The notes under the pieces: model-generated
The model's input: the letters and a program-made list of their open reading frames with translations, nothing else
The model's database searches: none
Told to the model about the DNA's origin: nothing
Shown: piece by piece, positions 1 through 64,000 of the stretch
Layout: the number at the start of each line of letters is the position of its first letter
How positions within the stretch are numbered: position 1 is the stretch's first letter
Source: Hyphomonas neptunium ATCC 15444
GTDB lineage: Bacteria; Pseudomonadota; Alphaproteobacteria; Caulobacterales; Hyphomonadaceae
NCBI RefSeq assembly: GCF_000013025.1
Contig: NC_008358.1
Location: forward strand, 3,162,001-3,226,000
Reading direction: 5' to 3'
Length of the DNA: 64,000 nucleotides
Program-made: the position numbers and the translations under genes

Positions 1-1508
1 CGCTCTGCGCCGAAAGTCAGGAGGTGGTCGCCGACCTGCCAGTTGGCTTTCGCCTTGTAGACGTCGGAGGTGTAGATCAGGTCGTTTGCATGACGGCTGT
101 CGTCTGCGCCGAGGTAGATCGTCGTTTCGTCAGAACCAACCGTGCGCGGCACGTTGATCTGAACTTCGCCGAAACCGTCAAAACCGGCAACCGGGTCCTG
201 GACGGCATCGAACTCGACGCGGGTCACGCGCAGCTCGGTGTTGAAGTTGCTGGTCCAGTCGGAGTTCAGCGAGGCTGAATAGCTCTCGAGGAGGCCGCCG
301 CGCTGGTAGAAGTGGTTACCGTCTGCAATCTCATCCGACCCGGAATCCGACGGGTTAAAGTTGAACGCCTCGTTTTTCATGTAGGCGAGCGCAGCGCGGT
401 GGTTGTTGGTGATGTTCCAGTCGAGCTTGGCGAAGATTTTCTCGTCTTCGACCGGGATCGAGGTTGGCAGACCGCCGGCGACATAGCCGTACTGGTTCAC
501 GGCAACATCAATGACCTGCTGATACAGCGCCGGATCAACGCTGGCGCGGGCCGGGCCGTTGTCGAAGAGGTTGACGGCTTCGTTCTTCTCATAAGCACCG
601 AAGAAGAACAGACGGTCTTTCAGGATCGGCAGGCCGACATTGAAACCGTAGCGCTTGTCTTCGAAATCCTGCGAAGAGACTTCGTTACCTTCGACGGAAT
701 CGCCGCGGAGGTCGTTGCTGGTGTAGTCATAGAACAGACCGCCATGGATCTCGTTCGTACCCGACTTGGTGACGGCGTTGATGTTACAAGCCGTGAACTG
801 GCCGTATTCAACGTCAAACGGTGCGAGTTCGACAGAGACCTGCTGAATGGCGTCGAAGGAGAACGGGATGCTCTCGGTCGGGTAACCGTTCGAGTTCAGA
901 CCGAAGCTGTCGCTCAGGCGGGCGCCGTCAACTGTCAGCGAGTTGTAGCGGGGGTTAGCGCCGGCGCACTGGATGGCGTCGTTGAAGCCGTCGTCGATGT
1001 AGACGCGCGGGTCGAAGCGCAGAACGTCCTTGAGATCGCGGCTGATGACAGGCGCGTTCTGAAGCGTTTCAAGGTTGTAGGAAGCCGACGGGCCGGTTGC
1101 GACCTGGGCGATCTGCGCCGAACCGGTCACCACAACCGTGTCGAGGCGGGCGGTGTCATCGGCAGCAGCCATCGTGATGTCGATGACCGAGACGTCACCG
1201 AGACCGGTGAAGATGTTTTCGACGCGGCTGGTGGGCAGGCCTTCTGCCGTGACGGTGAAGCTGAAAGGGCCACCGACGCGCAGGTTCTGCGTCGTGTACT
1301 GGCCATTTGCGTTGGTGGTGGCGCTCGTCACGGTGCCTGTTGGCTCGTGAACAATGCTGACGACCGCGCCGGCAACAGGCTGGCCTTCAGCCGTCGTCAC
1401 AGCGCCGCGAGCGTTGGATGTGGTCACCTGTGCGTAAACTGCAGCGACCGGCGCAAGCGCCGCGATAACTGCGATCGATGCGCTCCGCGCATAGAAATTC
1501 TTGATCAT
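1..1508 (-). CDS. TonB-dependent receptor, Oar-like, 5' part only
   Basis: About 502 N-terminal residues of an outer-membrane receptor whose reading frame runs off the left edge. The start is the ATG at 1508, preceded by GGGGAAG at good spacing. A signal peptide ends near AVYAQ. It is followed by a carboxypeptidase-like regulatory domain (about residues 27-110) and then a plug domain beginning near VVVTGS. The N-terminal Ig-like domain is typical of Oar/large TonB-dependent transporters that import bulky ligands. The substrate cannot be told from the sequence. The gene is divergent from the glycosyltransferase at 1770, so the 260 bp between them must hold its promoter. The TonB-dependent family is clear; the Oar subfamily is inferred. 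Confidence 0.88.
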   Translation of the reverse strand, partial: MIKNFYARSASIAVIAALAPVAAVYAQVTTSNARGAVTTAEGQPVAGAVVSIVHEPTGTVTSATTNANGQYTTQNLRVGGPFSFTVTAEGLPTSRVENIFTGLGDVSVIDITMAAADDTARLDTVVVTGSAQIAQVATGPSASYNLETLQNAPVISRDLKDVLRFDPRVYIDDGFNDAIQCAGANPRYNSLTVDGARLSDSFGLNSNGYPTESIPFSFDAIQQVSVELAPFDVEYGQFTACNINAVTKSGTNEIHGGLFYDYTSNDLRGDSVEGNEVSSQDFEDKRYGFNVGLPILKDRLFFFGAYEKNEAVNLFDNGPARASVDPALYQQVIDVAVNQYGYVAGGLPTSIPVEDEKIFAKLDWNITNNHRAALAYMKNEAFNFNPSDSGSDEIADGNHFYQRGGLLESYSASLNSDWTSNFNTELRVTRVEFDAVQDPVAGFDGFGEVQINVPRTVGSDETTIYLGADDSRHANDLIYTSDVYKAKANWQVGDHLLTFGAE

Positions 1509-1769
1509 GTGGACTTCCCCGGATTTCGACCATCACCACGGTCCCCTCGCGAGACCGGGTTTGGCGAGGCCTTAACCCCGCTGAGTGACAGATTAGTGAC
1601 AAGCGTTTGAAGGTTCAGCATCCCATTTCTCATCGCGGTCGGTTTTTTGGTTGCGATGCAAAAATGACACGCTGTTAATACCTGAAGTGCCCCTTCAAAC
1701 AGCGTCGGCCTCTGTATTTGAGCCGTCGAAGCGGCCATAAGACGCGCACAAAGCCTCTTGGAACCCGCC

Positions 1770-3347
1770 ATGCACGATTCGACGTTGCTCGACCGCCATC
1801 AGACCTTTGAACGCCTGACACTGGCAGTCCTCGGGTTGCTCCTGATTCTCCGAATCGCAGCGGTCATCTCCACGCCGCTGGAGCTCTATGCGGACGAAGC
1901 CCAATACTGGCGCTGGGGGCAGTCGCTGGAGTGGGGCTATTATTCCAAGCCGCCGATGATCGCCTGGGTGATTCACCTGACGACCTCCATTTTCGGCACG
2001 CAGGAATGGACTGTCCGCCTGGCGGCGCCCTTTCTGCACACGGCGGCAGCAGCGCTTATCTTCCTGACCGGACGCGCCATGCTGGACGCCAGGGCGGGTT
2101 TCTTTGCCGCCCTGCTCTACGCGCTGATGCCATCTGTCGTTCTCTCATCAAGCGTGCTGTCGACCGATGGCGTGCTGATGCCGTTCTGGTGCGCGGCCCT
2201 CTTTCTGCTGTGGCGCCTCAGGAGCGGAGAAGGCCTCTGGGTGTCGGCAGCCCTGCTTGGGGGCGCGATCGGCGCGGGCATGCTGTCAAAATACGCGATG
2301 ATCTATTTCCTGATCGGCATCGCTCTGGCCAGCCTGATGGATGCGCCCACCCGCCGGGTGGTTCTTTCACCGCGCGGCGCGCTGGCCGGCGGAATTGCCG
2401 CGCTCATCATGGCGCCGCATTTCGCCTGGAACGCGGCCAATGATTTTGCCACGGTCAGCCATACCGTCGACAACGCCAACCTTGGCGGCGAGCTGTTCAA
2501 TCCTGAAAATGCGCTGAGCTGGTTTGGCGATCAGCTTGGCATGTTCGGCCCTGTGAGCTTTCTGGCATTGCTTACCGGCCTGTTTCTGTACCGGACACGG
2601 CGCGGCGAAGCGGCAGGCCCCGAACGTTGGCTGCTGTGCTTCATCCTGCCGGTTCTGATCTTCATCCTGTGTCAGGCGGTCCTGTCACGCGCCCATGCCA
2701 ACTGGACGGCAACCGCCTATCCCGGCGCCGCGCTTCTGGTGGCGCTCTGGTTCAGCCGCGGCAAGGCGGTCACGCTTTGGGCGAGCCTCGGCGTCAATCT
2801 GCTGGTGGCGGCGCTGTTCATGGCCATGACATTGCTGCCACCGGCCGCAACTACGGATCTGGGGCTGGACAACGCCGCCAAGCGGACCCGCGGATGGGAG
2901 GCTTCGGCCCAGGAGGTGTTTGACGCGGCTGAGCGCCTTGGGGCAACGGCGGTGCTGGTTGATGAACGGGAAGTCTGGCATGGGCTGGATTTCTATGCCC
3001 GTGACCGGAGCCTGCCGCTCATTTCGTGGCGCCGATACCCCGGCCCCAAAAGCTTTTCGGAAAGGGTGCCGCTGGAAGGCGCAATCGCGGACAGGGTACT
3101 GATAGCGTCCCTGCATTCAGGCCTGCGCCCGCATCTGCGGAGTGATTTTGCGCGCTTCGAGCCGGCAGGCCAGGTCCGCATCGATCTTGGGACACGTGGC
3201 AATGGCTGCCCGATCACCCGCGTGTTTCAGCTGTATATCGGCGAAGGTTATAATCCACCCGAGCGGACCCAGGAATGGGAAAACCAGTTCATAGGGGAAA
3301 TGGAGTTTCCCGAGCCGCCCTGCCCGACGGCGGCATATGACGGCTAA
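1770..3347 (+). CDS. Glycosyltransferase family 39 / PMT_2-type membrane protein
   Basis: A 525-residue polytopic membrane protein. The first membrane segment (about residues 17-34) is followed by a loop carrying ADEAQYW (residues 41-47) and GYYSKPP, the acidic first-loop signature of lipid-phosphate-sugar-dependent GT39/ArnT-like transferases. Several more hydrophobic segments fill residues 75-370, and a soluble C-terminal part of about 150 residues probably faces the periplasm. Expected role: transfer of a sugar from a polyprenyl phosphate donor to a lipid or protein. An in-frame TTG at 1758 is possible, but the ATG at 1770 is preferred. No sugar-nucleotide or polyprenyl transferase partner is adjacent, so donor and acceptor are unknown. 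Confidence 0.8.
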   Translation: MHDSTLLDRHQTFERLTLAVLGLLLILRIAAVISTPLELYADEAQYWRWGQSLEWGYYSKPPMIAWVIHLTTSIFGTQEWTVRLAAPFLHTAAAALIFLTGRAMLDARAGFFAALLYALMPSVVLSSSVLSTDGVLMPFWCAALFLLWRLRSGEGLWVSAALLGGAIGAGMLSKYAMIYFLIGIALASLMDAPTRRVVLSPRGALAGGIAALIMAPHFAWNAANDFATVSHTVDNANLGGELFNPENALSWFGDQLGMFGPVSFLALLTGLFLYRTRRGEAAGPERWLLCFILPVLIFILCQAVLSRAHANWTATAYPGAALLVALWFSRGKAVTLWASLGVNLLVAALFMAMTLLPPAATTDLGLDNAAKRTRGWEASAQEVFDAAERLGATAVLVDEREVWHGLDFYARDRSLPLISWRRYPGPKSFSERVPLEGAIADRVLIASLHSGLRPHLRSDFARFEPAGQVRIDLGTRGNGCPITRVFQLYIGEGYNPPERTQEWENQFIGEMEFPEPPCPTAAYDG

Positions 3348-3350
3348 GGG

Positions 3351-3371
3351 GCCAGCGCTCAGAGCGCTGGC
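3351..3371. terminator. Possible bidirectional terminator hairpin
   Basis: GCCAGCGCT and AGCGCTGGC form a 9-bp stem around a 3-nt loop, between the stop of the glycosyltransferase and the end of the convergent MsrA-like gene (the hairpin overlaps the last codons of the latter). There is no T tract on either side, so intrinsic termination is uncertain. Confidence 0.35.
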
Positions 3372-4006
3372 GTGTCATTGCCCCAGACTTCCACAAGACG
3401 CTGATCGCGGCCGCAGGCTTCACGCTCGCTGGAATACTTTGACGCGTTCTTGAGGTAATAGTCCTGATACTGGGCCTCGGCCGGCCAGAAGGCCGTCAGT
3501 GGACGGATCTCTGTGACAACATCCTTGCCAAGCGTGCGCTGGGCACCGGACAGGGTCTCGACCGCCACATTCCGTTCGCTCTGGCCGGACACGAAAATTG
3601 CGCTGCGGTAGCTTTCGCCCTTGTCACAGAACTGGCCAGCATCGTCGGTAGGATCAATGCCGCGAATGAAGTGGGCAGCAAGCTCGAGATAAGTAACCTG
3701 CGACGGGTCGTAGGTGACCTTTACAGCCTCGTAATGTCCCGACTGTCCGGCAGCGACCTGCTTGTGGGTCGGGCGCTCAATCGTGCCACCCGTATATCCC
3801 GAAACGGTTTCGATAACGCCGTTCATTCCATCGAAATCAGCCTCAACGCCGCGGAAGTCTCCGCCCGCAAAAACGGCCGTTGCAACGCGAATCGGTGCCA
3901 CTTCGGCGCGGCGGTCTTCGGCGCCTGCGTCAGACATGAAAGCGACGCTCGAGGCGAGTGCCCCGGAGACAACGGCGATAAGGACGGCTGGGCGATTGGT
4001 AAGCAC
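3359..4006 (-). CDS. MsrA-family protein lacking the catalytic cysteine, exported
   Basis: A 215-residue protein with a signal peptide (hydrophobic residues 7-23, possible cleavage after DAGA) and the MsrA fold: SGYTGG near residue 70, a GQFC..G.SYRSAIF segment, QDYYLKN and CGRDQRL near the C-terminus. MsrA reduces methionine-S-sulfoxide using the cysteine of GCFWG/GCFWC. Here that motif reads GGDFRG: Asp50 (GAC, 3857-3859) replaces Cys and Arg52 replaces Trp. Two other cysteines remain (FCDKG and EACGR), but neither is at the catalytic site. The rest of the domain is well conserved, so the gene looks maintained rather than decayed. It may be a non-catalytic binder or a changed enzyme; standard MsrA activity is unlikely. 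Confidence 0.85.
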   Translation of the reverse strand: MLTNRPAVLIAVVSGALASSVAFMSDAGAEDRRAEVAPIRVATAVFAGGDFRGVEADFDGMNGVIETVSGYTGGTIERPTHKQVAAGQSGHYEAVKVTYDPSQVTYLELAAHFIRGIDPTDDAGQFCDKGESYRSAIFVSGQSERNVAVETLSGAQRTLGKDVVTEIRPLTAFWPAEAQYQDYYLKNASKYSSEREACGRDQRLVEVWGNDTPAL

Positions 4007-4168
4007 GCTGGATTATTAACTCTTGGTTTGCCGGTACCCGAGGGGGCACTTGTACACGGCAAGCCCGAAGTAGTTGCTACAGGCGGCACAAAAAAGGCAT
4101 CAAATGCGTTAGAATGTATTTTCTCACGCCTATGTGACCTGATGCACACAAAATGATCAGACCGGGCG

Positions 4169-6247
4169 TCAGGCGGGGTCTTCTGTCAGCACACGGACCC
4201 GTACCCGGCTGGACCGTCCCGCATCATCTACAGCCATTACGAGATAAAAGCCCGGCCGGTCCGGACGCCAGACTGGCGCGCCCGCATCATCCAGGGATGC
4301 AGGATCGCCATCAATGAACCAGTTAAGTGCCCCCGCCCCCCGGCCCGCGAGGACAAATGGCCGCGGCGCGCGCCCATCCACAGTGCCCGCCCAAAGCTCC
4401 GCGCCCTGAGGCGGAAACAGGATTTCAGGTGGCCGGTCGGTTGAAAAGGCACGCAACGCCCCTTTCGCAGGGGTTAACGGCGCCGCGCTGAGGCGTAATT
4501 CGCTGTCGCCGTCATCGCGCAGATGGTGGGCGGCGCGGTCTGCCATCTCGAACAGGATGGGCAGCGCAATGTCACGGCCCGTGACGCCGGTGCGCGGGGC
4601 GCCGTCTGCACGGCCAACCCAGACGACAATGACATGCTGCCCGGAGACGGCCGCCGCCCAGGCGTCCCTATAGCCATAGGAGGTGCCGGTCTTGAAGGCG
4701 ATCTGGGGCGCGTCGCGTGTCAGCTGTCCCGGCATCCGGCCCGCAGGCGAGGGAGAGCCCTGCAGGATACGGAGGATTTCACCCGCGCTGGCTTCGCCCA
4801 TCAGGCGGTGGCCGGGATCGGCGGCGCTCGCCGCTTCTTCTTCGGCGCGCCAGACCAGCGGCTTGGCCACCCCGCCATCTCCCAGCGCAGAATAGAGCAC
4901 GGCGAGTTCACGGCCTGTCAGCCCTGCCCCGCCGAGCGCGATGGCAAGGCCCGCAGACTGGCCGGTGGCGCCCGAGACACGCGGCCGCGCGCCTGCGATC
5001 GCCAGCTGCGCCGAGAAGCGTTCGGCTCCGATCCGGTCCAGCATCAGCACCGCGGGCACGTTCAGCGAATGCTGGAGCGCGTCTGACACGCGCACATCGC
5101 CATGAAACATCCGGTCGAAATTCTCTGGCTGATATCCAGCAAACTGGCTGGGAAGGTCCTGGATGCGCGTATCGGGCGAGGCCGTGCCATCGTCAAAAGC
5201 AAGGCCATAGATGAAGGGTTTGAGCGTCGAGCCGGGAGACCTCGGGCGATCTGTCAGGTCGAGCCAGCCGCCGGCCCGCTGCCGCGATGCAGACCCCACG
5301 AGCGCGCGTACAGCGCGGGTGGGCACATGAACGACAATAACGGAGACCTGCACGTCCGTGCCTTCAAGCTCCGCCCGCGTGAGGGCGATCCGTTCCAGTT
5401 CCGCCTGAAGGGCCGCGTCCAGTGTAGAGCGAACGTCTTCGCGCGGGCCACTGGCCAGCACCGCGTCCGCTCCGTGCCAGGCACGGTCTGGAAAATCGAG
5501 GCGGCGGGCGGGCACGGAGGTTGCCGCGACCTCCAGCACATCATTCTCCGAGAACACGCCATAGCGCGCGAGCTTTTCGGCCACCCAGTCGCGCGAGCGG
5601 GCGGCAAATTCCGGCCGCCGGTCAGGCCGTCGCACTTCGGGCGATTGGGGCAGCGCGATGAGCAACGCGATCTCATCGGTCGAGAGACGGTCAGCCTCAT
5701 GGCCGAAATAGCTCCAACTGGCGGCGCGGACGCCTTCCAGGTTTCCGCCATAGGGGGTCAGCGAAAGATACAGCTCGATGATTTCGCGCTTGGAGAGCCG
5801 GCGTTCGAGCTGGTTGGCGCGCCAGATCTCGATCAGCTTGGAGCCGGGATTGCGCGGGCGCGGTTCCAGCATGCGCGCCGTCTGCATGGTGAGGGTAGAG
5901 CCGCCCGAGACGATCTCTCCGGCCAGCAGGCTGTCAAACGCCGCGCGGGTGAGACCGAGCCAGTCCGTGCCGTGATGATCCCAGAAGCGCTTGTCTTCGA
6001 CCCGCACCAGCGCGTCGACAAATTCGGGGTCAATCTCTTCCAGGTCCACGCCGAACCGCCAGCGGCCATCGGGCGTTGGAAACGCGCGGAGCGGCTTACC
6101 GGCACGGTCAGTGACCAGGACAGATACGCCCCCCGCACGCTCCAGCGGCGGGGGGAAGATCACATCGATCAGCAGGACAGCCGCAATCAGTGCGGCCAGT
6201 CCCGCAAGGAGGCGTTTCGGCACGGACTGGCCCAAAGATTGGCCCAA
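4169..6247 (-). CDS. pbpC: Penicillin-binding protein 1C
   Basis: A 692-residue bifunctional class A PBP. An N-terminal membrane anchor (about residues 10-30) is followed by a GT51 glycosyltransferase domain with VEDKRFWDHHG, GGSTLTMQ and the ELYL region. The transpeptidase domain has SPGSTLKPF (catalytic SxxK), SLNVPA and KTGTSYGY. The C-terminal BiPBP_C domain (about residues 600-690) is the PBP1C hallmark. The start is read as TTG at 6247 behind GGGGGAGG with 5-nt spacing. The gene lies 17 nt after the alpha-2-macroglobulin gene on the same strand, the known yfhM-pbpC pairing: PBP1C is thought to repair peptidoglycan while the macroglobulin traps proteases in the periplasm. Confidence 0.95.
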   Translation of the reverse strand: MGQSLGQSVPKRLLAGLAALIAAVLLIDVIFPPPLERAGGVSVLVTDRAGKPLRAFPTPDGRWRFGVDLEEIDPEFVDALVRVEDKRFWDHHGTDWLGLTRAAFDSLLAGEIVSGGSTLTMQTARMLEPRPRNPGSKLIEIWRANQLERRLSKREIIELYLSLTPYGGNLEGVRAASWSYFGHEADRLSTDEIALLIALPQSPEVRRPDRRPEFAARSRDWVAEKLARYGVFSENDVLEVAATSVPARRLDFPDRAWHGADAVLASGPREDVRSTLDAALQAELERIALTRAELEGTDVQVSVIVVHVPTRAVRALVGSASRQRAGGWLDLTDRPRSPGSTLKPFIYGLAFDDGTASPDTRIQDLPSQFAGYQPENFDRMFHGDVRVSDALQHSLNVPAVLMLDRIGAERFSAQLAIAGARPRVSGATGQSAGLAIALGGAGLTGRELAVLYSALGDGGVAKPLVWRAEEEAASAADPGHRLMGEASAGEILRILQGSPSPAGRMPGQLTRDAPQIAFKTGTSYGYRDAWAAAVSGQHVIVVWVGRADGAPRTGVTGRDIALPILFEMADRAAHHLRDDGDSELRLSAAPLTPAKGALRAFSTDRPPEILFPPQGAELWAGTVDGRAPRPFVLAGRGAGALNWFIDGDPASLDDAGAPVWRPDRPGFYLVMAVDDAGRSSRVRVRVLTEDPA

Positions 6248-6264
6248 ACTGCCCTCCCCCTTGA

Positions 6265-9200
6265 TCAGCGTCCGCCCGCTGCGCCCTGCACGGCCTGCAC
6301 GGTCACGCGGCCGGGCGCCGAACGGGCGAAGACTTCGGGGCGATACATGTCCTCGGCAACGACGCCAGGGATGGCAAAACTGCCGGGGCTGACAGCGCGG
6401 ACGACATAGGCCAGTGTCACCGGGTTCTCGGTGACATCAATAGCGGCCACGAACCGGTCGTCCTGGGACTGAGAGCTCTGGGGCCGGGCAATCTCGCCGA
6501 GGAAGCCGAACGCGCCAGCGCGCTCGCGGTTCTCGCCCGACTGCCAGTCATACTCAACGAGACGGCCATCGGCCGGGCGCAGGATCGCTTCGATCTCGAA
6601 GCCTGCGGGCAGAAGGTCAGCCACGATCACCGGATTTACGCGGCGTTCTTCCGGCGTCACCGTCAGAGCCACCAAAAGCCGCTCGCCCTGACGGATCTGG
6701 TCAAGCTGCATTGGCTCGCCGTCCATGCCGAGGAAGCGCTTGTTCACGCTCAGCTTGGAGGAAACCGCCGGCGGAGGCGAAGACGGCGCGCCGGTCACCA
6801 GCACGGTGCGGAACAGCGGAGTCTCCCCGCCGAGGCGGAAACTCGCCCCGCCGCGGGCCTGCGCCTCGGTCAGGCTGTACTGGCGTTCATTGTCCTGCCC
6901 ATTGCCGAGGCCTTCGACTTTCACCTGCACCGCGGTCTCGCCCTTGGTAAGGCTGTTGACGGCCAAGAGAAGATAAGCCTTTTCCTGCGTCGTCAGGCTG
7001 GGCGCGTCGGGCACATCCTTGCCGAGGCGCTCGCCCAGGCGGGCGACCACTTCGGGAAGCTGGGCTTCTGCGGCCAGGGCCACGATGGCAGCCAGATCGC
7101 GCAGCGGCGTCTGGTAATAGTCGCCGGTGTTGCGATAGCCGAGCTTCTGCTCCGCTGATTTGAACGCTGAAGCCGCACGCGCCCGGTCACCGAGATAGGC
7201 AAGGCCTGCCCCGATATGAGCGCGGGCGAGCGGGCTCTCGATGTTCTTCAGTTCCCGGTCATGCAGATAACGCAGGCGGGAGATGTCCGCCTCGCCCGCC
7301 TTGGCCAGCACATAAAGCGCATAAGCCGAAGACCGGTACATCATCTGCTGGACCGTATCGTTGGAATACCGGCTCTCATACACATCGGTGTCGTAGCCGT
7401 AGACCCGCCATGTATCGCCGGTGGCAACACTGCGCAGCGCGCCATAGGCCCGCGTCAACGCCTCATCGGGAACGGCATAGCCCGCTTCCTTGGCGCGGAA
7501 CACGAAATCCGTCGCATAGGCGCCGAGCCAGGGGTTGGCATAGCCATCCCCTTCCCGCCAGAGGCCGAAAGCCCCGTCTGCACCCTGACGGTTGAGCACC
7601 GTGTTTACTGCGGTCTGGACCTTGTTGCGCGGATCGTCCTTGGACTCCTCGGCGCCCATTGAGACGAGCTGCTCCGAATAAAGAAGCGGCACGGCGCGGC
7701 TGGTGATCTGCTCGGTGCATCCATAGGGATAGCGGTCGAGCGAGGCATAAAGCGTCGGCGCATCGATCGGCAGCGGCGAGAAGCCGACCGAGACCTCGGC
7801 TGAGCCCGGCACATATCCCGCCAACAGTGCCTGGCTGACCGAGAAGGTTTCGCCGGGGCGCATCAGCTGGCTCGTCGCCCGTGTTTCGGGAAGGTAGGGC
7901 GAACGGGACTGGATCTCATAGGTCCGGTCTGTCCGGTAATTGTCCGGCCCGGTGACATTCAGGCTGAGGCTGGAAATGCCTTCGCCCGAGGCGGAAACGC
8001 GCACCGGAATATCCGCCCGCTGGCCCTTCTGAAGGGTTCGCGTGAGCGTGGCATCGGCTGCATTGAGCTGACCGGTTGCGGCGACCTTTGCCGAGAACTG
8101 GCCACTGGCAAGTTCCACATTGTCGATACTTGCCGTGATCACGGCTTCATCGCCGGGCGCCAGGAAGCGCGGCATGACAAGATCGGCCGGCGCCCTGTCG
8201 CGCACCGTCATCTTCTTGTCGGCCGAGCCAACCCCGGTTTTCGACCAGGCCACCGCCATTATACGCAGCTCGCCATTAAATTCTGGAATGTCGAACCGAA
8301 CCTGCGCCTTGCCCGAGCGGCCCGCTTCAATCAGGCCGGAATAGAGAACGACCGATTTGACCGGGACAACCGAAAGCCCTTCGCCGCCCAGCTGGTCGCC
8401 ACCGGAGCGTACTTCGGCAGGCATGCCGAGATTGGGGTCGAGCAGGCGCCCATAATCATCGTAGAGCTCCACGCCGAGCGCCTTGCGGCCAAAGTAGTGG
8501 GCGACGGGATCGGGGGATTTGAATTTGGTCAGCTGCAGGATGCCCTCATCCACAGCGGCAACCGTGAGGAAGACCGGCTCACGTGGCCCGCCTGCGATGT
8601 CCACCTCGATCATCTGCTCGCCGCGCGGGCGGGCAAGGTCGGGGGCGTTCACCGTCAGCGCAAAGGTGCGCGAGGCCATGTCGACGGGCACATGGGCGAT
8701 ACCCACTGCGCGACGCGGCTTGGCCCGCAGGATGGGATCGCGGCCGGAATAGACGTTCACCATCACATAGGCGCCCTCGCCCCATTCTTCCGTGACCGGA
8801 AGGGTGATGCGGGTGCCTGAAGCGCTGACCGACAGGTTCTGGACAGACAGGACGCGGTCGGTTGCGACGACGACCTGGGCCTGGCCGTCATAGGGCGGCA
8901 GGATTGTCAGCTCGGCATTCTGGCCGGCCTTGGGCGTCTTCTCCGCAGCGACGACTTTCACGCGGTCAGGCGCTTCGGTGCCGTCGGTGCTCTCCCAGCC
9001 ACCCCAACCGACATAGAAGCCGGTGGACGCACCGACAGAGGCGTTGGCACCCTGGCCTTCGACGACCAGTTCATGGCTGCCCCACTCCAGCGCCGGCACC
9101 TTGATCTCTGCGACGCCGCCAGCCGGGGTCGTGACGACGCCCTCATTGACCTTGGTGACCGTGCGCGAGCGGCGCCAGTTCCAGGTCTCGCCTTCGCGGT

Positions 9201-11262
9201 ACCAGTCGTAATGATAGTCGACCTGCAGCACTTTCCAGCTGAGGCGCTGGGCCGAAGCTTGCCCGTCAGCATTGACGGCGACCACTTCGAAGCTGGCGTC
9301 GCCGCCCTCCTGGACCGAGCTGTCAAAGCCCGGCTTGAGACCGACATAAAGGTTTTCCGGCCGGTACGGGACGCGGACACTTTCGGACACGGCGCGGCCA
9401 CCGGGCTCGAGCACGCTGACAACTGTGTTGAGGCGCAGCGGTATGCCCGAATTGGAACCGGCTGTGCCCGGCGAGAGGCGCACCAGCGCCTTGCCGGCGC
9501 CATCGGTGGTCACATCGTCGAATTCGAGAATCTGCTGCTCGAAGCTCTGGTCATGGCGCCCATAGATGAAGCCGTCAAATGCCTTAAAGGGCTTGGGGTC
9601 TGGTTCCATCCGCGCTTCGGTCTTGACCGTCAGGCCTGCGCCGGGTGCGCCATAGAGGAAGCGCGCTGCGATATCGACAGTGCGCGTGGCGCCCGCTTTC
9701 ATCGGCGCTTCCTGATCGGCGGTGACATCCACCGCAATGCGTTGGGGCACGAAATCCTCAACTGCGAACCGCATCTCGCCGGCCGGCGCTGTCAGCCCGT
9801 CCATCTCGATGCTGGCGCGCCATTCACCGCGCGAGGCGCCGCGGGGCAACGCAAAGCTCTGCAACACCGCGCCGGATTTGGGATCGGTGAAGCGGGTCTT
9901 GGAGGCAACGAGGCCGTTGGGGCGATAGATCACCAGATGGCCATTGCGGCCGGTGACCTGCCGGCCCGCGCGGTCGCGCAGCATGGCAGTCAGCTCAACC
10001 GTTTCGCCGGGGCGATAGATGCCGCGGTCGGAATAGACATAGGCATCGACCGGGCCGGGTGTGCGGCGCCCGCCGACGGTGTATTCGGAGAGATCAACCG
10101 GCGAGCGATTGAGGTCCAGCGCGGCGAGTTCGCCTTTGGCATTGGTCGCAACGACGAGCCGTGGCGCCATGCTGCCCTTGCCGTTCAGCAGAGGCTTGTC
10201 GAAGGTTATACGGCCAGAGGAATCAGGCTCGGTTTCAGCCAGCACCGTATTGTTGGCGGCAATCAGCTGGACTGTGGCATCGCTGACGGTCTTGCCATCC
10301 TTCAGGGAGCGGAGGGTCACATCGAGCCCCTGCTCTCCATAGTAAGCGGTGAGGGCAAGGTCGGTGAGCAGAATCCAGCGCCCGGATGAGGCGGGCGGGC
10401 CTTCGGCATCGGTGAGCTTTGCAGCGTCTTCAACCTGCACGAAATAGGCGCCGGGCTTCATCGGACCGACGACATCCTGGAGCGGGAAGACGGTGATGAC
10501 CGGCGCGTTCTGCGTGTTGGCAATATCCATCGTGCCGGAGAAGATTTCTTCGCCGACATCTTCGGGCGAATCCTCGCCCCACAGCCAGGACCACTGGCCC
10601 TGGGCGCTGGTCTGGCCTTCGCTGACATTCTTGAACACGATGGCGCGGTCGTTGACGCGGGTGACGGTGACTTTCACCTGCTCGACATTGACGGTCTCAA
10701 CCGGGAGACCGTCTGCATTCTCGCGCGGCAGGATCACGCCGGTGCCCTTGAAACCTACGAAGGCCGGGCGGTCGGCAAAGTCGATCGGCACGGTCTCACC
10801 GCGCTTCAGTGTGCGGCCATCCGCGGCTGGCAGACCGGCCAGGATCGTGGCGGTGCGGCTGGTGCCGAAGGAGAGGCCGCCGACGCAGAGCTCGCGGCCC
10901 TCAACGGTCAACGCGGCGCGGAAGGAGGGGCGGAATTCGACATAGGGGGCGTAGTCCGCCTGAGGATCAAGGGCGGCAGAAAACACAAAGCAGGCAAGGG
11001 GTTGTTCGGTGGATGTGTCGATGCGGTAGCGGAAATAGGCGAAGTCCTGTTCTTCGCCTTCGCGGGCTTTGCGGCGGGCTTCCTCGCGTTTGCGGGCGGC
11101 GACCTGATCTGCCGGGGAGCGCTCGACGAGGACCGCGGCGTCGGCGTCTTCATCGGCTGTTGTGCGCGTCTGCGATCCGCCACAGGCGGCGAGACCTGCC
11201 AAAAGCAATGTAAAAACAACAGCTTTCAGCCCCTTGAGCGGACCAGTAACCTGCGATGCCAT
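6265..11262 (-). CDS. Bacterial alpha-2-macroglobulin lipoprotein (YfhM-like)
   Basis: A 1665-residue periplasmic protease-trapping lipoprotein. The ATG at 11262 follows GGAGGA at 8 nt. The signal peptide ends in a lipobox, GLAAC, giving a lipidated Cys27. MG-type domains fill the first two thirds. The complement-like region carries the thioester motif GCTEQ with Cys1182 (codon 7717-7719), so this is the thioester-containing class that covalently traps proteases, rather than the thioester-less ECAM group. Acidic residues after the lipobox do not include Asp at +2 (CGGS), consistent with outer-membrane sorting. It is the first gene of a two-gene operon with pbpC. Length agrees with E. coli YfhM (about 1650). 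Confidence 0.95.
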   Translation of the reverse strand: MASQVTGPLKGLKAVVFTLLLAGLAACGGSQTRTTADEDADAAVLVERSPADQVAARKREEARRKAREGEEQDFAYFRYRIDTSTEQPLACFVFSAALDPQADYAPYVEFRPSFRAALTVEGRELCVGGLSFGTSRTATILAGLPAADGRTLKRGETVPIDFADRPAFVGFKGTGVILPRENADGLPVETVNVEQVKVTVTRVNDRAIVFKNVSEGQTSAQGQWSWLWGEDSPEDVGEEIFSGTMDIANTQNAPVITVFPLQDVVGPMKPGAYFVQVEDAAKLTDAEGPPASSGRWILLTDLALTAYYGEQGLDVTLRSLKDGKTVSDATVQLIAANNTVLAETEPDSSGRITFDKPLLNGKGSMAPRLVVATNAKGELAALDLNRSPVDLSEYTVGGRRTPGPVDAYVYSDRGIYRPGETVELTAMLRDRAGRQVTGRNGHLVIYRPNGLVASKTRFTDPKSGAVLQSFALPRGASRGEWRASIEMDGLTAPAGEMRFAVEDFVPQRIAVDVTADQEAPMKAGATRTVDIAARFLYGAPGAGLTVKTEARMEPDPKPFKAFDGFIYGRHDQSFEQQILEFDDVTTDGAGKALVRLSPGTAGSNSGIPLRLNTVVSVLEPGGRAVSESVRVPYRPENLYVGLKPGFDSSVQEGGDASFEVVAVNADGQASAQRLSWKVLQVDYHYDWYREGETWNWRRSRTVTKVNEGVVTTPAGGVAEIKVPALEWGSHELVVEGQGANASVGASTGFYVGWGGWESTDGTEAPDRVKVVAAEKTPKAGQNAELTILPPYDGQAQVVVATDRVLSVQNLSVSASGTRITLPVTEEWGEGAYVMVNVYSGRDPILRAKPRRAVGIAHVPVDMASRTFALTVNAPDLARPRGEQMIEVDIAGGPREPVFLTVAAVDEGILQLTKFKSPDPVAHYFGRKALGVELYDDYGRLLDPNLGMPAEVRSGGDQLGGEGLSVVPVKSVVLYSGLIEAGRSGKAQVRFDIPEFNGELRIMAVAWSKTGVGSADKKMTVRDRAPADLVMPRFLAPGDEAVITASIDNVELASGQFSAKVAATGQLNAADATLTRTLQKGQRADIPVRVSASGEGISSLSLNVTGPDNYRTDRTYEIQSRSPYLPETRATSQLMRPGETFSVSQALLAGYVPGSAEVSVGFSPLPIDAPTLYASLDRYPYGCTEQITSRAVPLLYSEQLVSMGAEESKDDPRNKVQTAVNTVLNRQGADGAFGLWREGDGYANPWLGAYATDFVFRAKEAGYAVPDEALTRAYGALRSVATGDTWRVYGYDTDVYESRYSNDTVQQMMYRSSAYALYVLAKAGEADISRLRYLHDRELKNIESPLARAHIGAGLAYLGDRARAASAFKSAEQKLGYRNTGDYYQTPLRDLAAIVALAAEAQLPEVVARLGERLGKDVPDAPSLTTQEKAYLLLAVNSLTKGETAVQVKVEGLGNGQDNERQYSLTEAQARGGASFRLGGETPLFRTVLVTGAPSSPPPAVSSKLSVNKRFLGMDGEPMQLDQIRQGERLLVALTVTPEERRVNPVIVADLLPAGFEIEAILRPADGRLVEYDWQSGENRERAGAFGFLGEIARPQSSQSQDDRFVAAIDVTENPVTLAYVVRAVSPGSFAIPGVVAEDMYRPEVFARSAPGRVTVQAVQGAAGGR

Positions 11263-11348
11263 GTGTGTCGTCCTCCGAATTCCCCACCTCACCTTACACC
11301 CGATAAGGTCGGCGCCAACAGGGCGCGAATGAGGCTAAGTGACGAAAA

Positions 11349-12212
11349 TCAAGGAAATATTTTGCCGGTTTCGGCGGCGAGAATGGCGGCGAGGCCCTCC
11401 CGGTAGGTGGGATAGGCGGGGCGCCAGCGCAGGGCAGCTTTGGCCCGCGCATTGGAGACGCGCTTGCACTCGGCATAGAAGCTCGCCGCCATGGGGGACA
11501 AGCTGGCCGCGTCAAACGGAACTTCCGGAGGCGGATCAATGCCGAGAAGCCCTGCGGCATGCGCGATGACATCCTGCGGCGGCGCGGGCAGTTCGTCGCA
11601 CAGATGAAAAACACCTGTGATTTCAGGGCGCTGCATCAGCGCTTCGAGGCCCGAGGCGATGTCATCGACATGGATGCGGGAAAACACCTGCCCCTCTTTG
11701 ACGATGCGCCGGGCGGTGCCATCCCTCAGACGGTCAAAGGCAGACCTGCCGGGTCCGTAGATGCCCGGTAGGCGGACAAGCCGGGCCGTGTCCCCGGTCA
11801 GAGCTTGCCATTGTCCCTCAGCCTTGACGCGCGCGGCGGCCCTGGGAGAGCCCGGATTGACCGGGCTCCGCTCGGTCACCCAGCCGCCATTGAGGTCTCC
11901 ATACACGCCAGTCGTGGACAGGTAGGTGACAGATCGGGACAGATCGGGACACTTCAGGACGCTTTGCGCCGCCGGGCAGCCATCCTTGCCGGGTGGCAGG
12001 GTGACCAGCCAATGAGCCCCTTCGGGCACCTCGACCGGCCCTTCCCCGGACCAGACCCTTGCATCGATGCCGCGTGACCGGAGCTCAGCCGCCTTGGCCT
12101 CGCTACGCACGGTGCCGGCCACCTGCCAGCCTGCTGCCAAAAGGCGGCTGGCCAACTGCTGGGCAGAGTAGCCAAGTCCGAATACAAACAGCAGAGATGG
12201 CTGACTTGTCAT
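11349..12212 (-). CDS. NAD-dependent epimerase/dehydratase family (YeeZ-like SDR)
   Basis: A 287-residue protein with an N-terminal Rossmann signature, FVFGLGYSAQQLA, that binds NAD(P), and a central YLSTTGVYGD segment in place of the usual YxxxK context, as in the short atypical SDR group that includes E. coli YeeZ. An HVDDIA motif in the second half is typical of extended epimerases. The ATG at 12212 is preferred over the TTG 6 codons upstream because the fold begins just after it. The gene is divergent from the TPR gene at 12276, leaving 63 bp for both promoters. The substrate is unknown. Confidence 0.8.
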   Translation of the reverse strand: MTSQPSLLFVFGLGYSAQQLASRLLAAGWQVAGTVRSEAKAAELRSRGIDARVWSGEGPVEVPEGAHWLVTLPPGKDGCPAAQSVLKCPDLSRSVTYLSTTGVYGDLNGGWVTERSPVNPGSPRAAARVKAEGQWQALTGDTARLVRLPGIYGPGRSAFDRLRDGTARRIVKEGQVFSRIHVDDIASGLEALMQRPEITGVFHLCDELPAPPQDVIAHAAGLLGIDPPPEVPFDAASLSPMAASFYAECKRVSNARAKAALRWRPAYPTYREGLAAILAAETGKIFP

Positions 12213-12275
12213 TTGCCAAGGGTGCTCCAATTGCGCCTAAGAACAATGAGATAGAGGCTTTGGAGTGTCCTGCCC

Positions 12276-12950
12276 ATGTCGCTGATTGCCATGGTTGCCG
12301 CTGGCGCGGCGCTTTTTCTACAGCAGAGTATCGGCGCCGAGCTCGCCGCCGCCGAGGCTGACCGGCTGGAAGCCTGCGTTGCCAAGATCGAGACCGCGCC
12401 GGAAGACGCCTATGAAGACGCCCTGGCCTGGACCTTTGAAGGTAACCGGCCGGGCGCGCGCCAGTGCACCGCGCTGGCCCTGATTGCCCTGGGCAATGTG
12501 GAAGAAGGCGCAACGCGGCTGGAGAACCTCTCCATGTCCAGCGATGGCGGCACGATGGAACAGCGCGCGGTTTACCTCTCCCAGGCTGGCAATGCCTGGC
12601 TGCAGATCGGCGCAGCCGAAGCCGCCGCCGTATCTTTCTCCGAAGCATTGAGACTGGCGCCGGACGAGACCGATCTGCTGCTCGACCGGGCCACCTCCTA
12701 TATGCTGATCGACAAATGGGACGAGGCAATGGCCGACCTCAATGCGGCTATTGCCCAATCGCCCGGCAGAGCGTCGGCCCATCAGATGCGCGCCGAAGTG
12801 CATCTCAGCCAGGACGCGCTCGACCTGGCGATGAAGGATGTCGAGACCGCCATGGCAGCAGACCCGGAAAACATCGACACGCTTCTGGTACGCGGGCGCG
12901 TGCGCGAGGCGATGCGGCTGAAGGCGGAGGGGCGCCAGCTGGAAGACTGA
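12276..12950 (+). CDS. TPR-repeat protein, probably exported
   Basis: A 224-residue protein with a short hydrophobic N-terminus (residues 2-17) and at least three tetratricopeptide repeats between residues 80 and 210 (segments such as AWLQIGAAEAAAVSFSEAL, then LLLDRATSYMLIDKWDEAM, then RAEVHLSQDALDLAMKDVE). TPRs are protein-interaction scaffolds; no catalytic motif is present. GGAG lies upstream of the ATG. The neighbours (an SDR and a lipoprotein) do not suggest a partner. Confidence 0.8.
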   Translation: MSLIAMVAAGAALFLQQSIGAELAAAEADRLEACVAKIETAPEDAYEDALAWTFEGNRPGARQCTALALIALGNVEEGATRLENLSMSSDGGTMEQRAVYLSQAGNAWLQIGAAEAAAVSFSEALRLAPDETDLLLDRATSYMLIDKWDEAMADLNAAIAQSPGRASAHQMRAEVHLSQDALDLAMKDVETAMAADPENIDTLLVRGRVREAMRLKAEGRQLED

Positions 12951-12968
12951 GCCCCTCCGGCGGCCAGC

Positions 12969-13394
12969 TCAGTTTGCGTAGATGACAATTTCCTGACGGT
13001 TCTGCGCATCCATCGTGAAGTCGCCCACCGTCAGGCGCTGTCCCTCTTTCGTGACCGAATCGAAATCGGACTCCGAGAAGCCAAACCGCTTCAACAGATT
13101 GACGGTGCTTTGGCGTTCGATTGACGAGTGATCGATCGAGATCAGGCTCATCTCGCGAACCCCTTCTTCTTCGTAGATCTGAATCGTGACCTGTATCATC
13201 ATCGATTGAGGGTCGTCGCGATCACACCGGATCGTCGCATCACCGCCCTCATCAACGCAGGTGATGCCCAGATCCTTTTCGACCGCGGCAACGACCGTTT
13301 CCGGAGCAACCCTCCCGTCGAATACCGGCGCACTTCCTCCGCACGCTGCTACAAAAATCGCCGCCCCGATGGCTGAACTCATGAACTTTCTCAT
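12969..13394 (-). CDS. Small hypothetical lipoprotein
   Basis: A 141-residue protein with a signal peptide and the lipobox VAAC followed by GGS. The mature domain has two further cysteines (ITCVDEGG and IRCDRDD) that could form a disulfide, and a predicted alpha/beta tail ending in IVIYAN. The ATG at 13394 follows GGAG at 5 nt; a GTG two codons upstream is less likely. I do not recognise the family. The gene converges with the TPR gene (18 nt between stops), so it is probably monocistronic. Confidence 0.7.
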   Translation of the reverse strand: MRKFMSSAIGAAIFVAACGGSAPVFDGRVAPETVVAAVEKDLGITCVDEGGDATIRCDRDDPQSMMIQVTIQIYEEEGVREMSLISIDHSSIERQSTVNLLKRFGFSESDFDSVTKEGQRLTVGDFTMDAQNRQEIVIYAN

Positions 13395-13554
13395 ATTCAC
13401 TCCGATACCGGTTTTGAGTCAGAAAATCTAAGATCTGCAAAACCTACGGGCGTGAGATTCGGGGTCAACCCCAAAAAGGCGATCTAAATCCGGGTTATAT
13501 TACGCCGCGACGTGATAACCGCACCGCCAGAAATACCTGTATACGGACTTTTCT

Positions 13555-14925
13555 TCAGACCGCCGGATAGCGTTTTTCCAGCATCGCCCAGACCGCGCGC
13601 AGACCGCAGGCGGCGCCGCCATCGGGGCGGCCATATTTGGCTTTACGCCAGGCCCAGATGTCGAAATGCGCCCAGCTTTTGGCCGAGACGAACTGTTTGA
13701 GGAAGATGGCGGCCGTGATCGAGCCGGCCATCCCTGCCCCGCCCGAATTTACAAGGTCAGCGACGGGGCTTTGCATATAGGCGAGATAGGGGTCCCAGAG
13801 CGGCATGCGCCAGACAGGATCGCCGGTCTCTTCGGAGGCGGCGAGGATGTCGGCAGCGAGCTGCTCGTCATCGGTATAGAGCGGGGCGAGGTCCGGGCCG
13901 AGAGCCACGCGGGCAGCGCCGGTGAGGGTCGCAAAGTCGATCAGCAGCTCGGGCTGGTCTTCGCTGGCGCGGGTGAGCGCGTCGGCCAGGACGAGGCGGC
14001 CTTCAGCATCTGTATTGTCGATCTCGACGGTGAGGCCCTTGCGGCTTTGCAGGATGTCACCGGGGCGGAACGCGTCGCCCGCAATGGCGTTTTCGGCGGC
14101 GGATACAAAGAGGCGCAGATGCACCGGCAGGCGCGCTTCCATGACGAGCTCAGCCAGCGCGATGGCATGGGCGGCCCCGCCCATATCCTTCTTCATGATG
14201 CGCATGCCGTCGCCGGTCTTGATGTTGAGCCCGCCGGTATCAAAGGTGATGCCCTTGCCGCAGAGCGAGACTTTGGGTGCGCCGGGCTTGCCCCATTCCA
14301 GCATGACGAAACGGGGCGCCTTGACCGCCGCGCGCCCGACCGCATGGACCATGGGATAATTCTCATCGATCAGCGCGTCGCCCACGACGGCGGCGACGCG
14401 CGCGCCATGACGCTCGCCCAGCGCGCTGATCCGCGCATGGATCTGTTCGGGGCCCATATCGGCCGCCGGCGTGTTCACTAGATCGCGCAGGGCGCTAACT
14501 GCGTCTGCCTCGCGCGACAGGCGCGGGGCATCTTCCGACGCCGGGATAAGAAGGCGCGGCGGGGCGGCCTTTTCAGTCCGGTACCCGTCGAACCGGTAGG
14601 CCCCATCTGCCCAGCCCGCGGCGATGCTGGCGAAGGGGTAGCCGCCGTCCGCGGCGATTTCATAGTCACCCGCAGGAAGCTTTGCCGACAGGGCGGCGAG
14701 CGCGAGCTGATCCCGGCCAGCGCCTAGACCGTAGAGAATGTCGCTTGTGCGGCCATCCGGGCCGGGCACGATCACGCTCTGCCCTGCTCCGCCGGTGAAG
14801 CCCTGCGCCTCCGCAATCGCCCGCGCATTGGGGAACGGATCGTTCTCCAGCGCGCCGAACAGGGTGCCCGTATAGAGCCATACCCGAACGGTTTGGGGTG
14901 CATCGGAGGTGAAGGACTTGTGCAT
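13555..14925 (-). CDS. M17 leucyl aminopeptidase family protein
   Basis: A 456-residue cytosolic metallopeptidase. The two-zinc site is intact: GKGITFDTGG supplies Lys and Asp, MKKDMGG supplies Asp, and NTDAEGRL supplies Asp, Glu and the catalytic Arg. The N-terminal half is the variable M17 domain, and the length is close to the 450-500 residues usual for the family. It is nearer to the PepB-like/short alphaproteobacterial type than to E. coli PepA; this is judged only from overall appearance. It removes N-terminal residues from peptides. It is divergent from the TPR gene at 15046, and the intergenic stretch has GTTAA/GTTAAC half-sites but no convincing CtrA box. Confidence 0.9.
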   Translation of the reverse strand: MHKSFTSDAPQTVRVWLYTGTLFGALENDPFPNARAIAEAQGFTGGAGQSVIVPGPDGRTSDILYGLGAGRDQLALAALSAKLPAGDYEIAADGGYPFASIAAGWADGAYRFDGYRTEKAAPPRLLIPASEDAPRLSREADAVSALRDLVNTPAADMGPEQIHARISALGERHGARVAAVVGDALIDENYPMVHAVGRAAVKAPRFVMLEWGKPGAPKVSLCGKGITFDTGGLNIKTGDGMRIMKKDMGGAAHAIALAELVMEARLPVHLRLFVSAAENAIAGDAFRPGDILQSRKGLTVEIDNTDAEGRLVLADALTRASEDQPELLIDFATLTGAARVALGPDLAPLYTDDEQLAADILAASEETGDPVWRMPLWDPYLAYMQSPVADLVNSGGAGMAGSITAAIFLKQFVSAKSWAHFDIWAWRKAKYGRPDGGAACGLRAVWAMLEKRYPAV

Positions 14926-15045
14926 ACTGAGCCTTTCCGGGCGTGTCGGTGGTTAATGGCGAAGGCTCCGGCGTTAACCGAACTTTGACCCGGCCGGGGG
15001 CAAAGTCTGCTTCGACCCTCAGGGATACATACACGGAGCCTGCCG

Positions 15046-15912
15046 ATGTCCAGTGCCAAAAAGCCCTTTACCGGCCTCGCCCTCGCTCTGGCAGCGATGA
15101 CTGGCGCCTGTGCCTCGACCGGGCAAAGCCAGGCGGACAAGGCGTTGTCGCAGGCAGTTGAAGCCGCCCTCGCCCCCGCCCCGCAGGAAGAACGCGACGC
15201 CGCCAACCGGGCTGATCCGCTGACGCGGGCGAATTTCTGGTCGAAGGAATATCAGAAAGACCCGGAGAACATCGAAACAGCTCTGCAGTTTGCAGAGTCC
15301 CTGCGCGCGATGGGCAGCCAGGACCGGGCGCTGGACGTCGCAACCAAGACGCTGGTGGTTCATCCCGGCAATCCCGACCTGCTGATGGTGACAGGCCGCG
15401 TGCGCATGACGGAAGGCAATTTTGCCGCCGCGCGGGCCGCCTTTGAAGAAGTAACCCGCACCGCGCCGGAACGCGCCGATGGCTGGGCCGCGCTGGGCAC
15501 GGCGTTTGACCAGCTGGAAATGCACCGTCAGGCGCAGACGAACTATCAACGCGCGCTCACACTCGAGCCATCGCGGACCACGACCCTGACCAATTACGGG
15601 CTCTCCTTGCTGCTGTCAGGCGATCTGGCCGGGGCCGAAGCCCAGTTGCGCGCCGCCGCCGCCCAGCCGGGCGCGGGCAGCCGGGTCACTGAAAATCTAG
15701 CGCTGGTGATCGGCCTGCAGGGGCGGTTTGACGAGATGCAGGCGCTGAGCGCCGCCAATGCCCCGGACAAGGTTGCCGAACAGAACGCCGCCCTGCTGCG
15801 CGGGCTGGTCCAGCCGGCACGTACCTATGACGCGCTGATCGGGGGCAAGGATACCTCCAGCGCGGCAGCGCCGGGCACGAAACGCCAGCTGCGCGGCACG
15901 CTGAACCATTAA
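15046..15912 (+). CDS. tadD: TPR lipoprotein, TadD-like
   Basis: A 288-residue protein whose signal peptide ends in GACAS, making a likely lipobox cysteine. About four TPR units occupy residues 60-220 (for example DRALDVATKTLVVHP, NFAAARAAFEEVTRTAP, RQAQTNYQRALTLEP). TadD is the TPR lipoprotein of Flp pilus systems and helps secretin function. The gene converges on tadC (70 nt between stops), which supports this assignment, although it is on the opposite strand from the main operon. A generic TPR lipoprotein cannot be excluded. Confidence 0.75.
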   Translation: MSSAKKPFTGLALALAAMTGACASTGQSQADKALSQAVEAALAPAPQEERDAANRADPLTRANFWSKEYQKDPENIETALQFAESLRAMGSQDRALDVATKTLVVHPGNPDLLMVTGRVRMTEGNFAAARAAFEEVTRTAPERADGWAALGTAFDQLEMHRQAQTNYQRALTLEPSRTTTLTNYGLSLLLSGDLAGAEAQLRAAAAQPGAGSRVTENLALVIGLQGRFDEMQALSAANAPDKVAEQNAALLRGLVQPARTYDALIGGKDTSSAAAPGTKRQLRGTLNH

Positions 15913-15981
15913 TCCGTCAACAGATATAAATCTGATCGATCCGGCCGGGCGCTACGCAGGCGCGGCGCGCCCGTGCGTGTT

Positions 15982-17001
15982 TCAGCCGATGTCGGCGGGA
16001 CGCTCGGCCTGCGCGATTTCCGGCGCCACTTCATTTTCCTTCTGCATCGCCTGATACTGAATGTAGGCTGGGCCAAGCACGACCAGGAACAGGACCGGCA
16101 GGAAGAACAGGATCATCGGCACGGTGAGCTTTGCGGGCAGCGAGGCGGCTTTTTTCTCGGCCTCCGACATCCGCATCTCGCGGTTTTCCTTGGCCATCAT
16201 ACGCAGCGCGTCGCCCAGCGGTGTGCCGTAGCGCTCGGCCTGGCCAAGCGCCATACAGACAGCCTTGACGCCTTCATGGCCGGTGCGCAGGGCCAGGTTT
16301 TCATATGCCAGCCGGCGATCTGGCAGATAGGACAGCTCGGCCACCGTGATGCCGAATTCCTCGGCGAGTTCAGGCGAGGCCGAGCCGATTTCCTGGCTGA
16401 CCTTGTTGAAACCCATTTCGATCGACATGCCCGCCTCTACACAGATCAGCAGCATGTCCAGCGCATCGGGAAACGCGCGCATGAGGGATTTCTGACGCTT
16501 CTGGGCGAGGTTTGAAATGTAGAGGTTGGGCGCGTAAAAGCCCGCCGCTGCGCCGAAGATGACCGAGCCGTATTTCATGAACTGGCTGAGGCCGTGATCG
16601 TTGACGAAGAAGATGTAGAAGAACATCAGGCCCGCGCCGGCGAACGGCATGGCCATCCGCGCAAAATAGAAGGCCGAGATGGGGCCTGGACCGCGCAAGC
16701 CCGCCTGGTTCATCAGCTTGACGACGTTGGGATCTTCCAGCGCCTGGGCGAGGTTCAGCTTCGAGGAGATGGAGCCGACGACGCTGTCATCCTTGCGGCG
16801 CAGGCCTTTCTTTTCCAGCGCCGCGCGGCTCTGCTTGCGCAGCTTTTCGCGCTGGCTGGCGACGGCCTTGAGGCGGGTTTCAAGCTTGTTGCCCTGCAGA
16901 TAGGGCAGAAAGATCGTCATGAATGTGCCGAAGACTGCCGCCGCCACCAGATAGGCGGCCAGCGTCTGGGGCTTGGTGAAGGAGACGAGGAAGTCATACA
17001 T
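15982..17001 (-). CDS. tadC: Flp pilus inner-membrane platform protein TadC
   Basis: A 339-residue T2SS-F family protein. The N-terminal membrane segment (residues 10-30) and a charged linker are followed by paired hydrophobic segments near residues 110-150 and the conserved F-domain stretch with AFPDALDMLL, CVEAGMS and F..VSQE. A C-terminal membrane pair ends with PMILFFLPVLFLVV. The start is the ATG at 17001 with AGG 6 nt upstream. With TadB it forms the platform on which the CpaF ATPase drives pilus assembly. It is the last gene of the leftward operon, beginning 15 nt after the tadB stop. Confidence 0.93.
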   Translation of the reverse strand: MYDFLVSFTKPQTLAAYLVAAAVFGTFMTIFLPYLQGNKLETRLKAVASQREKLRKQSRAALEKKGLRRKDDSVVGSISSKLNLAQALEDPNVVKLMNQAGLRGPGPISAFYFARMAMPFAGAGLMFFYIFFVNDHGLSQFMKYGSVIFGAAAGFYAPNLYISNLAQKRQKSLMRAFPDALDMLLICVEAGMSIEMGFNKVSQEIGSASPELAEEFGITVAELSYLPDRRLAYENLALRTGHEGVKAVCMALGQAERYGTPLGDALRMMAKENREMRMSEAEKKAASLPAKLTVPMILFFLPVLFLVVLGPAYIQYQAMQKENEVAPEIAQAERPADIG

Positions 17002-17015
17002 CTGTTGCCTGCGCC

Positions 17016-18047
17016 TCACATATCAAAGTTCATCATATTGCGCATGACCGTGATGCCCGAGCCCATCATACCTACTGCGACGACGAGGATGACGTGACCC
17101 GTCTCGGTCGTGAACAGTGTCATGATGTAGTCGGGCGTGGTCAGGAAGACCATCACGCCCACGGCAATCGGAAGGCTGCCGATGATCATGGCCGACGCCT
17201 TGGCTTCCGAGGAAAGCGCCTTGACCTTTTCCCGCATCATCTTCCGGGAACGGATCACTGTCGAGAGGTTGTGCAGCGCTTCGGAGAGGTTGCCGCCCGC
17301 TTTTGACTGAATGATCAGCACGATGGCGAAGAAGTTGATCTCCTGGAGCGGAAGGCGCTTGTAGAGCGCGGCCAGTGATCGTTCCAGCCCGGCGCCCATC
17401 GCGAGATTGTCGGCGAATGTCAGGAACTCCTTGCGCAGCGGCTCGGGGCTTTCCTTGGCAATGACGCGGATACATTCGTTGAGCGGCAGGCCGGACCGCA
17501 CACCGCGCACGATGATGTCCAGCGCGTCGGCAAACTGGTTGATCATCTTGGTGTGGCGGCCCTTGATCAGGAAGTTGAGTATGAACTGGGGAATGCCCAG
17601 AGTGCCGCCAAAGAAGGCCGCTGCGATGAGCACTGGCCGGCTTTTCAGGGAGATACCGTTGATGACGAGACCGTCTGCGCCGGAGATATAGACGATACCT
17701 GCGCAGATGAGCCCGCAAACAGCCGAAAGCAGCCAGAACATGGGGACCGGAATTTCCAGGCCCGCCTGAGTGAGCTTGGAGCCGATATTCCGCATGGGAT
17801 CGTTGCGGCGGCGTTCCTTGTCCTGACGGCGCAGACCTTCGAGCATTTCCTGGGTCTTGGCGCGGCGGCGAATGTTTTCATCGACGACCTTGCCGCCCTT
17901 TACAGGCGCCCCTCCCCGGCCCGCGCTGATGGCTCTGGCGCGCTTGCGTGCCGCATCATCATTGCCGCCGGTCAGGACGAGACCAAGCCCGGCAATCGCG
18001 AGAAACGCCAGCGCAGCCACGATATAGGGGATCATCGCACCAGACAT
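17016..18047 (-). CDS. tadB: Flp pilus inner-membrane platform protein TadB
   Basis: A 343-residue T2SS-F family protein with an N-terminal membrane helix (residues 5-25), a basic linker, a membrane pair near residues 105-165, the F domain with QFADALDIIVRGVRSG and a LSEALHNLS segment, and C-terminal membrane helices. Its start ATG overlaps the cpaF stop by one base (TGATG), so translation is coupled. It is the partner of TadC in the platform complex. Confidence 0.94.
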   Translation of the reverse strand: MSGAMIPYIVAALAFLAIAGLGLVLTGGNDDAARKRARAISAGRGGAPVKGGKVVDENIRRRAKTQEMLEGLRRQDKERRRNDPMRNIGSKLTQAGLEIPVPMFWLLSAVCGLICAGIVYISGADGLVINGISLKSRPVLIAAAFFGGTLGIPQFILNFLIKGRHTKMINQFADALDIIVRGVRSGLPLNECIRVIAKESPEPLRKEFLTFADNLAMGAGLERSLAALYKRLPLQEINFFAIVLIIQSKAGGNLSEALHNLSTVIRSRKMMREKVKALSSEAKASAMIIGSLPIAVGVMVFLTTPDYIMTLFTTETGHVILVVAVGMMGSGITVMRNMMNFDM

Positions 18048-19534
18048 CAGGCACCGTTCAGTTCATCAAGCGCCGCAGCAAGTTCGCGCTCAAGATTGTA
18101 ATAGGACGCGCGCTCCCAGAAGCGTGGCCGGCCGATACCGAGCCCGCGATGGCGCCCGATGATCTTGCCGTCTTCATCTTCCCCATCGATCTCGTATTTC
18201 ATGATGTCCTGAAGGACGATCGTATCGCCCTCAAGACCGAGCACTTCGGTGATGCACATGATGCGGCGGGAGCCATCCCGCAGACGCGAGGCCTGGACGA
18301 CGATGTCGATCGATCCGACAATCATTTCACGGATGGTTTTTGCCGGAAGGGAGAAGCCGCCCATCGTAATCATGGATTCAACCCGGCTCAGCGCTTCGCG
18401 CGGGCTGTTGGCGTGGAGCGTGCCCATCGAGCCGTCATGGCCCGTGTTCATGGCCTGGAGAAGGTCAAACGCCTCAGGACCGCGGACCTCGCCCACGATA
18501 ATCCGCTCCGGACGCATACGCAGACAGTTCTTGACCAGCTCGCGCATCGTGATCTCGCCCGAGCCCTCGATATTCGGCGGGCGGGTTTCGAGGCGCACCA
18601 CATGGGGCTGCTGAAGCTGAAGTTCGGCGGAGTCTTCGCAGGTGATGACGCGCTCGCCGGGCTCGATGAAGCCGGTGAGACAGTTGAGTAGCGTCGTCTT
18701 GCCCGAGCCCGTACCGCCGGAGATCAGGACGTTGCAGCGGCTGTGGCCGATGATGCGCAGGATTTCGGCGCCGCATTCGCTGATCGAGCCGAAGCGTACA
18801 AGGTCGTTCAGTTTCAGCTTGTCTTTCTTGAACTTACGAATGGTGAGCGTCGGCCCATCAATCGCCAGCGGTGGGGCAATGACGTTCACACGCGAGCCAT
18901 CCAGAAGGCGCGCGTCACAGATGGGGGAGCTTTCATCGACGCGGCGGCCTACCTGGCTCACGATCCGCTGACAGATGTTCATGAGCTGCGCATTGTCGCG
19001 GAAGCGGATGTTGGTCCGCTCGATCTTGCCGTTGACCTCGATATAGGTGGTGTCGGCGCCATTGACCATGATGTCGGCAATGTCGTCGCGTGCGAGCAGT
19101 GGCTCCAGCGGGCCATAGCCGAGAACATCGTTACAGATGTCGTCCAGCAGATACTCCTGCTCGGAGATCGACATCACGACATTCTTGATGCTGATAATTT
19201 CAACCACAATGTCGCGAATTTCTTCGCGGGCACTTTCGGTGTCGAGCTGGGCGAGCTGCGAGAGATCAATCGTATCGATCAGCGCATTGAAGATCGTCGT
19301 CTTCGTTGCGTAATACTGATCGGAATGCTGGTTGACCTTGCGGACCGGCTCCGGCTTCACTTCCGGGGTCTTCAATTTGCTGACATGCGGCGCGGCAGGC
19401 TCAGACGCGCGCGGCTTGGCCGCCGCCGGAGCCCCCGAAGCTGGCGATGGCGCAGCCGCTGGCTTCGGCGCCGCCGCAGGCGCCGGTGGTGGCAGCGTTG
19501 CGGAAGATGTACCCGAGCGTTTGCCGAAAGCCAT
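18047..19534 (-). CDS. cpaF: Flp pilus assembly ATPase CpaF/TadA
   Basis: A 495-residue secretion ATPase of the VirB11/GspE superfamily. The N-terminus is about 50 residues of Pro/Ala-rich linker. The ATPase core has Walker A GGTGSGKT (about residues 273-280), an Asp box around ITCEDSAELQ, Walker B RPERIIVGEVRGPEAFD and a His box near GTLHANSPREAL. It powers both polymerisation and, in Caulobacter, retraction of Flp pili. It is embedded between cpaE and tadB in the same operon. Confidence 0.97.
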   Translation of the reverse strand: MAFGKRSGTSSATLPPPAPAAAPKPAAAPSPASGAPAAAKPRASEPAAPHVSKLKTPEVKPEPVRKVNQHSDQYYATKTTIFNALIDTIDLSQLAQLDTESAREEIRDIVVEIISIKNVVMSISEQEYLLDDICNDVLGYGPLEPLLARDDIADIMVNGADTTYIEVNGKIERTNIRFRDNAQLMNICQRIVSQVGRRVDESSPICDARLLDGSRVNVIAPPLAIDGPTLTIRKFKKDKLKLNDLVRFGSISECGAEILRIIGHSRCNVLISGGTGSGKTTLLNCLTGFIEPGERVITCEDSAELQLQQPHVVRLETRPPNIEGSGEITMRELVKNCLRMRPERIIVGEVRGPEAFDLLQAMNTGHDGSMGTLHANSPREALSRVESMITMGGFSLPAKTIREMIVGSIDIVVQASRLRDGSRRIMCITEVLGLEGDTIVLQDIMKYEIDGEDEDGKIIGRHRGLGIGRPRFWERASYYNLERELAAALDELNGA

Positions 19535-19559
19535 GTTCTATCCCGTCGTTTTTATCGTC

Positions 19560-20966
19560 CTACTTACCGAGCAGTTTCTTGAGGAATGATTTCTCAACCC
19601 TCTGCAGAGTTCGCCCACTTAAGGACGCTGCCAGTTCGTCTATCGCCATCGCCGGCCGCGACGCCGGGCCGGTCTCTGAAATCATCTGACCATTGTTGGC
19701 CGCCGTGCCGAACACTTCAGGATCGAATGGCACAACAATTTCCGGTTCGACGCCAATGGCGGCAGCAAAATCCTTCACCGGAATTTCCGGACGCTTTGGC
19801 ACACCGCACATATTGAGCACGAGCCGGGGCGGATGGTCGTTGACGCGGTGTCCCTTCAGCTGGTCGATCAGGTTCTTGCCGTTACGCAGCGACGCAAGGT
19901 CTGGCTGGCACACCACGATGACTTCATCTGACTGGATCAGCATCGTGCGCAGCCAGTGGTTCCAGACATGCGGCAGATCGAGCACCATGAACGGCACATT
20001 CCGTCGCACGCCCTGAATGACGGTCGTGTACGCATCATCGGGAATGTCGATGATCTGATTGATATGCGCCGGGGCTGTAAACAGCGACAGGCGTTCTGTG
20101 GCCCGCGCCAGCAGGCGTTCGATAACGGCGTCATCGGCGCGTTCCGGCGCCAGCAATGCGTCCGCAATCGTCTGAGGCGTCTCCTGGTTGAAGTCGAGCG
20201 CTGTGGTGCCGAAGGAAAGATCCAGATCGACCAGCGTCGTATTGACCTTGATATTCTCGGCAAGCGACCAGGCAAGGTTGTGCGCAATGGTCGAGGCCCC
20301 TACCCCGCCCTTGGCACCGACGACCGAAATCTGGCGGCCGACGAATGGTGCATCGGGATCCGTAAACAGGTTTGAAATCGCCCGGATGATCTGCAGCGGC
20401 TGGAATGGCGGGACGAGATATTCGGAGACCCCCCGCGCCATCAGCTGCCGATAGAGGCGGATGTCGTTGACGGCGCCGATAACGAGCACTTTGACATGTT
20501 CGTCGCAATGTTCGGCCAAGGCGTCGATTTCACTGACAACCTGCTCTGCGACCGAGCCGGACTCGATCAGGATCAGGTTGGGCGTGGGGTTGCCGCGCAG
20601 ATAATGGATCGCAGACGGAATACCGCCCGGCAGGCATTCGACCGTTGCCCGGCCCATGCGCCGGTCCTGAGCGCACAGCTCCATGAGCAGGCGGGTTTCT
20701 TCGCGCTCATAAAACAGCTTGATGGAAATTGCCGGAAGAAGTGCATCACCGCCCTCGTCCCCCGAAGAGAAGACCGGCATGTTGTAATTGGCCGGACGAC
20801 CTGCAAACTCGACGACGGGCTGAACCGGCGCTGCGGATGGAGCCGGCGTGTCGCCGAAGATGGCCGCTGTGGCCTTCTCGATAGGTGTCGATGGCGCTTC
20901 TTCGCCAAACACATCTTCGAATTCAGGGTCGATGTCGTCTTCGAACATCGTGTTATCCTTGCCCAT
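19560..20966 (-). CDS. cpaE: Pilus localisation ATPase CpaE/TadZ
   Basis: A 468-residue ParA/MinD-like protein. The N-terminal receiver-like domain (about residues 75-200) precedes the deviant Walker A KGGVGAST and the LVDLDLSFGTTALDF segment. CpaE positions the pilus machinery at the pole. Two in-frame ATGs are plausible: 20966 (GGGGAG 10 nt upstream) and 20948 (AAGGA 7 nt upstream); 20966 is listed. The frame stays open further upstream into the end of cpaD, but that part does not look coding. Lies between cpaD and cpaF. Confidence 0.92.
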   Translation of the reverse strand: MGKDNTMFEDDIDPEFEDVFGEEAPSTPIEKATAAIFGDTPAPSAAPVQPVVEFAGRPANYNMPVFSSGDEGGDALLPAISIKLFYEREETRLLMELCAQDRRMGRATVECLPGGIPSAIHYLRGNPTPNLILIESGSVAEQVVSEIDALAEHCDEHVKVLVIGAVNDIRLYRQLMARGVSEYLVPPFQPLQIIRAISNLFTDPDAPFVGRQISVVGAKGGVGASTIAHNLAWSLAENIKVNTTLVDLDLSFGTTALDFNQETPQTIADALLAPERADDAVIERLLARATERLSLFTAPAHINQIIDIPDDAYTTVIQGVRRNVPFMVLDLPHVWNHWLRTMLIQSDEVIVVCQPDLASLRNGKNLIDQLKGHRVNDHPPRLVLNMCGVPKRPEIPVKDFAAAIGVEPEIVVPFDPEVFGTAANNGQMISETGPASRPAMAIDELAASLSGRTLQRVEKSFLKKLLGK

Positions 20967-21000
20967 CTTGATCGTGCTCCCCGTGGCTCCTGCCAAAACC

Positions 21001-21711
21001 TTACTGGACTGCCGACGAAACGGCGCCGGATTCCTGGCTCGAGCGTTCCGATGCGGTGGATTCACCCGCGCGGAACTTCTCGAGAATGACTTCGCGGCGC
21101 GCCAGATCCGAACGGTCCAGCGGGCGGTTGCCCAGAAGGTCGGCTGGGTCAATGATCATCGCAGCGAGATTGGTGCGCACCGAGCAGCCGAGTGTTTCCA
21201 TCTGATTATTGGAATCGATGTTGCTGAAATCGACCGTCGACTTTGGCGGACAATTTGGCGCAATCGCCTCATAGCTCTGATAGGCAAGGATCATCGGCTC
21301 ACTGACGGAAGAACCTGACCCGTGAGCTGTGCCGGAAATTTCCTGATACTCAACGCCCATATCCCAGGCGATGGCGCGTGCCTCTGCCACAGCGGCCACA
21401 GCCAGCTGGGGATTGGACGAAACCTGGGGCATCGACAGGACGAGCGGACCATGACCCCGCCGCACATATCCGCGCATGAAATCCTGGATGCGGGCGCGGT
21501 CGGAGCTGGAAAGCTCACCGGCATAGGCGTCAATCGAAACCTCAAGGAACTCGGTGCGCTTCTCGACCTTGATGGGATTGAGGTCCAACGGCGAAGTCTC
21601 CAGGTAGGCGGCGGGAACCGCGGTCGGCGCGACGCTGGCGCAGGCCGTGATCGCCGCGGCGCCGGCGCCCAACGCGATGAGTGTTTTCAGTGAACGGATG
21701 TGACGGGTCAT
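21001..21711 (-). CDS. cpaD: Pilus biogenesis lipoprotein CpaD
   Basis: A 236-residue exported protein with signal peptide and lipobox TACAS. The diagnostic CpaD stretch GCSVRTNLAAMI followed by DPADLL lies near residues 180-200. CpaD acts with the secretin at the outer membrane. The C-terminal 35 residues are Ser/Glu-rich and of low complexity. The gene follows cpaC by 12 nt. Confidence 0.93.
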   Translation of the reverse strand: MTRHIRSLKTLIALGAGAAAITACASVAPTAVPAAYLETSPLDLNPIKVEKRTEFLEVSIDAYAGELSSSDRARIQDFMRGYVRRGHGPLVLSMPQVSSNPQLAVAAVAEARAIAWDMGVEYQEISGTAHGSGSSVSEPMILAYQSYEAIAPNCPPKSTVDFSNIDSNNQMETLGCSVRTNLAAMIIDPADLLGNRPLDRSDLARREVILEKFRAGESTASERSSQESGAVSSAVQ

Positions 21712-21723
21712 GTCTGTCTTGCC

Positions 21724-23331
21724 CTACTCTTCCATAAAGCCCACGGGGGCGCGATAGTCATCCGGCTTGATGGGAGCGCCATCACGGCCATAGGTTTCAT
21801 TCAGCTTGCCGAAGAAGATGGTCTTGGCGTCCGATGCGTTGGCGTAACCATCGGCCGGCGTCACCATGCTTGCCTTGTTGGTAGCGCCGACGAGATAAGG
21901 CGTTACCATCACCACCAGTTCTGTTTCTTCCGACAGGAAGTCCCGCGACTGGAACAGGGATCCGAGGATCGGCAATTTCTTGAGGCCGGGCAGCTGGTCG
22001 ATGGTCTGACGGTCTTTCACCGAGATGAGACCGGCCATCATCATCGAGCCGCCCGAGGGAAGCTCGACCACCGATTCAGCGCGCCGGACGGACAGGGCCG
22101 GCAGTGTGGCGCCCTGGATGATGGTCGTGTTGCCATCTCCATCGGTGATGGTCTGAGCCGCGCCCTGGAAGGCGCCCTGTGAGGTCAACTCGGACACTTC
22201 GGTCGAAACCTTCAGAGATATGCGGCCCTCGGACAGCACGACCGGGGTGAAGGCAAGGCCCACGCCATAGGGCTTGAACTCAACCGTGATCTGACCGTTC
22301 TGGTTCTGGCCGACCGGCACGGGGAACTCGCCGCCCGCGAGGAATTTGGCGCTTTCGCCCGACATGGCGACGATGTTGGGTTCTGCCAGTGTGCGGACGA
22401 TACCTACCCGCTCCATGGCATCGATCGCGGCGCCGATGGAGGATTGCAGACGGCCATTGTTGTAATTGGTGTATCCGGTTTCCAGTGAGATGCCGCCCAG
22501 CGCCTGTCCCTGAACGTTGAAGCCGCTCGACGCGCTGCCGCTGATCGTATTGCTGGAGGGGCCGGCTGGCTGGAGCATTTCGACAGCGGTGCCTTGACCG
22601 GTCGTGTTGTACTCGCCGGAATCCGGATCGAAGAACAGAGGCAAGCCGCCCTGGAAAACCTGCTGCAGGGTCTGGTTTGCCAGTTCGCCGAAGCTGGTGG
22701 CGCCCGAGAGATTGATACCAAGCTGTTTGATCACGCTGCGCTGCATCTCGACGATGCGCACTTCGAGCATGACCTGATCGGCCGCGTTGACGTTCAGCAT
22801 GTTGACGATCTGGAGTTCACCGCCCCCGGCCGATTCCGGGAAAAACGCCTTTACCAGTTGGCTGACCTGATCAGACTGGGAGAGGTTGTCCACCATGCCG
22901 GTCAGGATGACGCTGCCATTGAAGCTTTCGATCTTGACGCGCGCATCGGGAATGTGGCGCGAGATGGTCTCTTCGAGCGCAGCAAGATCGGTCTCAACCA
23001 TGATGTTGAGATCAAGCAGGGTGTTGCCGGCCCGGTCAAAGATCAGGGCATTGGTCTGTCCGAACTTGATGCCCCGGAAGATGATCCGCTGCGCGGTCTG
23101 CACGACAGCGTCGGCAATCTCCGGATTGGAAATGACCACATCGGCGGCAGGTGCTTCCAGATCGACGATCATCGACTTGTCGACGCCCAGCGTCACGCGG
23201 CGGGAAACGGCCTGGTCACCCGGCTTGGTGATGCTGGTGCCCATGCCGTTGGGAATGGTCTGGGCCAACGCGAAGGGCGCTGGGAGGATTGCAACTATGG
23301 CAGCGCAGGTCAGCGCCTTGATCGTGCGCAT
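21724..23331 (-). CDS. cpaC: Flp pilus secretin CpaC/RcpA
   Basis: A 535-residue outer-membrane secretin. Signal peptide (residues 1-24, ALAQ) followed by a pilus-formation N-terminal domain (about residues 40-115), a BON/secretin N1 region (about 120-190) and a secretin C-domain (about 250-500) with VPVGQNQNG and the membrane-lip segment near GGSMMMAGLI. Forms the ring through which the Flp pilus exits. It begins immediately after cpaB (2 nt gap), so translation is tightly coupled. Confidence 0.95.
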   Translation of the reverse strand: MRTIKALTCAAIVAILPAPFALAQTIPNGMGTSITKPGDQAVSRRVTLGVDKSMIVDLEAPAADVVISNPEIADAVVQTAQRIIFRGIKFGQTNALIFDRAGNTLLDLNIMVETDLAALEETISRHIPDARVKIESFNGSVILTGMVDNLSQSDQVSQLVKAFFPESAGGGELQIVNMLNVNAADQVMLEVRIVEMQRSVIKQLGINLSGATSFGELANQTLQQVFQGGLPLFFDPDSGEYNTTGQGTAVEMLQPAGPSSNTISGSASSGFNVQGQALGGISLETGYTNYNNGRLQSSIGAAIDAMERVGIVRTLAEPNIVAMSGESAKFLAGGEFPVPVGQNQNGQITVEFKPYGVGLAFTPVVLSEGRISLKVSTEVSELTSQGAFQGAAQTITDGDGNTTIIQGATLPALSVRRAESVVELPSGGSMMMAGLISVKDRQTIDQLPGLKKLPILGSLFQSRDFLSEETELVVMVTPYLVGATNKASMVTPADGYANASDAKTIFFGKLNETYGRDGAPIKPDDYRAPVGFMEE

Positions 23332-23333
23332 GT

Positions 23334-24179
23334 TCAGTTGCTCCCCATGGCCGTAAGTGTCGGCTGGCTGTTGCGGATAATCATGACCGCGCCTTCCCCT
23401 TCATCCCCGCCATTCAGCTCGAGGCGCGGCTTGCGCGGAGAACTGACGGCAAGGTCGTTGAGCGGGCGCAGAGCCAGCGAAAGTTGTCCCTTGCTTTGGG
23501 AAAGGGCGACGAGCTCGGCCTCGGACGGCAGCACTTCAAGCGTGGCTGTCTGGCCGATACGCGTGGATTCTTCGGGCTCACCGGGTGCATAGGTCTGGTC
23601 GATTGCCAGAACGCGGACATTCTGCAGGACCGTCATGGAGACAGTACGCGCCGAGGTCAGCCCGTTCGTGGCCGATGGGGTCTGCTCATAGGTCAGGATC
23701 AGGTCGACCCGGTCATTTGGCAGGATGAAACCGCCTGAAGCGGACTCGGGCGAGATGCCAATCGAGACCGCGCGCATGTCTTCACCCATCAGGACGGGCA
23801 GAAGGCCCGCCTCGCCGCGCTTCACGACGCGCTGCGGCATGATGGGCTCAAGCTTGTAGATCGGCATTTTGACGACCGCGCCGGTCAACTCTTCAACGGC
23901 GCCGGGCGCGGCGGTCTCGGTGTATTGCCCTTCGGCAACGCCCAGTTCCGGCCAGATCGACCATTGCAGGTCTTCCGCCTTGATCTGCTCACCAATGGTC
24001 AGATCGCGGCTGGCGGTCAGAACCTTGATTTCCGAGACCTGCTCTTTCTCGATGATATTATTGTCGCGGGTGACCGTTTCGGTCACGACCTGCGGCTGGC
24101 TCATCCGGCTTACAAGCAGGGCTGCCCCGCCGGCCGCCACAAGCGCCAGCAACAGGATGATAATGCGTATAGGCGACAT
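23334..24179 (-). CDS. cpaB: Flp pilus assembly protein CpaB/RcpC
   Basis: A 281-residue protein with an N-terminal membrane anchor (residues 4-24) and an SAF (antifreeze-like) domain around residues 50-115 that begins VLTASRDLTIGEQI, followed by the RcpC domain with RAVSIGISPESASGGFI and DRVDLILTYE. It is a periplasmic partner of the secretin, thought to contact peptidoglycan. It comes after cpaA, with a 98-nt gap containing a hairpin. Confidence 0.94.
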   Translation of the reverse strand: MSPIRIIILLLALVAAGGAALLVSRMSQPQVVTETVTRDNNIIEKEQVSEIKVLTASRDLTIGEQIKAEDLQWSIWPELGVAEGQYTETAAPGAVEELTGAVVKMPIYKLEPIMPQRVVKRGEAGLLPVLMGEDMRAVSIGISPESASGGFILPNDRVDLILTYEQTPSATNGLTSARTVSMTVLQNVRVLAIDQTYAPGEPEESTRIGQTATLEVLPSEAELVALSQSKGQLSLALRPLNDLAVSSPRKPRLELNGGDEGEGAVMIIRNSQPTLTAMGSN

Positions 24180-24201
24180 GCGGCGCCACTCCCTCCGAAT
24201 T

Positions 24202-24227
24202 CCGCAAACAAAGGTAAATGTTTGCGG
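24202..24227. repeat. Inverted repeat in the cpaA-cpaB gap
   Basis: CCGCAAACA and TGTTTGCGG form a 9-bp perfect stem with an 8-nt loop, between the cpaA stop and the cpaB start. There is no T tract. It could tune expression of the downstream pilus genes relative to pilin and cpaA, or be a regulator site. Its left arm shares TTCCGCAAAC with a smaller hairpin upstream of the pilin gene. Confidence 0.4.
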
Positions 24228-24277
24228 CCAGCCAGTTCATACTGTTCGGAAAATTGCATGCGCCGCCTAAAGGATCG

Positions 24278-24793
24278 TTAACCGGTAATTCCGGCGGCCC
24301 TGAAGAGATCAGCAAGCAGGGGCGACGCGGAACCCGCCAGGATCGCGCCGGCGGCGATCGCGACGCCGTAGGGAACGCTGGCTTTGTCCTGGAACGGGGC
24401 CCGCATGAAGCCGGGGACAGCTTCGGCAGGTGTGGTGCGGCGGACCGCCAGGATCAGCATGGCGCAGATACCGCCCGCGATTGCCATCTTGAAAGCAAAG
24501 GCAAACGCCGCTTCCGGCCCCATCCACAGTACGACGGCGGGGATCATCTTGGCGTCCCCTCCCCCGAAGATGCGGAAGGCAAAGAGGCCAAAGGCAACCA
24601 CGAAGGCAAGGCCGCCCGCCATCAGATGGCCGCCAATGATCTCAAGTGGCAGGCCTGAAACGGCAGCCGCTGGAATAAAGAGGCCTGCGATCGTCAGGTT
24701 CAGCCAGTTGGGAATCTTCAGCTGATTAATATCGTAGAGTGCCGCCACAACACACAGGCTGAGAAAAAAGGCTGCGAGGACCATGAGGGCCAT
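24278..24793 (-). CDS. cpaA: Prepilin peptidase CpaA/TadV
   Basis: A 171-residue A24 peptidase, shorter than the bifunctional PilD type, with about six membrane segments. The two catalytic aspartates are visible: AALYDINQLKIPNWLN (first Asp in the YD..KIPN context) and GGGDAKMIPA (GxGD motif). It cleaves the leader of the Flp pilin and of the TadE/F pseudopilins. The start is the ATG at 24793; the frame is open for another 41 codons upstream, but that part would read through the pilin terminator and is not conserved-looking. Confidence 0.93.
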   Translation of the reverse strand: MALMVLAAFFLSLCVVAALYDINQLKIPNWLNLTIAGLFIPAAAVSGLPLEIIGGHLMAGGLAFVVAFGLFAFRIFGGGDAKMIPAVVLWMGPEAAFAFAFKMAIAGGICAMLILAVRRTTPAEAVPGFMRAPFQDKASVPYGVAIAAGAILAGSASPLLADLFRAAGITG

Positions 24794-24880
24794 GGGGCGT
24801 CTCCCGTTTGATTTGTCACCAACCCGCACCCTGCCGCAAAAGCCTGAAAGAAGCCTTGAAGCAGATGAACCGGGCACAAA

Positions 24881-24912
24881 CGAAAAGAGCCGCCGGAAGA
24901 CCGGCGGCTCTC
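24881..24912 (-). terminator. Intrinsic terminator after the Flp pilin gene
   Basis: An 11-bp stem (24886-24896 with 24901-24911, AAGA loop on the plus strand) followed on the minus strand by TTTTCGTTT. It lies between the pilin and cpaA and probably lets pilin mRNA greatly exceed read-through into the assembly genes. Confidence 0.8.
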
Positions 24913-24943
24913 TCACTATGCAATATCGCTAACTTGCAGCGAA

Positions 24944-25117
24944 TTAGGCAGGCGCTTCGCCAGTCCGGATGCCTTTTTCAATTTCGTCGAACGTGGTGTC
25001 GACTTGGGTACCCAGAGCGGAAACACCGCCGATGATGGCGACAGCGATCAGAGCGGCGATGAGGCCGTACTCGATTGCGGTTGCGCCGGACTCATCTTTC
25101 AGAAAACGTGCAAACAT
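24944..25117 (-). CDS. flp: Flp/Fap-type major pilin
   Basis: A 57-residue prepilin. It begins MFARFLKDESG, and the leader peptidase site is G|ATAIEYG with Glu at +5 of the mature chain. The hydrophobic helix GLIAALIAVAIIGGV follows, then a short polar tail. The ATG at 25117 has GGGAG 6 nt upstream, a strong ribosome site expected of an abundant pilin. Length and motif match Flp/PilA of Caulobacter (59 residues). It is the first gene of the leftward tad operon and is followed by a terminator. Confidence 0.96.
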   Translation of the reverse strand: MFARFLKDESGATAIEYGLIAALIAVAIIGGVSALGTQVDTTFDEIEKGIRTGEAPA

Positions 25118-25424
25118 TGGAAACTCCCATCATGCGTTTGAAAGTCCCGGCTTGAAACTTTTATTCCCGGAACAGGTACGGTTCTACACGAGCAGTCCTG
25201 ACATCTCGTTTCCGCAAACGGAAAAATCATGAAGCAAAATCAGGGGGTTGTTTACCGATTCGGATGGGACGAATCCGGCCGTCACGCGCGCGTGATTCCT
25301 TATATATACATTTGGAAAAGTGGCCCCAGCCGCCCCCTCGCCGCAAGGCGTAGGCGGCTTCATTAGGAAATGGGAAACTAAAATCAGCGACGGTCCCTCA
25401 AACCCGCGCCGGAGCCTCCGTATA
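25118..25424. promoter_or_regulatory. Divergent regulatory region between pilin and the plus-strand pilus genes
   Basis: 307 bp without a gene. It holds a TTTCCG-CAAA-CGGAAA hairpin (25209-25224), three GANTC sites within 42 bp (25257, 25271, 25294) and a perfect 14-bp palindrome TCACGCGCGCGTGA (25282-25295). GANTC is the CcrM methylation site in alphaproteobacteria. Promoters for both directions must lie here, but no convincing -35/-10 pair was identified. Confidence 0.55.
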
Positions 25425-25868
25425 ATGAAGAACGCCGTAAAGCCTGCTCTCGTCGCCCTCGCAAGCCTGTTCCTGGCAGGCACTGCCTTCGCCCAACAGC
25501 TGTCTGTTGAGGCCTCCAAAACCGTACCGCTTCGCCTGACCGGCCCGGCCGCCAGCATTGTTGTCGGTAACAAGAACATTGCCGATGTGGCGGTTCATGA
25601 TGACCGGCTGATCTTCGTTACAGGCAAAAGCTATGGCACCACCAATCTCATGGTGTTCAATAAGGCCGGTGAAGAGGTGTACAGCGCCGAGGTTGTTGTC
25701 ACCGCCAACTCATCCAGTCTGGTGACTGTCAATCGCGCCGGCCAGAACCAGACCTATGACTGCGCGCCTGTGTGCCGCTCGGCCCTGACACTGGGTGATG
25801 ACTCGGAATATTTCTCCGGCCTCATTCAGCAACAGATACAGACCCAGGCTTTGACCGACGGCAACTGA
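25425..25868 (+). CDS. Exported pilus-formation N-terminal domain protein
   Basis: A 147-residue protein with a signal peptide (AGTAFAQ at residues 19-25) and a single pilus-formation N-terminal domain, the same fold as the N-terminus of secretin CpaC (compare IADVAVHDDRLIFVTGKSYG here with IADAVVQTAQRIIFRGIKFG in CpaC). It ends with a short tail carrying DCAPVC, two cysteines three residues apart. The ATG at 25425 is favoured because the signal peptide starts there. It is the first of three plus-strand genes divergent from the tad operon. Probably an accessory periplasmic component of pilus assembly. Confidence 0.83.
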   Translation: MKNAVKPALVALASLFLAGTAFAQQLSVEASKTVPLRLTGPAASIVVGNKNIADVAVHDDRLIFVTGKSYGTTNLMVFNKAGEEVYSAEVVVTANSSSLVTVNRAGQNQTYDCAPVCRSALTLGDDSEYFSGLIQQQIQTQALTDGN

Positions 25869-25977
25869 GGCGCCGTCTCTCAGGACAAGATGCATGAAAT
25901 TGCATTGACCTGATCAACGGGACACAAACCGGAACATGATAGGTCTTCAGGCTGATCCCAGTGGGGAAGTTCGCCTG

Positions 25978-26547
25978 ATGATGCCCAGCGCCCGATACAG
26001 CCTTGCCGCGCGCCTGCGTGAGCGCTTCAGCAGCTATGCCAGCGAAAATCGCGGCGTGGCTGCGGTGGAGTTCGCCCTGATTGCGGCGCCCTTCTTTTTT
26101 CTGATTTTTGGCCTGCTCGAAGTGTGCATGATCTTCATCATGGCCGCGATCCTGGATCATGGGGTTGCCAATGCTGCCCGCCCTCTTCGCACCGGCGCAG
26201 CCCAATCCGCCGGTATGTCCGCAGAAGAATTTCGGAGCGCGCTGTGTAACGAAATGATGGGGATGATGGATTGTGAGAACCGCCTCTACTTTGATGTTCA
26301 GACAGTTAGTGGATTCTCCAGCACACCATCGGGATCGCCCATCAACGTCGCCGGTCTGATAGATGACGAAGATTTCGGATTTGCGCCCGGTGGACCAAAT
26401 GACATTGTCGCCGTGCGCGTGTTTTACGAGTGGGATTTGTTCACTCCCGGCATCACAGCGCCGCTCGCCAATTTGGCTGAGAACAGGCACCTGATCCAGT
26501 CCAACGCTGTGTTCCGCAATGAGCCCTTCGGGAGTGAATCAGAATGA
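25978..26547 (+). CDS. TadE-like pseudopilin
   Basis: A 189-residue protein with the pseudopilin signature G|VAAVEFALIAAPFFFLIF near residues 25-43: a processing glycine, Glu at +5 and a long hydrophobic helix. The leader is long and basic, as in TadE/TadF. The ATG at 25978 has GGGGAAG 8 nt upstream; an ATG at 25936 lacks a ribosome site. A C..C pair (SALCNEMMGMMDCEN) may form a disulfide. It is likely processed by CpaA. It overlaps the next gene by 4 nt. Confidence 0.88.
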   Translation: MMPSARYSLAARLRERFSSYASENRGVAAVEFALIAAPFFFLIFGLLEVCMIFIMAAILDHGVANAARPLRTGAAQSAGMSAEEFRSALCNEMMGMMDCENRLYFDVQTVSGFSSTPSGSPINVAGLIDDEDFGFAPGGPNDIVAVRVFYEWDLFTPGITAPLANLAENRHLIQSNAVFRNEPFGSESE

Positions 26548-27161
26548 TGTTCCGTCAGTATTTTGAGGCACGCCTGTCTCGGAAGAATGCTCCGCGAAAG
26601 CGCGGCGTCAAAAGTCTTTTGCGAAATGAGGACGGTGTATCCGCTGTTGAATTTGCAGTCATTGCACCCTTGATGGTACTGATTTTCTTCGGCTGTATCG
26701 AACTCAGCTTTCTAATGCGGGCTGACCGGCGCGTGACGGCGACTGCTTCGAGCCTTGGTGATCTCACCTCGCGCCTGGCCACGGTCACCGATGCTGACAT
26801 GCGTGAGCTTTACAATGCCGCTACCGTGATGATGCAGCCCTACCCGGCCTCGGAAACCCGCATGCGCATCACGTCCATCGAGGACAATGGCAACGGCCAG
26901 AAGCGCGTTAAATGGTCTGATGGACATGAAATGACACCGCGCGCGGTCAACTCGCTCGTCAATATACCTGATGGCATCGTGCCGAGCCCTGGCTCGGTGA
27001 TCCTCACCGAAGTGGAATATGATTATTCCAGCGGCTTTGGCTTTGTGATCGATACGTCAACCACAATTGCCGACAGCTTTTACCTGCGCCCGCGGCGCGT
27101 TTCGAATATCGAGCGTAGCCGGAGCGGCGGCAGCGCGCCGGCCTTTGGGCCGACGAGCTAG
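26544..27161 (+). CDS. TadE/TadF-like pseudopilin
   Basis: A 205-residue protein with an N-terminal basic leader and the signature G|VSAVEFAVIAPLMVLIFF near residues 31-48. The first codons overlap the preceding pseudopilin gene (ATGA), so the two are co-translated. The C-terminal domain is predicted soluble and extracytoplasmic. No von Willebrand domain is present, so it is not a full-length TadG. It converges with the MFS gene; the two stop codons overlap by 4 nt (CTAG). Confidence 0.88.
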   Translation: MMFRQYFEARLSRKNAPRKRGVKSLLRNEDGVSAVEFAVIAPLMVLIFFGCIELSFLMRADRRVTATASSLGDLTSRLATVTDADMRELYNAATVMMQPYPASETRMRITSIEDNGNGQKRVKWSDGHEMTPRAVNSLVNIPDGIVPSPGSVILTEVEYDYSSGFGFVIDTSTTIADSFYLRPRRVSNIERSRSGGSAPAFGPTS

Positions 27162-28645
27162 GCCACGCGTCGCGGCGGTGGGTCGGACTTGACCGTCAAC
27201 AGGACGGCAAGGCCAAAGAAGAACAGAAGCGCAATCGCCGACATGCCGATCCGCTGGTCACCAGACCAGAGGGTAAACTGCTCGATCAGCAGCGGGCCAA
27301 GCCAGACCGTGACCGTGCCGGCAATCGCAAACAGCCCGAAGAACTCGCCCCGCATATGCGGCGGCGCGACATGGATCAGCATCGAGCGGCTGGACGAAAT
27401 GTTGGCCGTGGCGAACACCGCGATCAACGCGCCCTGAACAAGGTAGATCAGGTCTGACGAGCCGGAAAAGAACGGCGCGTTCCAGACTGTCACGTTTGGC
27501 ACCAGGCCAAAGAAGGCGGAGTCCCGCGTTACTGACAGGCCGAGGAACAGGATGACGACGATGGCCGCAATCTCGACAATCAGCGCGTTTTTCGGGCCAA
27601 GCCGTTGATCCAGCCAGCCGCCGAAGATGCCGCCGGCAACGCCCCAGGCGGACGCCCAGATGGCATAGATGGTCAACTCTATGAGGCCCCAACCGAGAAA
27701 CAGGCTGACATAGACGGCCCCGATGGTGAGCAGCGCAAACATGCCGTCGGCATAGATCGTCCGGGCGATGAGGAATTTGAACGCTTCACGGTGCTGGGCC
27801 GCCTGCCGGATGGTGCGGATGACGCCTTTGGCGCCTTCGCTGATCGCCCGGAGCGGCGGCGTGCCCCGCACGCCCGTATCCTTCGCATAGAGGAAGAACG
27901 GGATCATGGCGGCAAGCATCCACACGCCGCAAATCGGACCGACAATGCGGAACTGTTCGAACTGGGCTGCATTAATCCCGAAAAGAGGCTGTGCGAACGG
28001 CCAGGCAAGGGCCAACGGCAGCGCGAACATAAAGACGATGGCGACAAACATCAGCGTCGCCATGCCGTTGCCGAGCGCCAGCCCCAGGCCCGAGACGGCA
28101 GGCAGGGCATCCAGGCGCGCAGCGTCCGGCAGCATAGAGTTATGCGCCACCTCGCTATAGCTGTAGCAGACATAGGCAATGATCAGCAGCGACATGATCG
28201 CTCCGGTCGAGAGACCGGCAGGGCCTGGGATGGCCCACCAGAGCGAAATGCCGACCAGCGAGATCAGCGACAGGCAGAAGAAAATGAGCGGTTTGCGGCG
28301 CAGGCCCCGGTCAAACGCTGCGCCGAGGAAAGGCGCTGTGAGCGCGGCTATATAGCCTGCGGTCTTGGAGAGGTTGGCGACCATCGCCTGGCCTTCGGCG
28401 CCGGCAACCCTGCGGGCCTCATCCGGGGAGAGGCCTTCCAGCCGGCCGCTGGCGAGGATGTCGGCCCCGACAATGTCGCGCGCAAAATAAGGCGCGAACA
28501 CATAGATGACGATCAGGATGTAATAGGGGTTCCGCGCTGCCTCGAACCAGGCCCAGGCAAAGCCGGTCTTGCCGAGCGCGCCGCCCTCCCCGAGATGTTT
28601 GTGAGGCGAGGTACCGCCAGCAGCATCCACGATCGCTTGAGCCAT
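27158..28645 (-). CDS. MFS transporter, UMF1/Atg22-like
   Basis: A 495-residue protein with about twelve membrane segments. The N-terminal WAWFEAARNPYYILI region and the MLPDAARLDALPAVSGLG loop resemble the UMF1 branch of the major facilitator superfamily. The ATG at 28645 has GGGAGG 6 nt upstream. It is on the same strand as murC and starts 93 nt after its stop, exactly where murB would be expected in a classical dcw cluster. The substrate is unknown. Confidence 0.85.
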   Translation of the reverse strand: MAQAIVDAAGGTSPHKHLGEGGALGKTGFAWAWFEAARNPYYILIVIYVFAPYFARDIVGADILASGRLEGLSPDEARRVAGAEGQAMVANLSKTAGYIAALTAPFLGAAFDRGLRRKPLIFFCLSLISLVGISLWWAIPGPAGLSTGAIMSLLIIAYVCYSYSEVAHNSMLPDAARLDALPAVSGLGLALGNGMATLMFVAIVFMFALPLALAWPFAQPLFGINAAQFEQFRIVGPICGVWMLAAMIPFFLYAKDTGVRGTPPLRAISEGAKGVIRTIRQAAQHREAFKFLIARTIYADGMFALLTIGAVYVSLFLGWGLIELTIYAIWASAWGVAGGIFGGWLDQRLGPKNALIVEIAAIVVILFLGLSVTRDSAFFGLVPNVTVWNAPFFSGSSDLIYLVQGALIAVFATANISSSRSMLIHVAPPHMRGEFFGLFAIAGTVTVWLGPLLIEQFTLWSGDQRIGMSAIALLFFFGLAVLLTVKSDPPPRRVA

Positions 28646-28738
28646 TCGCATCCTCCCGGCGCGTGTGCCCGCGCGTCTGTTTGGCGAGACTAGACGCTAA
28701 TCCATAAAGCGGAAGGTGGTTTTGTCTGTGACCTTGCG

Positions 28739-30163
28739 TCAGCCCTTGAGCCTGGCCTCAAGCTCTCCGGCATAACGGGTAATGTCCCCTGCCCCGAGGC
28801 AGACCACCATCGCGCCCGGCCCTGCCAGCGTCTTCACCACCTCTGGAAGCTCAGCCAGCGATGGCAGCGCGCGGGCGCTGCGATGACCGTTACGCTGGAT
28901 CGAGCGGACAAGGGTCTCATGGGTAATACCGGGAATCGGCGTCTCGCCTGCTTCATACACCGGCGCGACCAGCACATGGTCAGCCTGGTCAAAACAGCGG
29001 GAGAAGTCTTCAAACAGGTCTTTCAGGCGCGAATAGCGGTGAGGCTGGCAAACAGCGATCACTGTGCGGTCGGCCTGCATCGCGCGGGCCGCTTTCAGCA
29101 CGGCGGCAATCTCCACCGGGTGATGGCCATAATCATCGATAATCTTGACCGGCTCGCCGCCGGCAGCCGGCAGCCATTCGCCCACGGGTGTAAAGCGCCG
29201 CTTCACGCCGCCAAAACTCGCCAGCGACGCGCTGATCTGCTCGTCACTCGCGCCGAGTTCCAATGCCACGGTGATAGCGGCCAGTGCGTTCTGGACATTA
29301 TGCTCCCCTGCCATCGGAAGCGTCAGCCCCTCGATACGGCGCGGCGCCTCGCCCGCCCCCCGGCGGATTTCGACATCGAAATGCGCGCCCTTGAGATCAG
29401 TACTCAGATTGACGGCGCGCACATCGGCCTGGAGGTTGAAGCCATAGGTGATGCGGCGACGATCAGTCACGCGGGCGGCCAGCGCCTGCACTTCCGGATG
29501 ATCCGTGCACAGAACGGCGAATCCATAGAAAGGCAGATTTTCAACGAACGTATCGAACGCTTCGCGCAGCTTATCCATGGTGCCGTAATGGTCCATGTGC
29601 TCGGGGTCGATATTGGTGACGATGGCACAGGTCGGGTGGAGCTTAGCGAACGTACCATCGCTCTCATCACTTTCGACCACCATCCAATCGCTTTCGCCCG
29701 CTTTGTAGTTCGAGCCATAAGCATGAATGATGCCGCCATTGATCACCGTCGGATCAATGCCCGCGCCATCCAGCAGGCAGGCGACAAGCGAGGTCGTGGT
29801 TGTCTTGCCATGCGTGCCCGCGACGCACACGGTGTATTTGAGGCGCGTGATTTCCGCCAGCATGTTGGCCCGGCGCACGACGGGAATGCCTGCCGCGCGC
29901 GCAGCCTGAACTTCGGGATTGTCCCGCCGGATGGCGGTAGAAATGATGACCGTGCCGGCGCCCACCACATTCTCAGGCTTGTGCCCGATGAACACTTTCA
30001 CGCCGCGCGCGCGCAGGCGCTCGACATTGGCGCTGTCAGAAACATCCGAGCCCTGAACCTCATAACCCATGGTGAGCATGACGTCGGCAATGCCAGACAT
30101 ACCGATGCCGCCAATGCCGACTATATGGGCAGGGCCAACAGGAAAGGGTGTGGGGGTCGTCAT
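28739..30163 (-). CDS. murC: UDP-N-acetylmuramate-L-alanine ligase MurC
   Basis: A 474-residue Mur ligase that adds L-Ala to UDP-MurNAc. It has an N-terminal nucleotide-sugar fold ([14 protein letters not shown]), the ATP loop GTHGKTTTT (about residues 115-123), the ESDESDGTF metal-binding segment and the DDYGHHPVE motif characteristic of MurC. It is the last recognised member of the dcw cluster here; murB, ddl and ftsQAZ do not follow. Confidence 0.98.
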
Positions 30164-30178
30164 GGGAAACCTTGAATC

Positions 30179-30535
30179 CTACATCGTTCGCCGCGTCAGA
30201 GACATGAACAGGCCGACGATCGCAACCAGCAGCATCACACCAATGATCAGCGCCAACCGGCCCTCACCGGCCACTTGCGTGCCCTCGACCAGAGCTTCCA
30301 CATGCGAGAAGTACGACATCCAGAAAACGCCTACCGTCACCCCCCATGCCGCCGAAAGCAGCCGGGACGATCCCTGATTGAGCGTGCGCAAGCCGCCCCA
30401 GATGAGCGCGCCGGCCGCAATGAAATCGACCACCCAGAAGGGCCAGGGCTGCCAGCCGCCCCAGTTGCGCACAATTTCGGCGATTGCGAGAAACACCCCA
30501 AAGATAAGGGCAATGAAAGCAGACTTGCGGATCAT
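30179..30535 (-). CDS. Small integral membrane protein inside the dcw cluster
   Basis: A 118-residue protein with about four hydrophobic segments (residues 5-22, 32-48, 60-78, 92-112) and no recognised motif. It has an unusual Trp-rich stretch, [11 protein letters not shown]. Its ATG overlaps the murG stop by 4 nt and its stop lies 15 nt before murC, so it is translated as part of the cluster. Position suggests an envelope or septal role, but that is only inferred. It is not one of the standard dcw genes. Confidence 0.75.
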
Positions 30536-31632
30536 AGTTCTGCGATCCTTTCGGCCATTTCCGCCAGTTTCTGGGCCGCATCCGGGCGGGCTGCAGATTT
30601 CGCCGCAGCCGCGCGGGCCGTCAGGTCTGCGCCATCCGACAGCCGGGCCGAGATCAACTCGCCCAGCAATTTGGGCGTTGCATTTGTTTCCAGGATCATG
30701 TCGGCTGCGCCAATGGCGGTCAGCGCCTCAGCATTCGCGGCCTGATGGTCATCCATGGCAATCGCCAGCGGAATGAGGATCGACGGGCGCCCGACAGTGG
30801 CCAGTTCGCTGACCGTGCCCGCACCCGACCGGGCAATCACGAGATGAGCTGCAGCCAGACGCTCAGGCATATCCCCGAAGAATGCAGCAAGCTCGCACTC
30901 AATCCCGGCGCTGCGGTAGAGGTTGGAGACGCTTTCGAACTGCTCCTCGCGCACCTGCTGAACCACCTTGAGGCGCACGCGCAGCGGCGGGGCAACATGG
31001 TTGGCAATCGCCAGCGGCACAATCTCGCCAATGATGCGTGATCCCTGACTGCCGCCTGTAATGAAGATGTTGAGCGTACCGTCCGTAGGCGGAAAAGGCA
31101 CCTGCCCCGCCGCGATGATGGGCGCGCGCACAGGGTTGCCGATGACCATATGCGCCGAGCCGCGCGGCAAGCGGTCGAGCCGTTCAAAACCGCTGGCGAC
31201 AAGCTGTGCGTGCTTTGCAAACTGCCGGTTCACCCGGCCGAGGACGGCGTTCTGCTCATGGATGATGATCGGCACTCCGAGCCGCCGCGCCGCCGCCAGA
31301 GCCGGAAAGGCAGGATAGCCGCCAAAGCCTGCAACCAGCGCCGGGCGATGCTGTTTCATCAGACGCCGGGCACGGGCAATGCCTGCATTGATCTTGAGCG
31401 CCGCGCCCGGAACGGTCCAGGGCTTGCGAAAATTCGGGCTGGCCGCCTCGATCTCTTCCTTCCAGTCTGCCGGGAAGTCCGCCGCATAGCGCAGGCCGCG
31501 CGAATCTGAGATCAGCGCCGTATTCCACCCACGCGCGCGCATTTCGTCGGCAAAGGCGCGCGCCGGGAACATGTGACCGCCGGTGCCTCCGGCCGCAATG
31601 ATGACGAGTTTTTCAGTCCCGGTGTCAGCCAT
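30532..31632 (-). CDS. murG: Undecaprenyl-PP-MurNAc-pentapeptide GlcNAc transferase MurG
   Basis: A 366-residue GT28 enzyme that makes lipid II on the cytoplasmic face. It has the N-terminal glycine-rich [10 protein letters not shown] loop, the [14 protein letters not shown] segment, [11 protein letters not shown] and the C-terminal GGSQGSR and [10 protein letters not shown] donor-site motifs. The start at 31632 overlaps the end of ftsW by 8 nt; an upstream ATG would lie well inside ftsW. Confidence 0.98.
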
Positions 31633-32776
31633 ACTGGCCTCGGCTCCTTGTGCCTTCTCCGCGGACGAGAGCAAGCGCAAGGCCGAGCGTCAATCCCATA
31701 CCCACCATGGAGGAGCCTCCATAGGAAACAAAAGGCAGTGTCATGCCCGTTGGCGGCAGGACAGCCAGATTGACGCCGATGTTCACCGCCGCCTGAAGGC
31801 TGAACAGGGTAAAGAGACCTGCCGCTGCCGTGCGGGCATAGCCATCCTCGATGCGGGCCGAGGCGCGGAAGCCGCGAATCGCCATCATCGCAAAGATCGC
31901 CATCAGCACGATGATTGCCACGAGGCCAAACTCTTCGGCCATCACAGCGAAGATGAAGTCGGTGTGCGCGTCCGGCAGGCGCGCCTTGACGAGCCCCTCC
32001 CCCGGCCCAACGCCGAAGAGACCGCCCCGGCTGATGGCCTCAGCGGCCTTGTCGAGCTGGTAGCTGTCGAGTGGCTCGGGATTGAAGATCATATCCACGC
32101 GCCGCTTCACATAGGGCAGCAGGTTGTAGAGGAAGAATGCCAGCGCCCCGCCGCCAACGGCAAACACCGCAACCCAGCGCTTGGGAAGCCCGCTCACGAA
32201 AAAGGTAATGATAAAAGCAAAGGTCAGCAGAGCTGACTGGCCAACATCCGGCTGCATCAGAAGCAGGCCGAGTGTGACGGCATAGAACAGGAACGCGATC
32301 AGCGCCCACGGCCCTTTGGGATAAAGCTCCCGCTGGGCCAACAGCCAGCCGCACAGCAGGATCAGCGCCGGTTTCACCATCTCGCTGGGCTGGATTGAAA
32401 ACCCGGCAAAGCGCAGCCATCGCTGCGCGCCCTTGGCCTCATGCCCGATGCCCAGCACGATGACCATCATCCCCAGACTGACGAAAAAAATCATCGTGGC
32501 CGCGCGGCGCGCCCATTTCCGGTCCAGGAAGCTCATCACTATCATGATCGTGAAGCCGATGGCGGCGAGCGCGGCCTGCCGGTAGACGAAATGGTAGGCA
32601 TCGTCATAGCCGATACGCGTAGAGGCTGATGGCCCTGCCGCCAGCGACATCAATAGACCGATGAACAGCAGCAGAACCGCGCCGGCCACCAGGCCCCAGT
32701 CCAGCGTGCGGCGCCATTCGGTAAACCAGGATGTATCCGAACGCGGCAGAAGCGGTGCGTTGGCCGTATAGCTCAC
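31625..32776 (-). CDS. ftsW: Septal peptidoglycan polymerase FtsW (SEDS)
   Basis: A 383-residue SEDS-family protein with ten membrane segments, working with FtsI at the septum. Recognised segments are [21 protein letters not shown] and the C-terminal [18 protein letters not shown]. It lies between murD and murG, overlapping both, the order typical of alphaproteobacterial dcw clusters. Confidence 0.97.
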
Positions 32777-34188
32777 GCGGTCACCTTGAGGCTCGCCGGC
32801 ACAATGCCGTGCACGAGCGTGCGGAACGCATCGCCCCGGTGTTCGTAATCCTTGAACTGGTCAAAGCTGGCGCAGGCGGGCGAGAACAGGATCACGGCGC
32901 CGGGCTCGCCGGCCGCTTTCGCGTCGCGGTAAGCGGCCTCAACCGCGCGGTCCAGCGAGCCGCAAACCTGTGAGGGCACCTTGCCGTTCAGGGTCGCGGC
33001 GAAGGCGTCTTCGGCCTGGCCGATCAGGTAGGCCTTGGTGACGTTGGGAAAGAGCGATGCGAGCGGGGCAATGCCCTCCGCCTTCGGAACACCCCCGGCG
33101 ATCCAGTAGATGTTCTTGAAGGAGCGCAATGCCTGTTCGGCGGCCTGGGCGTTGGTTGCCTTGGAATCATTGATGAAGCGAATGCCGTCGAGCTCGCCAA
33201 CTGCTTCCATCCGGTGGGCGAGGCCAGGGAAGGTGCGCAGGCCCGCCATGATCGTTGCCGGATCAAGGCCGAGCGCGCGGCAGGCGGCATAGGCAGCGGC
33301 TGCGTTCTGGTGATTGTGGCGCCCGATCAGCGCCGGACACTCATCCAGCTTGCCGACAAATTCAGCCTTGCCGGACTGGTTGTCATAAAGGCGGCCATCA
33401 ACCGCGCTGATGCCCTTGCCGAGGGTGTAGGTGGAGGAAATCTGCACCACCTTTTGCGGCCCCTTGGCCGACAGGCCAATGGCGATCGATTGGGTGTAGA
33501 TGTCGTCAAAACCAATGACGGCGACATTCTTGTCCGTCTGGTTCTGGAAAATGCGCATCTTGGCGGCCTGATAGCCATCCATCCCGCCATGCCGGTCCAG
33601 GTGATCGGGCGAGAGGTTCATGAAGACGCTGACATCGCAGTGCAGGCTTTTGACCAGATCAAGCTGGTAGGACGAAAGCTCCAGCACATAGATGGCGTTG
33701 GAATGCAGGGCAGCGAGATCGAGCACGCCGGTGCCGATATTCCCGCCGACGCGCGCGTCCCGGCCAGCCTGTTTCAGGATATGGCCGATCAGCGCGGTGG
33801 TCGTCGATTTGCCGTTCGTGCCCGTGACAGCGACAACCTTCGGACGCGCCCGCTCAGGCAGAGCCTGCACCGCGCGGGCAAAGAGTTCCATGTCGCCGAT
33901 CACCGGAACGCCGGTCATCTCCGCCATGCGAACGAGGCGGTGGGGCTGGGGAAATTTGAACGGAATGCCTGGTGACAGGACGAGCGCGGCAAAGGTCTGC
34001 CAGTCACGCTTGTTGATATCGGAGAGGGCAATGCCGGCAGCTTCCGCCTTGGCACGGGTTTCCTCATTATCGTCCCACGCATGGACGCGCGCGCCGCCAG
34101 CCTTGAGGGCTTTGGCCGCGCTGAGACCGGAGCGGCCAAGGCCGTACACCGCAACGTCTTTTCCAGCGTATTCGGTAATGGGGATCAT
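32773..34188 (-). CDS. murD: UDP-MurNAc-L-Ala-D-glutamate ligase MurD
   Basis: A 471-residue Mur ligase that adds D-Glu. The N-terminal YGLGRSGLSAAKAL binds the uridine moiety, TGTNGKSTTTALI is the ATP loop (about residues 122-134), and LSPDHLDRH and NDSKATN are the conserved metal/carboxylate segments. The 3' end overlaps ftsW by 4 nt. Confidence 0.98.
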   Translation of the reverse strand: MIPITEYAGKDVAVYGLGRSGLSAAKALKAGGARVHAWDDNEETRAKAEAAGIALSDINKRDWQTFAALVLSPGIPFKFPQPHRLVRMAEMTGVPVIGDMELFARAVQALPERARPKVVAVTGTNGKSTTTALIGHILKQAGRDARVGGNIGTGVLDLAALHSNAIYVLELSSYQLDLVKSLHCDVSVFMNLSPDHLDRHGGMDGYQAAKMRIFQNQTDKNVAVIGFDDIYTQSIAIGLSAKGPQKVVQISSTYTLGKGISAVDGRLYDNQSGKAEFVGKLDECPALIGRHNHQNAAAAYAACRALGLDPATIMAGLRTFPGLAHRMEAVGELDGIRFINDSKATNAQAAEQALRSFKNIYWIAGGVPKAEGIAPLASLFPNVTKAYLIGQAEDAFAATLNGKVPSQVCGSLDRAVEAAYRDAKAAGEPGAVILFSPACASFDQFKDYEHRGDAFRTLVHGIVPASLKVTA

Positions 34189-34198
34189 GGCGCGCGGG

Positions 34199-35392
34199 TT
34201 ACCTCAGCTTCAGCGTGGCGAGGCCCGCGAGGGCGAACAGGACGGAGAGTATCCAGAAGCGCACGACAACGCGCGTTTCCGGCCAGTTCTTTTTCTGGAA
34301 GTGGTGGTGCAGCGGCGCCATCAGGAAGATGCGCTTGCCCTCACCCGTCAGGCGCTTGGTGATCTTGAACCAGCCGATCTGCGTCAGCACCGAAACCGCC
34401 TCGATCACGAAGAGGCCACCGATCACCACCAGCGCAAACTCGTGCTTGGTCGCAACAGCTACGACGCCGAGCATGCCGCCAAGGCCGAGCGAGCCGGTGT
34501 CGCCCATGAAGACCTTTGCCGGATAGGCATTGTACCAGAGGAAACCCATGCCCGAGCCGATCAGCGCGCCGAGGAGCACGGCCAGCTCGCCTGCCCCCGG
34601 CGCAAACTGGATGCCGAGATAGGACGCGAACACAAAGTTACCTGTCAGGTAGGCAATCATCGCATAGGCGGCGGCGGCGAATGTCATCGGCACGATGGCG
34701 AGGCCGTCGAGGCCATCGGTGAAGTTCACCGCATTGGCCGCCCCGACGATGACGATCATGCCGAAGAGGATGAAGAAGCCACCGAGCGGCAGGAAGTAGT
34801 TGTTGACGAAGGGCACGGCGACGCCGCCCGAGAAGTTGGGATCGGCCGGCTCAACAGAGGTCTGCGGCGCAAAGCCTGCAATCCATTCCGCCAGCGGATT
34901 GAACGGGCCCCATTCGGCATGGCCCGCCGGGGTGTGGGCGCCGTGCAGGCCCATGATGATGGCGCAGGCAAGCGCGGCAATACCAAAGCCCGCAATCAGC
35001 CGCGCGCCGGCAGACACGCCGTCGGTCGACTGCTTGGTGACCTTGGCATAGTCATCCAGGAAGCCGAGGATGGCATAGGAGAAGGTGACGAACAGGGTGA
35101 CCCAGACGTAAGGGTTCTGAAGGTTGCCCCACAGCGCCACGCCGACAATCAGGCCCAGCCAGATGAGAAAGCCGCCCATGGTGGGCGTGCCCTGCTTGGA
35201 CAGCTGCATTTCCAGCGACAGGTCGCGGATCGGCTGGCCCTTGCCCTGACGGGCGCGCAGGAAATTGATCAGCATGTCGCCGAACAGAACCGTCACCAGA
35301 AATGCAGTGACGACCGCCGCACCTGTGCGGAAGGTGATGTAGTTCAGCAGGTTGAAGAGACCGCTGTCTGCGGCCAGCAGTTCGTACAGCAT
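34199..35392 (-). CDS. mraY: Phospho-MurNAc-pentapeptide translocase MraY
   Basis: A 397-residue polytopic enzyme that makes lipid I. It has GTPTMGG near residue 70, FLDDYAK, and [10 protein letters not shown] carrying catalytic aspartates, then [10 protein letters not shown] and PLHHHFQ..W near the end. It is some 35 residues longer than E. coli MraY; the extra length is a hydrophilic stretch between about residues 160 and 195 (after [10 protein letters not shown]). The start ATG at 35392 overlaps the murF stop by one base (TGATG). The open frame upstream belongs to murF in another frame. Confidence 0.97.
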
Positions 35393-36828
35393 CAGCTTAC
35401 CCTCGCAGCCCCTTCTGGACCGCCATCCATCTTGCCCAATCCGGCCGGCACGCTCCATTGGCGCAGCCGGTCCGCTATTCGACCCATCCCGGACGCATTC
35501 GACCCTTTGATCAAGAGAACATCCCCAGCGCGGAGTGCTTTTTGCAGTTGATTCCACAACTCATCCGCTGTCGGAGCAGATACCTGCTGCAGATCGCGCG
35601 GAAGCGCCTCGGAAAGGTGTTGCATTTCAGCACCAACCAGGAACACACCGTCAACGCCCGCTTCCACCACGGAACTGGCAAGCCCCCTGTGTTCTGCGGC
35701 CGAGGAATCCCCGATTTCCTTCATATCGCCCAGCGCCGCTAGGCGGCGCGTGCCAGCGCGTTGAGCCAGGCCCTTGAGCGCCGCACGCATGCTGGCAGGA
35801 TTGGCGTTGTAGGCGTCATCAATCAGCGTGATTTCGCCGATATCCGGCAAAACCAGCGTTTCGGAAGTGCCCCGGCCGGGCGGTGGCGCGTAACCAGACA
35901 GCGCCTCAGCGCAATCCTTGACCGACAGGCTGGCCTGGCTTGCCGCCAGCAAGGCAGCAGCGACATTCTGCGCCCAGTGAGCGCCGACGGCGTTCAGCGT
36001 GACGGCGACGCGCTGGCCCACAATGCTGACCTCAACGCGGCTGGTGCGGCCATCGGTTTCATACGCCACGATGCGGGCCGTTGCGTCCGGAGACGCCCCG
36101 AATGTTTCAACATTGCCTGTCGGACAGAAACTCCGTGCCCGTTCGGAAAGATAGTCTAAAAAGGTATCATCCGCGGGCAGAATGATCGTGCCGCCGGACT
36201 CAAGCCCGGCAAAAATGTTGGCTTTCTCTTCGGCAATCCCCTCGACCGAGCCAAGCCCTTGCAGGTGGGCGGCAGCGATACAGGTCACAATACCGGTATG
36301 CGGGCGCACCATCTGGCTGCGCGGGGCAATCTCGCCGGGCGTATTCATGCCGATCTCGAAGACGGCGCGCTGCGTTTCTTCCGGCATCCGGGCCAGCGTC
36401 AGCGGCACGCCCCAGTGATTGTTGAAGCTCTTGACGTTCCAGTGGGCCGGGCCATGCGCGCGATAGATCTGCGCCAGCATTTCCTTCACCGAGGTCTTGC
36501 CTGCGGACCCCGTCACCGCTGTGCGATGCGCGCCGCAACGTACCCGCGCCGCAATGCCCATCTGCGTCAACGCCTCAAGCACATCCTCAACCTGCACGAC
36601 CGGTCCGCCCGGCATGGGACGGGAAACAAGCGCGCCCGCCGCGCCTGCCTTGAAAGCGGCCTCGACGAAATCATGCCCGTCGCGCTGATCTTTCAACGCC
36701 ACGAACAGATCGCCCTTCTGCAGGGTGCGCGTATCGATCGAAATCGATCCCGTCACTTCAAACGCCGCGCTGGCGTCGCCGCCGGTGGCAAGCTCCATGT
36801 CGCTGGAAGTCCAGAGGGGGCGGTTCAT
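35392..36828 (-). CDS. murF: UDP-MurNAc-tripeptide-D-alanyl-D-alanine ligase MurF
   Basis: A 478-residue Mur ligase that adds D-Ala-D-Ala. It has the [17 protein letters not shown]-terminal segment, the ATP loop [13 protein letters not shown] (about residues 107-119), and [11 protein letters not shown], a MurF hallmark. It overlaps murE by 4 nt and mraY by 1 nt. Confidence 0.98.
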
Positions 36829-38261
36829 CGCACAAGCCCTTTCAGGGCGGCCAGCGCCTCATCCTGATCGGAGAAGGGCAGAACCTGCGAACCGATGATC
36901 TGGCCGGTCTCATGTCCCTTGCCGGCGATCACTAGCGTATCGCCTTTTTTCAGTTCACGGACCACCGCATGGATGGCCTCTGCCCGGTCGCCGATCTCGC
37001 GCGCGCCCGTGGCGCCGCCCAGCACAGACGCGCGGATCTTTGCCGGATCTTCCGAGCGCGGATTGTCATCGGTCACGATCACGTCGTCGGCCTGCCGGCT
37101 GGCGATCTCGCCCATGATCGGCCGCTTCTTAGCGTCCCGGTCGCCGCCACATCCGAAGATCACCTTCAGCCGTCCTGCCGTATGCGGACGCACCGCCCGC
37201 AACAGAACGTCCAGCCCGTCGGGCGTATGGGCATAATCCACGAACACGGCCGCGCCGGTCTCCGTCTTGCCGACAAACTCCAGACGCCCCTTGACGGGCT
37301 TGAGGTTTGCCAGCCCGTCAGCCACAGCCGGAAATTCCATGCCCAGCGACAGGCAGAGCGCCGCCGCCGCCAGCGCGTTCAGCGTCTGAAACTCGCCGAT
37401 CAGCGGCAGCTCGATGGGCTTTTGCTCAACGTCTTTCCAGTAGAGAAACAGCGTCTGCCCTGTCGCCTTGGGCATCAGCTCATCGATCCAGAGATCTTCC
37501 CCGCGCCAGCCGAACGACACCACCTGCAGGCCCGCCTTGCGCGCGGTCTCCTCGACCGCTTCGCGGTGATCGCTGTCAGCATTCACGATGGCCGGAATAC
37601 CCCTGGGCGCCAGGTCCCGGAAGAGGCGCACCTTGGCGTCCAGATAGGCTTCCATCGTCGCGTGATAGTCGAGATGGTCCTGCGTCAGATTGAGAAACGC
37701 CACGGCGGACAGATCAACGCCGTCGAGGCGGTGCTGCTCCAGGCCGTGGCTGGAGGCTTCCATCGCACAATGTGTCACGCCCTGCCGGGCCAGCGCTTTC
37801 ATCGTTTCACTGACGGTCACGGGATCGGGCGTCGTATGCCCGATGTCCACCTTGCCGGCCGGGCCAATCGCGCCGAGCGTGCCCATCGAAGCGGCCTTGA
37901 TGCCCGCCCGGCTCCATATCTGGCGGGCAAAATCCACGGTCGAGGATTTGCCATTGGTGCCGGTCACCGCGACGACGAATTCAGGCTGCTCGCCATAGAA
38001 CCGCTTGGCCGCCAGCGCCAGCGCGCGGCGCGGCTCATCAGCCATCACATGCGGCACAGATACGGCGCCGATGCCGCCATCGGAAAGAATTGCGGCGGCG
38101 CCCTGCGCCACGGCCTGGGGCACAAACTTGCCCCCGTCATGCACGCTGCCTTTGAGCGCCGCAAACAGCCAGCCAGGCTGCACCTTCCGGCTGTCTGACG
38201 TCATACCGAGTATCTCGGTCTCGCCATTCTCGGCGAGGGGGAAAAGGTCCGAGAGTTTCAA
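36825..38261 (-). CDS. murE: UDP-MurNAc-tripeptide synthetase MurE
   Basis: A 478-residue Mur ligase that adds the third residue of the stem. ATP loop TGTNGKSSTV (about residues 109-118). The DDNPRSEDP segment contains the DNPR motif that selects meso-diaminopimelate rather than lysine, so the peptidoglycan is of the Gram-negative mDAP type. The ATGA overlap with ftsI couples translation. Confidence 0.98.
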   Translation of the reverse strand: MKLSDLFPLAENGETEILGMTSDSRKVQPGWLFAALKGSVHDGGKFVPQAVAQGAAAILSDGGIGAVSVPHVMADEPRRALALAAKRFYGEQPEFVVAVTGTNGKSSTVDFARQIWSRAGIKAASMGTLGAIGPAGKVDIGHTTPDPVTVSETMKALARQGVTHCAMEASSHGLEQHRLDGVDLSAVAFLNLTQDHLDYHATMEAYLDAKVRLFRDLAPRGIPAIVNADSDHREAVEETARKAGLQVVSFGWRGEDLWIDELMPKATGQTLFLYWKDVEQKPIELPLIGEFQTLNALAAAALCLSLGMEFPAVADGLANLKPVKGRLEFVGKTETGAAVFVDYAHTPDGLDVLLRAVRPHTAGRLKVIFGCGGDRDAKKRPIMGEIASRQADDVIVTDDNPRSEDPAKIRASVLGGATGAREIGDRAEAIHAVVRELKKGDTLVIAGKGHETGQIIGSQVLPFSDQDEALAALKGLVR

Positions 38262-39901
38262 AGTTCGCTCCTGTTCTGGGAGAGGGCCTGAGGCGGCGCT
38301 GTGGCAGGCCGGAGATCCTCAAATCGCGGATCGACCTCAAGCAACGGCGCAACGCGCTCAATGATGCGCCCGGCAACCGGCGCGGCATTCACTGCGGCGG
38401 TCATGGTTCCGTCCTCGATGGCCTTGGGCTCATCCAGCGTCACAATCAGGGCATATTGGGGGCTGTCTGCGGGAAACACAGCAGCAAAGCTCGAAACGTT
38501 CCGGTCCTTGGCATATCCGCCCGCAATCGGCTTTTCGGCGGTGCCGGTCTTTCCGGCCACCCGGTATCCGGCAACATCAGCGCGCCGGGCTGTCCCCTGA
38601 AGTACGGTGTCACGCATCATCTGCGTCACCAGATGGGTGGTTTCCTCAGAGAAGAGACGCACGGGCGCCGGCGCGGCAATATCGCCCGCATCGGCCCCCG
38701 CCTCGACAAGCACGGGCGCGATCATCAGGCCGTCATTTCCGAACGCCGAAAAGGCCAGCAGGAACGCCAGCGGCGTCACGGAGATACCGTGCCCGTAGGA
38801 CACCGTCGCCGCCGTCACCTCATCAAACCGCTCCGGCATCAGCGGCGCGGCCGATCCTGGCAGATCGATCGGCGCCCGGCGCGTCAGGCCCGCGCGCTCC
38901 AGGAACTGCTGCTGGCGCTGCGTGCCCAGCGCATAATTTACCTGAACGGTGCCGATATTGGAGCTTTCCGAGAGGATCTTCCAGACATTCGCGTCACGGG
39001 CAAACCAGTGCGTGTCCGAAATCCGCCGCCCCTGAATGAGCAGGGGCTGGCCGACCTGAAACCGGTCTTCCGGCGTGATCGCCCCGACCTCAAGCGCGGC
39101 GGCAATGGTGAACGGCTTGAAGATCGAGCCCAGCTCATAGACCGCGCTGATGGCCCGGTTGGTTCGGGCCGGATCATCCGCAGGCGTATCGCTGGCGCGG
39201 TTGGGGTCAAAAGGCGGCCAGCTGGCCATGCCGCGGATTTCGCCGCTGCGCGTATCCATCAGGATCGCCGCGCCGCCCTTCATGTCATAATCCATGGCGG
39301 CCGTCGCAAGCTCTGCCTCCAGCGCCGCCTGCGCGCCGATGTCCAGCGTCAGACGAACGGGGTCTCCCCCGCCCTGCAGCGCTTCATCATGGGCCAGCTC
39401 GATGCCGGCGATGCCCTTGCCGTCGACATTGGTGAAGCCCAGCACCTGTCCGGCCAGAACACCGCGCGGATAGGCCCGGCGCGCTTCCTCGCGGAAATCG
39501 AGCCCCTCAAGGCCCAGCGCCACGACATGCTCGCGCTGGCGCGGCGTCAGTCCCCGCTTCACCCAGACAAATTTACGGTCAGGATCAGACAGTCGGGCAC
39601 CGAGGTCTGCCTCGCTGAGATCGGGCAACACGCCTGCCAGCTGTCTTGCCGCGTCCGCGCCGTCCCAGATCAGGCTCGGATTGGCCCAGAGTGACCAGGA
39701 GACGACCGAGGTCGCCAGCAATTCGCCATGCCGGTCGACAATGTCCGCACGCGTTTCGAGAGAGGCTGCCACGGGATATACTGCGGCATTGGACGGCGCA
39801 TCCGACAGCGCCAGAAACCCGCCCCGGCCCGCCATCAGCACGAAGAGCAGGCCGATGGCCAGCCCGACGAGCCGTGTACGATCCCGGGAGGCTTCGCTCA
39901 T
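38258..39901 (-). CDS. ftsI: Septal transpeptidase FtsI (PBP3)
   Basis: A 547-residue class B PBP. A single N-terminal membrane anchor (about residues 9-29), a pedestal domain, and a transpeptidase domain with GSIFKPF (catalytic SxxK, about residue 290), SESSN, and GKTGTAEKP. Works with FtsW in septal peptidoglycan synthesis. It overlaps ftsL and murE by 4 nt each. Confidence 0.97.
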   Translation of the reverse strand: MSEASRDRTRLVGLAIGLLFVLMAGRGGFLALSDAPSNAAVYPVAASLETRADIVDRHGELLATSVVSWSLWANPSLIWDGADAARQLAGVLPDLSEADLGARLSDPDRKFVWVKRGLTPRQREHVVALGLEGLDFREEARRAYPRGVLAGQVLGFTNVDGKGIAGIELAHDEALQGGGDPVRLTLDIGAQAALEAELATAAMDYDMKGGAAILMDTRSGEIRGMASWPPFDPNRASDTPADDPARTNRAISAVYELGSIFKPFTIAAALEVGAITPEDRFQVGQPLLIQGRRISDTHWFARDANVWKILSESSNIGTVQVNYALGTQRQQQFLERAGLTRRAPIDLPGSAAPLMPERFDEVTAATVSYGHGISVTPLAFLLAFSAFGNDGLMIAPVLVEAGADAGDIAAPAPVRLFSEETTHLVTQMMRDTVLQGTARRADVAGYRVAGKTGTAEKPIAGGYAKDRNVSSFAAVFPADSPQYALIVTLDEPKAIEDGTMTAAVNAAPVAGRIIERVAPLLEVDPRFEDLRPATAPPQALSQNRSEL

Positions 39902-40290
39902 CTGGGCGCCTCCGCAGGCGTTTGCGCCGGTGAGGCAGCGTCGCTGCCCTCTTCATCTTCGGAGACTGCATCTTCGGAGACCGTCAGCGCCTGAAGCGTC
40001 GTCACCGGCGGGCCAACCACTTCGTCCAGATCACTTTCATTGGCCATCTGACCGGGCTTGGGCGGGGCCATGCCCAGCTCCTTGCGGGCAAACTCCTCGA
40101 TCCAGTCGCGCCGGCTCATATGCGCCAGCTCAGTCTCGAGCAACGCCTTTTCGCGCTGCGCTTCCTCAATCTGGGCTTCGACCGCCATCAGCTCGGCGGC
40201 CGTGTCCTTGGCGCCGTATTTTGCCCGGTAGAGGCTGAAAATCAGCAACCCGGCGACCAGAAGACCAAAGAAAAATACCTTGCGGCTCAT
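39898..40290 (-). CDS. ftsL: Cell-division protein FtsL-like
   Basis: A 130-residue bitopic protein with one N-terminal membrane segment (residues 5-20), then a coiled-coil (about residues 30-65, AAELMAVEAQIEEAQREKAL) and an RRDWIEEFARKELGM motif. This architecture and the position between rsmH and ftsI identify FtsL despite low sequence conservation. The C-terminal 45 residues are acidic and low in complexity. FtsL links FtsI/FtsW to the rest of the divisome. Confidence 0.88.
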   Translation of the reverse strand: MSRKVFFFGLLVAGLLIFSLYRAKYGAKDTAAELMAVEAQIEEAQREKALLETELAHMSRRDWIEEFARKELGMAPPKPGQMANESDLDEVVGPPVTTLQALTVSEDAVSEDEEGSDAASPAQTPAEAPR

Positions 40291-41315
40291 CGCGACTTCT
40301 CCAGCTCCGCGAGCGGCGGCAAGTTCATACCGTCGCTCGCCTCATCCAGGGCCGCGTCCGCGTTGGTGCGGATCGCCGCCCGCAACTTGGCAGATCGTGC
40401 GCGTGGATTGGTTTCCACTTCCTTTTCAGACGGCTGCACCGCCTTGTTTTCCTGCAATTCAAAGGCGGGCGCCGGGCCTTTGGACATCAGCGGCATGTGG
40501 CGCGAACCGCCCGGCACCGCGCCTGCCCGCTCGCGCAACCATTGCTTGACGAGCCGGTCCTCCAGCGAGTGGAACGTCACCACCACCAGCCGCCCGCCGG
40601 GCTTCAATATGCGCTCTGCTGCGCGCAGGCCGCGGGCCAGCTCTCCCAGTTCGTCGTTCACATACATGCGGATCGCCTGAAAGGTCAGCGTCGCCGGGTG
40701 CGACCGCGCCCCGCGCCGTCCGCCCACAGCTTCCTCGACAACCGCCGCAAGATCTGCAGTGGTTTCAAACGGAGCCTGTACCCGGCGCTGAACCAGCACG
40801 CGGGCAATCCGCCGGGAGTTTTTCTCTTCGCCGAGGCGGAAGATCACGTCCGCCAGGCCCTTCTCACTCATCGTGTTGACCACATCGGCAGCCGACGGAC
40901 CACTGCCGCCCATACGCATGTCGAGCGGGCCATCCTTCATGAACGAGAAGCCGCGATCGGCCTGGTCGATCTGGAAGCTGGACACGCCAATATCCAGCAC
41001 GACACCGTCTACGGACGCATGCCCGGCCTGCTCGGCCAATGTATCGAGATCGCCAAAACAGCCCAGCAACGGCACAAGGCGCGGATTGGCCTGCGCCATC
41101 TTCTCTGCCCGGACGATCGCGTCGAGGTCGCGGTCAATGCCGAGTACGGTGCAATTGGCGGCCTTGAGAATGGCCGTTGTGTAGCCGCCACCGCCGAATG
41201 TGCCATCGACGATCACCTCGCCGTCAGCCGGCGCGAGCGCGGTCAGCACTTCGGCCAGCATGACCGGCAGATGGCCCGGCTCGGCGGGGCTACGGGGCGT
41301 GGTTCGCAAAGACAT
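40287..41315 (-). CDS. rsmH: 16S rRNA (cytosine-1402-N4)-methyltransferase RsmH
   Basis: A 342-residue SAM-dependent methyltransferase that modifies C1402 of 16S rRNA. It has the PVMLAEVLTAL start, DGTFGGGGYTTAIL (SAM loop), LDIGVSSFQID, and RLVVVTFHSLEDRLVK near the end. The start overlaps the mraZ stop by one base. Second gene of the dcw cluster, as in most bacteria. Confidence 0.98.
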   Translation of the reverse strand: MSLRTTPRSPAEPGHLPVMLAEVLTALAPADGEVIVDGTFGGGGYTTAILKAANCTVLGIDRDLDAIVRAEKMAQANPRLVPLLGCFGDLDTLAEQAGHASVDGVVLDIGVSSFQIDQADRGFSFMKDGPLDMRMGGSGPSAADVVNTMSEKGLADVIFRLGEEKNSRRIARVLVQRRVQAPFETTADLAAVVEEAVGGRRGARSHPATLTFQAIRMYVNDELGELARGLRAAERILKPGGRLVVVTFHSLEDRLVKQWLRERAGAVPGGSRHMPLMSKGPAPAFELQENKAVQPSEKEVETNPRARSAKLRAAIRTNADAALDEASDGMNLPPLAELEKSR

Positions 41316-41812
41316 CAGCTGCCCTCCCCGCCCCGGCCAGCCGCCATCCGGCGCTGACGCACCCGGTTATACGCGGAGGCAAAGGCATCGAGCGTTTCGG
41401 GCGCGGTAACGATGGAGCGCATCCGCATCTGGTGCAGACTGAAACGCTCGGGATTCCAGATCCGGAAACTGTCCATCTGGCCGGAGAACTTGATCTTGCC
41501 GCTGAGCTCACCGGCTTCGCAAAGGTCTTCAGGCAGCTTCACCCGGCCGGTATCATCAATCTTCAGCTCGGCGGAGGCCGCAATGATACAGGTCACGATC
41601 GCCTCACGGATAGGGGACTGCAGCGGCAGCTCGGCCAGCGTTTCACGATAAAGCTCCATCAGCTCCTCGCCGCCGCCTTCCAGTGCACCCGAACCATCAG
41701 GCGCCTGCCACACGAAAACGCGGCTCGATCCGCCCAAAGCGGCGCGGAAAGGCGCGGGTATCGAAACCCGTCCCTTTGCATCAATAGCGCCCTCATAGGT
41801 GGAAACGAACAC
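41315..41812 (-). CDS. mraZ: Transcriptional regulator MraZ
   Basis: A 165-residue AbrB-like double-domain protein that represses its own dcw operon. GTG at 41812 is chosen because it places IDAKGRVSIPAPFR at the same distance from the N-terminus as in E. coli (Asp at residue 11); an in-frame ATG at 41860 would add 16 residues not typical of the family. A second AbrB-like motif is DDTGRVKLPEDL. A set of 10-bp-spaced TGGG repeats lies 58-102 bp upstream. Confidence 0.93.
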   Translation of the reverse strand: MFVSTYEGAIDAKGRVSIPAPFRAALGGSSRVFVWQAPDGSGALEGGGEELMELYRETLAELPLQSPIREAIVTCIIAASAELKIDDTGRVKLPEDLCEAGELSGKIKFSGQMDSFRIWNPERFSLHQMRMRSIVTAPETLDAFASAYNRVRQRRMAAGRGGEGS

Positions 41813-41869
41813 CCGCCTAGCCCAATCTTGTTTGCCTAAACCCCGCCATGGGTAAACCATGTGTAAATT

Positions 41870-41914
41870 TGGACTATCATGGGCACGCATGGGCCTCAAT
41901 GGGCACCGCTGGTG
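41870..41914. promoter_or_regulatory. MraZ operator: 10-bp-period TGGG repeats
   Basis: Five units spaced exactly 10 bp apart on the plus strand: TGGAC (41870), TGGGC (41880), TGGGC (41890), TGGGC (41900) and TGGTG (41910), each separated by a 5-nt spacer. MraZ is known to bind TGGGN direct repeats with 5-nt spacers. The repeats lie upstream of mraZ and are oriented with TGGG on the strand opposite the gene. A further off-register TGGGT is at 41849. Confidence 0.8.
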
Positions 41915-42151
41915 AATCGAAATTTCCACATTGGACTAATTCAGGAACAAAAGGCGCTCACTCACGGAACGCCACATGACGACCCTTTGGGACGGCATGG
42001 GGCGGCGCCCAAAACCCGAACGGAAACCGGGCCTTATCCCACCGTGTTGCGATACCGCATCGCTTGCCCGCCGGAGATGCACACGCGCAGAACTTTTACA
42101 CTTCGTTACCAAGAATACATGCCTGACGCCCGGAATCCCCGCATTTCGGCA
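41915..42151. other. Intergenic stretch upstream of mraZ
   Basis: No gene seen. It joins the MraZ operator to the terminator of the ahpD-like gene. The dcw promoter probably lies in or next to the operator; nothing else stands out here. Confidence 0.4.
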
Positions 42152-42189
42152 AAAAAGAGCCCCCAGGCCCATAAAGGCCCAGGGGCTCC
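42152..42189 (-). terminator. Intrinsic terminator after ahpD
   Basis: GAGCCCC (42158-42164) pairs with GGGGCTC (42183-42189), with an inner GGCC/GGCC pairing after a 2x2 mismatch. On the minus strand the stem is followed by TTTTTT. It ends the ahpC-ahpD unit. Confidence 0.85.
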
Positions 42190-42223
42190 CATGTTCTGGT
42201 CATGATCTGGAACCGGAAACCGC

Positions 42224-42766
42224 TCAGGCCGGCTCTGCCGCCAGCGCCGCTTCGGCTGCCAGCACCCGCGCCGCAGCGTTCACCACCGCGCCAATCCGGA
42301 TCGCGGCCTGGATCTGCTCGCTGGTCACGCCATGCTTGCGCAGCTCGGCCTCATGCGCGTCCAGGCACATGCCGCAGCCATTGATCGCCGACACCGCCAG
42401 CGACCACAGCTCGAAGTCCACCTTCTCGACGCCCGGATTACCGATGACGTTCATCCGCAGGCGCGCCGGCATCGTCGTATAGGTCGTGTTCGAGACAAGG
42501 TGCGTGGCGCGGTAATAGACATTGTTCATGCCCATGATGGCGCTCGCCGCCTTGGCCGCGTTCAGCGCTTCGACCGACAGCTTGCCACGCGCTTCTGCTT
42601 CAATGGCGCGCAGGGTCTGCGCTTCGCCAACGGCGTGCGCCGAGGCGAGATAGCAGCCATATTTCTGCTGCTCGGACAGGATCGTTTCATTCGCCAGGGA
42701 GCCGATATTGAGACGGATGTCCTTGGCGTAATCGGGGATCAGGGTCTTCAGGGTTTCAAGCGACAT
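42224..42766 (-). CDS. ahpD: Alkyl hydroperoxidase AhpD
   Basis: A 180-residue carboxymuconolactone-decarboxylase-fold protein. The redox site is CGMC with Cys131 and Cys134, followed by DAHE with His138, and Glu119 in VDFELW, matching the proton-relay arrangement of mycobacterial AhpD (about 177 residues). AhpD reduces AhpC, here encoded 128 nt upstream on the same strand. ATG at 42766 with a GAGCGCG upstream. Confidence 0.95.
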
Positions 42767-42809
42767 GAGCGCGCTCCTCTGAGAAATCGGGAATGAAATA
42801 AGGGAATAA

Positions 42810-42881
42810 CCAGCCGGTCCCAGGCCGCGCCCACCATGAGTGGGGGGACGCGGGGCGGGCGCAGGGCCCGGAACCGGCTGG
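42810..42881. repeat. Long inverted repeat between ahpC and ahpD
   Basis: CCAGCCGGTCCC (42810-42821) and GGAACCGGCTGG (42870-42881) are complementary in RNA with one G-U pair; the interior is very GC-rich and can pair further around GGGCCC. It sits entirely within the ahpC-ahpD gap, so ahpD mRNA would carry it. Possible attenuator or stabilising/processing structure that sets the AhpC to AhpD ratio. Confidence 0.55.
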
Positions 42882-42894
42882 CATTCAGTCGTGC

Positions 42895-43452
42895 TTAAGC
42901 AAGCTCAAGCGTCTTGCCGCCGACAGGGCGGTTGCAAGGGCAAAGCTCGTCGGTCTGCAGAGCGTCGAGCACGCGCAGGGTGTCCTGCGGGTTACGGCCA
43001 ACGTTCAGGTTGGTGACGTAAACGTGCTGGATGACATTGTGCGGGTCGACGATGTAGGTCGCGCGATAGGCAACGCCGGCGCCTTCTTCACGCACGCCGA
43101 GGCCATCAACGAGCGAGCCGTTGGTGTCTGCAAATTGCCAGATCGGCAGTTCGCGCAGGTCGGCGTGTTCCCGGCGCCAGGCGAGCTTCACGAACTCATT
43201 GTCGGTCGAGCCGCCAAGGATAACCGCGTCGCGATCAGCAAACTCAGGCGCAAGGCGCGCAAACTCTGCGATCTCGGTCGGGCAAACGAAAGTGAAGTCC
43301 TTCGGATAGAAGAAGATGACCTTCCAGAGACCGGGGAAGCTGTCCTGGTTCAGCGGCTCGAAAGCGCTTTCACCATTCTGTTCGTGTTGCATGAATTTCG
43401 GCTTCACGCCGGTGATCTGGAAGTCAGGCAGTTTCTGGCCAATGCCAAGCAT
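42895..43452 (-). CDS. ahpC: Peroxiredoxin AhpC
   Basis: A 185-residue typical 2-Cys-type peroxiredoxin of the AhpC/AhpD subgroup. The peroxidatic cysteine is Cys57 in DFTFVCPTE. The C-terminal CPCN supplies Cys171 and Cys173, as in mycobacterial AhpC, which is recycled by AhpD. The ATG at 43452 ([11 protein letters not shown]) fits the family N-terminus and has GGAG upstream. Reduces hydrogen peroxide and organic peroxides. Divergent from oxyR with an OxyR site between them. Confidence 0.96.
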
Positions 43453-43536
43453 GGGAGGTCTCCTAAAACGGGATTTGTAGCCTACGTCGGTGGCTGCAGG
43501 CCGTACCGAATTGGTGCACTGCACGCAATAAATAAA

Positions 43537-43573
43537 ATTGATAATTCCGATTAATAATATAGATTATGTCTAT
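43537..43573. promoter_or_regulatory. OxyR-type binding site of four half-sites
   Basis: ATTG-N7-CGAT-N7-ATAG-N7-CTAT (43537-43573) matches the OxyR consensus ATAG-N7-CTAT-N7-ATAG-N7-CTAT at 14 of 16 defined bases, with exact 7-nt spacing. The last half-site overlaps the oxyR start codon region, which fits autorepression, and the site is about 85 bp upstream of the ahpC start, which fits activation. Confidence 0.82.
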
Positions 43574-44495
43574 GAACATTCCCACGCTGCGCCAGCTTCA
43601 ATTCCTCGTAGCACTCGGCGAATCGGGCTCCTTCTCCCGTGCCGCCGAGGCATGTCACGTCACCCAGCCCACCCTTTCGGCGGGCATAAAGGAGCTTGAA
43701 GATCTCTTTGGGGTTGCGCTTGCGGAACGCGAATCACGCGGTGCAACATTGACGCATGCTGGGGAAATCGCCGTCGCCCGCGCCTCTGCCCTGCTGGCGG
43801 ACGCCCATGCGCTCGTCCAGGCCGTCACCAGCGCCGGCGCACTCTTCTCCGGCCCGTTCCATCTGGGCGCCATCCCCACCATCGCGCCCTTCGTGCTGCC
43901 CCAGATCGTGGGCCAGCTCACCCGGCGCTATCCCGATCTCAAACTCTACCTCACCGAAGACCGCACCCACCGCCTGATCGACCAGCTGCGCGCGCGCACG
44001 CTGGACGCCGCCTTCATCGCCCTGCCCTGGGAAGCGCCCGGCATCGAGATGATGACGCTCTTCGACGATGAGTTCCTCCTCGCCGCGCCGGCCGGCCACC
44101 CGCTCAGCCGCAAGAACGGCCTCTCCCCGGAAGACCTTCAGGGCGAAGACCTTCTCCTGCTGGAAGACGGCCACTGCCTGCGCGATCACGCCGTCTCGGT
44201 CTGCCGCCTGAAAGCGGGCGCCGGGCGCGAGCAGGTCGCCGCCACATCGCTGGGCACGCTCGTCAATATGGTGGCCGGCGGGCTCGGCGTTTCGCTCATC
44301 CCGCGCCTTGCCGCCGACAACGGCCTCGCCCTTGGGCCGGACGTTGCCGTCCGCTCCTTCGTCACGCCCATCATCGGGCGTCAGGTCGGCATTGCCTGGA
44401 AATCCGGCAGCCCGCGCGAGGCCGAGGCCCGCGCGCTCGGAGAGCTTGTCCGCGAACAGCTCCGCGGTCAGATCAACGCCTCGTCCCTGGCCTGA
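43566..44495 (+). CDS. oxyR: Peroxide-sensing LysR regulator OxyR
   Basis: A 309-residue LysR-type regulator. The N-terminal winged HTH is around residues 6-64 (FSRAAEACHVTQPTLSAGI). The redox pair is Cys204 in EDGHCLRD and Cys213 in SVC, nine residues apart exactly as Cys199/Cys208 of E. coli OxyR. There is no clear Shine-Dalgarno before the ATG at 43566; the alternative ATG at 43572 is equally bare, so translation may start close to the transcript 5' end. It activates the divergent ahpC-ahpD unit. Confidence 0.96.
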   Translation: MSMNIPTLRQLQFLVALGESGSFSRAAEACHVTQPTLSAGIKELEDLFGVALAERESRGATLTHAGEIAVARASALLADAHALVQAVTSAGALFSGPFHLGAIPTIAPFVLPQIVGQLTRRYPDLKLYLTEDRTHRLIDQLRARTLDAAFIALPWEAPGIEMMTLFDDEFLLAAPAGHPLSRKNGLSPEDLQGEDLLLLEDGHCLRDHAVSVCRLKAGAGREQVAATSLGTLVNMVAGGLGVSLIPRLAADNGLALGPDVAVRSFVTPIIGRQVGIAWKSGSPREAEARALGELVREQLRGQINASSLA

Positions 44496-44623
44496 AAAGT
44501 CTTCGCCGAGCCCCCTACCGCGCGCCGCACAAGCAGAGTATCACGCGGGCATCGGGGGCATTCTGAAAAGGACTTTGCGGCGGGCATGACAGGGCGTGCA
44601 GCAACCGTCACGGGCGAGGCCGC

Positions 44624-45817
44624 ATGGCCGTGAGTGCATCCTGGCGCGCCGCCCTGGCGGCAGGCGCCGTCAATCTCGTCCTCGGCGCAAACCTTCCTTA
44701 TCTTCCCGTCTGGATGGAGCGGGTCGCGGGCATGTCCGGCGCCGAAATCGCCGGCGCCAGCACCCTCGCCATCCTTATCCGCATCTTTGCCGGCCCTTTG
44801 ACGGCGGGTATCGCGCAGGATCACGGCCTGCGCGGCACGCTCGCCTCGGTCATGGTCGTAGCGCTGGCCGGTTATGCCCTGCTGGTGCCGGAGTCGCCCC
44901 GCGCGGTCGATTTCTTCCTGTGCGTCCTTGTCTACAGCGCCATGAACCTTGTCGGGCCATTGTTCGAAGCGGTGCTCGTCTTCGGCACGCGCAATGGCCG
45001 CCCCGATTATGGCGAGGGCCGCGCCATTGCCTCTGCCGCCTTCGTCGCTGCCAATCTCGGGGGCGGCGCGATCCTCGGCGCGTATGGTCCTGACTGGATA
45101 CTCTTCTACCTGATCGCCGCCTCGGCCATTGCCGCGCTGGCGCCCATGTTCACCAAACAGGGCGCGCGTGCCGCTGTGGCCCGCCGCCCTCTGATCTCGA
45201 CCTTCACCGACTCCTTCACCATCTACCGGATGCCCGGCGTCTTCATGTATCTGCTCGCCGCCGCCCTCATTCAGGCCAGCCACGGCGCGTATTATGCGTT
45301 CGCTTCCAACATCTGGATCGCGCAGGGCATTGATGGCGGCCATATCGGCGCGCTCTGGGCCATCGGCGTCGCGGCTGAAATCCTGCTGCTGCTGCTGTCG
45401 CGCAAGCTGCTGAAGGACATGAACTATTACGCCATGCTTTGGCTGGGCGGTATCGGCGCCCTGATACGCTGGACCGCCGCCGGCTTCGTCCTCCCGGTCG
45501 AGGCGGTCTATGTCTTCCAGACCCTGCATGCCGCCAGCTTTGCCATGACGCATATCGGAACGATGCGTTTCCTTCAGGCCGCTCTGCCCGATGACAAGCT
45601 CTCGCTGGCCTATTCGGCCAATGGCGCCCTGATCTTCGGCCCGGCCATGGCCGTCACCGGGCTTGCCTCCGGCATCGCCTATGACGCCCTCGCGCCGGGC
45701 GGCATTGAGTCCCAGACAAAGCTCTACTGGCTGATGGTTCTTGTCACGCTGACAGGCGTCAGCCTCATCTGGCGCGCCAGCCGCGAGCCGATCACCCCGG
45801 TTGAGCCCCACCCCTGA
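44624..45817 (+). CDS. MFS transporter
   Basis: A 397-residue protein with about twelve membrane segments. The N-terminal AVNLVLGANLPYLPVWM and the RIFAGPLTAGIAQDHG loop (an A-motif variant) recall the MFS_1-like group that includes 3-phenylpropionate permease. ATG at 44624 preceded by GGCGAGG. It stands 128 nt after oxyR and 91 nt before the MarR-GNAT gene. The substrate is not evident; regulation by the neighbouring MarR is possible only if its operator acts at a distance, since that operator lies downstream. Confidence 0.85.
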   Translation: MAVSASWRAALAAGAVNLVLGANLPYLPVWMERVAGMSGAEIAGASTLAILIRIFAGPLTAGIAQDHGLRGTLASVMVVALAGYALLVPESPRAVDFFLCVLVYSAMNLVGPLFEAVLVFGTRNGRPDYGEGRAIASAAFVAANLGGGAILGAYGPDWILFYLIAASAIAALAPMFTKQGARAAVARRPLISTFTDSFTIYRMPGVFMYLLAAALIQASHGAYYAFASNIWIAQGIDGGHIGALWAIGVAAEILLLLLSRKLLKDMNYYAMLWLGGIGALIRWTAAGFVLPVEAVYVFQTLHAASFAMTHIGTMRFLQAALPDDKLSLAYSANGALIFGPAMAVTGLASGIAYDALAPGGIESQTKLYWLMVLVTLTGVSLIWRASREPITPVEPHP

Positions 45818-45853
45818 AACGCGCCGCGCCCAATCCCGCGCCTGCCCGCCCGC

Positions 45854-45891
45854 TTGACACAGCAGATATATAACATGTTATATATCTGCTG
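45854..45891 (+). promoter_or_regulatory. Promoter with a perfect 32-bp palindromic operator
   Basis: TTGACA (45854-45859, a consensus -35) directly abuts a perfect palindrome, 45860-45891, with arms CAGCAGATATATAACA and its exact reverse complement and no spacer. The -10 must lie within it. The ATAACATGTTAT core is the kind of site bound by MarR-family dimers. The MarR-GNAT gene starts 18 nt after it, so autorepression is expected. Confidence 0.85.
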
Positions 45892-45908
45892 ATATTGGAG
45901 CGCCACGC

Positions 45909-46892
45909 ATGACCAGAGATGTTCTCGCAGAGATGGGCTATCTCGCCCTCGGCAGCCGGATGAAGCGCCTTGCCGAGCGTATGCAGGCGGACGCCACAAA
46001 GGTGTTTGCCGATCGCGGCCTTCCCATCCAGGGCACACATTTCCCGCTGCTGGCAGCCCTCACGACCTATGGCCCGCTCAGCGTCACCGAAGCTGTCGAG
46101 GCCGTTGGCATCAGCCAACCTGCGGTCACCCGCATTCACAACGCCCTGCAGAAACTCGGCATCACCACGACCAGCCGCGTGAAGGGCGATAACCGCCAGA
46201 AGCTGATCCGCCTCACCGCGAAAGGCGAAGCTCTGCTGGAGGAGCTGAAGGCCGATCTCTGGCCGCAGGTGCGCCGCGCCGCGCAAGGCCTCTGTGAAGG
46301 CGAGGAGACAGACTTCCTCTCCTGGATCGCCCGCCTGGAAGGCGCGCTTCAGGACCTCTCCCTGCACGACCGCATACGGAGCGAAGGAGCCAGCCGCCAC
46401 CCGGCCCTGCGGCTGGTCGAGTTTGACGACCGCCTCGCGCCGGAGTTTGACGCCATCACCCGCGAATGGGTGGAAGCCATGTTCACGCTGGAAAAGAAGG
46501 ACATCGAGATCATCGAAAACCCGCGCGAGAAAATCCTCGCGCCGGGCGGAGAGATCCTGTTCGTGGAGGCAGACGGGCTCGGCATCATCGGCACCTGCGC
46601 GCTGATGCAGGTGGAAGGAAATGTCTTTGAATTGACCAAGATGGGCGTGCGCGAAACAGCCCGCGGCCTGAAGGCCGGCGAGTTTCTGCTTCAGCGGACA
46701 TTGGAGCGCGCCCGGCAGATGCCCATCGGGGAACTCTTCCTGCTGACCAACTCCAAATGCGCCGCCGCCATCCACCTCTATGAAAAGGCCGGCTTCATGC
46801 ATGACGCAGACATTATGGCGCGTTACGGCGCCAGCTATGCCCGCTGCAATGTGGCGATGTCCTATGATCTCTCGAAGCCGCCCCGGATCTGA
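45909..46892 (+). CDS. MarR-type regulator fused to a GNAT acetyltransferase
   Basis: A 327-residue two-domain protein. Residues 1-150 are a MarR winged helix domain (recognition part SVTEAVEAVGISQPAVTRIHN and a wing near RVKGDNRQKLIRLT). Residues 165-320 are a GNAT acetyltransferase, with a motif A region (LTKMGVRETARGLKAGEFLL, containing the acetyl-CoA loop) and NSKCAAAIHLYEKAGF, the usual motif B. ATG at 45909 follows TTGGAG. Such bifunctional MarR-GNAT proteins are known but their substrates are mostly not. The 32-bp palindrome just upstream is its likely own operator. Confidence 0.9.
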   Translation: MTRDVLAEMGYLALGSRMKRLAERMQADATKVFADRGLPIQGTHFPLLAALTTYGPLSVTEAVEAVGISQPAVTRIHNALQKLGITTTSRVKGDNRQKLIRLTAKGEALLEELKADLWPQVRRAAQGLCEGEETDFLSWIARLEGALQDLSLHDRIRSEGASRHPALRLVEFDDRLAPEFDAITREWVEAMFTLEKKDIEIIENPREKILAPGGEILFVEADGLGIIGTCALMQVEGNVFELTKMGVRETARGLKAGEFLLQRTLERARQMPIGELFLLTNSKCAAAIHLYEKAGFMHDADIMARYGASYARCNVAMSYDLSKPPRI

Positions 46893-46906
46893 TCCGGCGC
46901 GGCTTC
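46874..46906. terminator. Hairpin between convergent genes
   Basis: Arms 46874-46889 (GAAGCCGCCCCGGATC) and 46891-46906 are complementary except for one position. It overlaps the end of the MarR-GNAT gene and precedes the end of the response regulator gene. No T tract follows on either strand, so it is only a possible bidirectional terminator. Confidence 0.4.
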
Positions 46907-46916
46907 AAAGGGAAGA

Positions 46917-48392
46917 TCAACCCGTCTCGCGGTCGCCGCGCACTTCCAGGTCGTATTCACGCACCTTGCGGTAAAGCGTCGAGCGGCCAATCCCGAGACG
47001 GCGCGAAACTTCGCTCATATGGCCGTCATAGAATTCAATCGCATACTGAAGAAGATCGCGCTCGATATCCTGCAGGCTGCGGATTTCGCCGTCCTCGTCC
47101 TTGATGGCCACCGGCACATCCCCGACAAAACCGCGCTTCACATCATTTGCAGGCACCGGCGGCGCTTCAGGCGGGCGCTGCGCCGGGATCGCCGGCATCA
47201 TCATAACGTCCGCCATCTGGCCGGAAATCTGCGGGAAGTCCTGCGGGCGCAGCTCATCGCCGTCACACAGCACAACCGCGCGGAATACCGCATTCTCCAG
47301 CTGGCGCACGTTACCCGGCCAGTCATAGGAATACAGCATCTTCAGCGTGTCTTCGCTCGCCCCGGCCACCTTGGTGCCTTCGCTGGCATTGAAGCGCGCA
47401 ATGAAATGATCCACCAGCGCCGGAATATCTTCGCGCCGCTCGTTCAGCGACGGCATGTCGATGGGGAACACGTTGAGACGGTAGAACAGGTCTTCGCGGA
47501 ACGTGCCCGCCTTCACCTGGCCGGCCAGATCACGGTTCGTCGCCGAGATGATGCGCACGTCCACCTTGGTCGGGCGGCGCGAGCCAACGGCATCGACCTC
47601 CCCTTCCTGCAGCGCACGGAGCAGTTTCACCTGCGCGTCCAGCGGCAACTCGCCCACCTCATCGAGGAACAGCGTGCCGCCATCGGCTTCGACAAACTTG
47701 CCCGGCGCCTTGGAAACCGCGCCCGTAAACGCGCCCTTCTCATGGCCGAACAGGATCGACTCCACGAGGTTCTCCGGGATCGCCCCGCAGTTGACCGTCA
47801 CGAACGGTTTGCCCGCCCGCTGGCTGGCGCCCTGAATACAGCGCGCCACAACTTCTTTACCCACACCGCTTTCGCCCAGGATCAGCACCGGAATGTCCGA
47901 CGCCGCTCCGCGCTCTGCCATGCGGATCACGCTGCGCATCGCCGGGGCCGAGGCGATCATGTCCTCGAACTTCATGCCCCCTTCCACCTTGCGCGACAGG
48001 CGTTTCACCTCCCCCGTCAGGCTCTGCATCTTCAGGGCATTGCGGATCGAGACAACCACGCGCTCCGGATTGGCCGGCTTCACGATAAAGTCCACCGCCC
48101 CGCGCCGCATCGTCTGCACGATCGTGTCGATGCCGCTCGTCGCCGTCAGCATGATCACCGGCAGGTCCGGGCGCTTGCCGTTCAGCCGCTCCAGCGTGTC
48201 CATCCCCGAAAGGCCCGGCATCGTCAGATCCAGCAGCACGACATCCACGCCTTCGCGCGCATCGGACGCCATCTGCAGCCCCGTCTCGCCATCGGGCGCC
48301 GTGCGGCAGGCAAAGCCGGCCTTCTCCACGGCAGCTTGAAGCAGGCGGCGCTGTGTCGGATCGTCATCGACCACGAGGATCGTTTTGGCCAT
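46917..48392 (-). CDS. Sigma-54-dependent response regulator (NtrC family)
   Basis: A 491-residue regulator. An N-terminal receiver domain has VVDDDP, the phospho-acceptor Asp55 in LLDLTMPG and a Lys in FIVKP. The central AAA+ domain has Walker [15 protein letters not shown] (sigma-54 contact) and the [11 protein letters not shown]alker B. A Fis-type HTH ends the protein ([21 protein letters not shown]). ATG at 48392. No histidine kinase is adjacent, so it is an orphan regulator. It converges with the MarR-GNAT gene and is divergent from the phosphate transporter. Confidence 0.93.
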
Positions 48393-48561
48393 GGGTGTGC
48401 CCTCATCATTCCGGTTGCGGCCAGCGCGCCTCACTGAGGGCGCCCCGTGCCGTTTCGTTACGCCCCGTTCTGACACAGACGCATGGAGTTACGGTTTCCC
48501 CAGTCGTTTGAATTTCAACGAAATCTTGTGCCGGTTTCCCCGCCACTTCCCCGCAGCATTC

Positions 48562-48579
48562 GTGACAGTCCTGTGACAT
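48562..48579. promoter_or_regulatory. Pho-box-like direct repeat
   Basis: On the minus strand ATGTCAC-AGGA-CTGTCAC, two 7-bp units with an 11-bp period, agreeing with the PhoB box (CTGTCAT-N4-CTGTCAC) at 14 of 18 positions by eye. It lies 96 bp before the pit start and 170 bp before the response regulator start. The orientation is opposite to pit, which could suit repression; low-affinity Pit systems are PhoB-repressed in some alphaproteobacteria. Confidence 0.6.
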
Positions 48580-48674
48580 CTTCAGTTGCAGGCCGGAATC
48601 TTGCCGCTCACGGCTTGAAAAGTTCGGGCGCTTGCGGCTGATGCGCCTCACATCGCCTAAAGCGGGGGCTTCAT

Positions 48675-50183
48675 ATGGACGGCAAGGAACCCACGATCGT
48701 CAAACAGACGCTCGACAAAGACCTTGCGAAGATCGGCAAAGCCGAAGCCGCCGTCGCCACCACAGCGCGCAGCGTCGTCGCCCCCGGTCTCGCTTTCCTG
48801 TTCCTCGCGGCCATCGTGCTGGTTGGCGCCAGCCTGTTCGGCAGCCAGAGCAACGGCCTCCTCATCGTCGCCGCCGCCGCCATCGGCGGCTACATGGCGC
48901 TCAACATCGGCGCCAATGACGTGGCCAACAATGTCGGTCCCGCCGTCGGCTCCAAGGCCCTCACCATGACCGGCGCGATCATCATCGCCGCCATCTGCGA
49001 AAGCGCCGGCGCCCTGCTGGCAGGCGGCGATGTCGTCTCCACCATCTCCAAGGGCATCATCAGCCCCGAGAACGTCTCCAACACCGAAACCTTCGTCTGG
49101 CTGATGATGGCCGCGCTGATCTCCGCCGCCCTCTGGATCAACCTCGCCACCGTCCTGGGCGCGCCCGTCTCCACCACCCACTCCATCGTCGGCGGCGTCA
49201 TGGGGGCCGGCATCGCCGCGGCCGGCTTCGGCGCGGTCAGCTGGCCGGTGATGGCGGGCATTGCCGCCTCCTGGGTCGTCTCCCCCGTGCTGGGCGGCAT
49301 CATCGCCGCCGCCGTGCTCGCCTTCATCAAGATCGCCATCATCTACCGGGAAGACAAGATCGCCGCCGCCCGCCGCTGGGTGCCCGTGCTCATCGGCGTC
49401 ATGGCCGGCGCCTTCGGCACCTATATGGCGCTGAAAGGCGTCAGCAAGCTGATCGATATTTCCCTGCCCCATGCCCTGCTGATTGGCCTCGGCATTGCCC
49501 TCGCCGCCTGGGGCATCACCCACCCGCTGATCCGGCGCCAGTCCGAAGGCATGGAAAACCGCAACCAGTCCCTGCGCCAGCTGTTTATCTGGCCGCTGAT
49601 CTTCTCCGCCGCCCTCCTCTCCTTCGCCCATGGCGCCAACGATGTGGCCAACGCCATCGGCCCGCTGGCCGCCATCGTCCACGCCCTTCAGGATGGCGAA
49701 GTCGCCGCCAGCGTCACCATTCCCCTCTGGGTCATGCTGATCGGCGCGATGGGCATTTCCTTCGGCCTCGTCCTCTTCGGGCCAAAGCTCATCCGCATGG
49801 TCGGGGACTCGATCACCAAGCTCAATCCGATGCGCGCCTTCTGCGTCGCCCTCGCCGCCGCCGTCACCGTCATCATCGCCAGCTGGCTCGGCCTGCCCGT
49901 CTCCTCCACCCACATTGCCGTGGGCGCCATCTTCGGCGTCGGCTTCTTCCGCGAATGGTTCACCGCCAACTCGCACACGCGCCTGTCCTATGTGCACACC
50001 CGGTCGCCCAACGCGGCGGAGACCGAATTCTCCGGCCTCGCCCGCCGCAAGTCGGCCCGCAAACTCGTCCGCCGCGCCCACGTCACCAGCATCGCCGCCG
50101 CCTGGATCATCACCGTCCCCGCCAGCGCCACCCTCGCCGGCGGCATCTACCTGGCGCTACAACACCTCTTCAAGATCGTCTGA
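48675..50183 (+). CDS. pit: Inorganic phosphate transporter, Pit/PiT family
   Basis: A 502-residue Pho4-family protein with about ten to twelve membrane segments. Both PiT signatures are present: GANDVANNVGPAVGSKAL in the N-terminal half and GANDVANAIGPLAA in the C-terminal half, together with LGAPVSTTHSIVGG and LGLPVSSTHIAVGA. Takes up phosphate (or metal phosphate) with protons or Na+. A 50-residue N-terminal extension precedes the first signature. No phoU-like partner (DUF47) is encoded next to it, unlike many Pit operons. Confidence 0.95.
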   Translation: MDGKEPTIVKQTLDKDLAKIGKAEAAVATTARSVVAPGLAFLFLAAIVLVGASLFGSQSNGLLIVAAAAIGGYMALNIGANDVANNVGPAVGSKALTMTGAIIIAAICESAGALLAGGDVVSTISKGIISPENVSNTETFVWLMMAALISAALWINLATVLGAPVSTTHSIVGGVMGAGIAAAGFGAVSWPVMAGIAASWVVSPVLGGIIAAAVLAFIKIAIIYREDKIAAARRWVPVLIGVMAGAFGTYMALKGVSKLIDISLPHALLIGLGIALAAWGITHPLIRRQSEGMENRNQSLRQLFIWPLIFSAALLSFAHGANDVANAIGPLAAIVHALQDGEVAASVTIPLWVMLIGAMGISFGLVLFGPKLIRMVGDSITKLNPMRAFCVALAAAVTVIIASWLGLPVSSTHIAVGAIFGVGFFREWFTANSHTRLSYVHTRSPNAAETEFSGLARRKSARKLVRRAHVTSIAAAWIITVPASATLAGGIYLALQHLFKIV

Positions 50184-50278
50184 GGGCGGACAGCCCATCT
50201 TCACCATCCCAGCCCCTTGAATTCTCCCCTTGCGCGAAGGTTAACAAAGCGTAAAGGTAGAAATCCAAGAGGGGTACT

Positions 50279-52756
50279 ATGGGTGAGGAGACGCGTGACA
50301 TGGGCCGCAAGGGCACAGCCGCGAACACGGGCAGTTTTCAGTTTTTTCTAAGCCAATGGAGCTGGAGCGCGACGATCATCGTTTGCGCGCTTGGGCTGGC
50401 CGCGACCGGCGCCTTCCTCCTCGCCGCCCCCTTCCTCGCCGGCGCAGACCCGGCCACCGTCCGCGCCGACTGGCTCGCCCTCGCCTGCCTCATCACCGGC
50501 CTCTTCACCGCCAACATGGCCAGAATGCTCCAGATCTGGGGGCCCCTCGCCACCATCATCAAGAAGCCCGCCACCCGGCGGAATGATGCCGAGCGAAAGC
50601 GCGCCCATAACGGCTTCCGCGAGCTTTTCGCCTACGTCTTTCTCGCCCTCACCGGGCTCACCACATTCACGTTTCTGTCGGCGCAGCCCGGGCTCCTGCC
50701 TTGGGCAGACCTCGGCCTGCATGGCGCGGGAACGGCAGATGCCAAACTCGCGCATGTCGCAGCCCTGATCACCTGCCTAGCGCTCAGCTTCGTGCCGCTC
50801 CTCACCAGCTTCTGGCTCCACGCCAAAGCCGAGGAAGAGGCATTCAAGCGCTCAGTCCTGCGCGATGACGCAATCTCCGCCCCGTCATTCTGGGTCGGCG
50901 CCGCCATTCTCGGAAGCATCATTGCGCTGGCAGGCTGGGCAACGAAGGTGTCAGGCAACGAGTCCGCAGAACTCGCGTCAAATCTCACCCTGTTCGTGAC
51001 GCTGGGCGTCATTGCTCTCTTCGTTGCCTTCATCTTCCTGCCCCACCTCGTGCGCTATCTCGATCAGGCGGGCGACAAGGAAACGGGCGCTGATAAAATC
51101 GCCACGCAAGGGCTCAACCCGATTGCATTGCCCGCTCAGGCCGCAAGCTATCTGGACTCCGTCCTGGTCCGCCTCATCGCCCCACTTACTGGCGCCACCC
51201 AGAAAGGCCGGGGCGTTCCGCACAGCTTCGTCCTCCTCTCGATTATCCCGTTGACCGGGCTTGGCTTCGTGCTCGCGCCGCCCTTCGGCCTTGTACCAAT
51301 AGCCCTCGGTATGCTGATGGTCATCGCGCTCGGGCGCCGGTGGGCGTGGATCGAAGAAGACCGGGAAACCGCCTCCCGTCTCCTGAAAACTGAAAGCCCG
51401 GAAATACAAGTTGGCTTTGAAAACGACCTGAAAGACGAAGCCCTCCTCGGCTATGCGTCCCTCTTCCTGCTCGTCCCCCTCGCGCTGCATCAGACCTATG
51501 GCTGGCAGACAACGGCGTTTGAAATCACCGACGCCAGCCGCGCCTCAAACCTCTTCTTCGCCTGGCTCAGCTTCTTCGGCGCCGAACTCGCCAAGGCTGT
51601 ACCCTTTGTCGATTGGTGGGAAATCTATCAGGTAGACCTAAGCCCGCCCATCGAAGCAGCCGCCGACAACCCGCTGGGCAAACACCTAACCTTCGCCGCC
51701 CGCGCCATGGTCGACCTCGTCATCATGGCTGCTTTATTGCAAGCCATTGGCATCTGGCAGCGAAGCCGAACACAAAGGAAACTATACAAAGCAGGACAGG
51801 TGGATGCCTTTGATCCGTTCCTAGAAGAGCAGTTCTTCCAAGAGGGAATGCGCCTGACAGAAGGGAATTTTCGGCCAACAGACAAATTTATCAAGGACGT
51901 AAAGGAGCACGCGGATCGAGCACACAAATTCGGCGACCTTCGACTCCCGTATAATGAGCGCAGGCTGACGGAATTGCTCGAACATGAGGATAAAGAAGTG
52001 CGGGCTGGCGCGGAATGGATGATACGCGCCTATGACGTTCTTGCTGGTCCGCCAGAGAAGAAATTATCTCTGTTAGCGGACAAATGGGACGAGGCACTTA
52101 TGGAGCATATTGGACAGGAGCCCGAACCGGGCACGCCTCATCCATCCGTACATGCTGAATGGCGCCGCGACGAAAAACCCCGGATTGAGCTTGTCGTCGA
52201 TGAACTGCTTGGGAAGGATCGAGAGACTGTCCCCAAGAGACTTCAAGATAGCGATATACGGAACTTGATGCGCCTTTTGCGTTACTGTGACCGGCATGCG
52301 GAGTTTCACTACGCGCGAATGGAAATTTTGGAAATTCTTGCGCAGTCAGCAACACCCGCAGCACTTTGGGCTTTGGTCGCTCAAACCTGCCCAAAATGGC
52401 CAGAGACCAAGGCTTGGGTCGAAGAGGTTGAGCAGCGCTTCGGAGAAATTGTGCGGGATGAAAAGGGGCGCTACTCGCCGCCCTATTTTAAGCGTCAGGA
52501 GGAACGCGCTACTTGCTATTCAGCACTTGGAGAAGCGGCTCTGCTTTGCGACGAATTTATGGACGGCCATAAATCCATTTGCGAATTTTTGAACTTGATG
52601 AAGGAAAAAGACGCGAAAACCACCGCAGGGCCTGCGGCTGCTGCCGCCTATGAAAGACTTGGGTGCTTGGTTTCGCCCCACGCTCCCGTCAACGGTGCTA
52701 AATCTCCCGCAATTGATGACGAAGAAGACGTAGAGCCTGAATTCGAGCTCACCTAA
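50279..52756 (+). CDS. Large polytopic membrane protein with a soluble C-terminal half, unknown
   Basis: An 825-residue protein that I do not recognise. Hydrophobic segments lie near residues 28-55, 65-85, 112-133, 155-180, 203-222, 235-256, 315-352, 395-415, 428-450 and 475-492, so about ten membrane helices fill the first 500 residues. The rest (about 500-825) is hydrophilic, rich in helix, with HEAT-like pieces ([19 protein letters not shown]) and an acidic tail [13 protein letters not shown]. The first half has the high GC of its neighbours, while the DNA from about 51.74 kb on is clearly more AT-rich. A second in-frame ATG is at 50300. The 3' end overlaps the convergent DUF2200 gene. Confidence 0.7.
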
Positions 52757-53103
52757 CCCCGCAAAATCTTCCCCATAGCCTTCCCTCTGGCCAGCTCGTC
52801 CACCAGCTTGTCCAGATACCGGATTTCCCGCATCAGCGGGTCTTCGACCGCTTCCACGCGCACGCCGCAGACCACGCCCGTGATCAGCGTCCGCGCCGGG
52901 TTCATCCCCGGCGCCTCGCCAAAAAACGTCTCGAAATCAGTCCCCGCCGCGATCTGCGCGTCCAGCTGCGCCTGGCTGTAGCCGGTGTGCCAGCGGATGA
53001 TCTCGTCGACCTCCGCTTTCGTGCGCCCCTTCTTCTCCACCTTGGCAACGTAATGGGGATAGACGCTGCCAAACGCCGTCTTGAAAACCCGATGCCCGGC
53101 CAT
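52753..53103 (-). CDS. DUF2200 family protein
   Basis: A 116-residue cytosolic protein with [16 protein letters not shown] at the start and [19 protein letters not shown] in the middle, the signature of DUF2200. Function unknown. ATG at 53103 chosen because the family begins there. It is convergent with the 825-residue gene (4-nt overlap of stops) and divergent from uvrB. Confidence 0.9.
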
Positions 53104-53189
53104 CGCCTGCCCTCCAATTGGTTGCGCCACCAGTTTAGCGCATCGCACAAAACAAGAACACCCTTTACTCTATCCCCGCGGCGCCCAAT

Positions 53190-55382
<2,193 letters not shown>

Positions 55383-55454
55383 AAAGACCTAGATTAAAAT
55401 TTCTCCTACAGATAGTTGACTTAAGTTTCCTACAAGCGCAACGATTGACTACCG

Positions 55455-55474
55455 CTATTGCTTTCGAGCAATAG
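55455..55474 (+). other. TTCG hairpin immediately before the tRNA
   Basis: CTATTGCT and AGCAATAG form a perfect 8-bp stem closed by a TTCG tetraloop, ending 4 nt before the tRNA 5' end. It may be a leader-processing signal, or a terminator-like end for uvrB. A TTGACT at 55445 could be the -35 of the tRNA promoter. Confidence 0.55.
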
Positions 55475-55478
55475 TTGC

Positions 55479-55550
55479 GGGGAGTTAGCTCAGCGGGAGA
55501 GCGCCCGCCTGAAAAGCGGGATGTCGCGGGTTCAAATCCCGCACTCTCGG
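55479..55550 (+). tRNA. tRNA with GAA (Phe) anticodon, atypical acceptor
   Basis: A full cloverleaf can be drawn: T8 A9; D-arm GCTC/GAGC with GG in the loop; anticodon stem CCCGC/GCGGG with loop CTGAAAA (anticodon GAA at 55511-55513); variable loop ATGTC; T-arm GCGGG/CCCGC with loop TTCAAAT. The acceptor stem GGGGAGT/ACTCTCG has a G3:T70 wobble, a G1/G72 mismatch and a G discriminator (55550), and no CCA is encoded. It is not a normal bacterial tRNA-Phe (A73 expected); the body is nearer in look to tRNA-Ala. It could be a chimeric or a decaying tRNA. It stands 96 nt after uvrB. Confidence 0.72.
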
Positions 55551-55597
55551 TTCCTGAAACTGGATACGTTAGGCCGCATTAAAACTATTCGCGATCC

Positions 55598-55682
55598 GTA
55601 GGGTGCATTAAGCGCAGCGCAATGCACCACCCCGCGCCCCACCCAACGGTGCATTGCGGCCTTCGGCCTTAATGCACCCTAC
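55598..55682. repeat. Palindromic intergenic repeat
   Basis: GTAGGGTGCATTAAG at the left end and CTTAATGCACCCTAC at the right end are exact reverse complements, and a second inner pair is GCAATGCACC/GGTGCATTGC. The element of 85 bp looks like a REP/MITE-type palindromic repeat found in many proteobacterial intergenic regions. It lies between the tRNA and the convergent gene at 55688. Confidence 0.7.
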
Positions 55683-55687
55683 CTTCC

Positions 55688-56443
55688 TCACTCCCGCCGC
55701 GTGAACTTCACCGGAAACGCGTCCTCCATCCCGTAGAGCTTCTTCCCGGCCGGTATCTCCGGCTCGGGCTTGGGAAGGATGCTTCGCCCACGGGAGACCG
55801 CCCTTAAAGGGGGCGGGTTTCCGCGGCCGGGGAAGAGGCGCCATTTCTTCACCTCCTGTCTCAGCCGGAAAAGTTCTTCCAGCTCGGCCAGACCCTCGGC
55901 CACGCGCTCGTCCTCTGTCGCGTCCGGCGGCAGCGGATTTTCCGCGCGGGCCGCCTTGATGGCCTCCCAGATCGGCGCGTCCCCTTCCCGCTCGCGCAGC
56001 TCCTCAGGGGTCGGCTCGGGGAAGACAGGCGCCCGCCCCTCCTTCTCCGCCTGCACCATCTCGTCCAGCTCCTCGATCGCGCGGCTGCGCCAGTCCTCCT
56101 CTTCATCCTCCGGCGGCGGATAATCCTCCAGATGCTCCTTCAGCGCCTTGTGCCCGCGCGCCAGCTTCTGCGCCTCGCGCAGCCATTTGAGGTCATAATC
56201 GAGATACCCCTCCTCGATCGCCGCCACCGCGCGCAGCCGCGCCTCGCCGGAAAGCTCCCCCAGCCGCTCCAGCCGCGCGCGCGGGGCCATATCCTTCAGC
56301 TCGGGATAATCCGCCTTCCCCGTAAGCCGGAGCCCGCCCGCCAGGCTCGCCCGCGCCAGATGCCGGAGAGAGCGGGAGGTGGCCCGCGTTTTGACGTCCC
56401 GGGTCCGCTTGAGTGGGGGTGTGGGCGCAGCAACATCCATCAT
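55688..56443 (-). CDS. Hypothetical acidic protein
   Basis: A 251-residue protein of unknown family. The N-terminal 45 residues are basic. The middle (about residues 60-190) is helical and very acidic, with a PPPEDEEEDW run and PEPTPEELRERE. The C-terminal part is basic and ends KLYGMEDAFPVKFTRRE. No membrane segment and no catalytic motif seen. Its stop lies 5 nt after the palindromic repeat. The codon-third-position GC pattern supports a real gene; there is little else to go by. Confidence 0.6.
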   Translation of the reverse strand: MMDVAAPTPPLKRTRDVKTRATSRSLRHLARASLAGGLRLTGKADYPELKDMAPRARLERLGELSGEARLRAVAAIEEGYLDYDLKWLREAQKLARGHKALKEHLEDYPPPEDEEEDWRSRAIEELDEMVQAEKEGRAPVFPEPTPEELREREGDAPIWEAIKAARAENPLPPDATEDERVAEGLAELEELFRLRQEVKKWRLFPGRGNPPPLRAVSRGRSILPKPEPEIPAGKKLYGMEDAFPVKFTRRE

Positions 56444-56502
56444 GCACGCATCATAAGCGGGCCGAAAAACCCAGCCGGATAAGTCAATGCTTATCCCTCG
56501 CG

Positions 56503-56550
56503 TCCTTCGTCACCCTCGACGGGCTAACGCCCGTCGAGGGTGACGAAGGA
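56503..56550. repeat. Perfect 22-bp inverted repeat with TAAC loop
   Basis: The arms 56503-56524 and 56529-56550 are exact complements (core CGTCACCCTCGACGGGC and partner), around a 4-nt TAAC loop. It lies between two unrelated genes on opposite strands. No T tract follows on either side. Likely a REP-like dispersed palindrome or a terminator; only comparison with the rest of the genome could tell. Confidence 0.65.
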
Positions 56551-56635
56551 ATGGGCGTTGAAGAAGATGCGCTCTCACCCTTCATTTACCCCTCCCTGCT
56601 ACCCCTAGCCCCAGCAGCGTAGAGGAGCCCCCAAG

Positions 56636-56938
56636 ATGTGGATTCACCGCAAGGAACATTTCCGCAATGCCAATGCGAGCCCCGAGCGCTCCCGCGTGGC
56701 CGCCACCATCTATTACCGGGCCGACGCGCGCGACACGCCGCCCCGCCAGGGCTGGGCCGAAAACTGCCCCCTCTGCGGCGCGCCTATCCGCGTGTCAAAG
56801 CCTTCCCATGGCGGCACATTTGTCTCCGAAGTCCTCCCCTCCGGCCGCCACATCCCCCACCCCTGCTTCGACCGCCTGAAAGGCAAACGCCCCAGCGACG
56901 AAACGCTCGATCTCTTCGAGTGGCAGCCTCCGAACTAG
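56636..56938 (+). CDS. Small protein with a probable zinc site
   Basis: A 100-residue protein starting MWIHRKEHFRN. It carries CPLCGAPI near residue 44 and HIPHPCF near residue 73, giving Cys-Cys...His-His-Cys ligands for a zinc knuckle. No recognised family. An AGGAG lies 12 nt upstream of the ATG. It could be a DNA/RNA-binding adaptor; the context (repeats, an NTase-HEPN gene) does not settle the role. Confidence 0.65.
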   Translation: MWIHRKEHFRNANASPERSRVAATIYYRADARDTPPRQGWAENCPLCGAPIRVSKPSHGGTFVSEVLPSGRHIPHPCFDRLKGKRPSDETLDLFEWQPPN

Positions 56939-57030
56939 CGGCGCAGCGCGCCCTGCCTCCCCTTCCTGCTTACAAGAGACCCGACTGAAGGGAGGATTGA
57001 CGCTTTGCACGCCGTGCGGCGCTCCTTAAG

Positions 57031-57960
57031 ATGACGATGATGCGAACCGACCTCGACCACCTCCCTCATGGCAAGCAGCGCGAACTCGCCCGCGTGACGG
57101 AGATCCTGTTCGAGGAATTCACCGACGCCATGAAAGGCGCTTCTTCCCCGAAGAAGAAGGAAGGCCGCATCCTCAAGATTATTCTGTTCGGATCCTATGC
57201 GCGCGGCACTTGGGTGGACGAGCCCCACACGGAAAAGGGCTATCTCAGCGACTACGACCTGCTGATCGTCGTCAACCAGCAGAGCGTGGTCGATTTTGCC
57301 ACCTATTGGTACCGCGCCGAAGACCGGATCATGCGGGAGACCGGGATCAGGACCCCGGTCAATTTCATTGTCCACACGATGGACGAGGTGAACTCCGCCC
57401 TCTCCCAGGGCCAGTATTTCTTCACTGACGTCGTCAAAGAGGGCGTCGCGCTCTACGATCTCAAAGGAAGCACGCAGTTTATCACGCCCCAGCCGCAGAC
57501 GGCGGAAGAGGCACTGGCGACCGCGGAGAAGCATTTTGAGCAACGCATTGAAGGCGTGCGAAGCGCGCTAGAATTCTTCAGATTTGGCGTAGATGCAGGA
57601 CGTTACAATGATGCGTCGTTCATGCTGCATCAGGCTGTAGAGCGCCTCTACGCTTGCCTGCTCCTTGTAGAGACGAACTATTCGCCTTCGACCCACAGCA
57701 TCAAGTTCCTCCGCTCGCTGGCTGAGCAGATCGACCCGGACCTGATTGCCGTCTGGCCGCGTGAGACCAAGCAGGACCGGCGGCTGTTTGAATTGCTCAA
57801 GCGCGCCTATGTCGATGCGCGGTACTCAGAGCATTATGCTATCACGGCCGAAGAGCTTGCCTGGCTGGGGGAGCGGGCGGAGATCCTGCGAGCACTCGTT
57901 GAGAAGCGGGCGAGCGGCAAGATCGAACAATTGAAGGCCAGGGCATTGAACGGGGACTGA
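57031..57960 (+). CDS. Nucleotidyltransferase-HEPN fusion protein
   Basis: A 309-residue two-domain protein. The N-terminal nucleotidyltransferase domain has GSYARGTW and SDYDLLIVV (the two metal-binding aspartates). The place of the usual third Asp is NFIV. Residues 165-300 form a HEPN domain (SFMLHQAVERLYACLLLV, then THSIKFL and YVDARYSEHY, with an RxxxH rather than the RX4-6H seen in HEPN RNases). In many bacteria NTase and HEPN partners are separate toxin-antitoxin genes (MNT-HEPN); here they are one polypeptide, of the well-known fused type. Function is not established. Start may be the ATG at 57031, 57037 or 57040. Confidence 0.88.
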   Translation: MTMMRTDLDHLPHGKQRELARVTEILFEEFTDAMKGASSPKKKEGRILKIILFGSYARGTWVDEPHTEKGYLSDYDLLIVVNQQSVVDFATYWYRAEDRIMRETGIRTPVNFIVHTMDEVNSALSQGQYFFTDVVKEGVALYDLKGSTQFITPQPQTAEEALATAEKHFEQRIEGVRSALEFFRFGVDAGRYNDASFMLHQAVERLYACLLLVETNYSPSTHSIKFLRSLAEQIDPDLIAVWPRETKQDRRLFELLKRAYVDARYSEHYAITAEELAWLGERAEILRALVEKRASGKIEQLKARALNGD

Positions 57961-58417
57961 GTTCTATGCCGTCAGCCTGCTCAAAAGTTATCTGGCGCAA
58001 GGACGAGGGCTCCGCCGAAGGGACGCATAGGTGACAGCCCTTGCCCGGTGCCGGCGTGACCGTCGGCTGGGCTGAAGAGGCTTGCCAGTCTCCGCCTCGG
58101 CTTCAGCGTCCTGATGTGAAGGCCGGTAAATTTCATTGCTGCCAGCGGAAGGCGTTGGACACATCCGCCAGCGAAATCGCGATAAAGATCTTCTTTTATA
58201 AATTGTTCCCAACGCGACCGGACGCGCATGGCGTTTGGGATGCTGCCCCTGATAAGCGCCAGGGGGTGAATACCTGACTCACGCCGCCCTGCCCAAGCCC
58301 GCCCGGAGCTGTCCCGCCCGCGATGGGCGCTTCCGTTGGAGTTTTATGCTCCGTCCACCCCCGCATGCCGGAGGTGTTGCACCGGGAACACATTGACAGC
58401 CTCGGCCCGCCCTGTCA
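57961..58417. other. Intergenic stretch without a credible gene
   Basis: About 450 bp between the NTase-HEPN gene and the operators before the TonB receptor. Short open frames exist (for example on the minus strand at 57981-58229), but they show no conserved-looking domain or ribosome site. A TTGACA at 58393-58398 may be the -35 of the receptor promoter. It could hold a non-coding RNA, or the remnant of a lost gene; nothing definite seen. Confidence 0.4.
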
Positions 58418-58450
58418 TTTCAACACCTGTTGAAAATCAACAAGCGTTGA
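58418..58450. promoter_or_regulatory. TetR operator pair before the TonB receptor
   Basis: Site 1 is a perfect palindrome TTTCAACA-CC-TGTTGAAA (58418-58435). Site 2, TCAACAAGCGTTGA (58437-58450), is an imperfect copy whose centre is 17 bp away. A near-identical, longer site lies between the TetR gene and the hydrolase (61774-61793). The receptor start is 33 bp downstream of site 2, so binding would block its transcription. Confidence 0.82.
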
Positions 58451-58483
58451 AAAAGCCTGATAACGGGCATTTGGGAGGACAAG

Positions 58484-60820
58484 ATGGCCGTAAAGTTCAA
58501 TCAATTCATGGCATTGGCGCTGTGTGCCACGGCGCTCACGCCGGTCGCCGCCTATGCCCAGACCGAGACCGAAGAGACCGCCGCGTCCGATGAACGCCGC
58601 TTTGGCGCCATCGTCGTGACCGCCCAGCGCCGCGAGGAAAACCTCCTCGACGTGCCCCTCTCCGTCTCCGCCTTCAGCGGCGACCTCCTGGCCGACCTCG
58701 GCGTCCAGACGATGGACGAGGTCGCCAAGATCTCCCCCAACGTGACCCTGGAAGTCTCCCGCGGCACCAACAACACCATCTCCGCCTTCATCCGCGGCGT
58801 CGGCCAGCAGGACCCTGTGTCCGGCTTTGAATCCGGGGTCGGCATCTATGTCGATGACGTCTACCTCAACCGCCCGCAGGGTTCGGTGCTGGAGGTCTAT
58901 GACATTGAACGGATTGAAGTTCTGCGCGGGCCGCAGGGCACCCTCTATGGCCGCAACACCATCGGCGGCGCGGTGAAATATGTCACCAAGGGCCTCTCTG
59001 ATGAGCCCACCCTGAAGGCGCGCGGCGTGCTCGGCACCTATGGCCAGAAGGATGTCGTGGCCTCCGCCTCCACCGCGCTGGCAGACACCTTCCGCGTCGG
59101 CGCCGGCGTCGGCATCTTCACCCGCGACGGCTTCGGCGAAAACCTCATCACCGGCGAAGAAAACTACAATAAAGACGTCCTCTCCGCCCGCCTCTCCGCC
59201 GAATGGGATGTCACCGATGCCTTCCAGCTGCGCATTGCCGGCGACTATATGAATGACGAGTCCAATGCCCGCCAGGGGCACCGTCTGATCACGGATCTGT
59301 TCCCGCCGTTCACCTACCCGGTTCTGGACGATGTCTATGACAACCGCGCCGGCCTCAATGTGGTGGAGCAGGTCGTGGAAGTCTATGGCGGATCGCTCGT
59401 TGCCGAGTACGAAGTCAACGACACCATCACGCTGAAGAACATCCTGGCTTATCGCGAGGATGAAGGCACCAGCCCGATCGACTTCGACGCCCTGCCCGAA
59501 GCAGATGTCGATGTTCCCGGCATCTACACCAATGACCAGCTGTCCAACGAATTCCAGCTGCTCTACTCGGGCGACCGGCTGAACGGTATCGTGGGCGCCT
59601 ATTATCTTGATGCCAACTCCTCCACCGTGTTTGATGTGCTGCTTGGCACGACGGGCGCGGTTCTCAACCTTCCGGGCCTCAACGCCCAGACTTTCGGCGA
59701 GGTCAGCACGGAAACCTGGTCTGTGTTTGCAGACTTCACCTATGATCTGACCGACCAGTTCGCCATCTCGCTGGGCGGGCGTTACACCGAGGACAAGCGC
59801 TCCTCGATCGTGCTGCGCCGCACCTATATCGGCGGCTTCTCGCCCTTCTTTGGCGGGCCCGGCGTGCCGATCGCAACGACATCGAACTTCGACGGTTCTG
59901 CCAAGTTCGACGATTTCAGCCCGCGCGTCTCGCTGACCTACAAGCCGACCGAAGATCACACTCTGTACACGACCTATTCGCAGGGCTTCAAGGGCGGCTC
60001 CTTTGACCCGCGCGGACAGACCTCGGCTGCGCCTGACCTTGATCAGGATGGCACGGTCTCCCCCGAGGAAGTCTTTGCCTTCATGCAGTTCGACCCCGAA
60101 GAGGTCGACAGCTATGAGATCGGCTGGAAGGCCAACACCTTCAACAACCGCGTGCAGACCAGCATCGCCGCCTTCTTCATGGACTACCAGAACGTCCAGA
60201 TCCCCGGCTCCGTCGGCCTCGACACCAATGGAGACGGCGTCAATGACACCTTCACCGGCGTGACGACAAATGCTGCGTCGGCCGACCTCTGGGGCGTCGA
60301 GTTTGAAGGCACGGCCGTGCTCGGCGAAGAAATCTTCAACGACTCCGATCTGTTCACCTCGTCAGTCTCGGTTGGCTATATCAATGCCGAGTTCAACGAG
60401 TTCATCGATGCCTTCGGCAATGATGTCGCCGATGAGCGCGTCTTCCAGAACACGCCGGAATGGACCGGCAGCCTGCGTCTGACCTATGACACGCCGTTCC
60501 ACATCCTTCAGCGCGAAGGCCGCCTGACGCTCAACACGCTTGCTTCCTACCGGGATGATTCAAGCCAGTTCGAAGTCCGCAGCCCGCTGGATCAGGAAGC
60601 CTACACCCTGGTTGATCTCGGCTTGCGCTGGAAACCGGACGACAGCCGCTGGGGCTTCACCTTCACCGGCAAGAACCTGACGGACGAGCGCTATAAGGTC
60701 GCCGGATATAACTTCATCAATCCGGCTACGGGTGCCCCTACGCTTGGCCTTGAAGGCGTGCTCAATGCTTATTACGGCGATCCCCGCACCTTCAGCATAG
60801 GCGTGGATTACGAATTCTGA
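58484..60820 (+). CDS. TonB-dependent receptor
   Basis: A 778-residue outer-membrane receptor. Signal peptide ending AYAQ, a TonB-box-like AIVVTAQRREE, a plug domain (about residues 45-165) with RGPQGTLYGRNTIGGAVKY, and a beta-barrel ending YGDPRTFSIGVDYEF with a terminal Phe. GGGAGG lies 6 nt before the ATG. The plug resembles the large IPR/FecA-unlike family that takes up small organic compounds in sphingomonads and caulobacters. Two TetR-type operators lie immediately upstream. Substrate unknown; the nearby hydrolase suggests an ester or lactone. Confidence 0.95.
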   Translation: MAVKFNQFMALALCATALTPVAAYAQTETEETAASDERRFGAIVVTAQRREENLLDVPLSVSAFSGDLLADLGVQTMDEVAKISPNVTLEVSRGTNNTISAFIRGVGQQDPVSGFESGVGIYVDDVYLNRPQGSVLEVYDIERIEVLRGPQGTLYGRNTIGGAVKYVTKGLSDEPTLKARGVLGTYGQKDVVASASTALADTFRVGAGVGIFTRDGFGENLITGEENYNKDVLSARLSAEWDVTDAFQLRIAGDYMNDESNARQGHRLITDLFPPFTYPVLDDVYDNRAGLNVVEQVVEVYGGSLVAEYEVNDTITLKNILAYREDEGTSPIDFDALPEADVDVPGIYTNDQLSNEFQLLYSGDRLNGIVGAYYLDANSSTVFDVLLGTTGAVLNLPGLNAQTFGEVSTETWSVFADFTYDLTDQFAISLGGRYTEDKRSSIVLRRTYIGGFSPFFGGPGVPIATTSNFDGSAKFDDFSPRVSLTYKPTEDHTLYTTYSQGFKGGSFDPRGQTSAAPDLDQDGTVSPEEVFAFMQFDPEEVDSYEIGWKANTFNNRVQTSIAAFFMDYQNVQIPGSVGLDTNGDGVNDTFTGVTTNAASADLWGVEFEGTAVLGEEIFNDSDLFTSSVSVGYINAEFNEFIDAFGNDVADERVFQNTPEWTGSLRLTYDTPFHILQREGRLTLNTLASYRDDSSQFEVRSPLDQEAYTLVDLGLRWKPDDSRWGFTFTGKNLTDERYKVAGYNFINPATGAPTLGLEGVLNAYYGDPRTFSIGVDYEF

Positions 60821-60891
60821 GGTCCGGGGCGTTTCCTCCTGGCTGCGTCTCACGGAACGTCGAGCGCAGCCATTTCCGGACCTTAACTCAG

Positions 60892-60919
60892 GGCGGCACC
60901 TTCGGGTGCCGCCTTTTTT
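60892..60919 (+). terminator. Intrinsic terminator after the TonB receptor
   Basis: GGCGGCACC-TTCG-GGTGCCGCC (9-bp stem with TTCG loop) followed by TTTTTT. A textbook rho-independent terminator 72 nt after the receptor stop. Confidence 0.95.
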
Positions 60920-60944
60920 CCTTATACGGAAGCTGGCGGCGCTT

Positions 60945-61652
60945 TCAGGCGGACGTATCTTTCAACCGGCGCCGCTTCTGCGATGATCGAGGCGCCGGTA
61001 GGGCCGCCGGCGCGGCGCGGCTTGCGGCTTCAAATCCACCCGCGATGAAATGCACCATATGCTCACAGGCATCTGCGAGATCGTCCGACAGGCACACACC
61101 CCCTGACAAATGATCGATACGGCCGGTCTGGGCGAGTGTCAGTGTCAGCGCGCCCGAAAAGCATTGATACCCCCAATAGAGATCCTTCTCGTTCATCCCT
61201 GGCAGGGAGAGTTGCAAGGCATCGAGAAATTGCCGGATCAGCGGATCAAAATGTTCCGCCATGAGCCGCCCGCCCCAGCCGGGCGAGTTGTTCACATAGG
61301 CAACCAGCGCATAATAATTTTTCCAGCCCTGATCCTCCAGGTGCGGCCCCGTCAGCATCGGCTCCAGATAGGCCCGGATAATTGCTTCCACGGTGGGGGG
61401 CTGCGGTTTGGCGGCCTCGATAGCAGCCTTCAACGCGTCTTCGCGCCACTGGTTGACGATTTCTGCGCGGCGGATGAACACCGCATCGAAGAGTTCCTTC
61501 TTCGGTCCGAAATAGTAGTTCGGCAACGCCAGATCGACGCCGGCCCGCTTGGCAATCGTGCGCAGCGTAACACCATCAAATCCATGCGCGCTGAACTCTG
61601 CCTCGGCCGCGTCCAGAATAGCGGTCCGGCGATCGGTTTTCGGAGATGGCAT
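60945..61652 (-). CDS. TetR-family transcriptional regulator
   Basis: A 235-residue regulator. The HTH is in the first 50 residues (FSAHGFDGVTLRTIAKRAGVDLALPNYYFGPKKELFDAVF). A C-terminal ligand and dimer domain (about 70-210) follows, of the CerR-like type. The ATG at 61652 has no ribosome site; GGAGGA lies 24 nt upstream and would better fit a CTG at 61670, so the start may be wrong. Divergent from the alpha/beta hydrolase; the TTTTCAACA palindrome between them is its likely operator, and the same palindrome occurs before the TonB receptor. Confidence 0.92.
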   Translation of the reverse strand: MPSPKTDRRTAILDAAEAEFSAHGFDGVTLRTIAKRAGVDLALPNYYFGPKKELFDAVFIRRAEIVNQWREDALKAAIEAAKPQPPTVEAIIRAYLEPMLTGPHLEDQGWKNYYALVAYVNNSPGWGGRLMAEHFDPLIRQFLDALQLSLPGMNEKDLYWGYQCFSGALTLTLAQTGRIDHLSGGVCLSDDLADACEHMVHFIAGGFEAASRAAPAALPAPRSSQKRRRLKDTSA

Positions 61653-61773
61653 CTTGGCTGGCGCGCTCAGGGCTGGTCCTCCTCGGGCATTGTTCCTTTT
61701 ATCGGTATGGACCAGACAGCCCGCATGTCAAACCGGCCCAATTTGCTTGCCTTTCTGAAAGCTTTGCGTCTAT

Positions 61774-61793
61774 TTTTCAACAACTGTTGAAAA
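61774..61793. promoter_or_regulatory. TetR operator between regulator and hydrolase
   Basis: TTTTCAACA-AC-TGTTGAAAA is a perfect 9+2+9 palindrome. It lies 36 bp before the hydrolase start and 122 bp before the tetR start, so one bound dimer could control both directions. The same core occurs at 58418-58435. Confidence 0.88.
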
Positions 61794-61828
61794 CGGGGCA
61801 TGAGCCCCCGTACTGGGGAGGGCTTCGC

Positions 61829-62704
61829 ATGCTGCCGGATGGCACAGATATTCACTGGACCTCGCCGGATGGTCTCACGCTCTATGCCAAAGCCTATGGA
61901 CCCGAAGACGCCAGGCTGACAGTCCTGTGCCTTCACGGTCTGACACGGAATCATCAGGATTTCGAGCCGATGATCGCCGCCCTGCCCCGCCACCACCGCT
62001 ACATCGCGGTCGATGTGCGCGGACGCGGCAAGTCTGCTTATGATCCGAAGCCGGACAATTATCAGCCGCCAGTCTATGCCAGGGACATGTTTGCCCTGCT
62101 CGACACCCTGGGCATCGCGCGCGCCGCCTTGATCGGCACCTCTATGGGAGGGCTCATCTCTCTGCTGATGGCCCGCTCAGCGCCCAAACGGGTCGCCGGC
62201 ATTGTACTCAATGATGTTGGCCCGGTCGTTGAGAAAGCGGGCCTCGCGCGTATCGGGTCCTATGCCGGCAAGGTCGCTCCGGTCACGGACTGGGAAAGCG
62301 CGGCCGCTGCTGTGAAGACATTACAAGGCGCCGCATTTCCGGACATGCCCGAAGGCCGCTGGATGGACTTTGCCCGGCGCACCTACAAGGAACTTCCTTC
62401 CGGCGAAGTCGTTCTGGCTTACGACCCCGGCATTGCCCGCTCCCTGGGCAAGGTGAAACCCGGACCGGTTACCAATTTCATTCTATGGCGCCTGTTTGCC
62501 GCTTCCCGAAAAGCGCCGCTTCTGATCATCCGGGGCGAGACATCTGATATTCTGTCGGCCGGAACCGCAGAAATGATGGTCCGCCGGCATCCCGATGCCA
62601 GGCTGGCCACGGTGCCGCGGGTGGGCCATGCCCCGATCCTCGACGAGCCCCAGGCCGTTTCCGCTATTTCAGATTTTCTCAGCCGCCTGGAGACCACGGC
62701 ATGA
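61829..62704 (+). CDS. Alpha/beta hydrolase
   Basis: A 291-residue alpha/beta-hydrolase. It has LHGLTRNH (oxyanion region), the nucleophile elbow GTSMGG, and GHAP with the catalytic His near the end. A DVRGRGKS segment is also present. The ATG at 61829 follows GGGGAGGG; open frame to 61646 is not needed. It probably cleaves a carboxylic ester, lactone or C-C bond of an imported compound. The stop overlaps the MFS start by 4 nt, so the two form an operon under the TetR operator. Confidence 0.93.
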   Translation: MLPDGTDIHWTSPDGLTLYAKAYGPEDARLTVLCLHGLTRNHQDFEPMIAALPRHHRYIAVDVRGRGKSAYDPKPDNYQPPVYARDMFALLDTLGIARAALIGTSMGGLISLLMARSAPKRVAGIVLNDVGPVVEKAGLARIGSYAGKVAPVTDWESAAAAVKTLQGAAFPDMPEGRWMDFARRTYKELPSGEVVLAYDPGIARSLGKVKPGPVTNFILWRLFAASRKAPLLIIRGETSDILSAGTAEMMVRRHPDARLATVPRVGHAPILDEPQAVSAISDFLSRLETTA

Positions 62705-63987
62705 CAAGTCCCGCCTTGCCTGTGGCCGCGCCCAAGATTTCCGGCCGGGCCTGGATACTTGCCGTCCTGACCCTGACATACACCTTCAATCATGTGGACC
62801 GGCAGATTCTCGTGATCCTTCTGGAGCCGATCAAGACCGAGCTTGGCCTGCGTGACAGCCAGCTGGGTATGCTCTCCGGCCTCGCCTTTGCCGCTTTCTA
62901 CGCGACGCTTGGCATTCCCGTGGCGATGTGGGCCGACCGGGGCAACCGGCGCAACATCATCGCGCTCGCCCTGGGGCTCTGGTCTGCGATGACAGCGTTC
63001 TCCGGCCTCGCTCAGAATTACTGGCAACTTCTTCTCGCGCGCATGGGCGTCGGCGTGGGTGAAGCCGGTGGAACCCCGCCGGCGACCTCCATGATCGCAG
63101 ACCTCTATCCGCCGCAGGAACGCGCCACGGCGCTTGGCATATATACGGCCGGGATTGGCCTCGGCATCATGGCCGGCTTCGCGCTTGGCGGCTACGTTTA
63201 CGAGCTTTACGGCTGGCGCGTGGCCTTCTTCGTGGCCGGCATCCCCGGATTAATCCTTGCCCTGATCGTCCGCTTCGGCATCCGCGAACCGGTCCGCGGG
63301 CTGGCTGACCAGCGCCAGGATGACAGCCCAGCGCCGTCGCTGGGGGAAACGCTGAAGTTCATCTTCGGCCAGTCGTCATATCTATGGCTGATGGCGGGCT
63401 GCCTTCTGATCTGCATTTCAGCCAACGCCTTTCTGGTTTTCACGTCCAGCCTGCTTCAGCGCACCTATGATCTCTCTCCCGGCCAGGTCTCCCTGCCCCT
63501 CGGGGTGTTGATCGGCGGGGTGGGCAGCATCGGGGCCATCGTACTGGGCCGGGTGTGCGATACGCTGTCAAAGAAAGACCTGCGCTGGCGGCCGCTGATT
63601 ATTGCCCTGTGCGCTGCGGTTGCCCTGCCTTTTGCCTGGATGTTCCTGCGCGCGCCCAGCGTTGAGCTGGCCTATGCCTGGAACATCGTGCCCAGCTTCA
63701 TCGGGCTGATCTATGCCAGCGTTGCCTATACGGCTTCGCAGGAGCTGGTGAAGCTGCGCATGCGCTCCTTTGCATCGGCCTTCATGTTGTTCTGCCTGAC
63801 GCTGATCGGCATTGGCTGCGGTCCCTGGATCGCAGGTGAGCTTTCCGACCATTTCCTGCGTGGCGGCGCCGAGCGGCCGCTTGCGCGCGCCCTGGAAGTG
63901 ATCTTGCTGTTCAATGCCGCCAGCATTGTCTGCCTGCTGATGGCGACACGCAAATACAGGTCAGATGCCGAAAGGGCGGCACTTTGA
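62701..63987 (+). CDS. MFS transporter, spinster-like
   Basis: A 428-residue MFS protein with about twelve membrane segments. VDRQILVILLEPIK in helix 1 and WADRGNRRNII (MFS motif A) in loop 2-3 are typical of the spinster/hexuronate-type group often found beside TonB receptors in sphingomonads and caulobacters. The ATG overlaps the hydrolase stop. It would move the compound, or its hydrolysis product, across the inner membrane after uptake by the receptor at 58484. It ends 13 nt before the window edge. Confidence 0.93.
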   Translation: MTSPALPVAAPKISGRAWILAVLTLTYTFNHVDRQILVILLEPIKTELGLRDSQLGMLSGLAFAAFYATLGIPVAMWADRGNRRNIIALALGLWSAMTAFSGLAQNYWQLLLARMGVGVGEAGGTPPATSMIADLYPPQERATALGIYTAGIGLGIMAGFALGGYVYELYGWRVAFFVAGIPGLILALIVRFGIREPVRGLADQRQDDSPAPSLGETLKFIFGQSSYLWLMAGCLLICISANAFLVFTSSLLQRTYDLSPGQVSLPLGVLIGGVGSIGAIVLGRVCDTLSKKDLRWRPLIIALCAAVALPFAWMFLRAPSVELAYAWNIVPSFIGLIYASVAYTASQELVKLRMRSFASAFMLFCLTLIGIGCGPWIAGELSDHFLRGGAERPLARALEVILLFNAASIVCLLMATRKYRSDAERAAL

Positions 63988-64000
63988 ACTGTTCTCGTTC

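Follow-up and report, generated by a model that had tools for sequence, protein, structure and literature searches.

A tRNA gene with a phenylalanine anticodon on a body of unclear isotype in a variable spot behind uvrB of Hyphomonas neptunium

Introduction

What would a tRNA do in the cell if its anticodon pointed to one aminoacyl-tRNA synthetase and its acceptor stem to another? This question is raised by a tRNA gene in the stretch of Hyphomonas neptunium ATCC 15444 DNA analysed here (64 kb, hereafter the window). A preliminary description proposed that this gene combines a phenylalanine anticodon with an alanine-type body, such that it might place alanine at Phe codons, or alternatively that it is a decaying or horizontally acquired gene. 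Hybrid-identity tRNAs are easily overlooked because annotation follows the anticodon, and tRNAscan-SE 2.0 is described as being able to flag disagreement between anticodon and isotype (PMC8450103). Here we compare the gene with the other tRNAs of its genome, with relatives and with viral and plasmid sequences, and weigh the explanations that could account for it.

Results

Structure of the gene

The gene (Table 1) is a complete tRNA that scores 64.0 bits under the covariance model of Rfam RF00005 (E = 1.4e-11), ranking 27th by score among the 42 tRNA matches of the single-contig 3.7 Mb genome. ARAGORN calls the region Phe(gaa) at 55478-55551 and reports no other tRNA in the window. The acceptor stem has a G1/G72 mismatch, followed by G2:C71, G3:U70 and four ordinary pairs, while the D-stem, anticodon stem and T-stem are fully paired and the variable loop is AUGUC; as read from the sequence, 20 of the 21 stem pairs are standard if G3:U70 is counted. 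The complete cloverleaf, the GAA anticodon and the G3:U70, G1/G72 and G73 features given in the preliminary description were all confirmed by the sequence, ARAGORN and Rfam.

Energy folding gives a less clear picture than the covariance model. Taken by itself, the tRNA has as its minimum-energy fold the cloverleaf minus pair 1:72, with a z-score of -1.25 (24 of 200 shuffles were equally or more stable) and a centroid that is no cloverleaf; with the leader included (55440-55560), the minimum-energy fold is no cloverleaf either, and seven pairs of the hairpin immediately 5' of the tRNA are present in the predicted fold. A scan of 55300-55750 for promoters and terminators returned none of either, which says little because only 0.1 and 0.5, respectively, were expected by chance.

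Table 1. Coordinates of the tRNA gene, its parts and the features around it (positions in the window)
Feature	Position	Strand	Basis
uvrB, left border of the variable spot	53190..55382	+	Pfam UvrB domains
Filling from the uvrB stop codon to the next conserved ORF	55383..55683	.	GC, comparison with relatives
8-bp hairpin with TTCG loop, immediately 5' of the tRNA	55455..55474	+	Read from sequence
tRNA gene, anticodon GAA, positions 1-73, without encoded CCA	55479..55550	+	Rfam RF00005, ARAGORN
Acceptor stem, 5' strand GGGGAGT; G1 opposite G72, G3:U70 pair	55479..55485	+	Sequence
Anticodon GAA in loop CTGAAAA (55509-55515)	55511..55513	+	Read from sequence; ARAGORN
Acceptor stem, 3' strand ACTCTCG plus discriminator G73; then TTCC, not CCA	55543..55550	+	Sequence
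Uncharacterised ORF, right border in G008, G022 and G063	55688..56443	-	Without Pfam family

Comparison with the genome's own tRNAs

All 42 tRNA matches of the genome were extracted, giving 41 native genes for comparison. CCA is encoded in all 41, which makes the gene studied here the only one of the 42 without it. G3:U70 is found in two of the 41, namely both tRNA-Ala genes, and its description as alanine-type is borne out to that extent. A 1:72 mismatch occurs in a single other gene, a tRNA-Met with C1/A72, the known mark of the initiator. That this gene might be the sole tRNA-Phe of the genome had also been considered; an ordinary tRNA-Phe with G1:C72, A73 and CCA was found elsewhere (G000:C1:1773317-1773388). 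The two share the GAA anticodon, U33, A37 and A38, whereas the G1:C72, C3:G70, A73, U20, U59 and CCA of the native gene are all absent from the one behind uvrB.

The likeness to alanine tRNAs is uneven. Both native tRNA-Ala genes have G1-G4 on the 5' side, G2:C71, G3:U70, G4:C69, G20 and the D-stem in common with the gene, but have C72 and A73 where it has G72 and G73, encode CCA, and differ from it in the anticodon arm, variable loop and T-arm. The D-arm had been called Ala-like; it does resemble that of alanine tRNAs (G20, GAGCGC), though not of these only. The same claim for the variable loop does not stand, as ATGTC recurs in the native tRNA-Val(TAC); the tRNA-Ala genes have AGGCC and AGGTC. 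The native Val genes differ in turn by C4:G69, A73, a Val anticodon and CCA.

By global alignment, the nearest native gene is tRNA-Asp, with 57 identities, compared with 48 and 46 for the tRNA-Ala genes and 46 for tRNA-Phe. Because the other native genes reach best cross-isotype scores of 55 to 101 (31 genes compared, with Leu, Ser and Tyr omitted), an interval that includes its score of 83, the gene is not a recent duplicate of any native tRNA found, and we reject that origin. tRNA-Asp also gives the longest native match across the gene (73%), with the remaining native matches spanning 19-21 bases. These alignments bear on a further explanation, namely that a mobile element integrating into a native tRNA gene left behind a fragment or duplicate. 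Such fragments are reported to be widespread in prokaryotes and a source of false tRNA genes (PMC9897764), and the site behind uvrB is variable; however, the gene retains all four arms and shares no long stretch with the native tRNAs. An attachment-site fragment is largely refuted, there being no fitting native tRNA and the gene not being a partial native copy, and this origin is hardly credible.

Within the genus, a pattern that takes in either type of Phe anticodon had matches in 36 of 42 genomes and in none of the other six; 35 of the 36 have the same native core, and G026 has a variant that deviates from the pattern at one position. Among the 42 scanned by pattern, the genome of the window alone has a second GAA gene, the second matches in G020 and G033 having anticodon GCC (Gly).

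Isotype of the tRNA body

For isotype profiles with the anticodon masked, the training set was limited to the tRNAs of the 113 viral control loci; of 964 such sequences, 682 were non-redundant, and six of these (Pyl and SeC) had no profile. The profiles named the correct isotype for 36 of the 41 native genes, with a median margin of 14.1 bits among the correct ones. The body of the gene scored 45.8 bits for Val, 43.4 for Asn, 42.7 for Met and 41.8 for Ala; Asp ranked 12th and Phe, at 21.1 bits, 15th of 20. Anticodon and body thus disagree, as the preliminary description had supposed, and the low Phe score is conservative because the training set is rich in Phe genes. Among the ten nearest viral tRNAs, five are Val, two Asn, two Gly and one Met, in a neighbour test that named 35 of the 41 native genes correctly.

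An alternative training set that included loci chosen for their likeness to the query gave Val 48.5, Ala 44.3 and Phe 21.9 bits and was correct for 36 of 41 native genes; with a query-like training set, seven of the ten nearest tRNAs were Asp, with Ala in first place. The query-like set was replaced by the set of viral controls only. The Val profile leads that of Asn by just 2.4 bits, and the body is without clear isotype, leaning at most weakly to the viral tRNA-Val that supply its best profile and half of its nearest neighbours. A specifically alanine-type body is not supported, as three profiles exceed that of Ala and the matches in the phylum are to tRNA-Asp.

The latter come from a sample of 398 genomes, in each of which no more than two candidates were scored; five non-self genomes had a match at E up to 1e-8, all of them tRNA-Asp at 79-81% identity. 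Class tRNA-Asp genes (L253-L257; 79-81% BLAST identity) share with the gene the stretch GTCGCGGGTTC and C32-U33-G34, but have anticodon GUC, encoded CCA and a longer D-loop, and their acceptor stems are out of register in the alignment. An origin from tRNA-Asp is not claimed, since these five matches stand against the low rank of the Asp profile.

Determinants for charging

For phenylalanine, the strict set is G34, A35, A36 and A73, with U20 and U59 in addition in E. coli (PMC9976931). The gene has the GAA anticodon, with G73, G20 and A59 in place of A73, U20 and U59. It might nevertheless be a working accessory tRNA-Phe, charged by PheRS through GAA, given CCA afterwards and reading UUC and UUU as Phe. 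Its three anticodon bases are the main Phe determinants (PMC9976931), its stems are nearly all standard, and the genome encodes one PheS and one PolyA_pol-family nucleotidyltransferase, a candidate CCA-adding enzyme by family match only. We nonetheless consider this unlikely: one of the four strictly conserved Phe elements is missing (PMC9976931), U20 and U59, both kept by the native tRNA-Phe, are replaced, the genome already has that normal gene, and the Phe profile score is low beside the 63.3 bits of the native tRNA-Phe, which was obtained under a slightly different training set.

For alanine, the main determinant is G3:U70, and G1:C72, G2:C71 and A73 are conserved across all known prokaryotic tRNA-Ala (PMC9976931). 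G3:U70 and G2:C71 are present in the gene; C72 and A73 are absent. An alanine-accepting chimera that inserts alanine at Phe codons would be in keeping with the confinement of G3:U70 to two tRNA-Ala among the other 41 genes, with the single AlaRS of the genome, with the conversion of a plant tRNA-Phe into an AlaRS substrate by G3:U70 (PMC9976931), and with the finding that G73 modulates but does not block alanylation of E. coli tRNA-Ala (PMC6451123). This mistranslation reading is weakened by G1/G72 and G73, which depart from the conserved elements; G1.U72 acts as an antideterminant towards the AlaRS of E. coli (PMC9976931), and the texts consulted on determinants describe no effect of G1/G72 itself. 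In addition, the Ala profile ranks fourth, behind Val, Asn and Met, the gene is not conserved in relatives (see below), and no synthetase was recognised among the 30 window ORFs scanned with Pfam (29 of them within a set of 51 chosen ORFs). We regard such a chimera as very unlikely, and alanine at Phe codons, judged by these sequence elements, as possible but unlikely.

Because the Phe and Ala sets are each only partly present, each synthetase would recognise one main signal but lack others, and PheRS and AlaRS would probably both charge the tRNA poorly.

The site behind uvrB

The DNA that contains the gene, immediately behind uvrB, is AT-richer over 0.3 kb: GC content is 38.5% in the leader (55383-55478) and 43.5% in the 46 bases 3' of the tRNA, compared with 62.5% for the window. 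A UvrB match was obtained in 40 of the 42 genus genomes, including that of the window. Among 29 uvrB loci of relatives, whose flanks extend to about 1.5 kb at most, none had sequence that aligned to the tRNA. In six relatives with longer stretches, sequence divergence starts directly after the uvrB stop codon, and ARAGORN found no tRNA in the stretches behind it. Three of them (G008, G022 and G063) have about 2.0, 1.6 and 2.0 kb of other DNA, respectively, before the next conserved ORF, whose homologues there are 76%, 70% and 67% identical; homologues of this ORF were found in 7 of the 41 other genus genomes searched. In G030 and G023 a later gene is reached less than 200 bp behind uvrB, and in G034 the contig stops after 1.2 kb. 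The GC content and the differing inserts of relatives fit a small variable insertion spot.

The insert of G063 (L111:5456-6689) carries a gene pair that matches the candidate defence system PDC-M34A/B, with Pfam matches to DUF5343 and Swt1-like HEPN, and because of this pair the DNA 3' of uvrB resembles a small site for cargo or defence genes. The tested insert ORFs of G008 and G022 had no Pfam or PADLOC match. Among the Pfam-scanned ORFs near the tRNA there was no integrase or transposase, and no vehicle for its acquisition was identified there.

Several other elements lie in this part of the window. Between the tRNA and the next ORF, a palindromic repeat at 55597-55683 (GTAGGGTGCATTAAG...), which we label REP-like, has related stretches across the genome (for example, G000:C1:3627605-3627690 at 91%), and the insert of G063 has a 30-base piece resembling the window's repeat at 55590-55619. 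The gap past the uncharacterised ORF contains an inverted repeat whose 22-bp arms match perfectly around a 4-base loop (56503-56550). The protein encoded at 57031-57960 combines a nucleotidyltransferase and a HEPN domain in a single chain (Pfam), with weak matches to candidate defence models, and DNA matching this region is also found behind uvrB in G030.

Distribution in other genomes, viruses and plasmids

Conservation of the gene in relatives, to which the preliminary description had looked as a check, was not found: a core pattern with up to two mismatches matched in none of 397 other genomes of the order, and an anticodon-free pattern with up to three mismatches in none of 384 other genomes of the class, each a sample of a larger group. 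Two exact degenerate patterns likewise gave nothing in a collection covering 84,980 species, which was searched with exact patterns only and may lack the window's own or very near genomes. Six query-specific exact patterns matched no viral contig, so we do not assign the gene a viral origin; the scan itself works, since a control pattern for ordinary tRNA-Phe recovered 113 viral loci.

Distant tRNAs were matched in 27 records of a phage collection and 11 of a plasmid collection. This raises the idea of a phage- or plasmid-type tRNA retained for a non-translational or defence-related role. Such tRNAs are likewise foreign and often lack CCA: 371 of the 964 tRNAs in the viral loci examined were not CCA-ended, as parsed from ARAGORN output, and the three plasmid matches inspected (80-83% alike) are situated in tRNA arrays. 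The candidate defence pair at the same spot in G063 would also agree with such a role. However, this gene is single and outside any array, being the sole tRNA of the window, and its exact patterns matched no viral contig; we hold such a role to be very unlikely. G3:U70 was seen in 2 of 80 CCA-ended viral tRNA-Phe, both on sequences shortened in parsing, and is uninformative.

Discussion

The gene is real and odd, and an acquired orphan of low or no present use is its best-supported account. We suggest, with moderate confidence, that an orphan tRNA came with foreign, AT-richer DNA into the variable spot behind uvrB and is now an accessory gene or a relic that contributes little or nothing to translation. 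Of the alternatives raised in the preliminary description, horizontal acquisition fits best, given the absence of the gene from the order and class genomes and its location in a variable, AT-richer site. Against this account stand the nearly perfect stems, which speak against long decay, and a search of the collections that found no donor. The acquisition would most likely be recent. By the covariance model the tRNA is still a cloverleaf, with a Phe anticodon on a body of unclear isotype. If transcribed, it would require post-transcriptional addition of CCA, and the mature tRNA would be a weak substrate of PheRS as well as AlaRS. What the comparisons show are the sequence features, the rarity of the gene in the collections searched, the variability of its site and the disagreement of anticodon and body; its horizontal origin, weak charging and dispensability we infer.

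It would be tempting to see here a new tRNA with a Phe anticodon that, through low-level charging by AlaRS, inserts alanine conditionally at Phe codons in one strain, with the 1:72 mismatch and G73 keeping the charging tolerable. This idea is speculative and the chances that it is correct seem slim. No Ala-charged bacterial tRNA for Phe codons is described in the literature searched, judged by titles. Among the closest known cases is tRNA-ProX of Streptomyces and Kitasatospora, in which a Pro body bears other anticodons and ProRSx adjoins (PMC10365949, PMC11415595); further hybrid tRNAs have been noted in bacteria (PMC11415595). Both tRNA-ProX and the gene behind uvrB have the anticodon of one amino acid on the body of another, but ProX constitutes a family, its body is clearly of the Pro type, and a dedicated synthetase is reported beside it; none of this was found here.

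The gene is called Phe although it lacks A73, U20 and U59 and has the main Ala determinant. It would serve as a compact test of how position 1:72 and N73 control recognition by AlaRS as opposed to PheRS. Should the gene be a relic, it would warn against taking anticodon labels for function, and would be a sign that single tRNA genes can travel in small variable spots.
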